This document shows positions 1 to 64,000 of a stretch of 64,000 bases of DNA, one piece after another. The notes below the pieces were generated by a model. That model was not told the origin of the DNA, searched no databases, and saw only the letters and a program-made list of their open reading frames with translations. The first letter of the stretch is position 1; every line of letters begins with the position of its first letter. Origin of the DNA: Branchiostoma floridae (Eukaryota; Chordata; Leptocardii; Amphioxiformes; Branchiostomatidae); the NCBI RefSeq assembly GCF_000003815.2, contig NC_049991.1:16724776-16788775 (forward strand), read 5' to 3'. Made by a program: the position numbers and the translations under genes.

Positions 1-13
1 CTTCGGTAGCCAT
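1..13 (-). CDS. possible first codons of a gene leaving the left edge
   Basis: Read on the minus strand, bases 13-11 are an ATG in a good Kozak setting (purine-poor but followed by G), encoding Met-Ala-Thr-Glu before the window ends. About 190-325 bases upstream on that strand lie two CCAAT boxes, and a GT donor (AAG|GTAGG, exon end at 199) and a weak acceptor near 25 would allow a short untranslated first exon. Four residues cannot identify a product. It may equally be a chance ATG. Confidence 0.25.
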
Positions 14-198
14 GGCACAACTCGCAGATAAGCCAAGAATAAACACCTCCCTTTTACACTGCAGCCTTGTCAGTGGAATCAGTTCAGAACAGCTACAAAA
101 CAGGTGAATACAGACATTATCTATTAGCATAGGAAGACATCACAAGCTTAGCTACACATGTATATGTATGTCAGCACAAAGTTGTACACCTTTCCTAC

Positions 199-340
199 CT
201 TCTACAGTGTTGTGGAGACTTCATTCGCTGTTGGCAGTGCTTAATCACAACCTTCCACTCGCCAATCTTTCAGAGCGTCCGAGCAAAACAAACACTGCCG
301 CGGCAGACTGAGCGTGTGTAACAACCTCGCACCAATCAGA
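199..340 (-). promoter_or_regulatory. candidate promoter with two CCAAT boxes
   Basis: CCAAT motifs lie at 262-266 and 332-336 in a locally CpG-containing stretch with a CCGCGG at about 298. NF-Y sites work in either orientation. The placement suits a minus-strand gene starting near position 13, but no TATA or initiator is obvious. Confidence 0.3.
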
Positions 341-440
341 ACAAGTCTACGTCGGCCACGACTTAATCCCTTTCTGCCTTGATGCTAAATAAGATCAACT
401 CAAGGCTCAGCACACACACCAAGCTGTGGCGAACTTCTTT

Positions 441-706
441 CAACACATCAACATTCATGGCCAAGTCCCACTCTTGTATGGAAAACAATAGGGCTATTCT
501 CAATAAAAATGCAGTCTTTCAAGCTTTGGTGGCAATAAGACAGAATACCAGGATTCAAAGGCATAAATCTGATAGTCTTTCAACGCATAATATTCACGGC
601 CAAGTCCCACTCTCATCCAGAAAACAATGCCGCTATTCTCAATAAAAATGTGGTCTTTCAAGCTTTGGTGGCAAGGAGAATGCCAGGATTCAAAGCAAAA
701 ATCTGA
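441..706. repeat. two-copy tandem repeat, period 140
   Basis: A block starting CAACACATCAACATTCATGG at 441 is repeated from 581 with about 85-90% identity, including the shared stretch TCAATAAAAATG and CTTTCAAGCTTTGGTGGCAA. The small open frame across it is interrupted and shows no domain; I treat it as noncoding. Confidence 0.75.
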
Positions 707-2290
707 AGAATCTATAATGAGAACTCCACCTCAGTAAGGTATTGAGTAATTGGAGTGTGGTTTGCTGTTCTTTTGACTGTTGTCACGTGTTGTGGTTATA
801 CATCTAATGCTACACACTTATTGACTTACGTTAGATGCCTCAACACCAGAATGTAGTATTTTGGACGAGTTACATACTTGGATACTTCCTTAGTCCATCA
901 GCTGTCATACACACACATAAATTACGTACGTTGTAAAATACATCATGGTGAGACTTTTTGGCTGTACCCTGTACCCACTTTTCAATATCAGTCAGATTTG
1001 CTTCGCAAAGTCTTCCACCCCCATACACAACTTTTGGCACAGCCCATACAAACAAAACATGGACTAAACCAATACCAAACAGGAGAGGGACGGCGATGTG
1101 TTGACAGATGATCAAGTTGACTCCCCAACAGACACCCCTGGGATTGTTTGTCTTGGTATTTACCTGGCAAATCAAGGTGTGAAATTCAGCTTGCTGAGAA
1201 GGTGTCTATAAACAATGACACACTCTTCAATCAAGACAAGAATGACACATTTTTAGGATATTTCCAAACTACCAGAAAGCAAAATATTACTGTACTTAAC
1301 ATATGGAACAAATTGACCTCTTATAATATATTATTTTGCAATTCAGATTATTTCCTGACATCATATTGAAGGTCTGATTGGATATACTAACAACACTTTG
1401 CTGTGCAGCAAGTTTTGTTTGGCAGTCACCAAATCATGTAGGCTACCTGATATGGTTATCTTCAGTACCTTTACATATGCTCAACTTTAGCACAATATCA
1501 CCAATGCCAAGAAACCTGACCTACATGTACTGTACCACTAAAACCTGGCACATCTGTAATTTCTCAAACCTGGCATGTGGAATCACACACAGCATGCTTC
1601 ACATGGGCAGGGGGGCTTTAAACAATTACAGGAACAATTAGGGAGCAATGAATCATTCAGACTGGACAGTTCTGGTGGACAGGCCTGGTGAACAGTAGAT
1701 ATAACATGGAGATGCAAAATGCCACATACCTTTACCACAAGATTGCTCAAGATGGTAGGTGACTGCTGTGTGTTGTGCTACCAGTTTGTACTATTACTGT
1801 ATCAGAGTAGCGTGGGTCTGATTTGCCTTAGGGAATTGGGCTGGACCACTGCAAATAAGGGGAGGGGACTATGCCAAATGTAGAGATAAGTCTGTTCATT
1901 GAGCACTTATGGGGAAAAAAATATATGATGTGTTATTGTTTTATATAAATAATGATAGAAATATAAATTTTTCAAGCATGTCCTTGTGTAAAAACATCTT
2001 CCCTCCATTTATTGAAAATGGTTTGTCCTTTTTCTATGTCAGCTGATATTAGTACACAGTTGATAGAAGCCTCTTTAAAGCTGGGAATAGCTGAAGACCG
2101 TAGTGAAGAGGCCAGAAGAGGCCTGACCACAATAGAGACCCGGGTTTCTGTGGCATCGGTGAAGAAAAGGTATCAACTCCCGGGTCAGACCACAACAATG
2201 GCCGGTGTCAAGCCCCTGCCAGACTGTCTACTGTGGGATAAGTACCTGTGACATGTCGAGCTGGGACCTGGGACATGAGAACTGTGGTTT

Positions 2291-2393
2291 GTGGGCCTTT
2301 TAGCCTGGTTACCAAACCCCAGCCCGGTCTCAAGTATCTATCGTGCAAGATATTTTTGAGGTTGGGGTATGGTATCCAGGCTATGGGCCTTTA
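2291..2393. repeat. inverted repeat, hairpin-forming
   Basis: Left arm (2291-2325, GGGCCTTTTAGCCTGGTTACC...) is complementary to the right arm (2360-2393, ...GGTATCCAGGCTATGGGCC) with a few mismatches and a spacer of roughly 35 bases. It is probably a decayed MITE; no clear target duplication is visible. Confidence 0.55.
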
Positions 2394-2530
2394 GACTAGG
2401 CAGACTTCAGTGGACTGCATTGCTTCCTTGTGAAGGTTTGACAGCATGTACACATGGATGTTGCCTCTGGGGGAAGGCATGGGAGGTACAAAAAAAACTG
2501 TAAGCCCAAAATATGGCCATCTTGCTTACT

Positions 2531-2664
2531 GTCCAAGCAGAGGTTTGTTATAAAGTAAGTAAGCCGCGAAACATAAAGAAAACGTTTACTTACAAAATAG
2601 AAAGCCTGATAACAAAAGCCTAAAAAACGTCCGAAAACAGCCGGAGCCTAACCTCTGCTTGGAG
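2531..2664. repeat. MITE-like element, TIR TCCAAGCAGAGGTT
   Basis: TCCAAGCAGAGGTT at 2532 is mirrored by AACCTCTGCTTGGA ending at 2664. The same terminus begins the palindrome at 18764, so this is a dispersed family. The interior is short and noncoding. Confidence 0.65.
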
Positions 2665-3461
2665 AGTACATCTTGCTATGATAACAGGATAAAAAGTTTT
2701 CACCACAATTTACAGTGCATTAAAAAATATCTTGTCTACACTTTGCCAAAAAGAGGCAAGAAGTCCAAACCCCCACCAGGCATGCAGATTATGACAGAGA
2801 TTGATTGATTTCTAAAAGGAATTGTCCTTTTCAATTTCATACCCCAGGATTCCTGGCTAATTCGTGTACATATGGAAATGCAAGATAAACCTGCACAGCT
2901 TTTGTGTGACTTCTGAATTGATTTCAACACAGGCACAAAACCCACAGGAATGCTTTGTCATCCATCAGCATTTAACTTGAGTAATAACAAGTTAGATTTG
3001 CCTTCATTATTTGTTCGTCATTTCCCTGTTACAACTACACAGTCAGTTCTAATATTGGTAAACAGTCTAAAGTAAAAAACAAACACTATTTTAAGGTAGT
3101 GATACATCCTTGCATCTCGTGAGAGGTAATGCAATGCTTAACTTGGTCTGAACCCTAGTGACCATTCCATTACTAGCTGACTACAGTACAGTACATGTAC
3201 AAAACATGTATCAACACATCCCTGACATACAACAGGCTCCAGCCAGGAAAACATGGCCCTGCCTAGGAATCCACCCTGATTCCATGTCACCTTATCATCA
3301 AGATTTATCAGGTGTTTATAGTCTTTACCATACCACAGTGTTTTCCTAATCCTCCTGTTACCCTGTGGCCCAAGGCTATAGTATATAGAACCAGTAAATA
3401 AATATTTTCTACCTTCTGACAGTTTAGCCCTCCTCTCTTCTTGGGTTGATGTGGGTAGTTA

Positions 3462-3649
3462 GTCATCTCCAAGCAGATCCTACGTAGCATAACTTTCAAA
3501 AGAATAAGTATCCAAGCTGCCAGAGGAGTGTAATCGGCCTAGGAGTGTGTTGCCTGTTGGCAAATGTACACCTCAGGCTCTTGGCTGACTACACTCCTTG
3601 GCCAGTTTAGCACTATCTTATGCCATCGTAGGATCTGCTTGGAGATTAG
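3462..3649. mobile_element. MITE, TIR ATCTCCAAGCAGAT family
   Basis: Terminal inverted repeats (ATCTCCAAGCAGATCCTACG at 3465 against its complement ending at 3646) enclose about 140 noncoding bases. GTAGTTA is found on both sides (3455-3461 and 3650-3656) as a 7-bp target duplication, possibly 9 bp depending on where the terminus is set. Relatives occur at 19411, 60565 and, degraded, at 48949. Confidence 0.8.
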
Positions 3650-3908
3650 GTAGTTAGGGCAAACTGACATTTGCTAACTAAATCCACAGAAACCTTCATC
3701 TTTTATTAAGTTTATACGGTGAAAAAAGATATGTGCTATTTTTATCAAACAAACCACTGTTTCAGTTGAATTATACATACGTTTATGTCATACATGGGCC
3801 GCAATAACGTTTCATACAGGTGTTCCTGACCAGGTGATAAAAAGTCGTACCACACACAGGCTTCAAAGTTTTATCACACAGGCTTCCATCGAATATTTTG
3901 AACATACT

Positions 3909-4653
3909 GACCCCATTCACACTCAGAAAAACGATTCGGATAAAACATTTATCCGAATAAAAAAAATTCTATCCGATCCAAAATTGCGTTCACACTCGTC
4001 TCCGGCAATCCGATTAGTGCGCCCTCAGTCTTATCCGAATGAAACATTATGTTGAGGTCAAAGGGTAGCGTCATTTCTTACAGCTCAAAATGGCGGGAAT
4101 CCACCAACTCATGAACTTTTGATGCTGTTGTTCCTCTGGAGAATGTTCTGTAGTCGTAGAAGGGAACGCAATCGACGATCTTTGATCGCGAGAGGGTTTC
4201 ACCGACAAAGTCTTCTGCATATTGGGCTAGCTGTAGTACAGCTCAGATGTACGCCACCAGAGAGGCAGACAGAACGATCTGGGAGCGGGAGCGAAGCCAT
4301 GATTGGTGGAACAACATTGTGCTTTGAACATTTTCAGACTCGGACTGGCAGAAAAACTTCTAATCTAAATGAGCAAACTCACCTCTGATAAGTTGCATCC
4401 TATCCACTTAAAGTGAATCCTATCCACTTGCGCGTTCATACTGCCGAATCGTACGAATCGAGACTCCCCGCGGCGCAGTTTTATCCACTTCCCGGAGTTC
4501 TATCTACCTCCCCGAGGTGGATCGCGAGGGATTCGAATCGATGAAATCCAAGTGATTTGGGAGCGTTCATACTGCTAAGTTTTATTCGGATCGGGTAGTT
4601 TTATTCGGATAACATGTTTTATTCGAATCGTTTTTCTGAGTGTGAATGGGGTC
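3909..4653. mobile_element. PIF/Harbinger-like nonautonomous element
   Basis: Inverted termini of about 50 bases start GACCCCATTCACACTCAG at 3909 and end with the complement at 4653. ACT on both sides (3906-3908, 4654-4656) is a 3-bp target duplication, the size made by PIF/Harbinger transposases. ATTCGGAT-type motifs recur just inside both ends. The interior carries a broken piece resembling the N-terminal part of a Harbinger transposase (see 4119). At 745 bp it is far too short to be autonomous. Confidence 0.75.
4119..4400 (+). pseudogene. decayed Harbinger-type transposase fragment
   Basis: An 89-codon frame from 4119 is rich in Arg near its start (RRRERNRR). In another frame around 4290-4350 the translation gives RSHDWWNNIVL, a stop, then TFSDSDWQKNF. 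The D-W-W...F-S-D-x-D-W-x-x-N-F pattern is what I associate with the start of Harbinger (HARBI1-like) transposases. The frame change and stops show it is dead. It lies wholly inside the 3909-4653 element. No catalytic DDE region is present. Confidence 0.5.
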
Positions 4654-4656
4654 ACT

Positions 4657-7048
4657 GTGTGCATTCAGTGAGTTAGGTGAGGACAACACACAACCCAGGG
4701 TACAGCAGACAGCAGGGTGTTCAGTTTCACCTCCTGGAGAATTCAAACCAAACAACTGCCCTGTGTTGTGTCCAGAATTTACACCCCCACCTGAACTGGC
4801 TCCCTCAAACATAAATAAACACAGTAACAGTCTTTTACACGAACCTGCAGCAATTAGTAATTCACTTCAAAATAATTTCCAAGCAAACGGAGAACTTGGG
4901 CGGGCTTTTCTTAAGCGCATTTGGAGGTGTTTTCGACGTTTTCTTGAGGTATGTACCTCTGTAGAAGTAAACCTCAAGAAAACAAATAAAATACCTCCAG
5001 AAAACAGTAAAGTAACACCAACAAATATGCCCAAAACAAGCCTGACACTATATCTTCTTGATACATGTATAAATTTCAGAGCTAGTGGAGTTGGATAACT
5101 CTATCTTCAGAAGTATTTAACATACTTGCTTGACTGTCCTCACTTCCAGATCCCCCAGCCTCTGTATTGTAGCAGTCACAAGAGTGTTAAAAGCTCTGTA
5201 ATTGAAAACAAGCAGGCAGAAAGGGCAGCACAGCCAACATTATTTGTTAGCTATCAGCTTTCCCAGGAGAAGCTGTCCACTTTGCTGCAGTCCCTTTTGT
5301 GTGGGGATGAAAACGGATGCTGATCACCAAAGCAATGGCCTGGGATTACAAACTATGTGCTGAGTGGGAAGAGGGAAATATTTATTCTGTTTGATGGCTC
5401 TATAAGGAAGCAATTAATCTACTGGACTTGCTTTATAGTTGGGACAGGATAGTTTTGGCAGCATGTTTCAAAGGTTGACAGAGAAACAGTGAAAGGTTTG
5501 TGTTCTGTGGTATAGAATAAAAAAGAGTGTTACCGGTGGTGTTAAGTTTGCAGATGAAACTGCCATGCAGGGAAATGTTCGTAGAGGGTTCAAGTTTTCT
5601 TCGAAGAGGTTAAAAATAAAATCACTGTGAACATTTCCCGTTTTGCAGTAGTGGCACGGTGGGGGGTCGGACTGGACATATAGTACCCGCGCCTGGCGGC
5701 AAAGTGACAGGCCCTTTTGGTGACCGCTCTACATGGTCAACAGCCCATGACCCGGACGTGATGACAGGGCAGGGACCTGTCACATGGGCACAAAGGGAAC
5801 GAGTTGCTCTCCTCAAGGCTTAACAATCGGGGAATCTTTCAAGAATTTTATGCACAATCCGTCCTATCAAACTTTCAATCACTTTTTCTGATCCAGTTAA
5901 CGGTACAAAAAAACACTGCAGTTACCTATTTTTGTCCATGTTTCAGGGTCCAAGAAGACAAACCTAATTCTTTTGATTTGGCGAGCTTTTATTTTTATAA
6001 CAGAAACTTTGAGAAGGCAGGAAGCAATAACAAGTTTGTACAAACCTATGTTATTTTCTATTTTTTTAGTTCATTTATGTTGGTATTTATTTTTATAACA
6101 GGAAGCAGGAAGCAATAACAAACCTGACAAATGGTGTGACACAGGATGTAGAGGACAGACTTGATGACCTTAAGAAGTTTAAAAAGTTCACAAGACTGAT
6201 TCACTTCCTTCCTCCAGGGTTCTAACTCCCAATCTCTTCCTTCCTTACTGAAAGGAAGTCCCTCTGTGTTCCCAGAAATAGGAAGTGCCCACTTACAAGA
6301 AAACAGCATAATTGTCCGATATTTTCCACAAACTGTGTCATTAGTCAGGAGGTAATGGTGGGTGCTGTCAGCCACTGGGGGAAACCCATCATCAAAGAGA
6401 TTAATGACACTCCCCCCTGAGAGGGGGATGCATTAACTGTGAGTCAGGGGGAGGGTAAGAGGTAAAGCAGCCAAGATCAAGATTGAGACCAACCAAGACT
6501 TTTTTCGGTTGTTTAAAACTGTAATGTAATAGGGTTTCTATACCTAATAAGTGCAATGATACCTGTCACAGGTTGTTTTCAATCAATACCAGGTCTACTC
6601 TTCTCGATAAGTGGATTCTTTTCCAATTAACTTGAGTTAAGGAGGCTATGACACCAATAACATTTATCTGCACTATTCTTCAGACTTACACTTTCTCATC
6701 TATAATTGCTGATGTCATCGTGATGTCTTGACAAACATTTCAAATGAGCAAAGGTTTCATTTTAAATCAATTTGACAAATTTCAGTCGTAATTACAGAGT
6801 AAAGAGACTACGTAAGTTACACAATGTATTTGGGCGTTAAAAGAACAGGGAATAAAAAGGAAAGAAACTGACCGTTTAACCTTGAAGAAAAACGTCAGAA
6901 CTAAGACATAAGCAATACGGAATGTTCGGAGGTAACAAAGGCCTGCATTTGCCATACCAGGAACATTCCAGACATGCCTTCCACGGTGAAGAACATGGTT
7001 CCAACAGGCGGTCGGCTGGAACACAGGGCCAGACTGACCCTGAGGATA
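4657..7048. other. intergenic, no gene seen
   Basis: A 150-codon open frame overlaps 4646-5098 but has no recognisable domain and runs through an inverted repeat (4919-5003). A short direct repeat (TTTTATAACAG...GGAAGCAATAACAA) occurs at about 5990-6035 and 6087-6120. Otherwise I see nothing functional. Confidence 0.55.
4919..5003. repeat. inverted repeat inside the 150-codon frame
   Basis: TTGGAGGTGTTTTCGACG followed by TTTTCTTGAGGT at 4919 is mirrored by ACCTCAAGAAAAC and later ATACCTCCA up to about 5002. The arms are imperfect. Its presence argues that the overlying frame is not a real gene. Confidence 0.5.
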
Positions 7049-7256
7049 CTGTAAATGCAGAAATGTTCGCGGTGGATTAATGTTCGCGGTTTTGGCGGTG
7101 ACCACTTTACCGCAAACTTAAAACCTCCGCGAACATTTTTCTATTATGGTATTAGACTGCAGTCTATGGTGTTACCGCAAACTTAAATCCACCGCGAAAA
7201 GTCCCTTTTCCTGATACCGCAAAATTAAATCCCTGCAAACTTAAATGCATTTACAG
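7049..7256. mobile_element. TA-inserting MITE, copy 1
   Basis: The element starts CTGTAAATGCAGAAATG and ends TGCATTTACAG, with TA on both sides (7047-7048, 7257-7258). It contains the repeated motif ATGTTCGCGG near the left end and matching CCGCGAAC complements further in, so it can fold extensively; GACTGCAGTC sits near the centre. A second copy, about 90% identical, is at 62082-62299. TA duplications point to a Tc1/mariner-type mobiliser. Confidence 0.85.
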
Positions 7257-9212
7257 TAGTTCATTACGAACCACACAAGCAGAGACCGGCCATGTGAAAC
7301 TGATGAGTCCAAGTCGGCAGGTACCAAAGCCTTCCTCGCTCAAGCGCTCACAAGTAAACATTTACAGAGAAGATCACAGTAACTTGTACTCTCCCCTCCA
7401 CTAAGCCATGATGTTGACAAGCAACAAGAGGCACAAGAAATTACACCCTGAGTATGTCTAGTGTTACAGTAGTCCTTCCCCCATGCAGCTGTGTTTAGAG
7501 GACTAGTTCCTGACTGGAAGTGTTCCTGACCACAAGATTTCCTCTAACAGCTACAGGTCAATCAAAATGGGAAGTGAAACTTTACCTTAGATTCTACGTT
7601 GAGATAACATACCATGCATATGAATCCACACTTGTACAGTATTGGCAGAAGATGTTGTTACTTGTTACATGATTTACTTAACGTTACCTATATAAATAAC
7701 TTCTAAACTAAACAGAAAAAACAAGTATCCATGGCAACTCCTATGACGTCAAAACTACACCTACAAAAAAAACAAATATTTCTTGATGATGTATAATGAT
7801 TTGTTTTAAATACATGTAGCTGGTTTGACTATGATAGGAAATGCTTGCTGGCAATGTTGGATAACTTGAACTTACTATTTGGACACTGTATGTGTGTCAC
7901 AAGCATACCGTGACTGTTTGAAGTCGACAGCATTTGGAAGTGAATACATTGATTAGAAACATAGGAAATATAGGACTGAGCAAATTACTAAACATTGATA
8001 AAGATGTCTAAATTATGCTTGTAAGAAATATAAAGACACTTTCAAAATAATAAATCAAGGAAAATGATAAAATATGACGACTTGGACTGTCTTGGAGTGT
8101 CAGTTACAAAAAAAAAAAAAAACTTTTTTCACCAAGACCTGAATAAAATGTTCCCACGAATCATTCTTTAAAAAGCAGCATTCCTCAAGGTGATACAAAA
8201 AACGTCGCTTTGGTCAGAAATACTACTACCCACAAAACACTTATGCATAATTCATTCCGCAGTACTTAGGCAATAAACTAAAACAATCGGTCCGATCTGT
8301 TTGAGAACAAAGACAAGACGGGCACATCAAATGGAACCATTTCAACATGAAGCCACACAAATGCAAAACGTTTTCAGGTTCCAGCCTCTTGAGCTTGGGT
8401 TCCGCCTTTGTGTCCTGCCCTCTTGATTGTTACCAAAACTTTTCGAGGCAACTTTTCCCACACTCCTGAAGCATGGTCGACAACAGCTGGGAAACGGAGA
8501 TGCTAGTTTTTGGGAATTTGAAACTAAAAACAGCGAACTAACGCTTACCTCGGAGTTTCTACTCCGGGATTTCGGTCCAGATTCTTGGCTGTTTCTTCGC
8601 GTGGTCTGTCCACACAGCGGACTGTGCTGTAGAAGATTTGGTGTGGAATTCTGGAGGGAAGAAGGGGAGAGAGAAAACACACACACCGCCGCTGCACCAA
8701 CGGAGGATCAAATCACAACACACTCATTCATGCCAGCATGCCTGGTCTCACCCCTGGGGCGGGTCAAGTGGGGTCACCAGGCATGCGCTCTGGGAAATAC
8801 AGGGGCGACCCCACAAGAAAAACAACTTCAGATTTGCAAGAAATCATTCTAATACAGTCATATTGAATAGATAGATAGAAATGATGCGCTAATAATGGCA
8901 TGCATTCAGTATGATTATGCCTTGAATATTGTCGTTGTTAACGTACGATCTTTTACCTTTTCTAATTTGACGCTTGACCACCCCTAAAAAGTTTCATATT
9001 CCCCAGAGTGGTATCTCCCGGCGCGTAAAACAAAACCCACAACAAACTTTTTGAATGCAAGGAAAACGGGATGTAACGTTCCTTTTCATTTAATAGATGG
9101 AGACCGGATTGATTTGCCAGAAAAAAAAGTTTTAGTTCGAAGTATTTGATCTCCAAGGCAAACTGTGTCCTGTTTGGCCGATTTCTACAAGTTGTTTTTT
9201 CAAGGGAAGTTT

Positions 9213-9257
9213 GGTAGAAACAAGGAGCTTTTATCATAAAAGCTCCTTGGTAGAAAC
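9213..9257. repeat. perfect 27-bp palindrome between 9-bp direct repeats
   Basis: AAGGAGCTTTTAT, one base, then its exact complement occupies 9222-9248. GGTAGAAAC abuts it on both sides (9213-9221 and 9249-9257). No family relationship is known to me. Confidence 0.85.
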
Positions 9258-9649
9258 TATAGTACTAAGGATGGAGTGAGCAAAAAAATCAGCCTTTCTA
9301 TAAGTTATACATGAGTTCAATGATAATTGCAACGCTGCCGAGTGTCTTAAAAACGTAAGACGGAGATAGTTCTTGTGGCGTCCTAATATATTTTAACCAA
9401 ACATGAGTCAAAGTAGTATTTTCCAGCAACCAAAGAGCTAAAATGTAGTGAACAAAACATAAAGAAGTTCCCTTCCACTAAAATAGGGACTGATGTTTTC
9501 CGTACCTCTATTCGTAAATGTACTGCATTTATCCTCTTCACTTTATACCCATTTAGCGTGGTTCATAAGGTTTCATATTTCGTTTAACGGTGTGCATTCC
9601 TGCCCTTGCCCTGCTTTGAGTTTGAGTATAGAACCAGCCCGCGTCAAAA

Positions 9650-9663
9650 GCGCCCTCTAGCGG
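9650..9663 (-). promoter_or_regulatory. CTCF-like core motif
   Basis: On the minus strand this reads CCGCTAGAGGGCGC, which fits the vertebrate CTCF core (CC-R-S-Y-AG-R-K-GGC-R-S) at every position. A 14-base match can occur by chance, and use in this organism is inference. Confidence 0.4.
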
Positions 9664-11170
9664 TGTGGGCGAGGTTAAGGCAAGCCTTGACACCAAACTG
9701 GCCTGAAGAGATTTTTGAGGTCAGGTCGGGTTGGCTTCCGTCCAATATTGTCACCAAAATACGGCGTGCACACTCGCTGATACCCTAAACACATGCTTGA
9801 CGTCAGCGTCGGTGAAGCAACTCGCCTGTGTGTTGACTGTGATTGAATCCATGCAGCTTCAATGTTACTCTCACGTTTACGTTTCAAGTTCATGACTTAC
9901 GCGCACGATTATCACTATATGACCTATAACGGGACACTGATAACACTGTAGTTGTCAAAAGTGTCCATATCAGCAGAATGACGTTTGAACAGATTTGCAA
10001 AACGCATCGATAATGCGCTAGCTGGGGCTATTACTAAGTTATATATCGCCTGAGTCCAACCTTGTTAGCTTTGGTTCTCTCCCAACGATCGCTAATGCTC
10101 TCAACGGAAGCGACAAGAAGTAAAAGAGAAAAAAAACTTGCCTAAAAGTCTGAAAACATATGCAACCTGTTTCTCGTCATACCTTATACATCGGTTTTGG
10201 GTAGCTATAATTATTATCCATCAGTGTTTTGGATTTGTCTCGTAACCACAAATATCGATCGCACTTATCAATCGGCCCTTTTAGAAGTTAAACTGTTACT
10301 TACACAAGGGAAAACTCAACGGTTCATGAAAATATAAAGCGATCTGCGATCCAATTGATTTGCCACAGAAAAAAAAAACGGAATTATATCACAAAGGACG
10401 AATCAGAAATCTGATCATAATCACAAATGGTTCCAACTTGTGTTGATTTGTGGCGACAGGCAACAAGGCAAACAAGGGCAAATCAATTACCAAACATTGA
10501 AAATAGAACAATCGAAAGCAGCTGTTTACATTAGACACAGAACTGTAACAGTCTGCGTAAATGCGGTATCCGCTTATGGTAACATGTTTACTTTTTCACA
10601 CGCAATTCCCAAGCTCTACATGTCAGCATGGTGTACGTAGAATGTCAAACGCGTTACTTTAAGGAGTATTGGTGAGTTCTAATAAAAACTTGCCCCTTTC
10701 ACATTTGTTGAAGGCAAGTAGAAGTCCCAGTATTTCATTCATGTTCGCAGCTCCAGCAATCTACGTCAAGAACGCCGTAACAGATTGTGAAAGGACGTTT
10801 TGATTTAACGTATTTTAATTAGGTCCCAGTGGACAATTGAACTGCGTCGTAATTATTTTGATAGATAAAAAAGATAATGTTTATGCTACTAAAACTATTG
10901 ATGATGACACTAAAATACACAGCATTTCCGTGTTCTTGTTGCTACGTGCAGAAAGTTTTATCAGGAATGTTCCGTGCAAAAAGGTTTGATTAGGAATCAC
11001 GGATTCTCAATCCTAAAAGCAAAAACATGCGCGATATCATTTTGTCTCCGCTTGCAATTGGGGACGTCTATTTTTAGAGGGAACGCCCGGTGGCATCTGA
11101 GACCAGGCGTCTGGTCTACCGGCACTGATGATTTACAAATCACTGTGACGCGATGTTTAGGGGGAAAAGT

Positions 11171-11368
11171 AGTCTCTACCAGACTCCGTAGGTCGCTGGG
11201 AAACCCGTAAAAATGGAACAAATAGATGAATAAGCGGCCAGAGAAGTACAGCCGGCTAGGGAACAGCGCGCGAGCCGGCTATACTCTTACCGACTTATTC
11301 CTCTATTATTCCTCTATTTGTTCAATTTCTGCGGTTTTTCCAGCGACCTATGGAGTCTGGTAGAGACT
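11171..11368. repeat. MITE-like inverted repeat
   Basis: AGTCTCTACCAGACTCCGTA at 11171 is mirrored at 11342-11368, and inner sequences (AGCCGGCT at about 11252, AGCCGGCT at about 11272; AATAGA...TCTATT) continue the pairing. The arms are roughly 90 bases. No open frame and no clear target duplication. Confidence 0.7.
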
Positions 11369-14300
11369 AGGAAATAGTAGTGTGGCCATATTTCACTAAC
11401 TCCGCGTCGATGTAAAGGGTTGAGAGGTCGGTGGGACAACGCGTGATTTCTGCCGTCGGTAAACAAACTATCCGGAATAAATCGATTAGCTGCTTTCACG
11501 TCTGCACTTTTCCCACGATTCAGACATTATACTTAATATAATGCGTACGTGTGATACACATACGCAAAATAGGCGGAAGTCCAAAGGCAATCATGTAGTA
11601 ATAAAAAACAATCCTGCGTTTCGTTTCCGAACTACAGTGAAAAGACTATTGACGTCAGACGTTGCTCTTGACTTGTCAATATCGTATAAGTCAAGGATGA
11701 AAAGCATTCTACGTTCCGACGACAATCAGCCCCTTTCCCGATTTGATGAGCAACTGGAAAATTGTCTTAATACTTATACATACTCGAGCAATCAAAATAA
11801 ATCTCCAGTAATACAATGATTAACGCGCTGCCCAATCGAATCAGACGGTGTTCCCGTCGAACCCAGTTTTACAACCTCACGTGGATTGTTTATGACCTTA
11901 TCAATAATGTAAAGATAAGTTTAGCTTTGTCAGCAACACACATAATGCCGGGAGGTCAACCAAAGGTTTCTTTATAATCGAACAAAAGAACACGTTGAAC
12001 GGTTCGATGAAAGAAATGTAGCTTACAGGAATCCCTTACATCATATCAAAACCCTTCATACATTCTTGTATCGCCCGATATACTGCCTCATCAAAAGTGG
12101 GATTTCGTTTCTTTTTAGCTGAAATTCAACATCTCGTTTAGATCATTTTCGAGCCTACTATGTACACACCTTGCGTAAGTAAATAAAAATTCATCTAAAT
12201 TACCTTTATGTTTTCCTAAAGCGTGGGCAGAATATTATCACGTTAAACATTACAAAATGCATAAATGACGCCTAGAGAATAATTAACATTACGGTAAGAT
12301 ACAGTACATGTACACTTTTGAACATCTGACAGCTAACATTATTGTTTGGCTAGCATTATAAGTACGAGGGTCTCTTTATCCGTCGTCTGGGTACATGTAG
12401 AACAAAGCAAGAACACGTATTGGATGGGAGGTTGTTCCAACGGAACCAAGCTGATGTACAAAATACATCAAAGACGTGTATACACTTCTTAGGAGACAGG
12501 CGATGGAGGTTCAACTGAAGAGTTCATAATGCTTTATTTCAAAATCTTACTTCAAAATGTACTGTACACCAGACGTCTATTCACACGTTCCACGGTGTTC
12601 TGAAACTGTTTTTCTTAAGACAATGCAGGCAGTAGTTAAGTCATAAAATCCGTGTCTTACTTCATAAACTTCATAGGTTTATTTGCATTTAATTTCGTCA
12701 TTTACCGCATTAGCGGAGAACTAAATGCTTTTTAAAGGGCGCCATTGCATTAACAAATGGCACTATACCCATAAAGATACGCATGGCAGGGCTGTGGTGT
12801 TGCACTAAGGTCAACTTTTGGCTCAGTCTACATGAAACCTTTACCGGAAGGAAGGCAGAGCAAAGTGCGGCCCATTCGGAGAATTTGTCGGGTAGAATAT
12901 AGTAAGAAGGGGCGACAGGAATGTCGCTGTTGGTCGCAAACCGACTTGGACGTGAGGGTCTGTGCGACGGGACCTCCCAACCAATCACAGCGCACTTTGG
13001 ATCCTTCTAATCCCTGGTCTACAAATAATACTACAAGTATGACATCACAAACATCCACACTGTCAAGAATGACAGAGTACACATCTGGAAGAAGAAGATT
13101 TGTAGTTGGTGATTTTATTTAAGATTTTCTAAGTCCATGAACGATACTTTTCTTAACTTTCTTGGTCGGAGCGGACGCCCGTGTGAGGTAGTCGGCAGTG
13201 CATTCCTCCATTCGCAAGCACCAGCCATGGAAGCCTGCTCCCAATTGGCGGACACTGCAAAAAGCAGAAATGAAAGAAATATTACAATAAACGAAGCCAG
13301 ACGGACAAAGATATACACAGTTGTCTTTATCTTTAATGTGTTGAAGTATAAAAGGTATTTACTTTGCAATACAAGCAAACAAACATGAGAAATGGCGGAG
13401 TAAAGGTAACAGCCGGACCCTACCCAGGCAGAAATACGATCGCAGACTCAGACGTAATTGCCCCCTTTAGATTGACACAAAATCCGGGATAAAACGCAAA
13501 ATACTCCGCTTTATCCTAAACCAACGTCGCTGACATTAGGCATGCTTGTTCTGGAATACACTAGTCTCGGGAAAATGCAAAGAAATTACAAGTTTTCCTG
13601 AAAATAAAGCGGAAAACTTGGAAAAATCCAGTGTTTGGATTTGAAGCCGCGCAGCTAGCAACAACAACCTTTGTGCAGCTTGCGGAGCGGCACTGTCTGC
13701 TGTGCAAAGACGCACCTTTCCGCCCAAATATCAACTAATCTCAGCCAAATTGTGGCACACAAAGCTCCAGATAACACCCTTGATATAGCACACATCTAAT
13801 AATCGGTAGAAATTGTGTCTTTTTGCCTGTTTCTGCCGAAATTTCCACCAGAGAAGGTCAAAAGGGTGGATGCAAATATGGCGACCGAGAAGGGATGACG
13901 CGATGGCAGAGCGTCGTCCTCAATCCAAAATAAATATTCCCTCAAAATTCGACTTTTACAGCGCATCAAATGATCCAAACTGACATATGTCAATCTGTGC
14001 ATGTCCTGGAATAATTTAGAAACTAATTTTTGCCCAGGAAGCGGCAGGATTTCGCGAAATTCGGCAAAACCTTGCAGATTTGTAGCAGCAGGAAATCGAC
14101 CTTAACGACCAAAATGGTGACGCGTCACAAGCGCTGTACTTTACCCAAACCTTGTCTTTCCCGGCGATTTACAAACTTCCTCACCTACAATCTCAACAAA
14201 ACTGAGACTAAGTACGTAGATTAATTAATACTTTCACATGCAGTATGTGTGTTGTCAGCTAAGTCTGCACAATTAGAGAAAACAGCGAGATTTATGAAGG

Positions 14301-14897
14301 AATTTTCCATAGCTGCATTCAAGAGACAAATTGACAGATCTCCGAGTTGAATCTCATTACAACACGTAAAGTTTGAGGCGCTCAAAAACCGCCACCAAAG
14401 CGAACCCAGGCGGGCAAAAACCTACCTATATGTCACCATTTTGTCCTCCTCTAACCCCCACCAACATTTTTAGTGTAAATTCAGCTATTTTGGGGAAATT
14501 TGGGATTTTTGGTGGATATAGCAGTGGAGGGCAAGATGGCGGACAGGCAGAAGTGTGTTTGTTACCCTATGTTTTCAGCCACCGTTTTCACCCCCAATAC
14601 ACACGGACAGACCGCCTTATGCTCTTACTAGTAGTAGAGGTATTTAGCTTCAAGGATAAAATACTAAAAAGCGCGATCCCTGCCGTAATAGTAAACACTA
14701 CACGATTATAGTCGGTGCATGGTGTTTTCACACCCCTACCAATCGCCGAAAGTTGTCTCGCATTTCGTTGGCATCGAGGGTGAAGCCCCAAATCTTCCAC
14801 GACGGTAAAGCTAAAAATCTTGCCATTGCGATAGCACAAGAGTCAAGGCTAGAACGCAGACGAGAAAGCCACAAGAAAGCGGTACATACCGACAAGG

Positions 14898-14982
14898 AAA
14901 CACAGCTAGTGTGCAGGTCGGCCATTTTCGTCCATGTGTTTGTGTGTGTTTCCTCCGAGGTCCGCAGTGCGGGTATTTAAAT
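14898..14982 (+). promoter_or_regulatory. H1 promoter: H1 box and TATA-like box
   Basis: AAACACA at 14898-14904 is the H1 box found upstream of H1/H5 genes, and a TATTTAAAT TATA-like box lies at 14974-14982, about 75 bases downstream. A second H1 box lies on the other strand near 14944-14951. The start codon is at 15158, so a TSS near 15005 would leave a leader of roughly 150 bases. Confidence 0.65.
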
Positions 14983-15157
14983 CCAGGTGGCCGCGCCCCT
15001 CGGCATCACACGCAGACTCAGCACGCCACGAGACCGTCGTCTGCTCGACCAAACATTCAAATTTTCCATTCACTCCAGATCCGCCAAGCGTCGTCTGCGT
15101 TCTCCTCTCTTCTCTCCCTAGCTCTCCTCTCGCCAATCGGAAGCGCAGCCTGCCAGC

Positions 15158-16966
15158 ATGTCGGACTCAGCGGCATCGCCCACCAAGGCCAAGAAGGCGA
15201 GGAAGCCCAAGGCACCCGCCAGTCATCCAAAGTACGCAGGGTTTTTACTAAACGTTTTCTCTTTTTTTTATGATGGTGATATTTTTCCGGGTGTTCTTGA
15301 CTTTTTTCGCGCTGTTTGATTTCTTTTTTTTTTCCAGCTGTTTTTTTTTTTTCAATCGAAATCCGTGAGCGGCTTCCCAGCTGTTTTAGTCTGGGATTAT
15401 CACAGCTGTTCGCTGGCTTTAAATATAAGCTGGCTATTTTCGCTTCTTTTTCCTTTTTTTCTTCTTCTCTATTTTGCTTTTTATGTTCCGAAGATAAGAG
15501 TGTTTCATTTAATTGGCTGATTTTTACTTTTCATTCTTCAATACAACAAATAATGCCGAAAGAAAAGGCAGGCCATTTTTGGAAAGCTTTTGACGGTTAT
15601 TTTCAATGCCAAACTGACTTGTAAATGAAATTTAGTGATTGAACATTGAATCTTTAAAATTATTACTAAATTGATACCTGCTTTTTGCCATGTAATTGAT
15701 TGATATTTATCTTATATGATATATTTCGTATCATTGATTTGTTGATTATTACTAATATGATTCCTGCTTTTTTGTCTTGTGTCTCGTAACGCGGATGTGA
15801 CCCGAATTTGACCTGTTTTTTTTCTTTGTCTAGGTACAACGAGATGATCAAGGCTGCCATCTCCAACCTGAAGGAGCGAGGCGGCTCCTCTCGACAGGCC
15901 ATACTCAAGTACATCCTGGCCAACTACAAGATCGACAACGCCAAGCAGGCCAACGTGCACCTCAAACTGGCGCTCAAGCGCATGGAGAAGTCCGGTGAGA
16001 ATGTGTTCATTTTCAATCCGCTTCCATAGTTTCCAAGGAGACGTGTCAGATGGATGAAAAATGAGAAGAATTTGGCCAAATAGGGACAAATAAGTTGCCA
16101 TGGGATTTCAGTCAGTCTTTTGCAGTCTATTCAGCTATTACCGCCGGGCAGTCAGTTCACTCCTAGGCCAATTAATTCCTACTAGACCACTTCCATTCTA
16201 CTAGCTAGGTCGCCGATCGCGCTGTGACCTCGCTGCAACCGATTGTTTTTGTGACCCTTGACTTCATAATGATTGCATGTAAAATATAAATGTATGGCTA
16301 AGAAAACAAAACCTTCATTCAAATAGATGGAATTTGTGGAGAGCTCTGGCACATCCGATCGTAGCGAGGTCGGCAGCCTGGTGGAAAATGTGATTACGTA
16401 TTCACTTTCATTTGGTCTATTGTGTAGACTTAGTGTGGACTACTCGTAAATGCCTATCTGTATGATAAAAGGTTGAAATTTCATTGCTATCAGAAGGCCC
16501 ATGATTGTACAACTAGAATTGAGACATTTTGATTTAATTTTGAATATCGCACATGCGAAACACTCTCTGACAATACATTTGTCGTACGTGGGCACGTTGC
16601 CAACCAGCATCTCCTTCTTGTATTGCAGGTGACCTGAAGCATGTCAGGGGAAAGGGTGCTTCCGGCTCCTTCAAGGTCGGAAAGGAGGAGAAGCCCAAGG
16701 TCAAGAAGGTGAAGAAGCCCAAGCCAGCCAAGAAGCCAGCGGCCAAGAAACCGAAAGCCAAGAAGGCCAAACCAGCCAAGAAGCCAGCCAAGAAGGCAGC
16801 CAAACCCAAGGCAAAGGCAGCCAAGAAGAGTCCGAAGAAGAAGCCCGCAGCCAAGAAGGCAGCAAAGAAGACGCCAACAAAGAAGCCCAAGGCAGCGAAA
16901 AAGCCAGCAAAGAAGGCAGCGAAGACCAAGGCGAAGAAAACAACAAAGAAGGCGGGAAAGAAGTGA
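15158..16966 (+). CDS. linker histone H1, H1.0-like, three exons
   Basis: Linker histone that binds nucleosomal entry/exit DNA and compacts chromatin. Exons by eye: 15158-15231, 15834-15994, 16629-16966; joined they give 190 aa with the frame kept across both GT-AG introns. Residues 1-22 are a short basic tail. Residues about 23-97 are the winged-helix globular domain, recognisable from SHPKYNEMI, GSSRQAILKYI and the terminal GKGASGSFKV. Residues 98-190 are almost only Lys, Ala and Pro, with repeated AKKP units and one SPKK motif. The HPKY/GSSRQ/KYI pattern resembles H1.0 and H5 more than the somatic replication-dependent H1s. Introns, an AATAAA signal and no visible histone stem-loop after the stop indicate a replacement-type, polyadenylated gene. 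Vertebrate H1.0 is intronless, so the two introns are notable. The start is the first ATG after the promoter. Confidence 0.9.
16190..16385. repeat. inverted-repeat element in H1 intron 2
   Basis: GCTGTGACCTCGCTGC near 16220 is mirrored by GTAGCGAGGTCGGCAGC near 16365. The left part (GACCTCGCTGC ... GACCCTTGA) recurs at 17686-17735, showing a dispersed family with a second, more decayed copy just downstream of the gene (perhaps 17686-18050). Confidence 0.5.
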
Positions 16967-17428
16967 TTGTATTTTCCCTGGACATTTGTGACACGTCATC
17001 ACTTCGTTGTATGAAGTGGTCGCTGTAGACATTCAAGTGTATATATATATTTGCATACGCGATGTGGACCGACCAACGATAGATGGCCGATTATTTTTAT
17101 CTCGTAGAGTCGTCAACAGATGTTTTATTTTAAAGACAGAAACCGCAGAAGGTTGTTATTTACAAATTTGACTGTATTGTTGATTATGAGCACAGATGTA
17201 TGTGGTGAGACCAGTGTCGAGAGAAAGTACACAAATGTTATTTTCTAACGTTGTGGGAAATGCAAAAATGATGCACCCCAAAATGCCATGAATCTTATTA
17301 CAATCACTGTGTAAAAGTAGGAACACGTTTCCTATGATGGTCGTCTTATTTGTGATGTTGCGAGCGTATTTATGATAGTCCGTCAGTACAGAAAGTTGGA
17401 CCAATAGAGTTACGTGAGTGCAAAATGA

Positions 17429-17434
17429 AATAAA
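17429..17434 (+). terminator. poly(A) signal of H1 gene
   Basis: AATAAA lies 463 bases after the H1 stop codon. The 3' untranslated region between is AT-rich and lacks a recognisable GGYYYTT..AARRRCC histone stem-loop. Confidence 0.6.
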
Positions 17435-18639
17435 ATTTTCATGGACATCTTAAGTTACCTTGTTTGCAGTTTTCATGATGGCAGTTTGCATGATGTTGAT
17501 TGTGCAAAGATATACACGTGTGATCAAAGTCAAAAAGATGGCAGCGATTGTAAACTTGCAGCAAAAACAGTTTCAATGGCTGACAACCGACCCGACAAAA
17601 GTTAAAAGAAAATCAGAAATATCTGTCACAAAGGGCAATTAAGGTCAAACCGTTTGAATGTTGACCTTTAAGACACTATTTTCACGGGCTGCGACCTCGC
17701 TGCGATTTAAATGGGATTTTAACCCTTGATTTTACACTGTAAAGACAATAAAGCACACAAAGCGTTAAAACCTTATCTGTCAAATCAATCACTAGTAGTA
17801 GCAGCGCGGTGATAGCAGAAGTATGGGAAGTAATTGTCATACAGTAAAAGGGCACCATTGGCATGTCAACCATTGAGACCCCGATTCAACATCTCGCTGA
17901 ATTGAACTTGAAAATGACGCAAACTTCATAATTTAGAAAGCAAAATGTGAAGTATGACTTAAAGACAACAAAGCGTATTAATTAATCATTTAGTTAATGA
18001 AATTCGCTGAACGATCTGTGAAACCTCTCAGTTGCCTCGAGGTCGCTGCCCTTGCGCTGTAATAGGGATATGAAAATATCTATTACAAGTGCACGCGTCT
18101 GGCTTCTCCATGCACATAACAGCTGATGGGTGACCGGTGACGTCACTGAACAGACGCCAATTTGTTCCCATGGGTACCAAAACAGTAATAATGTTGTCGA
18201 CCGCATGGCGGCGTTGTGACAATTTCTAGTTCGGAAGCTTTGTTAAGCCGCACAGATTCTATTTTATGGATACCTTACCCAGTAAAAGCAAAGCTTTACA
18301 TGTGGTATGTGAAAATATCCTTTTGTCTGTCAGATATAAACTTGTCACAGCTTGGAAACTTCAATTCGGTATTTCCGTATAGCTGCTACAGTACCGTGAG
18401 TGTGCCGGCAAAAGAACAACGACATATATTATATAATCAATTAGATTATTTAGGTACACATGTATAACAAAACTGGAAGTAGGTCAAAACGCCTCCAAAA
18501 CCGGATCCTTGACTTTATTTGGATCTACAATTAGCTCGACATTTCTGTTTGCTATTCTTCCTGTGCTCCGACTCAGATTTACCGATGGCACAATTTACTA
18601 GTATATCTATTATCTATTTTAGTTTTCTTCAAGACAGGG

Positions 18640-18965
18640 TCACCAACTTCAGTGTAAAACACTGCTTTACAGTATAGTAGGACACTGCTTTACCCAAGAC
18701 AGTATCAAAAAGGCCAAAGCACCCAAAGTACCTAACTGGTCACCGGATACTATTTTCCAACTGTCCAAGCAGAGGTTGAGTCGCGGAGATATAGTAGTCG
18801 GGATTTTACCGAGGGATTTTTACCGAGAGGAGCGAGCCGGTAAAAATCCCGACTACTACTACTAGTATATCTTCAAGGCGCGACTCAATCTCTGTTTGTA
18901 GACTGATAACCGGATACTGCTTTGGCCATTTTGATACTGTCTTCTGCCACTGGTAAATCTGCAAA
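18640..18965. repeat. composite nested palindromic elements
   Basis: An inner palindrome (18762-18904) has termini CTGTCCAAGCAGAGGTTG and complementary sequence, with arms of about 55 bases meeting around GGATTTTTACCG/CGGTAAAAATCC. Outside it, CAAGACAGTATCAAAAAGGCC (about 18698) is mirrored by GGCCATTTTGATACTGTCTT (about 18924), the inner sequence of the ATCTCCAAGCAGAT MITE family. One element seems to sit inside another. Confidence 0.65.
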
Positions 18966-19410
18966 ATCTGATCAACGTCAGATTACGCCTTCCGGATCAT
19001 TAGTCAGCAATCCCCAGGGCATTACTGAGTGCAGGAGATAATCGCAAGAGATCTTTATCTGTTACGAGTCGGATTATCGGTTCTAAACCCCCTACTGTTT
19101 ATTATCGATAAACCGCACAGATTTCGAACCTCTTGCTGTTTATCACTGATACCAAAGTCTTTGGTTCCCTCTGCGTAGGAGAATGAAGTACCATTGATCG
19201 CCTTATAGCTTATGCAAGTTATACAAATGTTTTAATTTCTTTAGTACATCATTGATATAACCAGACAGTAAGTACAAATATTTGATTTAAAGCGTCGACA
19301 AAGTAACTCGGTGTGTGAGCCTTTCTTGTTCTCCGTCCAGTCAAAACATTTTTAACAAAAGAAAAACAGCAAGAACAAACTGGAAGTTATTTTAACCGAG
19401 TGGAGTCGTA

Positions 19411-19583
19411 TTAATCTCCAAGCAGATTCTTCCGTGGCATAAGACAGTTTCTTAAGGTGGGGAAGGAGTTTAGCCGGCAGAGGAATAAAATCCGCGTGGC
19501 CAATTTTACTCTTCTGCCGGTTAAACTCCTTCCCCACCTTATGTTACTGTCTTATGCCACGGAAGAATCTGCTTGGAGATTAA
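19411..19583. mobile_element. near-perfect palindromic MITE
   Basis: Termini TTAATCTCCAAGCAGATTCT and complement; arms of about 80 bases with few mismatches, so nearly the whole element is a hairpin. AGTCGTA flanks both ends (19404-19410 and 19584-19590), a 7-bp target duplication. Same family as 3462 and 60565. High arm identity suggests a young insertion. Confidence 0.85.
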
Positions 19584-20267
19584 AGTCGTACCTAGTATAA
19601 TTGGGCATTTCTAGCAACCTGCACAGGAAAAGTATATCCTGTCACACCCATTCAAACAATGGACTCTACCACACAGACGTCATCGTCAGATGCTCAATTG
19701 TAATTGGTCTATCACTCCCAGGGGAATGGCAGAAGAATCCATTTCATAGGGGTGACTAGTTGGAGGAAAATCGGCATAGCGTAATCTGTGTATCCTATAA
19801 TTTCATTGAAAGTTCCGATGACCGAAACGATATTTGGTAAGAGTGAAGAACTGCAATATGTTGACGAGAAAGGACGCGTATAAAAAAATCAACCTCCACG
19901 GAAAATGGACTGGTCCGCACAGACCATGTTGTTGTATCGTCGGTCGGCCCACTTTCACTCAGTCATATCACATTCACTTCCTCGTTGGAGGCACACACTA
20001 TTTGTCGCACAAACATCGTGCTTTCAGTTTCATCAGGAAGGTGTTCGGCTTTAGAGAAATGGTGGTGTCAAACGGGAGGATCTGATGTGGTTCGGACGTT
20101 TTTCTCCAAATGATTGTGCACCTGCGCCCGTCACGGATAGCCAAATAGCAAAGTCGGTCCGTGTGCAGCGTTAGACAAACCTATCCAGTCATCGCATACA
20201 CAGCTAACAACCACGGCCTTTCTAGCTCGTTTGTCTCTCCAAAGATTTCGTCTAAACTGGCGCAGAA

Positions 20268-23200
20268 ATGGGTACAGAAGACCCGGAACCCGAGCTGAAA
20301 TTTGAGGGATTCCTCACCAAGCAAGCCAAAATGGTAAGTGCCTTTTTCAAGCCACCGTTGAGATTATTTGTTTGACGTCAATCGACCAACCTTACAACTT
20401 TTTCTCTCAACCCGGAAGTAACTTAAAGGCGAATATGTATTAATTTCTGGCTCCTACGACGTCGCCCAACGTAAACAGCTTTGCGTATTTCGCAAATGAA
20501 ACGGCGCCAAAATATTCCTGAAGTCCGAGCACGCTAGACTCATCTATTTGAACGTGAGCGGACTAGATATTGGTCCATTTTCTACATCAGATCGCAAAGT
20601 TCTATTAAACCCGCACACAAAGGCACCAGTATAAATGATGATGGAAATGCACCACGCAATGTTCTTGTTTCGTTAAGGATATTGGCTTTTATGTATGCTA
20701 CAAGAATGACAAACGCGTATGGTAAGCGGGGTGAAAATGTCAGAGCGGCGGACATGATTGGAGAGCAGACAGAGCACATGTGATTGCCGTCAGTAGAGGA
20801 CTAGTAATTGAGCAGGGAGAAACCATTTCGGCGGCGTCTACACAACTTCCACACACCAATTTTACAGCCTACTGATTTGAAATGATATGCAAAAAATTAA
20901 GCTTCATTTCCCGTGATATCCCACAACGATAGTACTGATAGCAAACGTTAAATCTCAGGGTGTCTAATCTGACGCAAATACATGATGCAAATAGTAAAAC
21001 ATATCAATAATTGCTTTAATGTTCAAGACAAAAAATGACATTGTGAAGATCTCATTTTTTAGTCTTACTTTATCCAAGAAAAAACAAACAACCAAGTTGT
21101 CTTGCACAACGCTTCACTGGTTGTGCAACTTGAGAGAAACTTAATCCACTTCCTCTTTTTTACCCCCAAGCCAATTGTCTTCTGCACGCCTGGGTTTTCC
21201 CCATCATTACTACCTTAATTGTAGGTTTTCCCCTTGAGTAATTCTATGCAAATTTATATCTTTGTGACAGGGTTATACCGTACACATCAACTGAATGAAG
21301 GAAATGTGGTACTGCAAAAATCGACATAAATGTCATTTATTTATTGAGATTAACTATTGAAACTATTCAAAACTATTGCAGACAATGCAATACATGGCAC
21401 ACCCAGGCAGAATAGCTCAGTGATATTGGGTGCCAAAACATGCATCCATTTACAGAAATGTCATAGTGCCATAGGAATAATCATTGTCAACATACTTGAA
21501 AAGATTGATCTGAAATGTTCCTCTTTGATTTTGGGTCCTCTGTCTTAACTTCCTCTGCTTCCTTTATCCAGAAACTGAAGGCACCAAAGAAGTACTGGTT
21601 TGTTCTGAAGAACAACACACTCAACTACTTCAAGACTTCTTCAGACTTATCGGTAAGCATGACTAGGATGTAACGTTACATGTAGTACCAGTTTTATATA
21701 AGTATTTGGGAAAACAAAAACAAAAACAGCTACAGCAATTTGTGAATATTGAAAATGATATGCACATAGATATAACTTAGTAGTACCAAAGAAATCTGAA
21801 AGAAAAGTGATTGATACAATTAGTAATGACAGCAATTATCATACAGGAAATATAGATAGTTTTATTCCACAACAACTGTACGGGGTACAAAGTATGGCAT
21901 CTACATAACTACAGTTCTATAACTTAACGCTTATCTAACTAATACAGAAGTTGTAGTATGGGATAAGTTTCTTACAGTTATTGGAGGCTTTTCCGATGTC
22001 AACAGTTCAAAATTACTGAACAAGGTGGCTCCTTTAATGTGGGTATCTACCTAATGCAAGAATAATGTTACACTAGTATATTCACACTCAAGATTATACA
22101 TTTCCTAGGCTGGAGTTCAAAATTTTGTTTTTGACGCTGAGTGGACTTTAATCAGCCGACACTTGGCATTGCGAGAGGGACGATAAATATTTGTCAGTCA
22201 AAGGAATGCAACCTTTGGACCCAGTTTGCAGTTTACAGTTGTTACAGTGTTTAGGGTTTGAGATATACTGCTGTTTGTTCTGCTACTAGAGTCCTGCATT
22301 TATGTTTAAACAATTGATAGCTTAATTGTGCTGGAAGTAACAAAATGAAACAGAAGTGTTCCGTTCCCACAATCTCAAGGAAAACCAGTATTGGGAATGG
22401 GGAAGTAGCCATTCAGAAGTGAAACTCACATTTAATCACATACTGCCTCAAGAAAGGTGATGATCCAAGGAATCATAGTTGAAGTTGAAGTTTACCCCTA
22501 AGATAGGGTCATTGCAGAAAACTGATTGGACTGGAGCCATTTTAGTTTCACTTCTGAAGACAACTACTAATACCTTCCTACACTTTACATTAAATTTTGG
22601 TATTCATTTCAGGTTCTTGCAGGATACAAAAAAAAAAAAAAAAAGAATTTCTGCTACAGTACCAAGGTCAAAATTGACCTTGACATTCGTCTTCCCAACA
22701 CCTACCCAAATATCAAATATCATTTTGTAATCCATCCAGAGGTTCTTGAGTTATGCTGACTACAAAAATCTGGAAACACAAACAGACAAACAGAAAGACA
22801 GACACACCCAAAAGTATAGCTCCATTTCTCATGGAGATAATAAAGATGTTCGAACTATCCTTCACTTAAGCATTTTTATTCCTTCACATCTAGCCTGAAT
22901 GTTCAGCTGGTTAAATACATGTATATCGATATAACTTCATTCTGTTTCCCACAGGACGAAAATCTCCATGGCTCTGTGGATTTTACCCAGGTGAGCTCGA
23001 TACACTATTTTTTCTCCATGAAATATTGATCGCCGTCCATCGCTAAGAGAATTTGTATCACAGCACACGCTGTGACTGTCTCTGCAAACTGCCTGCCGTG
23101 CCTAATTTGTGGTCGGTGCAGAATTCATGTTGTGGATTATTCATGAACAGATGTCTGTATGAAGGTCGGAGGAAAACTTGCTCGAGTGTGACTTTGAAAG

Positions 23201-26200
23201 GTTATGGCCATCAACACTGGTTTGATTCCTCATATATAACATGTTAACACACATTTCCATGTAGGTTACAGTTGTTAAACACTTTGTAGTATTCCTCAGA
23301 CATTGTTTGGGACTTCATGTTGTTAATTGTGGTGGTTAAGTCTGTCATTCTATGCTTAGGAAAATAAATTTTCATTATTATACATCAATTCATGTGTGAA
23401 TTATTTTCTCTCCAAAAAGCAAATTTCCATCCCAGGAAGGAGGGATCCTAATAGTATACAGATGGTCCTGTATATAACATACATATATGTTCATGTAGGT
23501 TATGGTTGCACTGTTAGTCCTCATACCTATCAACACAGAACTGTCAAAGGGGAAATGAAAGATTTAGGACAAATGTCATGATCATAAACTGAGCAGCAGG
23601 ATTAAGGCAAGGTTTCCTGTACATAGCAAGATAACACTGAAATGAGCTCGAGTATCATATCTTCTATGGTGCTCCAACAGTCAATAAGACTAAGGAATAG
23701 ATGAGATGTTTTTCCAGTTCAACATTGTTCATAAGGCAATGAAGTTCATACACTGTCACTGACAAAAGATAGCGAATGCTGTCTGAAATGTCTGACCATT
23801 TCCAAAATCATGTCCAGTTGCTCGAGTTAAACTATGGCTTGGAATATTGTTTCTAATACAATATTCAACAATTCAGGTGGATGGTTTTCTTTAGGAGCAG
23901 GCCTTTCACAGCAATAAAACAGAGTGGATGGCTGCTGAGACTCAGGTGGGGGTGGGGGGCAGGTGACGGAATTATCTAACCCCTGCTGGTGCTCATTATG
24001 ATAATGTGGATAAAGCTCAGATGTTATGGGGGCACTCTCACAGCAAACAATAGAGGTAATTGCTACCTTTTGATGAAAGATACATATTTCAGAAAAGGCA
24101 AGCCCTGTAGGATTGACATTAATGCTCGCCATGTAAACAATACAAACAATTATGTACATGTACAAGCAACTTTAACAGGGCTTAAGCAAATTTGTCAATG
24201 ATTTTTTCTGTCATCCCAATTATGACTGTTGGAAAGATCGTACAAAGAACATTTTTTTTGCCATTTTCTTGTTCATATCTTACAAATTTCCATCATTCAT
24301 TGAGAATTGGAAACTTCCAATTTTTGTCCATCAAAATTGACAACATTTTCCATTGACAGTTGGTAGCTAGAGCCTGAATGTTAAGCATCATTTTGCATAA
24401 TTCCAGAAAATTATGTCTTGTATATATCATACCGCTTAGTTGCTCAAAACAAGGCACTGTAAAAGTCATTGCTCTGGGACCTGGGCTGTAAATCTTCCTG
24501 TGTTAAGATTTCAATTAAGATTAGGCAGCAATAAGTACATTAAGATTTTTTCTGTCCAAAAACCCTTCGAGATAGAGCAATATGATTCTGGATACTGTAT
24601 GATATCTATGAGAAGGTTTATATGAATGTACCCCTGGGACTTTAAGAAGGGACAACCTGAAAAATATCAGATCAATTTAAGCGTACAAGCTCAGCTCAAA
24701 ACGCCTCCAACATCCCTCCGCTAATGGCTCCGGGCTTGTCTTGTAAATATGTCCTGTCATGGCCAATGACTCAAATAAAGATTACTGGCAGATTCTTATC
24801 AGTGGTACACTCATCCCAGGGCGGTGAAGTCTTCTACACTGCCATGATACACCGGTACTTATCAATTAGTAATGGTATTTCTTGCGTTTCCCCAGCCAAC
24901 ATTGTTGCCAGTACTTGTACCATATACTTAAGAGGAATTTTTTCTTCCTTTTCTTACAGGTTCAGTCAGTGAGGAAGCTGGCCAACCACGCTGACGGTCT
25001 GACGTTCCAGATCACCTTAAAGGGAGGAAAGATCCACACACTGGTGAGATGTACAGCCTGAATTTATTATTCCTGTCAATGACCAAAATGCTACAATAAC
25101 TCCTGTATCGTTTTCTCCTGAACAATAGAAATTTGCCTGCCTGACCAATTACAGTAATTCCCCTGAGAGAACAACCATTGCAAGAGCTTGAGAGTCATAT
25201 CATATAACCCTAAACCCTACATTTTTTATTGTGCTATTTTCCGTCAAAGGTTTTATATTCTGTTTTATATTCATACAAAATTGATCATCCCTTGACAAAG
25301 GTGGTAAAAACTGAATAGGTTAAAAAATTATTCATTAAAACAAATTCAATGCAAAGCAGTGATTTATGCCATAATGATCCCACAAAGTAGCTAAAAAATT
25401 CAGAAAACTTGTGTATTCGTTCACTGTTCTGCAAAGCTTGAATGAACAATTTGCCTATCAGTACAATATCTGTGAAAAGCCTGTAAACACGACATTAAGC
25501 TTCTCATTAATCCATACCTTTCACCGCTCAGTTAATTGGACCTCTGCTAGCTTTAACTTATGAATAAATCATAGCTGAGAAAATGACTAAGATAAAAGAG
25601 ACCGATTTTTGTAAAATTTATGATGAAAGGAATTGACTTTGACAGTTTATTCTATAGGACCCAGACTCCTGAACTATACGCAAACATTTCTATATCAACT
25701 TGACTAAAACTCATAATCTTTTACCATTGACAAAGGAATAAAATTTGATACATTTCGTACACTCAGAAAATGAAAACAATAACAATATAAAACAACCTTG
25801 CCATTCTGGTGAAGGTAACATGAGGGCAGCAGACCGATTTGAATTTTTATGAATAAACAAACAAATGGTCACCTGTGTTGTTGTTTGTCTGGGAAAATAT
25901 CTAGGTCAGACATGATTAAAATTGAGGCATTTCTCTCTTTAATAATCTTTTTTTTTTTTTACCAAGAGCAGCTAGATTGTTCAAGGACGTCACATAAGAC
26001 AATATATGAAAGAATCAAATACTTAGTATTTATTAAATTATTGTTAATACGAATATTTCTTTACCAAGAATACTTAGATCTATTGTGATATATGAAAGGA
26101 TCAAATACTATTTGTCAATCAAAATTATGATTGTCTTGCAAGAATGCATTTTCCTGACTGCAGTCAGTGAAAATAAGTGAAAATAAGCCTTTTTTGTTGA

Positions 26201-29200
26201 ATAGTGATTTATTATACCCCATTATGCTTTCACCTGAACTCTAATCACTATGCACAATCTAAAATTACATCAGGAAAATGATAGTAACTGTTGTAAGTAT
26301 TAGACAGGGTACGAAGGAAACTGTTATAAGGTTACAAGTTTGCCCAAATTACAATCATGAAAAGTAAAAATACAATACGCAAACCAAATGTCTACAACCA
26401 GTTCAAATAAAATACTTTCCAATGAAGACAGATTCGGTCTAGACATCCTTTGCATGGTCACTAAGTTTGTGTCTGGCAGACCGGCCAAATTGGATCAATT
26501 ACGAGGACCGTTATTGGTGCCTGACATGGGCTTATTACTGAGATGTGCACTCTGCCAACAGAGTCAAACAGAAGGTCTTGCTGATTGGTCCGTGTTGACA
26601 GCCGACCAGCTGAGGGGATTTTCCTTGCAGGTTTCTTTTTGAGTGTTTACAAACACCCCCAGCTGAGTACATGGGAGAGGACAACCTCAAGCCAACCGCA
26701 CATCTTCTAGACTCCGTTGCAGTCTTCGAACAGGGCCGGTTTTATTGGGAGGGTGTGTGTTTGTGTGGGGGGGTGGGGGGTGGGGGGGGTGGGGGAAGGT
26801 GGGGTGTGTGTGTTGGTTCACGATTTTCAACGTTGGCTGGGTTCTCTTGTGCCGGGAAAGGGAGTTTGCCGAGGAAGGGAGTTTGCTGTGAAAGGGAGTT
26901 TGCCGTGATAGCGATTTTGGTACGGGGCAAAATCGCTATCATGGCAGACTCCCTGGGAATATGTGGATCCAGCATCTTTTCTGAAGATGTGGCGGTTGGC
27001 TTGAGGTTGCTTCCCATGTACTCAGCTGGGGATATTTGTAAACACTCAAACAGAAACGAACGAGGGAAATTACATCAGGACAGGAAGATAAACTGAATTT
27101 ATGACAGATTGAGTTGATTTTATTCCTTTGCACACATAGTAAAAGCAATTTGCTATCGGTATGCATAAACAATCGCAAAAACGAGAAAATGTGCTGCGGG
27201 TAGAAAAGACACAATGGCTTGTTCAAGCTCTTATATAACCCCCCATCTAAAATATCTTGACGATGTTTAGCTATGGATTAGATGTATAAATTACGAATAA
27301 TCCATATTCATAATATAGAATGGGAAAATAGGGTTAAATTTACAGTGAAAAGGCACTGGCACAGATGCAAAGATTTTGGCAATATTTTTCTACAAAGCAG
27401 CCAGTCATGACAGTGAAGTCTGTTTTCAAATGGTGCTATACAGTCACATTGTACATTTATAGCAGATGACTCCATACTGTATAAACTAGTTCATGTATGT
27501 CCTTTATGGCAGGCTTGGGCATCAAGCTGAAGTGTTACTACTTAAGTTCTTTGTTTGTGTTATTGAATCTTATTGACAGACATATCTGGTTGGATGGGCA
27601 TCATAGTTTGTTACCCTAAGAATTAAGAAAGAGTTCGCCTACGCCTAGAACACTTTAAAAAAATGGGAACTTTGCAAATATGCCTGTGAACCAGTCATTA
27701 ACAACCAGGTTAACAAAAACATTATCTGGTTGTACCTCACATTCAAACATACAGCCTGTTTTTCTCTCATGGCCCACATTCCTCTGAGTTGAACCACAGG
27801 GATGCCTGCAGGCACTGGTTTTTGTATACAAAACAAACAGAAGAATTACACCTGAGTTCAGGTGCCGTTGTCAGGTCAAAGATCGCACGTAACGATGTCA
27901 GCATGGCAAGGGAATCAATCATCCATTGCCTGTACATGTACAAAGGTTGCCTGTTCAGGAGGGCAAATTCTAGAATAGGGATTCAAACAAACGTGTTGTC
28001 TTTAAAAAAAAATCAAAGTACTAGATCACTGTTTTTAAATGTATAGAATTATATTGTATTTGTGTATGCAGGCGCTAGTGCCTAAAATGAAACAAACAAA
28101 ACTAAAAATGTAAAAATGACTTAGATTGCCATCAGAATACATAATTTGGTACTGTGAATTTAAATGTGTTATGATTAGAAAAAATGTGTTATGATTAGAA
28201 AGACCGTAATCCAATGCGACATTAGCCTGATGAAAACATGCTCTAAAATCTGACACTTCAGTTGGCAAACCAACATTCAACACCATTGAATGGGTCATCG
28301 GGCATGGTGTACAAGTAGTTTGCAATGTGAATTTTAATTATACAAGATGGACCATAACATAATAACCATTGTGACAAGCTTGATTAAGATGTGATTTTAA
28401 AAATTGAGATCGGTCACTTGAATCTGCAAACATTCTTAGCTTGCCGTGTTTGTGAATTATATGTAATATTATTTACTACTAACAACAATTTCAGACTTAA
28501 AAATAACTTTTCAATCCATCATTTTTAATTGCCATGAGGTCTCTTTGCATGCACACCAACGACAAAGTTCTGTCAACTGTAGTCGACCACTGGACAAAAA
28601 CATAAAACTAGGGTATAAAATCTGCAGCAGCCGTAAAATTGGAACCAAGTCAGTAATGACAAGTGCACCAGTGTGTTACAATGCTGGAGGTCTTTTGTAT
28701 GCACAGCAATACTTTGATTTTTACAGTACTTTACACTTATCAATCTTTGAGAACTGCACTCGATTGCTAAACACAAAGTTTAAAAAACACACGTAAAAGC
28801 TAGGATATAGAATCTGCTGCAGTAAAATTGGAACAAGTCAGTGATGAACTAAAGTGATACAGTACAATGGTGGATGAAACATTATGGCACTTCATTATGG
28901 GAAGTCTGTCATAAATACATACTTTTGTAAGATTCAAAGCTGGTCTTTTGTATGCACAACAATACCTCAGTCTACTACCAACAACTAGCAATTTGGGATA
29001 TAAAATTTGCTGTGGTATAATATCTGCTGCTGTAAAATGGAAACAAGTCAGTGATGGAGTTCAGTAATACAGTACAATGATGGATGTAGTGCACTATTGG
29101 AGGTCTGTCGTAAAAATGTGTACTTTTGTATGACTTAACGCAGGTCTTTTGCATGCACAGACAATACTGCTACTACCAACAACTATCAATTCGGCATAAG

Positions 29201-32200
29201 AAATCTGCTGCTGTAGAATGGAAACGAGTCAGTGATGAAGTTCAGTGTAGTACAGTACAATGATGGATGTAGTGCACTATGGGAGGTGTGCTATAAACAT
29301 GCTCAATCAGACTGTGTGCATCCGTGCATGTCTTACACCTGCGCCCACAAGTCTGCGGGGAACATGGAATTCTTTCATCCATAACATTAAAGTCTACCAC
29401 ATAGAAAACATGGACATATGGAGGCAGACAATGGTTCTTTTCTTCCCTTTGATACCATAATATTGTACAATGTAAATTTAAAGATTTCTTTTGGTTCTGA
29501 ACATTCATAAAATTGTATATAAAGACCTGGCTATATTCTAGTATATGCATGGATAATTTGGTTCACTGCTTCTTTGTTTCGTGCTTCTGCCTCGCACATA
29601 AATATTGATACAACACCAATTTATTTTCTTGGTTATTAACATTTCAAGGTTATAAAATTGCAAGCGGACATTACTAAAGCAGATGACAACTTGAATATGA
29701 CCCTGCCATTCACAACAAAAAAGAAAGCAGCTGCTAGCAAGGCATTAACTTTTTCCTAAAGATGTGGTTTCCACTTGTTTTTACAGTTATGCGTATCTTT
29801 TTAATATCTTTTAAATAACCCAAAAAACGTTAAATTCATTTTGGTTCTGTAAATTGAAAAGAGTGAAGATTTAGCAATCCCCATCAACTCAAAAACACCC
29901 ATCTACCCCCAATACATTTTGGAGAAATGTGATGTACTTGTAAGTGGTAAACAGATGCTGTAATGATAACATTGTGTGTGTGATGTTTTTCCAGATTGGA
30001 GAGAGCTCAGACCAGGTGACAGACTGGGTGAAGATGTTACACAAAGCCATGCAGCTCAAACCTGGGCATGCAAGGGCATCCGTCACATGGTGGGTTTATA
30101 TTCACTACCCTGAAAAAATAGCCTTAGTCAAATTATACCTTACTAAGGAGGAAGAGTGGATAGAAAACGTCACTGTTCCTATTGGCAATTTCTTTGATGT
30201 TGACACTGATACTGTTTGGAAAACTGGTACAAATAGGACTTTCTTCAACTGTCCATGTCTAGAAATCAGATTGTTGTGGCCTGGCTTCAAAAGTAATACA
30301 GACATGTACAATTTGTCTACATGTGCAGTGTTTGTACCGGAATGTTCCACCTACATCCCCAGACTATTTTTAGGAAACTGAATTAGTCTGCATGGTAGAG
30401 CATACCAAGGAGGTTGACCTCCTTGCACATAAAAAGTGAAACAAAACAAAGATATAAAAACTATCAACATTTACTTAAATTCTATGATTGGGTAAGTTTC
30501 AAAGTTTCAAAATATTAATCTATCCACTATATTGTAAATTTTGTTTGTTGGCAATCAGCTTTGTAGTTTGAAAAGGCCCCAGTGAATGTTTTTTTCTTCT
30601 TATTTCTACCAGCTAATGCCTGATATCTAGTCTCTTAAGTGGGTGGATGGATCTACATGTAGTCTCCACATTGGAAAAATGGGTCATTAGAAAATGTATT
30701 ATTAGTAGTAATATTGCAGTACTGCATAGATAGAAAAAATCTGACTGTAGACTATGGCACATGTAGTAATGAACATGAAAGTCTGATACATCATGTGTGG
30801 TTGCCCAACAGGCATGACCTACCCAACATGACCCCCGAGCAGGTCCGCAAGTCTCTGTCCATCGAGAGGTCCAGTTCCACTGACTCCACCTCCCCCCTCC
30901 CCTCTGTGTCAAGCATGTCATCCAGGTAGGGGCTGTCTCATACCACATAGTTCAGTATTCAAATACAAAGTATTAAGAGTGATGGATGTCAGTCGAAAAA
31001 ATCTGGAAGTAAATCAATGTTTTATGCAGTTGTGGAGATGAATAATATTGTTTACCTGGATGTCTAACCTTCATAAAAACTATTTATCAAGTAATCAGTA
31101 GAATCAATATTTGATAATATGTCAGGTTAGGGGTCACCTGATGACACTAGTTACCATCCCACCATTTCCACGTCTCTACTCTGTGTCCGGTATATCCTCA
31201 CCATCACACACGGGCATGCCCCTAATATTTTTTGAAAAGTGTGGTTAGTTCTTTAATATGCATGGGGTGTGGCTGTCCTCAAACGTGTGACCTGATCGAT
31301 AGATATGATCATAATAGATACATGTAGCTTACTGTTGTGTTGCATGATTTCAGAGCAACTTTCTTACCCAGAACCTTGATAATCTCTAATCTCTAAAATT
31401 CAGAAGGTGCTATATTTCATGGTTAGATGATCATCAGATGATAGATTCATGTACCTTACTGCTGTTGTGTTGGATGACTTCAGAGCGACCTCCCTGTCCA
31501 GAACCTTGGGAATGAGTGGTTGGATATGATGATATACATGTTACTAAGCTTACTGCTGTTGTGTTGTATGACTTCAGAGCGACTTCCCTGTCCAGAACCT
31601 TGGGAATGAGTGGTTGGATATGATGATATACATGTTACTAAGCTTACTGCTGTTGTGTTGTATGACTTCAGAGCGACTTCCCTGTCCAGAACCTTGGGAA
31701 TGAGTGGTTGGATATGATGATATACATGTTACTAAGCTTACTGCTGTTGTGTTGTATGACTTCAGAGCGACTTCCCTGTCCAGAACCTTGGGAATGAGTG
31801 GTTGGATATGATGATATACATGTAGCTTACTGCTGTTGTGTTGTATGACTTCAGAGCGACTTCCCTGGCCAGTAACCTGAGCATGGACAGCGAGGGCAGC
31901 AGCCTGTACATGGAGGTCGGCGACCTCGCGGCGCGGGCCAGCGGGACCTCCCAGATCTCCTCCACCAGCAGCAGCTCCATGGAGATGGAGGACGGCGTCT
32001 ACGAAAAGATCGGGGTCAGTTTTCCTTACAAACTCTATTGTATACTTCCAAAATGGTCATTACGGAAAAGGTTATGACCATTGTGTTGTTCACTCTAGTA
32101 TATAGAGATCAGTGCGTCTTACAAAATCAATATATAGTCATTTATAACATTATAGAAAGGTAAATATTATGTTGTCCACTCCTGATAGTGTACGATGTCA

Positions 32201-34196
32201 TGTCTTACACACTTGAATAACCCATCGACAAGGTGCAAGGAAACAATATGTAGCTGCAATTTCTTTTGGAATAAATGTTTTACAATCACAGTCCATTTAA
32301 ACAAATACTGGTAAGTTAAAAGTGCTGTGTGTAATTTACAAGTTAATTGGTCCAAGTTCAAAACCAGTCTGAAAGACAGCTGTGAATGTTGTACAGTATA
32401 CCCCTTAAAGTTTGTATAAACTCCACTCTGTGATGCAGACTGGAGTTTATACAAGTGAGCAAAGCATCAGGCTACTTACACACAAGATGTACAAAATAAC
32501 AAGTTTTGCACCTTTGTTTCTCCAGGCTTCCAAGGACTCTGCCTCCTCCCTCTCCAGCCCCTCTCCAACCTCCTCAGCCTCTCCCCCGCCCCTCCCCTCC
32601 TGCCCCCCTCCCCTGTCACCAGCCAAGTCTGCACAAGGTGAGTTCCATTGTACAATATGTCGATGAAGGTTAGACATCTAGGGAATAAGACATGCCAAAA
32701 GCAGTTACTCAAGCAACTGGATAATTATGATTTGGGAAACGGTCAGACATTGTGCGTGTAAAACACAAAATTGAAAAATGTTCACCAAGAAACCAACGGT
32801 CTTGTTGATGTCTTTTGTTGTTTTGTAGGTACACCTCCAACCTCACCTGCACGGTTACATACTTCCAAGAAAGCCCCTCCAGGTAAGAACACATACAATG
32901 TCCAGGTGATGCTAGCCCTGCTTTATATGATTATAAAATGATTGTTGCAGTAAGGCAGTCTTCTTGCTTGCTTGAGGATCATAAAAATTTTCCTTCGTGG
33001 AAATTATCATCTGATTTTTAAGAATATGCATTCCAAATAATTCAAGCCCCATGGAGTGTACCAAAGTACAGTCAAGCCTGCACAAGGCCACCACTCAGTG
33101 GGTAATAAAATCTGGTCTATAGACAGGTGGTCACTGTAGACAAGGTTCTTTTTGCTGGTGTCAAATTATTTAAAAGACCACCAAAAACCAAAGCTCCTTC
33201 TGTAGAGGAGNNNNNNNNNNNNNNNNNNNNNNNNNNNNNNNNNNNNNNNNNNNNNNNNNNNNNNNNNNNNNNNNNNNNNNNNNNNNNNNNNNNNNNNNNN
33301 NNNNNNNNNNTTTTGTTGTTGTTGTTATAGTCTCACCCTTAAATGTTGGAGTATATCAGAAGCAGAGTGGCTTGTTTGACTTCCACATTGTGGCATGAAT
33401 ACACAAAATCTGACACTATGCTTGAAAGGGTAATAAACCTACAAATGTAGCTAATGTCCCTTCACTATTGTTTCTTTTCCCAGTCAAGCCAGCTAGACCA
33501 CCACCTCCACCCCCAAGAGCTGCTGAGACAGCTCTGACAACAGAGGATGCTGACACGTGCACAGAAAGCGCTGACACATACAGCTCCATAGACGAGGGAG
33601 GCCAGAACGGGGAAAAGACGACGGAAAATGAAGAAGAAGAATCCCCAGATTATGACGACATCCCTGTCGAGGAAGACACCTACACAACCATCTGCGAAAG
33701 CCAAGCCGAGGAAGAATACGCAGAGGTGGGCTCTCCAGGGAAACATACGGCTGTTGAACAAGAGGCGGACGAAGGAATGGTGGACAATATCTATTACGAG
33801 GGAGCGAGCAACGCCAAGGAAAATGGCATGGAGAAGGTCATCGATGACATCTTCAACGGCATCAGCTTCAACCGTGCTTCGGAACTGTACGCCGTCAACA
33901 GTGGGCAATCCGAGGACGAAGCGAAAGACTTGTACGCTCGGGTGAACAAGCCGAGAAGATCGTGGTCGAACGATGTCATTGCCCCTCCCCTTCCACACGC
34001 CTCCATCGAAGGAAAAACGTTTGCGTTTGATGAGATTAGGGACATGCTGGGTGACATGTGGATCGGAGAGGACACAATCGAGGATCTGACGCCCGATTGG
34101 ATGGACGACGGGCCTTCTGCCATGGACCAGCTCAAGCAGTTTGTGGAGAATCTACCAGGCGATCAACCAAAAGAGACTGTAGAGAATGGTGACTGA
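20268..34196 (+). CDS. PH-domain adaptor-like protein, ten exons, unnamed
   Basis: Exons by eye: 20268-20333, 21572-21652, 22955-22990, 24960-25043, 29995-30089, 30812-30925, 31855-32014, 32526-32637, 32829-32882, 33484-34196; all GT-AG and in frame, 504 aa. Residues about 10-115 form a pleckstrin homology domain: FEGFLTKQ opening, KKYWFVLKNNTLNYFK strand pair, GSVDF, LTFQITLKGGKIHTL, and the closing helix with the invariant Trp in TDWVKMLHKAMQ. PH domains bind phosphoinositides or proteins at membranes. The rest is low-complexity: Ser/Pro-rich (residues 130-265), a KPARPPPPPPR stretch likely to bind SH3 or WW domains, then an acidic tail with many tyrosines in SH2-ligand-like settings (YDDI, YTTI, YAEV, YAVN, YARV, YMEV, YEKI). 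This suggests a tyrosine-phosphorylated adaptor; that role is inference. I recognise no vertebrate ortholog name. Introns 6 and 9 have oddities (see repeats and gap). Confidence 0.8.
22480..22850. repeat. dispersed repeat with A-run in intron 2
   Basis: Contains a 17-18 base A-run near 22627, CAAGGTCAAAATTGACCTTG, then CAAACAGACAAACAGAAAGAC and a tail ending CTCATGGAGATAATAAA. The AAACAGACAAACAGACAGAC...GGAGATAATAA ending resembles widespread invertebrate interspersed repeats. Type (SINE tail or DNA element) is not resolved. Confidence 0.45.
26631..27057. repeat. long inverted-repeat element in intron 4
   Basis: Left arm 26631-26710 (GAGTGTTTACAAACACCCCC AGCTGAGTACATGGG region) is complementary to 26985-27057 with few mismatches. 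The interior holds a G-rich run (26755-26815), three copies of GGGAGTTTGC and a smaller hairpin (GATAGCGATTTTG / CAAAATCGCTATC, 26907-26940). Likely a nonautonomous DNA transposon that has picked up simple repeats. Confidence 0.65.
26755..26815 (+). repeat. G-rich low-complexity run, G-quadruplex potential
   Basis: More than six runs of at least three G separated by one or two T occur here, flanked by (GT)n. On the sense strand of the PH gene intron it could form a G-quadruplex in the pre-mRNA; the effect is unknown. Confidence 0.6.
28600..29300. repeat. four-copy tandem repeat, about 180-215 bp units
   Basis: Units begin near 28617, 28806, 29022 and 29199 with ATCTGCTGC(T)GTAAAATTGGAA..AAGTCAGTGATG and share CAGTACAATGATGGATG and GGTCTTTTGTATGCACA. 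Divergence between units is considerable, so the array is old. It lies in intron 4. Confidence 0.65.
30960..31090. repeat. dispersed repeat, GATGGATGTCA family
   Basis: GAGTGATGGATGTCAGTCGAAA...CTGGAAGTAAATC...ACCTGGATGTCTAACC matches 46545-46680 over its length and 51205-51300 in part. All three lie in introns. Confidence 0.55.
31347..31860 (+). repeat. tandem array of PH exon 7 acceptor junction
   Basis: The exon 7 acceptor (CTTCAG|AGCGACTTCCCTG, true exon start 31855) is preceded by four close copies ending their AG at 31483, 31577, 31671 and 31765 (period 94, last spacing 89) and a degraded one at 31353. Each copy has the pyrimidine-rich lead TTACTGCTGTTGTGTTGTATGACTTCAG plus about 30 exon-like bases, then intron-like TGGTTGGATATGATGATATACATG. 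The copied exon start reads RATSLSRTLGMSGWI then TGA in the exon 7 frame, so inclusion of a copy would end the protein. Confidence 0.85.
32665..32760. repeat. dispersed repeat shared with CNOT3 intron 2
   Basis: GGTTAGACATCTAGGGAATAA...CAGTTACTCAAGCAACTGGAT...GGTCAGACATTG in intron 8 matches 58425-58515 (TAGACATCCAGGTAATAAG...AGTTGCTCAAGCAACTGGAT). The core contains the palindrome TTGCTCAAGCAA. Confidence 0.55.
33211..33310. other. 100-N assembly gap in PH gene intron 9
   Basis: Exactly 100 N, the usual placeholder for a gap of unknown size. The right edge begins with TTG repeats. The left edge reads openly as RPPKTKAPSVEE, so an exon could be partly hidden. Confidence 0.95.
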
Positions 34197-34235
34197 GGCC
34201 AAATTCTCCCGACAGATGGGCTCTTTTATACATTA

Positions 34236-34335
34236 NNNNNNNNNNNNNNNNNNNNNNNNNNNNNNNNNNNNNNNNNNNNNNNNNNNNNNNNNNNNNNNNN
34301 NNNNNNNNNNNNNNNNNNNNNNNNNNNNNNNNNNN
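34236..34335. other. 100-N assembly gap in PH gene 3' region
   Basis: Exactly 100 N, starting 40 bases after the PH gene stop codon. The true 3' untranslated length is therefore unknown. Confidence 0.95.
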
Positions 34336-34491
34336 GGTATACATGTATACCACAAAAAGTAGATGATGTTGAATGTGTCCTAAAGTTGCAACTTTTATAA
34401 TAGCCATATGCATATTATGCATTTCTTAGAAATACCATGTGAATACACTGATCTGTGATCGGTTTTGAGTAACATACATGTAGTGCCTTGT

Positions 34492-34497
34492 AATAAA
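34492..34497 (+). terminator. candidate poly(A) signal of PH gene
   Basis: AATAAA about 300 bases (gap counted as 100) after the stop. Other AATAAA or ATTAAA motifs lie further right in this AT-rich region, so a longer 3' end is possible. Confidence 0.4.
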
Positions 34498-34499
34498 AC

Positions 34500-37400
34500 C
34501 CAATGAAAGTGAGTAAATGGATTAATTTTTTGTTCGTAATTTTCATTTTTAGCTATGTTGAAATGCACATATTCATGCAACATTAGAATTACTTAGAGCA
34601 GAAAATTTATTTTGAAATCTTTTTATAATGTAATGCAGTTATATTTTATATTCATGTTTTCAACTTCAAGTTGAAATGTATGATTAAAGATGCAGTAGGG
34701 TTCCTTGTCTGCTGTGTGCCACACTTTAGCAGTTTGAGTTCTAGAGGGGCTCAAAACTGGACTAGGAAATAGTCCTAGACTCTTGATTGTGGCAAAATAG
34801 CTTAATATAAGACAATGCCAACTATTCACAATGTCCATAACTTAGAACTTTTTACAATTTGAAGGATTGAGGTAAAAGCCACAACCTTGAAGTACATATT
34901 TGGGCACTGTGTGTCATGTGGAATATCTTGTAATTACATGGCTAATTAAAAGGAGTAACTGAAAGTAAAAATCAGCAAAAAGAATGGCCTAGGCTTCCAA
35001 AAATTGGTCTAACGATCCACAAACCTTGTAGTGTATGACCTAAACCTGTAAGTCATGTCTATGTATGTGATATTTGTTGAATGGTAAAGTTTGCAAGATC
35101 CTGTAGGAAAGATATTCAAATGTACAGCTAACCACTGATTGAGAGTTGTTTATGAAAAGAAACTAGTCTTGTGATTTGCAAACAAATCGTCCCTAAATAA
35201 CATTCAAACATTTATGATTTAGGAACTTCCCACAACTTTGCTCCTGACCACTCCCCAACGATGGTTGGTGCTGGGTTAGGAGTAGCCTGGAATGCAGTCT
35301 ATTCTAGCTACAGTTTGCTCCTTTGATTGCATCAAAGAAGAAATTCTTAGTCGACTGGTACAGACGACTTTTGAAGACTTAGGTAACCTCGCTGACCAAC
35401 TCACAACCACAGATGACCTTGTAGTACAAAGCAAAGCACCAACGCAAAAGTGCACACGAATCAAATTTTCAATGTCCACTGTCACCATCTTCAGGATCAA
35501 TACTGATGATCAATTACTTCAGAATGTAAACTCACGAGAGATACAGACATATTGTTCCGCTCCCGATCTTTTTAAGAAGTGATCTTCTGGATACGTGTCA
35601 TCGGCAATTGGTCAAACGTGCATAGATGACCTTGCTTATGACTAACTCCCACCCATGGTTTGGAGAAGGTTGGGAGGTCATGTGTAATGGAGGCTTTCAG
35701 AAAAAGCAGCTTTTTACCCATTCAAGTAATTAATTTCAATCACAAGATATTATACGTGTCAAACGTGTACTTAGAAAAATGTTTTAGTGTACAAACAAAT
35801 GTGTTACATGTTCCTTATTAGTACATTTGTATTGGTATGATTTTGATACTTTACGTAAAAAAAGATACTACAAAGTACATGTATCAAGAGGCATTAAACG
35901 TTGTGACGCTAAATCAGTTTCTGGAGCATTTAATCTTCACTGAGATTGTCACACATTATACATGGGATTTCAATAGTTTTGATGTATTTGATGTATCATC
36001 AGGTTGAATTCATCTTACTTACTGTACAATCTTTATGATACTACCAGATTGGTAACTTCTTAAAAACTAATTTGGTCCCTATGTAGGGCAAACATGTTAA
36101 TTTCAATGTATTACAGTTGTATTCAGCACAAAGTGGTGTTTCTCCAACATTTGGAGATTCAGTGCAACCCTAATGTGTTTTGGTCATGACTTGTTTACTA
36201 ATAGATAAAACATTTCCAATAAAAATGAGCTTGAAAAGCCCCTTTGTGCTATTACTTTCCACAATAGACAACCAGGCAAAAAAGACAATGTTAATACCAC
36301 TGAGCTTAACCCACTAAATAAAAAAAAATAAATGTTTTCAAGCATTATGACCCAATACCAAGCCCTATCTTTTAACTTCAATGGTTAAATTACATTACAA
36401 TCTTACATTCCTAATTTGCGGGGCATTGTAGATTAAATTACAATCGTTGTTTTCTGAGAACAGTTAAAATTAAACCCACACACATGTATGCCTAGAAAGC
36501 CTATTCAAGTAAATCACATGAAGCAGAGCTATCTTTGACAAGCTGCATGGGTAGTGCATGTACACGCACAGCCAGCATTTCGACTACATGTGAAAAGGAA
36601 TACATGTATAAGACACTTCCGAAAATAGTTTCATCAGGTTGGTAGAATATAGGATAGAGGAGAAATTCTTTGTACACAACCAGTGGGTACTTACATGGTA
36701 CACACTGGTTGTGCACAAAGAATTTCTCCTCTATCCTGTATAAGACATGTTCTGATAACTAGTCTTTTTTCTCAGCTTTTGAACCAGTTTATAACAAGAA
36801 TAAGAGATTGTGGACAGTGTATATTAGTTTTAGTGCAACATGCTAGTGTTTATATCTTCTCAAGGTACAGACTGTAAAGTTCCTTTTTCTGAAAATACTT
36901 TTCCCTCATCACAAGGCATTGCGGTGCTGCAGAGCATGTGGACATCAACTCTTGTCCAGTAACTTAAAGGTGTGTGTAGAACAGTTAACTTTTGATTCAA
37001 GTAAACCCACTTTCCAATTTGTAGAATGGACAGTCTTGTAGAGGAAGGATGTCTATACCAGTGCAGGATTGAGGCCGTACATTACATTCAAGAACAATTA
37101 GTAGACAGTGATCCATCAGAATCATATTGCTAGAGTCTTCAAGAAAAATTGAGAAAACACTTCTAATAAAGCTTTTAAATCACAAATGCAAGTAGAAACT
37201 TACTCTTGCTCGTAAAATGGCCAAATGACAACATAAATGATATTTGTCATGGGAAAAGTATACAGCAATAAACTAATTCTTATGACTATTTAAAGCTGCC
37301 AGTTTTTTTGTCAAAGGATACTTCTAACGATATGGATACCCTTAGGCTAACAGACAAGTGGACGGATGTTTTTAAACATTGGATGTTTCTTATGCGGATT

Positions 37401-37680
37401 TCAGAGTGACAATGACAGGAAAATGAGAAATAGGAGTTATATACAGTTACCACAGCTGCATATGATATTTGAACAAAAACCTTTTGGCTACAGTTTAATT
37501 CTATAGATGATTGCCACAAGACGCAAAAGCGAAACTTATTAATCTTATAAACCTAATATTTACAACATCAGAAACTCACGAACACCTTATCGAAACAAAC
37601 GAATATAAGAGGACATTGGACAATCAAAACAGTCATTGTCTAAAGACAAAGTCTTAATAACACTGTACAATGAAATTGAC
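34500..37680. other. region between convergent PH and CEP131 3' ends
   Basis: AT-rich, no gene supported. A 96-codon frame at 35292-35582 has no recognisable domain. The region may be extended 3' untranslated sequence of the PH gene. It contains one strong hairpin (36649). Confidence 0.5.
36649..36739. repeat. 36-bp-arm hairpin
   Basis: ATAGGATAGAGGAGAAATTC onward to 36684 pairs with 36702-36739 (CACTGGTTGTGCACAAAG...CCTCTATCCTGTAT), with a single G-U-type mismatch and a loop of about 17 bases. The flanking TGTATAAGACA motif also repeats on both sides (36605, 36737). Confidence 0.8.
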
Positions 37681-37681
37681 A

Positions 37682-37687
37682 TTTATT
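37682..37687 (-). terminator. poly(A) signal of CEP131
   Basis: AATAAA on the minus strand, 94 bases after the CEP131 stop codon (37783-37781). Confidence 0.65.
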
Positions 37688-37780
37688 AAATATTGATTTA
37701 ACATTAGAACACAGGCGACATAATAACAGTGTTAGTCACAAAGAAAGGAGACAGATGCTGATGACAGAGTGCTGTAAGGG

Positions 37781-40700
37781 TTACTTCTTCAGGAGCTGTT
37801 TTCTCTGCTGTTCTAGAAGCCCCTCCAAGTGGTCTGCTCTCTTCACTGCAGCCTGTGTGGCAGGAAAACAGAGACCACATGTTCTAACAACAGTTGGGTA
37901 ACCTCATTTGTAGCATTGGGAAAATGGCAGCTGCACCAAAATGGAATTTGAATAGTTTCAATTTTTCAGACCACTCCTGTAGACATATACTTTTTTTGTT
38001 CTTCCGTAAACTGCAAAGCATTCTATATCATTCTATTAAAGCATTCTAAGTTTGAAAACAGTCTGATACACATTAAGGTACGCAATACAGTGTTAAGTTT
38101 GCAGTTAAGTGACTGACATTTTGTACAACATGCAGGATGGTGAAATCTGGAAGTTGGCTGGTAAATGTGATTTATAACATGAAATTATTATAGTTATAAT
38201 CTAACATGTCAATGTATGGGTCTGACTCTATTTGGTTTAACTAACCAGCACGGCAGCTGTGATGTTACATGCATGCTATAGAAAATCATTTGGCCAACAT
38301 TTGCTTGTTACAAATTAAGAGTTATTCTTCAATCTACCATTTGAGTGAAGAAACCTACCTCATACTGTTTCCGCAGTTGGTTTACAGTGTCCTCTTTCTT
38401 CACTATGGCTGACTTTACTCTGCATGAAGCAAGTACAAACTATTTGTTATACAAGTGATCTACAATATCAATAGAAAAACTGTGAAATATCATTCTTTCT
38501 TAACTTTTTAAAGCCATGCTTCTTAAACTTTTCCCTGCCGAGGTAGGCATTCAGTTTTGCACTGGATATGGTATGTACTTTATTCAACATAATCAATAAA
38601 GTCAAAGAGAACTTTAACATTGACTTTATTCGAATTGCAACAGTTACAACTTATATCAAAGCTGAGGGAGAGGAAAACATGTGCTAACACATACACACCA
38701 TCTATTAACTACAACAACAGAACAAACAAAAATGAGTCAGACTTAATTTTAACAACATCCAAGTCATCTCTTTACTTGTTCCATTTCCTCAAAGGGAAAG
38801 GAAATACATGCAGCAGCAAAAAACAACATTATCACAAGAACAACAAAACCAGTACCCTTTATGTACTTCCTCCATCTCTTCCAAAGGGAAAAAATACATG
38901 ATGAGACAAAAAACAAACAACAAAACAGCAACAATGCTACCTTTTGTGTACTTCCTCCATCAGTGGGAGGGATGCTGCAAAGCTTTTTTCATCCAGTCTT
39001 AGATGTTACTAGTCCATTGTTTCTTTTGCCTCCCCCTTTCCCATGCCCCATCTACCTTTCCATGAAGGATAGCTTTAGAAAATCCATTTGACAGAGACAA
39101 AAATTTAACAACAAAACAGCAACAATTTCCCTACCTTTTGTGCACTTCCTCCATCTCCTCCTCCTTCTCCCTGGTGATGCGGTCCAGCTCCATCTTGTGC
39201 CGCGCCCGCATCTCAGACATCTCGTTCTTCACCCGCCGGTTCTCCTCCTCCGTGGCCACCAGACGGTCAGCGAACTCCTGACGGATGACCTCCGACATCT
39301 TGTTCCGCTCCTGGGTCAGCCTGTCTTTCACCTGTCAATCAAATATGAAAGATGATAAATATTGAATATTGAGGGGGGGGGGGGCAGTATTATCTGCCAC
39401 TACCTCCAGATAACCCCAATAGGGGCAAAGTTGGGGGAAGGTGAAATCCCCGGCTAAGGCGGAGAAGTTTCCGCCCTGGCACAGAGGACCCAACTGTGGG
39501 GGCTGTCATGACCAAGCCAGGCAGGGAGTTCCACTAAGGTACAGTTTGGGGAAAAAGGAATATTTTGTATTTGTCTGTTCATGCTAATAGGGGCTGTAGT
39601 TTGAGTTGGTGGCTCCCTCGGCCATGCCCTTGGGCTTGTTTGAGAAAACTAGTAGTGTCAATATTAATGTGGTTGTTTATAAGTTGGTAAAACATGATGT
39701 AGAACATGCAGTAACCTTGTTGATATCCTCCAGCTCCTGTTCCTTCTGTCTAAGCAGACCCTTCAGCCGAGCGTTCTCTCCCTCCACCTCGATAAGTTCT
39801 GCCTTCATCTCATTGTACTTGTCCATGGCTGTCCTCTCTGAGCGCTCCAGCTCCCTCATCTCTGCCTCGTACTTCTCTCTCATACGTCTGGGGGGACAAA
39901 CACACGGCCGTCAGCTCGTATGTTGTATAGGAAAACTCTACATATAAAAATCAAGGAACTGAATAAATTTCCTAAAGATTCAGATGCTTCAGATAGCATC
40001 TAATGTCTTTTAGGTGACTGAATTATGTTTCTCAGTTACAGATGAAAGATGGTGCATGATGTCTGGAACGTCTTCTTGCTCTTTGCAACATCCAGTTGCT
40101 TGATTTATTTATATTGTATATTATCATACATTAAATACAAAACAATCTACGTCCTTACTTCATCCTGTTCTCGGCCGCCCTCTCCACCTCTTCCCTCTGT
40201 GAGGAGGCGTCCTCGTCCAGCCTCTGTATGACCAGCTCGATCTCCTTGTCTCGGTCTCGCTTCACGTTCTCCTTCAACTCCCGCTCCTTCTGCATCAGCC
40301 AGGTATCCTGTTTCTTCATGTAGTTCTCCTCCCAGGCTTCCTTCTCTACCTTCAGTTTATCCTCAAGCTGTTTTACTTCAGCCTACAGAAACATTAAACA
40401 TCAAGGTAAACTCTAACTGTAACCCCAACCCTAACCCTTCTGTAGCAGGCCTAACCCTAACCCTAACCCTAGCCTTGACCCTCCCAGGCTTCCTTCTCCA
40501 CCTTCAGTTTATCCTCCAGCTGTTTCACTTCAGCCTACAGGAACAATCTTATTATTAGGTTTGCATGATGTACAAAATTAGCTGAGAACTACGAAGAACT
40601 CAAGAAAGAAGAAAAAAAAGTCATGACTACAAGTAGCAGAGTTATCAACTTCGGATAGAGGTGCTTAAAAATTCTAGTGTCATAGAAAGGCACGTATCAG

Positions 40701-43700
40701 TAGTAGAATCCTCACTACCGTTAGCTTTAACTATGCTTGCAGTCAGATATACAAAGGTCAGGTGTGACAAGTCTTTCTGTAATATAACCAGCTGTCGTTA
40801 TGCCTTGTGCCTGCAAAGTTGGTGTGCATTTCATGTGTTGGCGTAAATTTTGGCTATCTACAGTGTCTAGTTTAAGAAAAATAGCAATAATATTAGCAAA
40901 ATAGAAAGAAATAGTAGGATTATCTGAATGTAGTGGTGCGTACCTAAACTCATATTCAGGTTCAGGTCCAGCAGTTCAGGTTCAGGTCCGGACTTAAAGT
41001 CTGGACCTGAACCCATCATTGCATATTATGTGCACTAGAAATTGTTCTATTTTGAGGAGGAGGAGGGGGGGATGGTGCATATAAAATTGCATGTTAGCAT
41101 GAATTGAAATGCAATGTGAAAAATACACGCAAATTATACACAGCCAGTGTATACATGAAATGTTTTTTGTCTTTGTCCAGTGCAAATTTCACTGTCTATG
41201 GAAGGTTTTAGATGGTTTAGAATAAAAAAAAGGAACATAAGTGACAGATAGCTTTTTGCAAGTCTGGACTTGGCTCCGGACATTTAGGTTTTTTTTGGAC
41301 CTAAACATTTTTAGGTCCAATTCCAAGTCCGGGCTTTAGGTAGGAACCACTACTATTCAGTAAATACTGAACCAACATACAGCATGTCTTCTCTCCTGTT
41401 CATCCCGTGCCTTCTCATACTCCCTCCTCATGGTCTCGATAGCCTTGGAACTGGACTCCTCCAGCTGCTCTTTCATTCTGTCGATCTCTGCACGTTGTTT
41501 AGCTGCCTGTGTTGCTATTCTCTCCTTCTCTTCCTGAACTTCTGCATACAATCTGTGATGAGGATGGGGGAAAACAACTGATCTAATTGTCAATTTCTCG
41601 ACAAGTTTTCATGGTGAATGCTACAGTCAGTACCTTGTGAAAATCAGAGCATATAACCGAATAAGACATTCACTTCATGCATTCAAAGTTTTTCTCTGAT
41701 TCTATTAGATAAAAACATAAACTATAGTTTACCTTCTTCTTTGTTGCTGTAAACCTTGCTCTTCTTGTTCTGCCTGTTTCTCGTACCTGAAAATGACATT
41801 GAAAAGGGAATCAAATTTGTACCAAACTGGATCAGCAGCTCCCCCTAGTGTTCATTATCAGTACTGCAAGGTCACTGCACAGCCAAGTAACCATGCACAG
41901 GCAGCAAATGGACAAAAGTACACCTTACAAACTTTACCTCACACAACCTACGCATTATTTTTTCAAGTTCAACCAGCAAACTGAAAAGTTTTTTCTAAAT
42001 TTCTTTACCAGAGAAAATATTTCTAAACATTGTCATAACCTCTGGATACTTTTAGATTGATAACCCAGACCGTATCTCATGCCCCACCTCTGCTTAGCCA
42101 GTTCCCTCTCCCGGTTACAGGCAGACTCGATCTCCCTGGCCATCTGTTCCTTGATCTCCTCAGTCTGATGGATGAAGCGCCGGCTCGCTCGCTCGTCTGC
42201 CTCCAACAACTCCGCCTCGTGGATCGCCTTTATCTTCTTCATCTCCTGTTTGTGCTTGGCAATCAGTCTCTGGATCTCTGGCTCCAGACCTTTCACTGTC
42301 ATTTCCTGTCAGGTTTCAAAATGACACATGAGTTAAACTTGTCAATCTAAGGGTATGCACACATAACAATGTTAAAAGCGTTACTGTAAATTTGTCAATA
42401 GTGGATGCCTGAGTCAGACATGTATAACACGTATAGAAAATTTGATAAAAAACGTCAATTTCCAAGATAAAGTTGAAAGAAAAGATGAAGAACTTATTGC
42501 TTGGGAACATTTTGCAAATCTGCAGGAAAAAAGCAAAAAAAACATAATTACAGATTATCAGAATATTAATCATCCTATCATCCTATCCAGGGCCCCACTG
42601 TAAAGCAGTGTGATACACTGAGTTGGGCTACCCTGGCTAAAGAAAATAGAATAGAATAGAACAGATCATTCCTTTCAAATTCTGGTTGATTATCCCATAT
42701 CGTACTGTTTTTCTGACTTTTTACCTTGATCTTTTTTGTCTTCTCATCGATCCACTTCTCTCTCCTGAGTTTCTCAGCAGCTGCGTGCATGTCTTTAATT
42801 TTCTGTGACTCTTCATTATGCCTGGAGGAAAAACATTTTTTGTAACAATACAAATCTGCTCATTTGTTGATGATGCATGTATCTACAAAAAGAGTTTTCT
42901 GATCTTACTAGTAATTGTGTACATGTAAATTGTAAAAAGAAATTTTTGTCCCAAGATAAATTTTAACGTAGATACTAGAACAGTGCTGATGACTCAAAAT
43001 CATTGAAATAAAATGATAGCTTTCAGAAGACATAACAGTCACAATCTACTAAAAAATGTTAAAAGATATTGGCATAAATCACTACCCTTCTGAAGACTTT
43101 TTGAGTTTTTCTACACATTCCATCTATGTTTCCATGTATTTGCAAGACCTTTAGAATGCCAAGATAAAACTGCCACTAACTTGTCGCTCATCTCCTTGAT
43201 CCTCTTGCTGTACTTGGCATCCATGTCTTTCAGCTCCTTCACAACTCGCTCACACTTCTCACTCAGGGCCTTCTTATCATCAATCAACTGGAAGATATCA
43301 TAGACATACATAATTGTAAGGAAAATGTGTGCTGATATTTAGCATAGTACATCAGAGTATATTGTTTCTGACGAAGATTTTTGCCATAGCATATCAGGCT
43401 TTCTCCAGCGAGTGTTTAAATTTTAGACTGTTTTGAGACCACCTTAATGGCGAACTTGTAATAAACATGCAATCTAAATGGCAGTAGATTTTGAAGCTTT
43501 TATTCCTCCCCAAAGCACAACATCTTGTCGTATTACCTGTGTGGAGATAACTGTGGTATAAGCTTTATTTGTACAAATTTTGGCAGACAGTTTTATCTTT
43601 GCCAGGATTTGGGTCATTGGGGAATTTTTTTAACTTTCTAGTTTGCACCGAAACATAAAATCTTACTCTATTACTTGTGTCTCAATACATATGTGGTTCG

Positions 43701-45229
43701 AAACATCATACCGGCCTTACCTTCTAGTTTACACTGAAATATACAATCTTACTCTATTACTTGTGTCGTAATAAATATGTGGTTCTAACCATCATACCAG
43801 CCTTACCTGGTCAATAAATAGCAATGTGGAGTAATATTACTTTTGCGCAAATATTCCTAGACAGTCTTACCTGGTCGATGAAACCGAGGTGTCTCTTGAT
43901 GGTGGCCTCGTACTCCTCCTTCTGCACCTGGAGCCGATGTTTCATCTCCTTCTCTCCCTCCCGCGCATGGCGGATTGTCAGCTCTCTCTGCTGGTTCTGT
44001 GGACACATAAACATGTTTTATGAGCCGATGTTTCATCTCCTTCTCTCCCTCCCGCGCATGGCGGATTGTCAGCTCTCTCTGCTGGTTCTGTGGACACATA
44101 AACATGTTTTATGAGCCGATGTTTCATCTCCTTCTCTCCCTCCCGCGCATGGCGGATTGTCAGCTCTCTCTGCTGGTTCTGTGGACACACAAACATGTTT
44201 AATAAAAAACTGGCTTCTGCACCTGGAGCCGATGTTTCATCTCCTTCTCTCCCTCCCGCGCATGGCGGATTGTCAGCTCTCTCTGCTGGTTCTGTGGACA
44301 CACAAACATGTTTAATAAAAAACTGGCTTCTGCACCTGGAGCCGATGTTTCATCTCCTTCTCTCCCTCCCGCGCATGGCGGATTGTCAGCTCTCTCTGCT
44401 GGTTCTGTGGACACACAAACATGTTTAATAAAAAACTGGCTTCTGCACCTGTAGCCGATGTTTCATCTCCTTCTCTCCCTCCCGCGCATGGCGGATCGTC
44501 AGCTCTCTCTGCTGGTTCTGCAGCCACACAAACAGGTCTGGTAAAAACTGCTGTTTTCTGGTGCCTAACTCACCAGTGTTCACATTTTGCTTGGCACAAC
44601 TCACCAGCACCTTCTGCAGCATGGCTGTGGATCAGCAGCTCCCCCTGTTGTTCAATAGCGGCATTACAAAGCTTCAACCTCCAGAAGCTTGAGGGTTGTC
44701 TACAGCAACTACACTACAGTATAGTACAGCAACTCACCAGTGCCTTCGGCAGCATGGTTGTGAATCAGCAGCTCCCCCTATTGTCTAATGGCGGTATTAC
44801 AAGGCCTCAACCTCTAGAAACTTGAGGGCTGAATTTTCTTTCTGTCATTGTTGGGAAGCCCATGTTCCTTGTAACTCTGTCATCTTAAACTAAAGAAAGT
44901 CAGATTTGTTTAATTGCAAAGTGAACTTTATGTCCAACCCAACAAGCAAACTCCTGTTCCTAGGATGATGGGAATTGTCCTGGAGATGGCCTGGTAGAAA
45001 CTTTGTTGTTTGCTTGAACAAATAATCCCTGACTCACCAGTGCCTTCTGCAGCATGGCCACGGAGCGCTGTCTCTCCTCCAGCTCCAGCCGCTGTTTCAG
45101 CATCTCGCTGGCCACCTCGGACGCCGTGGCGGAGGCCTGCTCCATCTGAGCTATCTCTTCTGCTGAGGGGACCAGCAGGACAGGTGCAGCCGCTGCAGAG
45201 GTGTCATCACGGGGGGTGCTCTCTACAGA
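37781..45229 (-). CDS. CEP131: CEP131 exons 12-23: C-terminal coiled coil
   Basis: Residues 589-1151, almost continuous heptad-type coiled coil rich in Glu, Lys, Arg, Gln and Leu, as in the human C-terminal half that mediates dimerisation and satellite targeting. Exons 12, 13 and 19 have copies of their splice junctions in neighbouring introns. The protein ends ...EQQRKQLLKK, at the position expected from vertebrates. Confidence 0.9.
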
Positions 45230-48200
45230 CTGGGGAGGGGGGGCAGGAGAGTACATGTTCAAAAAAAGTAGTAAGCTACTGGTATTGAATCTGCCTCTGG
45301 ACCAAAATGTTCAGAACATTTATGAGGCCTGCTCCATCTGAGCGATCTCTTCAGCTGAGGGAACCAGCAGGAAGGGTGCCGCCGCTGCAGAGGTGTCATC
45401 ATGAGGGGTGCTTTCTACAGACTGGGGAGGGAGGGGGGCAGCAAGAGAGCAGATGTTCAAAACATTTAATATCCACATAATTAGCTCTTCTGTGAACTGA
45501 GCTGGCTTGAGACTACTTTCACTATAGTAATATACAGGAACATGAGATTCAAATAAAATTAGGATGCATCTACAATGCACAGTCACTTGACACAAACTGA
45601 AGGCAATGTTTTCTGTAACAAGGTGTATCAATTCATAGTCATATTAACCCAAAACATTTACAAATAGTTAGGAGTAAAACTGATAGTAGTAAAACATTGG
45701 AGGGTAGAAATCTAACCTTTGTGACCTGGCTAGTGACCTGACTGATGACCTCATCATCAGCCTTCTCCACTTCATCCAGGAAGGACATGATGGACCTGAG
45801 GAAGGCATCAGTTCATCATTTTAGGTTATAGAAGGAGTTTGTGACAAAACAAGACTTTTTACTTTCTGAAGATACTAGTGAAAGGTGTATATCCTGTCAA
45901 TGCTACTTAGGTAACCTGTTGACTTAGTCCTGTAATATTATTGTTGTTGTAAATGATAACAATGAATAATGATCTTTATTGTATTTATGCGCTATCAGGC
46001 AAAGTATAGGCATTCAAATATAAATTTTGTATTAACGTACACATAGTGACAGGACATCTAATATCAATCTAAGACGTAGGTCCAAAAACTACTTCAATAC
46101 ACAGGATTGGCTCCTTCCAGTATAAGTCATGTACAACACTGCATTTATGAATCACCATTACATTTATACCATTGAAATTTTCCCACTTGTATAGATTAAT
46201 AAGAAATAGTATACAATAGCGTTCTGACCTGAGCTTGTCCTCCGTGAGCATGACCCCAGGTAACCCACTGGTGGAAGTCCTGGGAGGCTGGTTCAGCTTT
46301 TCCAGCTTCTCTGATGACAGGTACCCGTTATCCTTCTCCTCATCACTACCTGGGGTCGCACATCGGTAAAATGATTAACATCGGTTCACTTTGTCTTACC
46401 ATATGAGCTGTCTAAACATGATTTACACATGAGCAACATTTGTATACAATCCCTATGAGTTAGTGAGTTTGGCATGTTCAACTTTTTTTTTCAGTAAGAT
46501 GTATTGAATTGTTCTGCTGTATTGAATTGTTCTACCAGTTCATTCTTGTGATGCTAAAGAAGAGCAATGGATGTCACTTGAAACGTCCAGAAGTAAATCT
46601 AGTTTATCCCAGTTGTAGAGACTGAGTTGTTATTAAAAATTGTCATTACCTGAATGTCTAACCCTCATAAACGTATAATTGTTAAAATGACTTCATTCTC
46701 ATGTCTCAAATCAAAAATAGTGTTTAACGTACATGTATGAAACTCATCGTGTTGAACATAATACACTGTATGTGTAAATGCACACCATGAACTGTATATG
46801 AACCCTTTCCCTCACCCCAGGCTCGACTCTTCCTCGGTGTGGGGAACTTCTCAGGCTCCTCCTCAAGCATCTTAATGGTGTCCAGAAGGTCGTTCAAGGT
46901 CGTCTTAGTCTTGCTGTCCGTCAGAGTGGTGAGGTCGTCCTTGTCTGTCTCGTCCTGTGTGTCAACCTCTGGGGCTGCTGTGGCACCCTGGGGCTCCTGG
47001 GAGTAAAGAATCAATCAACCAATCAATAATCAATCAATCGAAGAATCAATTTGTCAATCAATCAATCAATAAATAAACAAATCAATCAATTGCTTAAATC
47101 AATTTACATTAGATAGCTGCATTACCCTTAGCTGCTCTACTGATGACATGAGATAAAAACCTAAAACAAAAATGGAGCTGAAAATGTGTTTAAAGTACAC
47201 TATTCATACAATGTTTAAGTGTGAGACATTTCAGCTTTTAAAATGATGGGTGTATCCACTTAGCTCTGCTCTTCATTTGACTTACAGTAAACTACTTTCC
47301 CACATTAGACTGTTCCTCTATTTGAAATAGACTAGCCTATACAATTAGTTCAGGACTATGTCCGTGTATGTTTCATCTTAAACATTTTGTTGTTTGCAGT
47401 TTGTAGGCTAATGTTTTCTGATCAGGACTTACATCGAATATGTCGTCCACCTTGCGTATGGTACTGGATGTGCCGGGTCTCTTCTGTGGTGATGCTCCGA
47501 CCTCCGATTCCGTTATCTCGCTATCGCTCTCAGAACCTGCCTTTTTCACGGGCGACGCCCTTTTCTTGGTCTTCACCTTGGGTTTTGCTGAAGTTGGTCT
47601 GGACACCTTTTTTGTGACTTTACCACTGGGCTGTAGAAACGTGATCTCTCCCTCGGGCTTCTGTTTGGGCTCTGCTCGTTTTTCTTCCCTCTTTTTCTGT
47701 AGCTCCTGAGGGTTTAAAAATTATGTAGAATGATTCAAAATATCAAGAATTATTGAAAGGAGATAGTACAGGCCTCAGTATACCTGTCCAGTTCTTATCT
47801 CAAGAAAGGATTGGGAAATATTATGTAAATTTTGGGCTAAACCATTTCATTTCAAATTTCTGCATTATAAACAGTTAATTGCATAAAATGAATGACCAAG
47901 TCCGCACACACTCACTGTGCGGTCATTGACATGGGATATGATACTAATAGAGTGGAACAGGCAAATGCAGGTCTAAAACAAAGAATTATTTACACTTAAA
48001 CACTGGGGGATGAACCAAACCTGAATGGCTGCTTGTCTGGCCTGTCTCTCTTTCTCCTCCCTCCTTCTTCTCTTTTCTTCCTCCTGTTTCCTTCTGTCCT
48101 CCATCTCCTGCATTCTCCTGTTCTGTTCTTTCCTCATCATCTCCTCCCTCTCCTCTCTCTTCTGTGTCAGCAGTCGTTTCACCGTCTCCTCACTGTCTCT

Positions 48201-51200
48201 CTGCTCCCTTTCTTTACATGCTCTATTAGTATAAACATACAGTGCACGCTTAGAAATAGAAGTGCCCAAATATCTGATATTTATTATATGCACATAACAG
48301 CGTGATTACCTATAAACCATAATACATCTATGAATATAAACAGACTTTCCTCTCTATCATTTTTGTTGATGTTCATGTAAATAAAGCCATAACACTCTGT
48401 TCCAAACAATGTCATTTTCCAACTGTAGTTTCACAATTTTCTTAAAGTTTGCCTTTGCATGAAGTATTGAAAGCCTTGAGTGCTCACCACTTGACTGATG
48501 TAGGAAAACTTCAACAACATTTCAGGTGGAACACGCATATTACATCAACTCTATGACTCTGAGGGTTCTTTCTGCTTTAATGGTTGTAAGTAGACAAGTG
48601 ACAGACTGTAGCACTTTTCTTGCTCAGTGGATGCAAGACAACAAGACCTCAGCAGTAAAAAAAGTCCCTTTCTTCCCTACCTGTACCAGCGCTGTATCCT
48701 CGTGGCCGCCTTGTTGACCCTGTTGATGTACAGCTCCGCCTCGGCCTTACTGATCGTCTTGGGAACGCCACGCCTTCCCGGGGGGCTGCCCTGTTTGGGA
48801 CGGGGTAAGGAGAAGTCCTGGTTGGCCGGTGGGCTGGTCGGACTTGCCCCTGCTGATGCTCCATGCGCTGATGCACCAATGTTTCTCAACACATTGGCTT
48901 CAGCTGTAGAAAAGATAGTGATAGAATGACAAATGGATATACACAGGTCATCTCCAGACAGATTCACCAGTGACATAAGACAGTATCAAAGCTTGCTAAG
49001 TAGTACAGCCGGCCTAAGGGAGTCATCAGCCACTCCGGTAGCCAAACACACCCCTAGGCCGGCTTCACTACTCTGGCACCTTTTGATACAATCTTATGCT
49101 ACCGTAGGATGCACAGGTTATACTGGAAGATGTTGTGTTGGACTTGGAGATCTCTTTGGACACATTTTTCCGGGTGGCATATCCAGGATATATGTGACCT
49201 GTCAGTGTTGCATTACCGGTAGTAGACAATACAATTGTCTTGTTAACCTTGTCTATTAGGCTTAACCCCATACTAAAGCCAATACAAATGTGGTTCCAAC
49301 AGTCTACCTTGGTAAAGAGGGTGATAAAAGGACAGAGAAAAAAAATTGAACTGGCTGTCGAGCAGACTCATTGACCAAATGATGAAAGGCATACATTGAG
49401 CAAAAAGACATTTCCTTTTCAAGACTAATTTTTGATAATTTCTTGTCTTGTCTGTATCTGTATCTATTGTAAGGTATATAGCCGGTATAACCACCCTTCA
49501 GCTAACACATCAGCTTGTGTCCCTTTGAGATGTAAATTTTTGCAACCTGCAGTGCAACTGGAAGCTTACCAGGAGCGCCCCTTGTAACAGTGGCATTGTT
49601 GGGGAGGTTCAGCTGCTTGGCTGGTGGGGACCGTTCACTGTTGAGAGTGTTTGCTGGAGGGGACCGTTCACTATTAAGGGTGCTGTCAGTTCTGTCTGTC
49701 AGAGGGATCTTGAAAGGGCTACCCTCAGGCTGGAAAAGAGATTAACATTTAAATTCACATCACAAGAACACAACACAGATACTTTTGGATAAGAAATTTG
49801 CAAATCTTTGCTTTTCATCATTAGAATGAGACAACAGCACTGACTATGTTAACACCAAAGCTGCTTCCAGATTTAGCTTTATCCCATCCTCATTGTTTGA
49901 GAGCTTTGTTAAATCTGTCATTCTAATATGCTTACAAAAACATATTTCATCAATTCACGCAGTTCAAATTCTCTGGACTGTCAGGGTAAAAGTTTTGTCT
50001 GTCCCAACAAGGAGGACCCAGGACAGAGAGACAGGTCCTGGATTGATACCCTAAAAAGCAACAAAAGTGACATATAAGCACTCCCTCGGATTCTCCTGTC
50101 AATTTTTTTGACAGATGAGCAGGCAAACAGGCACCAGGGGTTTTGTCTAGAGATTTGATGTGCCAGTACTCACTATTCCTGGTGGCAGGACTCTGACGGC
50201 CCCCACTGAGGGAGGCCTGTCTCTGTTGAGCTGTTTCTTCACCTTGGGGGTGTCAAACAGGGACAGAAAGTCATCACCTGTGTCATTGGTCCTGAAAACA
50301 GACAGTACATTATGCATTATTCTTTCATATCTTGGTTATAAATTCTACATTACTAGTAATCTTTTTGATGTGCATCTGTATGTTTCTACACAGCAGTTTC
50401 TGTTAGAACTTAGAGGGAGCAGTGCAGTTTCTGTATGCTCTGCTAGAGAGAGCAGTTCAGTTCCTGTATGTTCTGTTAGAGGGAGCAGTGCAGTTTCTGT
50501 ATGCTATGACAGAGGGAGCAGTGGAGTTTCTGTATGCTAGATGCTAGAGGGAGTAGTGTAGTTTCTGTATGTCCCACAGAGGGGGTGAAATCTGCTATCA
50601 TTGTGTGCCTTGATGATACCAGAAACACCTTTCTAACAGATTTGATGACAGATTTCTACAGTAGTGTATCATCTACACCCTCACCTAGGGTTGGAATGTG
50701 TGAGTTTGCTGGCTGAAGCAGGTCGTCTGAGGTTCTGTGCCCTCCCCACCGGAGTGAGTCCTGTACTGCCACTGCTCTCACTGGTGTTACTTCTCTGGGT
50801 GTCTACAGCTGGGTTGTGACTGCCAGCTCTCCTGTGTTTCCTCTGAGCACCACTGGAGTATCCATTGACAGTCTGACTCTGGAAAGCAAAACAACAACAG
50901 TTGGAGTTTGGGCTGTATGATCAAAAATCAATTAGGTATCAAGTTTTAGCATGAATTGCATCTACTAGATGACAATGTCCAACTTGATGGTATTTAGACT
51001 TAAAAGATGGTACACAGTACAGATGTACATGTATTAGGTAGTAGATCTAGAAAGTCAGTTTTATACAAAACAAGATTTCCAGCCAACTTCCTAGTACAAC
51101 AACCTGTGTTGAAGTGGATTTATTAAGGTAAAGACAAAAACTAAAGCAGGAAAATCAACTGCTAATTGGACAAGATATGGAGATTTCTCCATTTCATTCT

Positions 51201-51534
51201 ACTGACGTTGAAGAAGAGTGATGGACGTCAATCAAAACGTCCGGAAGTGAATTGTAATCTCCATACCTAAACCCAGTTGTACAGATTGATTTGTTTTCAA
51301 TGATGTGCAACAGCGTCTTACCATAGTTCCCCTCCCCCTCCTGGAGTCTGCAGTAGAAGGCCTGCCTGCTACGTTAGCAGAGCCAGGTCTGTGTGCTGCT
51401 GCCGACCCTGGTCTTTGGGACGATGACCCCAAACGTTTGTTCCCTGACACCATGGACAGCTGTGACCCGGTCAAACTCAGGTCAAGGTCACTCCCGCGGG
51501 GAGTCTCCGCATTGGCTTTCTTTGGACTCGGCAT
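37781..51534 (-). CDS. CEP131: CEP131 (AZI1), centriolar satellite protein
   Basis: Centrosomal/centriolar-satellite coiled-coil protein needed for cilium formation and satellite integrity. Coding exons in transcript order: 51534-51322, 50878-50685, 50291-50174, 49729-49570, 48903-48681, 48222-48021, 47705-47433, 46996-46816, 46349-46229, 45795-45717, 45229-45038, 43996-43871, 43287-43181, 42821-42725, 42305-42088, 41786-41733, 41552-41381, 40382-40159, 39887-39716, 39331-39135, 38419-38359, 37852-37781. They total 3456 bases, 1151 aa, frame intact; human CEP131 is about 1080 aa. Matches to the vertebrate protein that I recognise: DDFLSLFDTP, KAATRIQRWYR, AAIQELQKKRE, MLEEEPEKFP, SIMSFLDE, EATIKRHLGFIDQ, DDKKALSEKCE, KLRREKWIDEKTKKIK, VKGLEPEIQRLIAKHKQE, EGENARLKGLLRQKE, VIRQEFADRL, AVKRADHLEGLLEQQ. 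A noncoding first exon ends at 52654. Several introns carry copies of their own splice junctions. Confidence 0.95.
40412..40475 (-). repeat. interstitial telomere-like (TTAGGG)n
   Basis: Plus strand shows irregular CCCTAA units (CCAACCCTAACCC, then CCTAACCCTAACCCTAACCC). On the minus strand this is (TTAGGG). It lies between CEP131 exon 19 and a duplicated start of exon 19, so it is embedded in an exon-junction repeat, not at a chromosome end. Confidence 0.75.
40480..40540 (-). repeat. copy of CEP131 exon 19 acceptor and 55 exon bases
   Basis: The minus strand reads CTGTAG|GCTGAAGTGAAACAGCTGG, matching the true exon 19 start at 40382 with a few silent-looking differences (GTG for GTA, CTG for CTT, GAG for GAG). 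The copy stops after about 55 coding bases (EVKQLEDKLKVEKEAW) and has no donor. Offset from the true junction is 152 bases. Confidence 0.85.
40930..41353. mobile_element. nonautonomous element, TIR GTAGTGGT..TACCTAAA
   Basis: GTAGTGGTGCGTACCTAAA at 40930 is mirrored by TTTAGGTAGGAACCACTAC ending 41353. Just inside, multiple CAGGTTCAGGTCC / GGTCCAAGT motifs pair with each other. Similar CAGGTCC-rich sequence appears at 56095-56160 in CNOT3 intron 2. No coding capacity. Confidence 0.65.
43635..43810 (-). repeat. two 86-bp units carrying decoy donor sites, CEP131 intron 13
   Basis: Units 43635-43720 and 43721-43806 share TTCTAGTTT..., ATCTTACTCTATTACTTGTGT and end in CCTTACC, i.e. GGTAAGG donors on the minus strand. 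The unit nearest exon 13 ends with TTGACCAG|GTAAGG, nearly the true exon 13 end (ATCGACCAG|GTAAGA, 43871). Confidence 0.7.
43997..44520 (-). repeat. five extra copies of CEP131 exon 13 start with acceptors
   Basis: True exon 13 starts at 43996. Copies of its acceptor and first 69 or more bases start at 44087, 44178, 44291, 44404 and 44517 (spacings 91, 91, 113, 113, 113). Every copy encodes NQQRELTIRHAREGEKEMKH and most lie behind an identical TGTGTGTCCACAG acceptor. The 113-base units add CAGGTGCAGAAG and a spacer containing TTTTTTATTAA. Reading through gives QVQKPVFY then stop, so the copies are not ordinary coding exons. Confidence 0.9.
44560..44830 (-). repeat. copies of CEP131 exon 12 donor junction in intron 12
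   Basis: The true exon 12 end (ATGCTGCAGAAGGCACTG|GTGAGTC, exon end 45038) is followed in the intron by similar segments with donors at 44738 (ATGCTGCCGAAGGCACTG|GTGAGT) and 44605 (ATGCTGCAGAAGGTGCTG|GTGAGT), 133 bases apart, plus a fragment near 44575. Each is attached to a shared intron piece (GATCAGCAGCTCCCCCT). Confidence 0.85.
45324..45470 (-). pseudogene. partial duplicate of CEP131 exon 12 without donor
   Basis: From 45421 the minus strand repeats the exon 12 acceptor and its first 97 bases (VESTPHDDTSAAAAPFLLVP, then SAEEIAQMEQAS) and then meets an in-frame TAA. Exon 12 proper starts at 45229, so the offset is 192 bases. Intron sequence on both sides (ATGTTCAAAA) is also copied. Relative to exon 12 it has a few substitutions (R to H, V to F). 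Confidence 0.85.
46540..46680. repeat. dispersed repeat, GATGGATGTCA family
   Basis: Matches 30960-31090 throughout (GGATGTCA..GAAGTAAATC..GTTGTAGAGACTGA..ACCTGAATGTCTAACC). Located in CEP131 intron 9; a third copy is at 51205-51300 in intron 2. Confidence 0.55.
47008..47100. repeat. (CAAT)n simple repeat
   Basis: Irregular CAAT/AATC tetramers with interruptions in CEP131 intron 8. Confidence 0.8.
48021..48903 (-). CDS. CEP131: CEP131 exons 6-7: IQ-like motif and start of charged coil
   Basis: Residues 229-370. The exon 6 end encodes KAATRIQRWYR, the conserved IQ-like motif; the exon 6/7 junction falls inside the last Arg codon. Exon 7 is strongly Arg/Glu-rich (EEKRRRREEKERQARQAAIQ) and predicts a long single helix. 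The exon 7 acceptor is unusual, with ACTAAT immediately before its AG, so I chose it mainly from frame and the RACKEREQR continuation. Confidence 0.85.
48949..49130. repeat. degraded ATCTCCAAGCAGAT-family MITE
   Basis: CATAAGACAGTATCAAA (about 48974) and TTTTGATACAATCTTATG (about 49082) mirror each other, and GGCCTAAGGGAGTCATCAGCC is inside, as in the 60565 copy. The outer termini have decayed. Located in CEP131 intron 5. Confidence 0.6.
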
Positions 51535-51543
51535 CTTGGAGAG
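49570..51543 (-). CDS. CEP131: CEP131 exons 2-5: disordered N-terminal region
   Basis: Residues 1-228. The start codon at 51534 lies nine bases inside exon 2, after an untranslated exon. The sequence is Ser/Pro/Arg-rich (RRGRGTM, RRPASASK). The segment with DDFLSLFDTPKVKK matches the conserved short motif of vertebrate CEP131. Exon 5 contains a 36-base internal duplication that encodes NSERSPPA twice. This part is the least conserved and probably holds phosphorylation-regulated contacts. Confidence 0.85.
50398..50580. repeat. 33-bp minisatellite, about five units
   Basis: AGAGGGAGCAGTGCAGTTTC TGTATGCT-type units repeat in CEP131 intron 3. The 33-base period keeps the plus-strand frame open, which explains the 126-codon frame there; it is not a gene. 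Confidence 0.8.
51205..51300. repeat. dispersed repeat, GATGGACGTCA copy
   Basis: GAAGAGTGATGGACGTCAATCAAAACGTCCGGAAGTGAAT resembles the 46540 and 30960 copies. ACGT-rich core GACGTCAATCAAAACGTC is partly self-complementary. Confidence 0.5.
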
Positions 51544-52653
51544 CTGGAGAGAAAAAATAAATACTGTAGAACTACTCAACTATGTTTAGAGCAATAAACA
51601 TGTATGGCATTTATTGTGCAATAGCGTATGTTTATATTGCCTTTTAAATCTTAATCACCATTAATTGATCCTGATTGAGTCTGAATCAGATACTGTGAAA
51701 CTTCAATTAAGTGATCATAAATATTACAGCTTTCAAAACAAATATCTTTGAGAGTCAGTGACTGTGGAAGATTGATTGTATTAGATGAATTAGCTTGTAA
51801 CTTTAACAGTTTTCAATTCTTTAAAACTGGGCCCTGTACTGTCAGTATGATCTAATTTAGTATTTTGTGATATAGCATCAGTGTCCATGTATTTTCAGTA
51901 GTACATTCACAATCACAGAGCTGCTTTAGTGGCAGCACTGGCATACATCAGGTTAAGTCAATATATACTAGTCCACTGACAGTTACTGAAGAACCTGTTA
52001 GTCCATAATGGACAGTTTTGCTGATAATAACACGGGAAAATAAACATTATTGCTCTATGCATAATTGTTGAATCCAAAAGAAACCAGTAATGTTTCAAAC
52101 TCAATGTGAGATGTACAGGATATGTGTCTAAACGTTAGGAACAAATCAAATCAACAAGTCAAAACCTTTCATCAAGGTGACAAATTTCTTTTTATATTCA
52201 TAAAGTGGGTCATAATTTGTGATTAAAAGCAGTTCACCTGATGTGTATGCACTACAACACAATTTCTAAACAATCAGCTAAGTCAGTAAAGTACTGTTTT
52301 AGCTTTCAAAATCTGAGATCAAAGAAAATAGAAGTACAGGTTCGTTATCTGTCACAATTTAGAAGTACAAACGTTAGTATAAACAAACATAAATGCCTGT
52401 ACATAGCTCATGAACACATAACTTGTAGCTTAAGACATCTTGTAGCTTTTGCTGTCCAGTATAGTTTCTTTAGACAAACTATACGCCCTGTTGCGGCGAA
52501 AGGATTTTTAGTTTTCGTATATCGAACCTAGAAAACAAAGTGCCCCCCTCCCATCACACACCAAACTCACAACAAAACACTCGCCGTTTCTATCGTTTCC
52601 ACCGACGACAGTAACGTTAATTGAAACCCCAGATACACAAATATACGCGTTAC

Positions 52654-52802
52654 CTTTCCTGAAAGCTGCTTCACCACGAACCCTTCCCCCGGCAGAAGAA
52701 AGCTGGAATCATCGACAAATTTACTCAACAAAACGCGCGACAAACAAATTTTGTGTACAGGATCTCAGGCCTGCGCACTGACCAATTACCCATCATGCAC
52801 CG
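52654..52802 (-). promoter_or_regulatory. CEP131 promoter and noncoding exon 1 with ZNF143-like site
   Basis: The first exon ends at 52654 (GGAAAG|GTAACG). At 52787-52802 TACCCATCATGCACCG matches the STAF/ZNF143 consensus (YWCCCAYAATGCAYYG) at all but one position, and CCAAT lies at 52782-52786. No RFX X-box was found, although one might be expected for a ciliary gene. Confidence 0.6.
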
Positions 52803-54041
52803 GTCTTAAGGCGATACTTTGTCAGTTTCCTGTTTTCCATCAACAAGAAAGACTGCCTTCATAAAACGGGTACATAAAGTTGTGCCAATATTAAGGACAA
52901 TTTGAAATGAGAATAGCAACGACACGAATATTTTACACTCCTTATGATGTTGTGTAGTTAGGGTAATGTTAGATTGAAAATAAAGATGTAACGTTAACGT
53001 TATAGAAAACACTGAATCAGGTGCTATTTTGCACTTTTGAAATGTTATAAGATGTTAGCCTCCAACTTTGGCTCTTTTTTACATTGAAGTTCTGACTCTC
53101 TGTGTCAAGCCGTATAACACAATCCACAAATTTAACAAAATCAAAATTGTTCAAATAGAGCAGATAAAAGTCAAGACAATAGGGCACTTTTATGGAAATA
53201 TCAACTTGTTACAAACACTGAGGTGTCAATCACTCACTCACTGTTTGTCATTAAAGCATTCATTTACACAATTGCTAAAAGATAGCCAAGTGTTAACGTT
53301 AATTCTCTTGTATAAGATTAATGAAATAACGATTTCTTGATCAGATGGATTAATTTAAACGTTATGCATCTTAATGATGCTAAGTAATCAAACTACGTTC
53401 AAAAATTTCCATTACAAATATTCTGTAAAATTGTATTTTAACTTTTGTCTCTCAATTAGGACAAAAAGGTTACACTTCCAAATGTCATCCATATTTTGTG
53501 ATGACTTTTAAAACTAGATTTAACTTAAAGAAATAAACTTACAAAAAAATGCTGAGAGCACACCTTGAAGGTGAGTGGTCAGGTGCAGGTGAAATTTTCT
53601 CATTCAAATGTTACACACAATTAGCCAGCACTTTATTCATTTGAGATGGGCTTAGTTTGATTATCACTTCAGGTTGACGCCCATTTTCCCTGGTATTTTC
53701 GGAATATCACGGCTTTCCATTGATAAAGCGTCCTCCATCATATTGAGCTAACGTTAGGTATGGTGTCAGCATCGCATTTCATACACCTTCAGTCCGCGGA
53801 GCGATATTTATACTGCGTCACTCCGAGCAAAAGTAGTTCTACACCTTACCTTGCGGCCGATTTGAGATTTCGAACAATATTCATACCCAATATATCATAG
53901 AAATTATAAAGATAACACACGTTTTAAAATGATTAGATCATAAATTTATTCCTGAGATGATTATGTCCGATATTCTTTTCCTTGTCCAGCGGATGGTTGT
54001 TGCCTCATGTAGACGCAAAGCGGTCGCGTAGAAAGAAGGCA
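52803..54041. other. intergenic between divergent CEP131 and CNOT3
   Basis: AT-rich with no open frame of interest. TAACGTTA-type palindromes are frequent (52988, 53294, 53750). The distance of about 1.3 kb is long for a shared bidirectional promoter, and each gene has its own motif cluster. Confidence 0.55.
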
Positions 54042-54050
54042 GCCATCTTG
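54042..54050 (+). promoter_or_regulatory. YY1-like site, CNOT3 promoter
   Basis: GCCATCTTG is the YY1 core often found at TATA-less start sites of housekeeping genes. It lies about 300 bases upstream of the CNOT3 ATG in a CpG-containing stretch (CGCAAAGCGGTCGCG). Confidence 0.45.
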
Positions 54051-54353
54051 AATCAGGAGCCAGTGGCCGAGCCATTGCACGAATATCTCCTTAAAAATGT
54101 ACTTGTCGTTATGTTGGCTCCATTTGTGTCTCTAAATTTGGTCTTTAGTCTTTGACCTGTTTATTTATTCCACGTTTGTGGCTCTAAGATGCTCCTGTGG
54201 CTCATTATATGCCCGAACGCGAGGGCTTTCGATGGTGTAAGTTTGTTATTGTTCGTGGGGCCCGTCAGCGAAAATAATTGTAGTTTCTTCTTTTTCCACC
54301 CCAGACTGCGCCTTGTAGTATGATACTGAGAGTCCTGAGGAGAAAGGCGTAGG

Positions 54354-57300
54354 ATGGCGGACAAAAGGAAATTGCAAGGTAAGTCCTTATCCTTACCAGG
54401 GCTTTCAAATTTGCCAACGGATTGGTCGATTTTTGAGGGGCCCGCGCGGGATTTGTCCCCTTCCCCATCTTCTCCATTGCTGAACGGTTACTGTAACGTT
54501 ATCAGTTAGGCTGTCACATACAGATTGTGCAATTCTCAGGGCATGTTTTGCAAAATGCAGGCGAAACATGCCGATTTTTCACGCCTAAAATTATTTCTCT
54601 TTTTTGCACAAAAGAAAACGGTTACGTCGCACATCGTTGAGCGTGTTGATTGACACGAAGCTTTGAAATGGTCTGGTGCTTTATAGAAATATGAACTTAA
54701 CTTCATTTGTCTGAGTACCCCCCACCCCTCCTAGGTACAGGTGATTACTGTGATTTTATTGTCGATAAACTGAATTTCTTAAAAATACACAACCTACATT
54801 CACCTCAAAATCCCCAAATTGAATAGCCAGGTTCATATCATGATGGATTTATGATACACACTAGATAGTGAAAGCAGAAGTGTGCTGGTGGAAATGTTTC
54901 AGATGGTGTGCTTTCTGGTCAGTGGTCCTGTTGTTATACATAACTAGGGAAAATATGGCCAATGCCAAAGGCTTCAGTCATGAATATTTTAGGCAGTGAG
55001 TAGGGGTGACTGGATAGGGTACTCCATGGGGTAAACAAGGTGTTTGTTTCCTGTGTTTTGACTGCAGGGATACTATTTCCTTTTGGAGTGGGGAGGGGGG
55101 GCTTGGCATAGAAATATGATACCATCGATGTCACATATGTTTATTTTTAATATAGTAGGAATATGTTGGATGTCAGAATGTTGATTGAATAATCTTTGTG
55201 AATACTAACAATTGCGGTGATGCAAGAACAAAAGCTTGTGTGTTACTAACTGTTAGTAGTGTTACAGTCTCTACAATGTGTGAAATACTTTCTATTGTTA
55301 TCCCAGACTTTCACAACAGCCTGAAATGTTGAAAATGTAAGGATGAAAGTACTAGGATAAAAGCTTCTTGGTTATACAATGCATGTTGGTCCTTTGACTC
55401 GGCTAATTTTTCCAGATTTCACTAGATTTAGCTACATTTCCTTGCCAGGATCTTGGTGAGGTTAATACGTCAGTTGTGACATGTTTCTTTGTGTGGTTCT
55501 CAGAACTTTGACTGGCTTTTCAAAATGTTTGGCATTTCATGTAAAATAAACCCGTGTCGACACTTTCGCTGGGAAGATTTGTCCCTTGGGACAGATAAGG
55601 GGAAAATCCTAAAACTATTGATTCTTGCTGTAAGATTTCTTTTTTTTTTGGTGAAGCATTTATTGTACCGCCAGCAAATTTGTAAAAAGTAATTAAGTAG
55701 CCAAATCTCTCTCCATCGAATAATCAATTTTATGATTTTATCGTGCTAAATTTCTCACTAGCCTCGGAATGACCAGACATGTACGATGTGGGCAAGCCAA
55801 AGGAATTGAAATAATACTGCTGATATTTCCTGCATTGCTTTGCTTGGTACCAGGTGTATGTAGGTAAAGAGCAGTGTTGTAAATTTAGCTTCTACCAGAG
55901 TACCACATCATGTAGTTATGCAGTTCTATGGCGATATTTGTGTCATCAGGGAAAAAAAAGAGATTTGGTCCAGGGCCAAGAATTTAACAGGTTGTCCAGT
56001 TGCCAATTGTCAATTTGTTACTGTCACTTCAAGACTGTTCTGTGGTGTGCATTACACTTTATAGTGGTCACTGGGGTGGGCATCAGTACAAAAAATTCAG
56101 GCACAGGTACGGTTCAGGTCCAAAAGGTCAGGTCCCGACCTGGACCTGGACTTGGTTGTCTGTGAAAACTTGTGAAGGAGCAATACTCAGAAAACAGTGG
56201 TCCATTTTGCTACAAAAGAATCTGTTTGATGGTATTTAAAAATTTTATCTTCATATGAATGACACTAATTACTGCCTCTGTTAAAATTAGACCAAGTGAG
56301 AAGGTAGAAACTTGATACTATAATGATAGAAATGACTATCAACTCTCCTCTACTTTGTTCTTGTTATTTTCTTGGACCAATCTCCCAAACATGTGGATGC
56401 CTCACGATAATCTGTTCATTTTCTAATCGGTCCAAACTCCGGTCCACTGATTTTTCTGACAGCCCAACAAGAAAAAAACAGTTTTGTACTGGTACCCTCT
56501 AGTGTACATCCACGAGACATGGACAAAAGAAAAGTCTTAGGATCAATATATCTTCTTGTCACCATCCAAGGATTTTAAGGACCTAATGTACACCTGTCTG
56601 AGGATGATCATAATGATTTTGTTTGTTCTCTAGCATCGAATACTAAACCTTTAGAATTGCTGAAGAAAAGCATACATACAATCACATCTTTAACAGTCCA
56701 AGTCTCTTGAACCCTAAGAATAACCATGCAATTAGATGTACTGAGATTTACGAGGGAAAAATCTTGAAGGTAGGAACAGTGTTCAAACGGTTGGTGAATC
56801 CCAGAATTCAGGACAATTATGGATCTTGCATTTTCTGTATTCAAACTTTCAAAGACTGTTTGATCTTTTGTGAAGGGACATCCCAGATGGATCAGATTCA
56901 GGACAGTATATCAGATATTTTGCCTCTATCGTTGACAGCTTAATTGACTTTCTTGTGCAGGATCTGATAGAAATGAAAATGGTATTATTCTGTCAATATG
57001 CATTTGGTAGGATACTCAAAATTGAATGGTCAAGCTAGTTCACAGATTTAACCAATTCATTCTTTTCCGTCATGTCTTTTTTGATTGACTGTTTGTATAA
57101 TTTTTAATAATATAACTTATATAAGTAGACGAAGAAAAGTTGTAGTGCAAAGAACCTTTCCCTAGATAAGTAAAACTGACAGATAACAACATCATATTGC
57201 AATATGGAGAAAAGGGCAAAATAATAAATACCACTATAATAAAATATACAAAATATTAGTGACATTATATAACAACGACAGTATTTGATGATCCAAATGT

Positions 57301-58402
57301 ATGGATGAGATGTTACAGTATGTAGTCATGGATGACAATATACTCCTTGGAGACATGACTTGGTATTACTGTAATTGCTGGTATTGGATTTAGGAGAAGA
57401 GCTTAATATCGTGTGATTCCTAGGTCTTGAAGCATTTTTGCATAAATAGCTTTTATGCTGTTGGACTGTTCGTCAAAATGCGCCAAACACCAAGGAGCTT
57501 GTAAGAACCACCTGCTGCCAGCAAATAATACTATAGAAAAAATTGTAAGATTGAGTGAGACATGAAAATTTGTAGGCTTATTATCGTGATTATCATCTAC
57601 AATATTTTGTAGAAAAAGAAACAAAAGTATTTTGAACCCTACCACTGGATCCAAGTGTTTGAAAAATTAGCATGAATGAATAATTATGTATACTGTCTGT
57701 ATCAGCACATATGATAAATGGAAAGTACTGTAATACTTAATGATGGAAAATATTATCTATGCAATGTGATTAGAAGCCGTTGTTTATGGCATACATAACT
57801 GAATTAGCCTATAGCACTGCTTGACAATTGATGCAAAAGTGATGAGGATCTCAGCTGGATTTGGCCCAAATATATGTCTTAGGATTGGCAATATTATGAA
57901 TTTATTCATGTTCCTATGCTATTTTGGTATACAGATCACCCAGCCCTCAATAACATTAAGATTTTATGTCGTCTTTAATTAACAATTTTTAGTGCGATTC
58001 ATATACATGCATGTGACATCTCTCTCTTGGGGACTGTTTCGCATATAATCAATTGCTATGGAAGGATTGAAAGTTATTTCACATCTATAAGTGTACTTAG
58101 AAAGAGCTAATTTGATGGGGAAAAAGTATCAACAACTTGCAACTTTGCTGGCTGAAAAGACTTTGTGCTTGAGTATTCTGAGCTACATGTATAGCTACTA
58201 GTGTTGTAAAATTTTGAGCTCTGCCACTGCACATGCGGCTTGCTGTTTTGATACCCAGTTTCATTTTCATGTACACGTGTCTTGAAGGAAAGTTCTTCCA
58301 TTAAAGTGTTTTCTTCTCCAATTATTTTTTTCAGGTGAGATCGAGAGATGCCTGAAGAAGGTCAGTGAAGGTGTAGAAACCTTTGAAGACATCTGGCAAA
58401 AG
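54354..58402 (+). CDS. CNOT3: CNOT3, CCR4-NOT complex subunit 3, 5' part
   Basis: Subunit of the CCR4-NOT deadenylase, which shortens poly(A) tails and represses mRNAs in the cytoplasm. Exon 1 54354-54378 and exon 2 58335-58402 join in frame to give [20 protein letters not shown] followed by [11 protein letters not shown], nearly identical to the first 31 residues of vertebrate CNOT3, the start of its N-terminal Not3 coiled-coil domain. Borders are CAAG|GTAAGT, TTTTTTTCAG|GTGAG and AAAAG|GTGAGT. The next expected exon (beginning LHNA in vertebrates) is not found up to 64000, so intron 2 is longer than 5.6 kb and the rest of the gene lies to the right. The ATG context (AGGATGG) is good. Confidence 0.93.
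56040..56165. repeat. CAGGTCC-rich fragment in CNOT3 intron 1
   Basis: CAGGCACAGG..GGTTCAGGTCC..GGTCAGGTCCCGACCTGGACC resembles the inner part of the 40930-41353 element. It is a fragment; termini are not visible. Confidence 0.45.
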
Positions 58403-58796
58403 GTGAGTCACAGAGAAGTCTTTGATGGTAGACATCCAGGTAATAAGTTGACTAACAGTTGCTCAAGCAACTGGATGAAATTTGGATACTGTCAAATGTT
58501 TCAGACAGCGTGATATGCTGCCTTTCATTGGTGACTAGAGTCACTGCTGTTAGAACCAGGGTTCTTCTTGGTAGCTTTTTCCTCCATCTCAAATTCCGCA
58601 GCAAAAATAGACTCTTGTTCTGGTGTGATTCCAACCAATTTTGGTATTTTCTGAGTTGCATTAGCAACATACCAATTTCCTTTCTGTCAAGTGATGGAGA
58701 AGGGAATGCTATATGTACCTGAGGGTTAGAACACTGCAAAGCAAGGCAGTATACTTGAACCTTTTTCAGTGTGTATTTGTCCAAGCGTACAAAGTA

Positions 58797-59899
58797 CAGT
58801 GGAAACCAGCTATTTGCAATACGCTTTATCGCAAAAATCGGTTAGTTGCAAAGAATTCTGAAATCCAAAACCATTTCCCATTGGCGCCATTGTATACAGC
58901 ACCCCATATTTGCAAAGCACAAATCGGCTAATCGGGAAAAAAAAATCAAGTTACAACGCATAATAACTACAACGCGAAATATGCCAAACAAATCACCAGA
59001 ATCAGCAAGAATGAACCAAAATTTTCCCGTATAAAGACATCAGATCGCCAAAAGTATGGAAACTGTCTGTTTTGAGTCCCAAAAGGGCGCGATTTCTATT
59101 CAATTATTTACGTCGCTAGCGCGCGGCCCGGCGGATACCGCAGGGAATCATGGGATACTACACATGACGCTGCGTCCGCCATCTTTGTTTTCGTGATGGA
59201 AATGTTTTGAAAATGACGCTGTCGGCTGTTGCAAAATTTCAGTGTAATCTGTGGACATCGTAACTGGAAAATTTGTAGATATGAAGATTAACTGTTTATT
59301 TACGCGCTAGTCATGAGTATTTTTGCGTAGTACATAAAGTTTGTCTGAAAACCAAGAGCGTTTTCGTCCTACAACGTAGCGATGTTTTTCGTCTGTGTAT
59401 CACATGTCGACAAATCTTACGTAACGTTAGTAAGCGCTTACGCGCGCGTGCACTGTACAATTGATCAGTTCTCTATTAATCAAAACACTTGTTCATTTGG
59501 CAAATTTAGAATACGTTTGCATATGTACCTCGTTTTTTTCGGTAGCTTAACGTGTTTTAGCAGTGTCAATTTCTTTGTTTTCTTCAAGCCGATACTACAG
59601 ACGAGATTCGTTCTTCGACACTAAAATGTCATAACAATATCACCGATAAAAGATAAATTTGACACCGAAAGTGGCTAATAAGTATATTTATGGAGTTTAA
59701 TTAAATTATGGACATGATTATTTGTGGTAGAAATGATTGCGTTTGTATTCTTTGTGTCAATACGTGCGATGCGTTTACCGATGCCCCCCTCCCCCATCCC
59801 CACTCGGGTCATTTCGAGCAATATCTTTTAATCGGGAACGCCGGTTAGTCGGGAAAATTCAGCTGGCAAATGGCCTTCCCTAATAAGCGGCTTCCACTG
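58797..59899. mobile_element. pogo/Tigger-like nonautonomous element
   Basis: CAGTGGAAACCAGCTATTTG at 58797 is mirrored by CAAATGGCCTTCCCTAATAA..GGCTTCCACTG ending 59899. Subterminal repeats (ATCGGTTAGTTGC, ATCGGCTAATCGGG, CGGTTAGTCGGG) occur near both ends. CAGTGGA-A-CC termini with TTATC/ATCGG subterminal repeats are typical of pogo/Tigger elements. The left flank is TA (58795-58796), the right is TG, so the duplication has decayed or the end is off by a base. No transposase frame survives. Confidence 0.65.
59080..59230 (+). promoter_or_regulatory. CpG island-like promoter inside the Tigger-like element
   Basis: Dense CpG (GCTAGCGCGCGGCCCGGCGG), GGGAATCATGGGATACTAC (similar to a reversed ZNF143 site) and GCCATCTTTG (YY1-like, about 59179) cluster in 150 bases of an otherwise AT-rich intron. 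This is the composition of a TATA-less promoter. It may be the former transposase promoter. Confidence 0.45.
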
Positions 59900-60564
59900 T
59901 GTGTTTTTTTTATAGCTGTCTTGTCGTAAAAAATCTAGGAAAAGCTTAAAGCAAGCTATGTTTCGATTTGCTCAATATGATTTTCATATACGTTTATAAA
60001 TGATGTACTAAAAGGGTGCATGGATGTGGCAAAGCAGTTCTAAGTTATTCCATAATCATAGCAAATGACAATCATTAGAAATCCCAAGAGAATTATGAGG
60101 CCGTTTGGGGGGCACATTATCATTTGCAAATATCTGTCTGTCTCTGAATCTGATGACTGTGACGTTGTAGGCGTCTATGTTGGCCAATCACAAAGAGTTT
60201 TGGCTAGCCCCTAATGTTGGGTCACTAGATTGGATTAGACTCCTTCGCCTGGAAGCAGCTGTGATGCCCCCGGAATCAAAGCTTCTGCAAATGGCATTAT
60301 CAGTGTCTACGGCCAATAAATACAGTAATCATGGGCAGATTTGGTCCATTCGATGTCATTTTGCATAATTATCCCCATCAAGAAGGCTATGTTTTTGGTG
60401 TCTGGTCATTTGTGTGTGTGTGTGCTTGGACCTTGTAGGAGCTGTGGATGGATCGATTCTACAAGACAACGAAACACACAAAGCATATAAAGATATTTTT
60501 TATCAATGAAATTAGTTGAGCTGTTCTGTCAAATCGCTTGGATGCAGAAACACCTCCAACGTGG

Positions 60565-60742
60565 TAATCTCCAAGCAGATCCTGCGGCAGCATAAGATAG
60601 TATCAAAAGCTGCCACAGGAGTGAAGCCGGCCCAGGAGCACATGCATTGGCTACCGGAGGCTGATGACTCCCTTTGGTCAGCTGTACTCCTTAGCCAGCT
60701 TTGATACCATCTTATGCCACTGGTAAATCTGCCTGGAGATTA
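60565..60742. mobile_element. MITE, TIR TAATCTCCAAGCAGAT family
   Basis: TAATCTCCAAGCAGATCCTG at 60565, complement ending at 60742 (AAATCTGCCTGGAGATTA). Flanks CAACGTG (60557-60563) and CAATGTG (60743-60749) fit a 7-bp duplication with one later change. Internal GCCGGCCCAGGAG and CATCTTATGCCAC match other family members. Confidence 0.8.
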
Positions 60743-60969
60743 CAATGTGCGGCAGCCTCTGTGCGATTGCCACTTAACCCAGGAAAGTCCAGTTCTACCA
60801 CTTGTGAGGGCAGAGCTGTTAATGTGTGTAGTCTTTTGTTAGTCAGATTGCAGGGTCTGTAATTGCAACGTCATGTAGGCTTTTGTTTGGTCGCTCTTAA
60901 TGAGCCTTAACCCATTGAAGGCAGTTCAGCTCAGGTTATAGTCAAAAGGGCAATTTCGGTAATCATCTT

Positions 60970-61277
60970 CAGGGCTCGAAATACCACCTGCATATGCAGG
61001 TTAGTGCAGGTAAAATTGGAACTGTGCAGGTATTTCTGGTGTCTACCTGCACCTAACCTGATCCGGTCCATGTACTGGTTTTTATACATAAATGTCCTAT
61101 GATATATACTATGTGGATTGTTATTAGAAACAAAGAAAGCAATGGTTAATGAACAATTTTAGTATGATCCATACTTCCTAAATTCAGAGTGGTGCAGGTA
61201 AAATTTGTCTGGTGCAGGTAATTTTCAATGTTACCTGCATCAGTACAGGTATGCAGAAAATAGTATTTCAAGCCCTG
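60970..61277. mobile_element. hAT-like MITE copy A
   Basis: Begins CAGGGCTCGAAATACCACCT and ends with the complement (AGTATTTCAAGCCCTG). ACCTGCA/TGCAGGT subterminal repeats are numerous. CAGGG termini are typical of hAT elements. Flanks AATCATCTT and AATCTTCTT suggest a decayed 8-bp target duplication. Confidence 0.7.
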
Positions 61278-61795
61278 AATCTTCTTATACAATGGAGCAG
61301 CTGCGGTAGAAAGCATTTTTGTGTTTTGTCGTAGATGTATAAAAAGTGAGGTATACTCTTGTGGGCACCTAGGTGCAAGAATATAGTTTTTTTCTCAAAC
61401 ATGCAAACAACCTTCAATTTTGCAGATCCTTAATCCTTAACATTGTGTTTATGCAAGACAACTGAGTTTATAAGTTATAACATGAGTACATATTGAGATT
61501 ACACCCAATGGTTATGTGCAAGACTTGATTGAAGTCCTGACGTATCTTGGTGAATAACAAAACCTAAAATAATGGGGAACGAAAAAAAGCATAAGACAAT
61601 TGCAGGTAACCCTGGTCTGTAGAAAGTATAGATTTTAGATAACTAAAAAATAGGGGATGCCAAAAATAGGGATTAATCTACTGCTTTTCCCTTTCACTTG
61701 GGATACCTTCATTCCTTTGGGTGCCATCAAAGTAATCCGTGTTTGACTCGGCCACGGTCCTGTCTTCCACTTTGCGAGAGAAAGAAATCTTTATT

Positions 61796-62378
61796 CAGGG
61801 CTCAAAATCCTTTTCTGCATACCTGCACAGTTACAGGTAACATTGGAAATTACCTGCATCAGGCAAATTTTACCTATACCACTCTGTATTTAGGAAGTAT
61901 TGATCATATGGAAATATTTTCAGAATTCATTGCCATTATTTCCTTCATACATCATACTAATCATAGGTGGTAACAATCAATGAAGCTAGTACAAGTCCTC
62001 ATCATGAAACACTATGTAAACCCATATAAATACATGGACCTGTGTACCTAACATGTAGGTGCAGGTAGACACCAGGAAATACTGTAATTTAGTGTAAATG
62101 CAGAAATGTTCGCGGTGGATTAATGTTCGCGGTTTTCGTGGTGACCACTTCACCGCGAACTTAAAACCACCGCGAACATTTTTCTATTATGGTATTAGAC
62201 TGCAGTCTATGGTGTTACCGCGAACTTAAATCCACCGCGAAAAGTCCCTTTTCCCGCTACCACGAAATTAAATCCCTGCGAACTTAAATGCATTTACAGT
62301 ACTTGCACGGCTTTCATTTTAGTATTTCTACTCAGTACCTGCACTAACCTGCATATACAGGTGGTATTTCGAGCCCTG
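61796..62378. mobile_element. hAT-like MITE copy B, inverted, interrupted
   Basis: Reverse-oriented relative of copy A: CAGGGCTCAAAATCC at 61796 to GGTATTTCGAGCCCTG at 62378. After removing the inserted 62082-62299 element it is about 363 bases. The two copies share CACTCTG..TTTAGGAAGTAT and the GTGCAGGTAGACACCAG segment. Confidence 0.75.
62082..62299. mobile_element. TA-inserting MITE, copy 2, nested in copy B
   Basis: Same element as 7049-7256: CTGTAA...GTAAATGCAGAAATG to GCATTTACAG with TA on both sides (62080-62081, 62300-62301). The left end has about ten extra bases (a partly duplicated terminus). In copy A the corresponding uninterrupted sequence is GAAATACCTGCAC, which gives the empty site directly. 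Confidence 0.85.
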
Positions 62379-64000
62379 CTACTGCAAAGCTGACTGAACG
62401 TTCTGGGAAAGCTCATCCTCACCTATATTCATCTCTGCCTTCTCCTGCCCCCCAACCATCAATTGCAGCTTGATGCACTCCCCGGCCATGCGCAGGGATA
62501 CTAATAGAGGCAATCATAATTTATCTTACTCACAGGCAAAATGCTGTCGACTGGAGCAAAAGAGTAGTCAAAGAATAATTATGCAACCGCCCAGTTCATA
62601 TTTGAATGGCAAAAAGATCCCATTTTGTGCTATTAGCTTCTTTATGACAGAATGAAATTGCAGAAATAGATTTACAACAACGTGCATGAAACAAAAGAGT
62701 TTTGTTGGGGAAAATTATTGATGCATTTAGTATGTGGTATTAGAGTGTTGCCTCTTTTTGAGAAAATCTGAAAATCAGAAATGGATATATTTTTTGCAGC
62801 CAACTAAGACCAACATGTACCGGGTGCTATTTCTTGTAGATAAGTAAAGCAAAACCTAGAGTCAACTTATGGTAAATTTATGCTATGGCAGCTGTAAAAC
62901 TCGGTAAATCATTATCAAGTATGACTTGATGTTGTTTGCTCAATCCTATATTAGACATGCTAATATAGTACTGATGTGTTTATTTTTGGTTTTTAAAGAA
63001 AGGCGAGCACTGAAATATGGTATTTTATCCAGTCGTGGGTCGTTTATAAAAAGGATTATTACAGAATCTTACGTAGAAATAAACTAGATAACTACAGCCT
63101 TGGCCTGTCAGAATAGTAGAGATACATTTGAGTCTTAACATTTACACATGACATAAAAGTTACCACATATAATTATTGATTGTTTGCAAAATCCCCTATA
63201 GAGCCAAAGGAATTAATAGTATGAAATTACCTGTAAAAAGATCCCAACTAAAGTGCATGGATGGATCAGGTGTAAAATGGTCCAATACATTGACAGGTAA
63301 CTCACTACATGAACATGTGCAACTGTGCACGTAGGCGCTGAAAGAATAATTAGCTACCTTGTCAGCAGCATTAGGAATATCCAAGTCCTAAACTGGCTAA
63401 AAGGTATGATCATTCAAAACCTCGAAATTATAGGAGCCATGTAGAAATTTTCTGCGACAGGCAACATGTTCAGTGAACCATTACCGCAGAGTAAAAATAG
63501 CTGAAGCAATTCCTGTGCTGTCAGCATGTATTTAATTTATGTTTGCGATATGCACGTCTTTGTTGTTCGAAGCTTTGTAATCTGTGCAATTTTGTCAGCG
63601 GGAAAGGACTTCCATTTATAAGGAAACCTAAATGGATATAGTTTTGGGCACCAAACATAAAAGAGTAATTTGATTGAAAATTACCAACTATGAATATATA
63701 ATGAGAGTGGGATGGTGTTCTTGCTTAGATTATCTGTAATAGTACAGTGTTTTTTTTTCAATGAAAGTCATAATTCACTGAAAATTATGGTACACTTAAA
63801 GCGAATTTCTTAGATTATACATGAATCAGGCCTTTCAGGTCCTGTATATCTATGCATGATATTGACTTATGTTGACTGTGTGATTCGTATCTTCAAAACT
63901 ATATTTTTTTAAAAGGTTAAGTAAGACATTCATCATGTTATATTAGTTGTTAACAGTGTATTTTTGGAAGTGCACAGCTACAGCTGTCGCATAGTCAATA

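Follow-up and report, generated by a model that had tools for sequence, protein, structure and literature searches.

Mirages are minisatellite-like duplications of intron-exon boundaries, a lancelet phenomenon described at Adh in 2002 (Canestro et al., via PMC3087553). Two globin genes provide the closest described systems: BflGb6 contains 150-160-bp repeats made up of the intron end and the start of exon 2, and BflGb9 contains a 157-bp duplicate of the 3' boundary of exon 2 (PMC3087553). The same report describes BflGb6 haplotypes that differ in copy number, presents RT-PCR data from Adh3 and globins suggesting that mirages leave splicing undisturbed, and proposes mirages as raw material for new introns (PMC3087553). 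Repeats of 60 and 108 bp that carry splice sites were also reported in PGBD5, where the authors excluded an annotated extra exon (PMC3902484). Neither a CEP131 mirage nor a genome-wide mirage survey was found in the literature that was searched, which was made up of open-licence papers.

The window studied here is a stretch of 64,000 nucleotides from Branchiostoma floridae, part of contig C13 in the one assembly that was searched (513,431,437 bp, 431 contigs). Its minus strand carries exons that match human CEP131 in collinear order, exon 13 at 59.5% identity. Pfam and PDB matches for this gene are weak or irrelevant, so that its identity is based on the human protein; the gene had already been called CEP131 in the earlier note, and this call is probably right. 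Because similarity to this human sequence also defined the exon cores, the positions of some edges are approximate. The exon number 13 follows the numbering of the earlier note. The elements of the exon 13 acceptor region are the following, a slash marking the exon-intron junction.

43871..43996, minus strand: true exon 13 of CEP131, 126 bp, 42 codons (NQQRELTIRH...GFIDQ), acceptor before 43996 and donor CAG/GTAAGA after 43871
44022..44087, minus strand: decoy 1, acceptor and first 66 exon bases, 91-bp unit, same as the true exon start
44113..44178, minus strand: decoy 2, acceptor and first 66 exon bases, 91-bp unit
44214..44291, minus strand: decoy 3, acceptor and first 78 exon bases, 113-bp unit, including a weak CAG/GTGCAG
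44327..44404, minus strand: decoy 4, acceptor and first 78 exon bases, 113-bp unit, including a weak CAG/GTGCAG
44440..44517, minus strand: decoy 5, the outermost, with a diverged acceptor flank (ctgcag); its first 66 exon bases differ from the true exon by two silent changes

The five copies of the exon 13 acceptor and exon start that had been claimed for the preceding intron are indeed present. Six AG/AACCAGCAG acceptors follow each other on the minus strand, five decoys (44517, 44404, 44291, 44178 and 44087) and the true site (43996), with spacings of 113, 113, 113, 91 and 91 bases from the outermost decoy to the true acceptor. The 113-base units consist of 78 exon and 35 intron bases and the 91-base units of 66 exon and 25 intron bases, and Tandem Repeats Finder reports 91 bp x 3.0 (99% matches) and 113 bp x 3.7 (98%). 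The statement that each copy holds at least 69 coding bases is thus true of the three 113-bp decoys (78) and false for the two 91-bp decoys (66), whereas the full exon is reached, as stated, only from the last copy (43996). Such repeats do not arise by chance, a conclusion drawn from their length and identity rather than from a computed expectation. Over 22 intron and 66 exon bases, decoy 44087 does not differ from the true site, decoys 44178, 44291 and 44404 show one intronic difference each, and the outermost decoy 44517 shows eight differences, two of them exonic and both silent. The inner copies are therefore homogenised and the outer copy has diverged, a gradient that we infer to be a product of unequal exchange.

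The array was compared with the described mirages through ten globin exon regions used as a positive control. One of them (L038) repeats an intron end together with the following exon start in units of 150-158 bp, and in another (L034) a 157-bp stretch at the 3' edge of an exon is duplicated; these match BflGb6 and BflGb9 respectively, the spacing of the latter being reproduced exactly. The host is thus a cephalochordate whose globin mirages are recovered with matching spacing; a search of the genome for the GFP family gave no match, and likewise none in 14 controls. As in the globin genes, the tandem repeats of CEP131 span an intron-exon boundary including its splice signal (an intron end plus exon start, or an exon end plus donor, duplicated inside the intron), AG or GT is retained in many copies, and the units at the cluster boundary escape homogenisation. 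The true exon 13 acceptor lies outermost with respect to the intron and the decoys lie within it. Since the globin loci reproduce the published mirages, the CEP131 array can be placed in a known kind, and its presentation as the oddity of a single gene is contradicted. On its sequence features, the array is very probably a lancelet mirage, that is, a minisatellite generated by the repeated tandem duplication of an intron-exon boundary; it would be spliced by exon definition and turned over by unequal exchange. Boundary duplications would grow into the intron, leaving the true splice site outermost and next to its own exon; unequal exchange would add copies, remove them and keep them alike, and other haplotypes probably contributed some of their divergence. 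Among the other described systems, the Adh3 mirages differ from CEP131 by their units of 10-72 bp (PMC3087553). PGBD5 resembles it in its 108-bp units with splice sites, but it is another gene and its repeats are imperfect and of assembly-dependent number (PMC3902484).

This last point bears on whether the array could be a product of misassembly or of collapsed alleles. The PGBD5 repeat numbers vary between assemblies (7 vs 2 and 6 vs 3; PMC3902484), one BflGb6 haplotype was judged to be misassembled in the draft genome (PMC3087553), and the copy number in CEP131 is known from one assembly. Nevertheless, an artefact accounts poorly for the presence of two unit lengths and for an orderly gradient of divergence, and the globin mirages recur in the same assembly at their published spacing. 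A whole-genome search, in which only the best candidates were scored, also found the exon 13 array in a single place. We therefore consider this explanation extremely unlikely.

Boundary copies are not restricted to the exon 13 acceptor. They were detected at 5 of the 34 edges of 17 CEP131 exon cores (E<=1e-3), to which a weaker copy of the exon 13 donor, a 21-base repeat, can be added. The corresponding elements are listed below.

45038..45229, minus strand: true exon 12, 192 bp, donor CTG/GTGAGT after 45038
44732..44757, minus strand: decoy exon 12 end and donor, GCACTG/GTGAGT, last exon base 44738
44599..44625, minus strand: second decoy exon 12 end and donor, GTGCTG/GTGAGT, last exon base 44605
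44574, minus strand: third donor-like site, ACACTG/GTGAGT
45324..45462, minus strand: decoy exon 12 acceptor and first 98 exon bases, in intron 11
43633..43818, minus strand: intron 13 repeats of the exon 13 donor region, CAG/GTAAGG at 43807, AAG/GTAAGG at 43721 and a dead copy at 43635
40480..40545, minus strand: decoy start of a downstream CEP131 exon, true edge 40382
38853..38961, minus strand: two decoys of a downstream CEP131 donor, true edge 39135

The exon 13 donor copies are tied to the true donor only by the 21-base repeat (86%, 43798-43818), beyond which there is an 86-base duplication. The CEP131 array would be a new, well-developed mirage that differs from BflGb6 and BflGb9 in its shorter units (91 and 113 bp) and in having copies of both edges of two consecutive exons, 12 and 13, although one of these four edges is matched weakly. 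Within CEP131, tandem-repeat clusters show no significant preference for exon edges; an edge lies in 4 of the 7 clusters, against 3.4 expected at random (P 0.47). A stretch of 24-30 bases around AGGGGGAGCTGCTGATCC occurs at 41828-41857, 44628-44657 and 44761-44784, once upstream of a CEP131 exon and twice in intron 12 beside donor decoys. It is similar to the CTCF consensus and may be a dispersed repeat.

The presence of so many splice sites raises the question of how the decoys are ignored, which the earlier note fairly asked. Judged with approximate textbook matrices, which are rough, the true exon 13 acceptor scores 2.3 and its five decoys 2.3-3.5, and the true exon 12 donor and its three decoys all score 7.0. 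Since the decoys score as well as the true sites, strength cannot reject them, whereas exon definition could. Among the 70 GT dinucleotides in 45229-43861, exactly five score 7.0, namely both true donors and the three donor decoys of exon 12. Each of these decoys lies upstream of the decoy acceptors; the inward growth of mirages would account for this order of true donor, decoy donors, decoy acceptors and true acceptor along intron 12. From the outermost decoy acceptor to the true donor at 43871, the only sites above 0 are four GTGCAG sites that score 1.6 each. Intron 12 measures 1041 bases by these edges and the other flanking introns roughly 500 or more, an approximate figure; where flanking introns are large, the sites closest across the exon are reported to be preferred (PMC9225289). 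Exon 13 would accordingly be defined, we infer, as the shortest unit from an acceptor to its only strong donor (43871), in which case 43996 would beat equally strong but more distant decoys. Messengers with exons extended to a decoy would be frame-shifted or stopped and would be removed: extending exon 13 to 44087 shifts the frame, extending it to any of the other four acceptors introduces a stop, and so does extending exon 12 to any of its three decoy donors. Exon definition is thus a candidate for a sufficient answer, but taken alone it is not decisive, because the use of decoy 44087 would give an exon of just 217 bases. Duplicated splice sites of equal strength across one intron make natural tests of spliceosome choice where the sequence cannot tell.

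Two functional roles for the copies deserve consideration. One possibility is that they constitute a poison or rate-setting device, in which the occasional use of a decoy yields frame-broken messengers and lowers the output of CEP131. All five acceptor extensions and all three exon 12 donor extensions have the required effect on the frame. Nevertheless, typical poison exons are conserved. The copy number of another mirage, BflGb6, is reported to vary between haplotypes (PMC3087553), and we regard such a device as quite unlikely. Alternatively, the 113-bp copies could act as alternative 69-base cassette exons that lengthen the coiled coil by 23, 46 or 69 residues. The CAG/GTGCAG on which the earlier note based this idea is indeed found in each 113-bp copy (the last exon base being 44449, 44336 or 44223), so that all three have both an AG and a GT, and the arithmetic of an in-frame cassette of 69 bases and 23 residues is correct. 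Yet the rough matrix gives its GT a score of 1.6, the true donors reaching 7.0, the same site inside the true exon (43928) must be ignored, and 23 is not a multiple of 7, so that an insert would be expected to shift the heptad phase. Moreover, human CEP131 is matched across the exon 12-13 junction with nothing inserted. The use of cassettes is therefore unsupported here and appears very unlikely, although one further argument for it comes from the differences between decoys and exons discussed below.

Other arrays were found in the window and elsewhere in the genome. The second array of the window has the following position.

31300..31878, plus strand: array with a 94-bp unit, 4.6 copies by Tandem Repeats Finder at 31455-31878 plus one degenerate copy

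It contains copies of a gacttcag acceptor and ends at a probable plus-strand exon start near 31851, which makes it a probable second mirage, belonging to a neighbouring plus-strand gene. An independent mirage lies in a kinesin gene on contig C2 (L024, 989-1403), presumably KIF2-like, in which the start of a P-loop exon has two decoys. The decoy stretches of this gene each end before GTATAT, which would give a 99-base in-frame unit (counted by hand for the first decoy only). When profile matches were read by eye, at least one array was seen in 134 kinesin matches (122 of 191 candidates scored) and none in 148 myosin matches (65 of 347 candidates scored), both counts being lower bounds as some matches cross introns and could hide arrays. 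At the DNA level, a single array was detected among 31 exons from six kinesin loci, of which L024 was picked because its array was already visible, and 2 of 10 globin exon regions (10 of 13 matches examined) have repeats overlapping the exon core. Two further globin regions have tandem repeats outside the matched exon core (L033 76-390 and L037 851-1047).

The differences between decoys and true exons are mostly silent. Across eight boundary arrays from four genes (five arrays from CEP131, one from the KIF2-like kinesin and two from globins), 41 distinct base differences are silent and 13 change an amino acid. The sample is small, changes within an array are not independent, and each base was classified by the codon of the true exon. 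Neither the exon 13 donor copies nor the array at 31300-31878 entered the count, their frame or exon length being insufficient. CEP131 contributes 15:4 silent to amino-acid changes and the other genes 26:9, including a kinesin array found by protein search, which favours few amino-acid changes. A decoy that evolves neutrally and a true exon that accepts silent changes alone, at equal rates, should yield 40.5% silent differences (P 1.4e-7), and decoy changes by themselves would give 25%. The two wrong reading frames of the same sequences give 10:42 and 7:45, so that composition does not explain the bias; one of the eight arrays, the exon 12 donor copies, runs counter to it (1:2). Such a bias is unlike what the plain decay of unused copies would predict.

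Mostly silent differences are what coding sequence would show, which is the further argument for cassette exons. Nevertheless, the same bias is found in the exon 12 acceptor decoy, which runs into TCA TAA (7:2), and at BflGb6 (10:5), whose splicing is reported to be regular (PMC3087553). Exchange with divergent haplotypes is our preferred, though unproven, explanation of the bias. Pooled silent divergence of the decoys is about 0.30, distinct changes being counted over several decoys together, with dN/dS of about 0.11. Published values include an allelic silent divergence of 0.070-0.075 and dN/dS of 0.067-0.089 in the lancelet of one study (PMC4284660) and a silent pi of 0.0397 in B. floridae (PMC12862219); the silent divergence of the decoys is several times these values and their dN/dS is close. 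The intronic parts of the units diverge by 0-17%, below the silent exon sites, although local alignment trims the worst ends. This lower intronic divergence is explained well neither by haplotype exchange nor by coding use of the decoys. A tentative reading, which may well prove wrong, is that the decoys are not decaying junk but that the arrays are exchange points for divergent haplotypes, storing silent versions of exon edges that could return to the gene, or, less likely, that decoys are sometimes translated. The coding-like pattern would then mean that decoy and exon had diverged largely at a time when both were coding, and decoys that are themselves coding are the less likely version because the exon 12 decoy, with its stop and no plausible donor, and the regularly spliced BflGb6 share the bias. 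This genome is one of the most polymorphic among animals, and the silent bias is the part of these results most worth following: if it were genome-wide, it would reveal the mode of turnover of the arrays and show that sequence passes between them and working exons.

Tandem duplications in general are widespread, occurring in 18 of 22 loci in a survey of 220 kb of genome pieces (20 random and two window-flanking loci, of which five contain over 1,000 N) that was made without gene models and therefore counts duplications irrespective of exons. The most, seven separate clusters in 10 kb, were found in one locus of contig C7 (7110710-7120709). Within the window, a linker histone H1 gene lies at 15790-16963; its globular domain is recognised by Pfam (E 2.1e-20), and its lysine-rich tail, a separate stretch without a Pfam match, contains internal short repeats.
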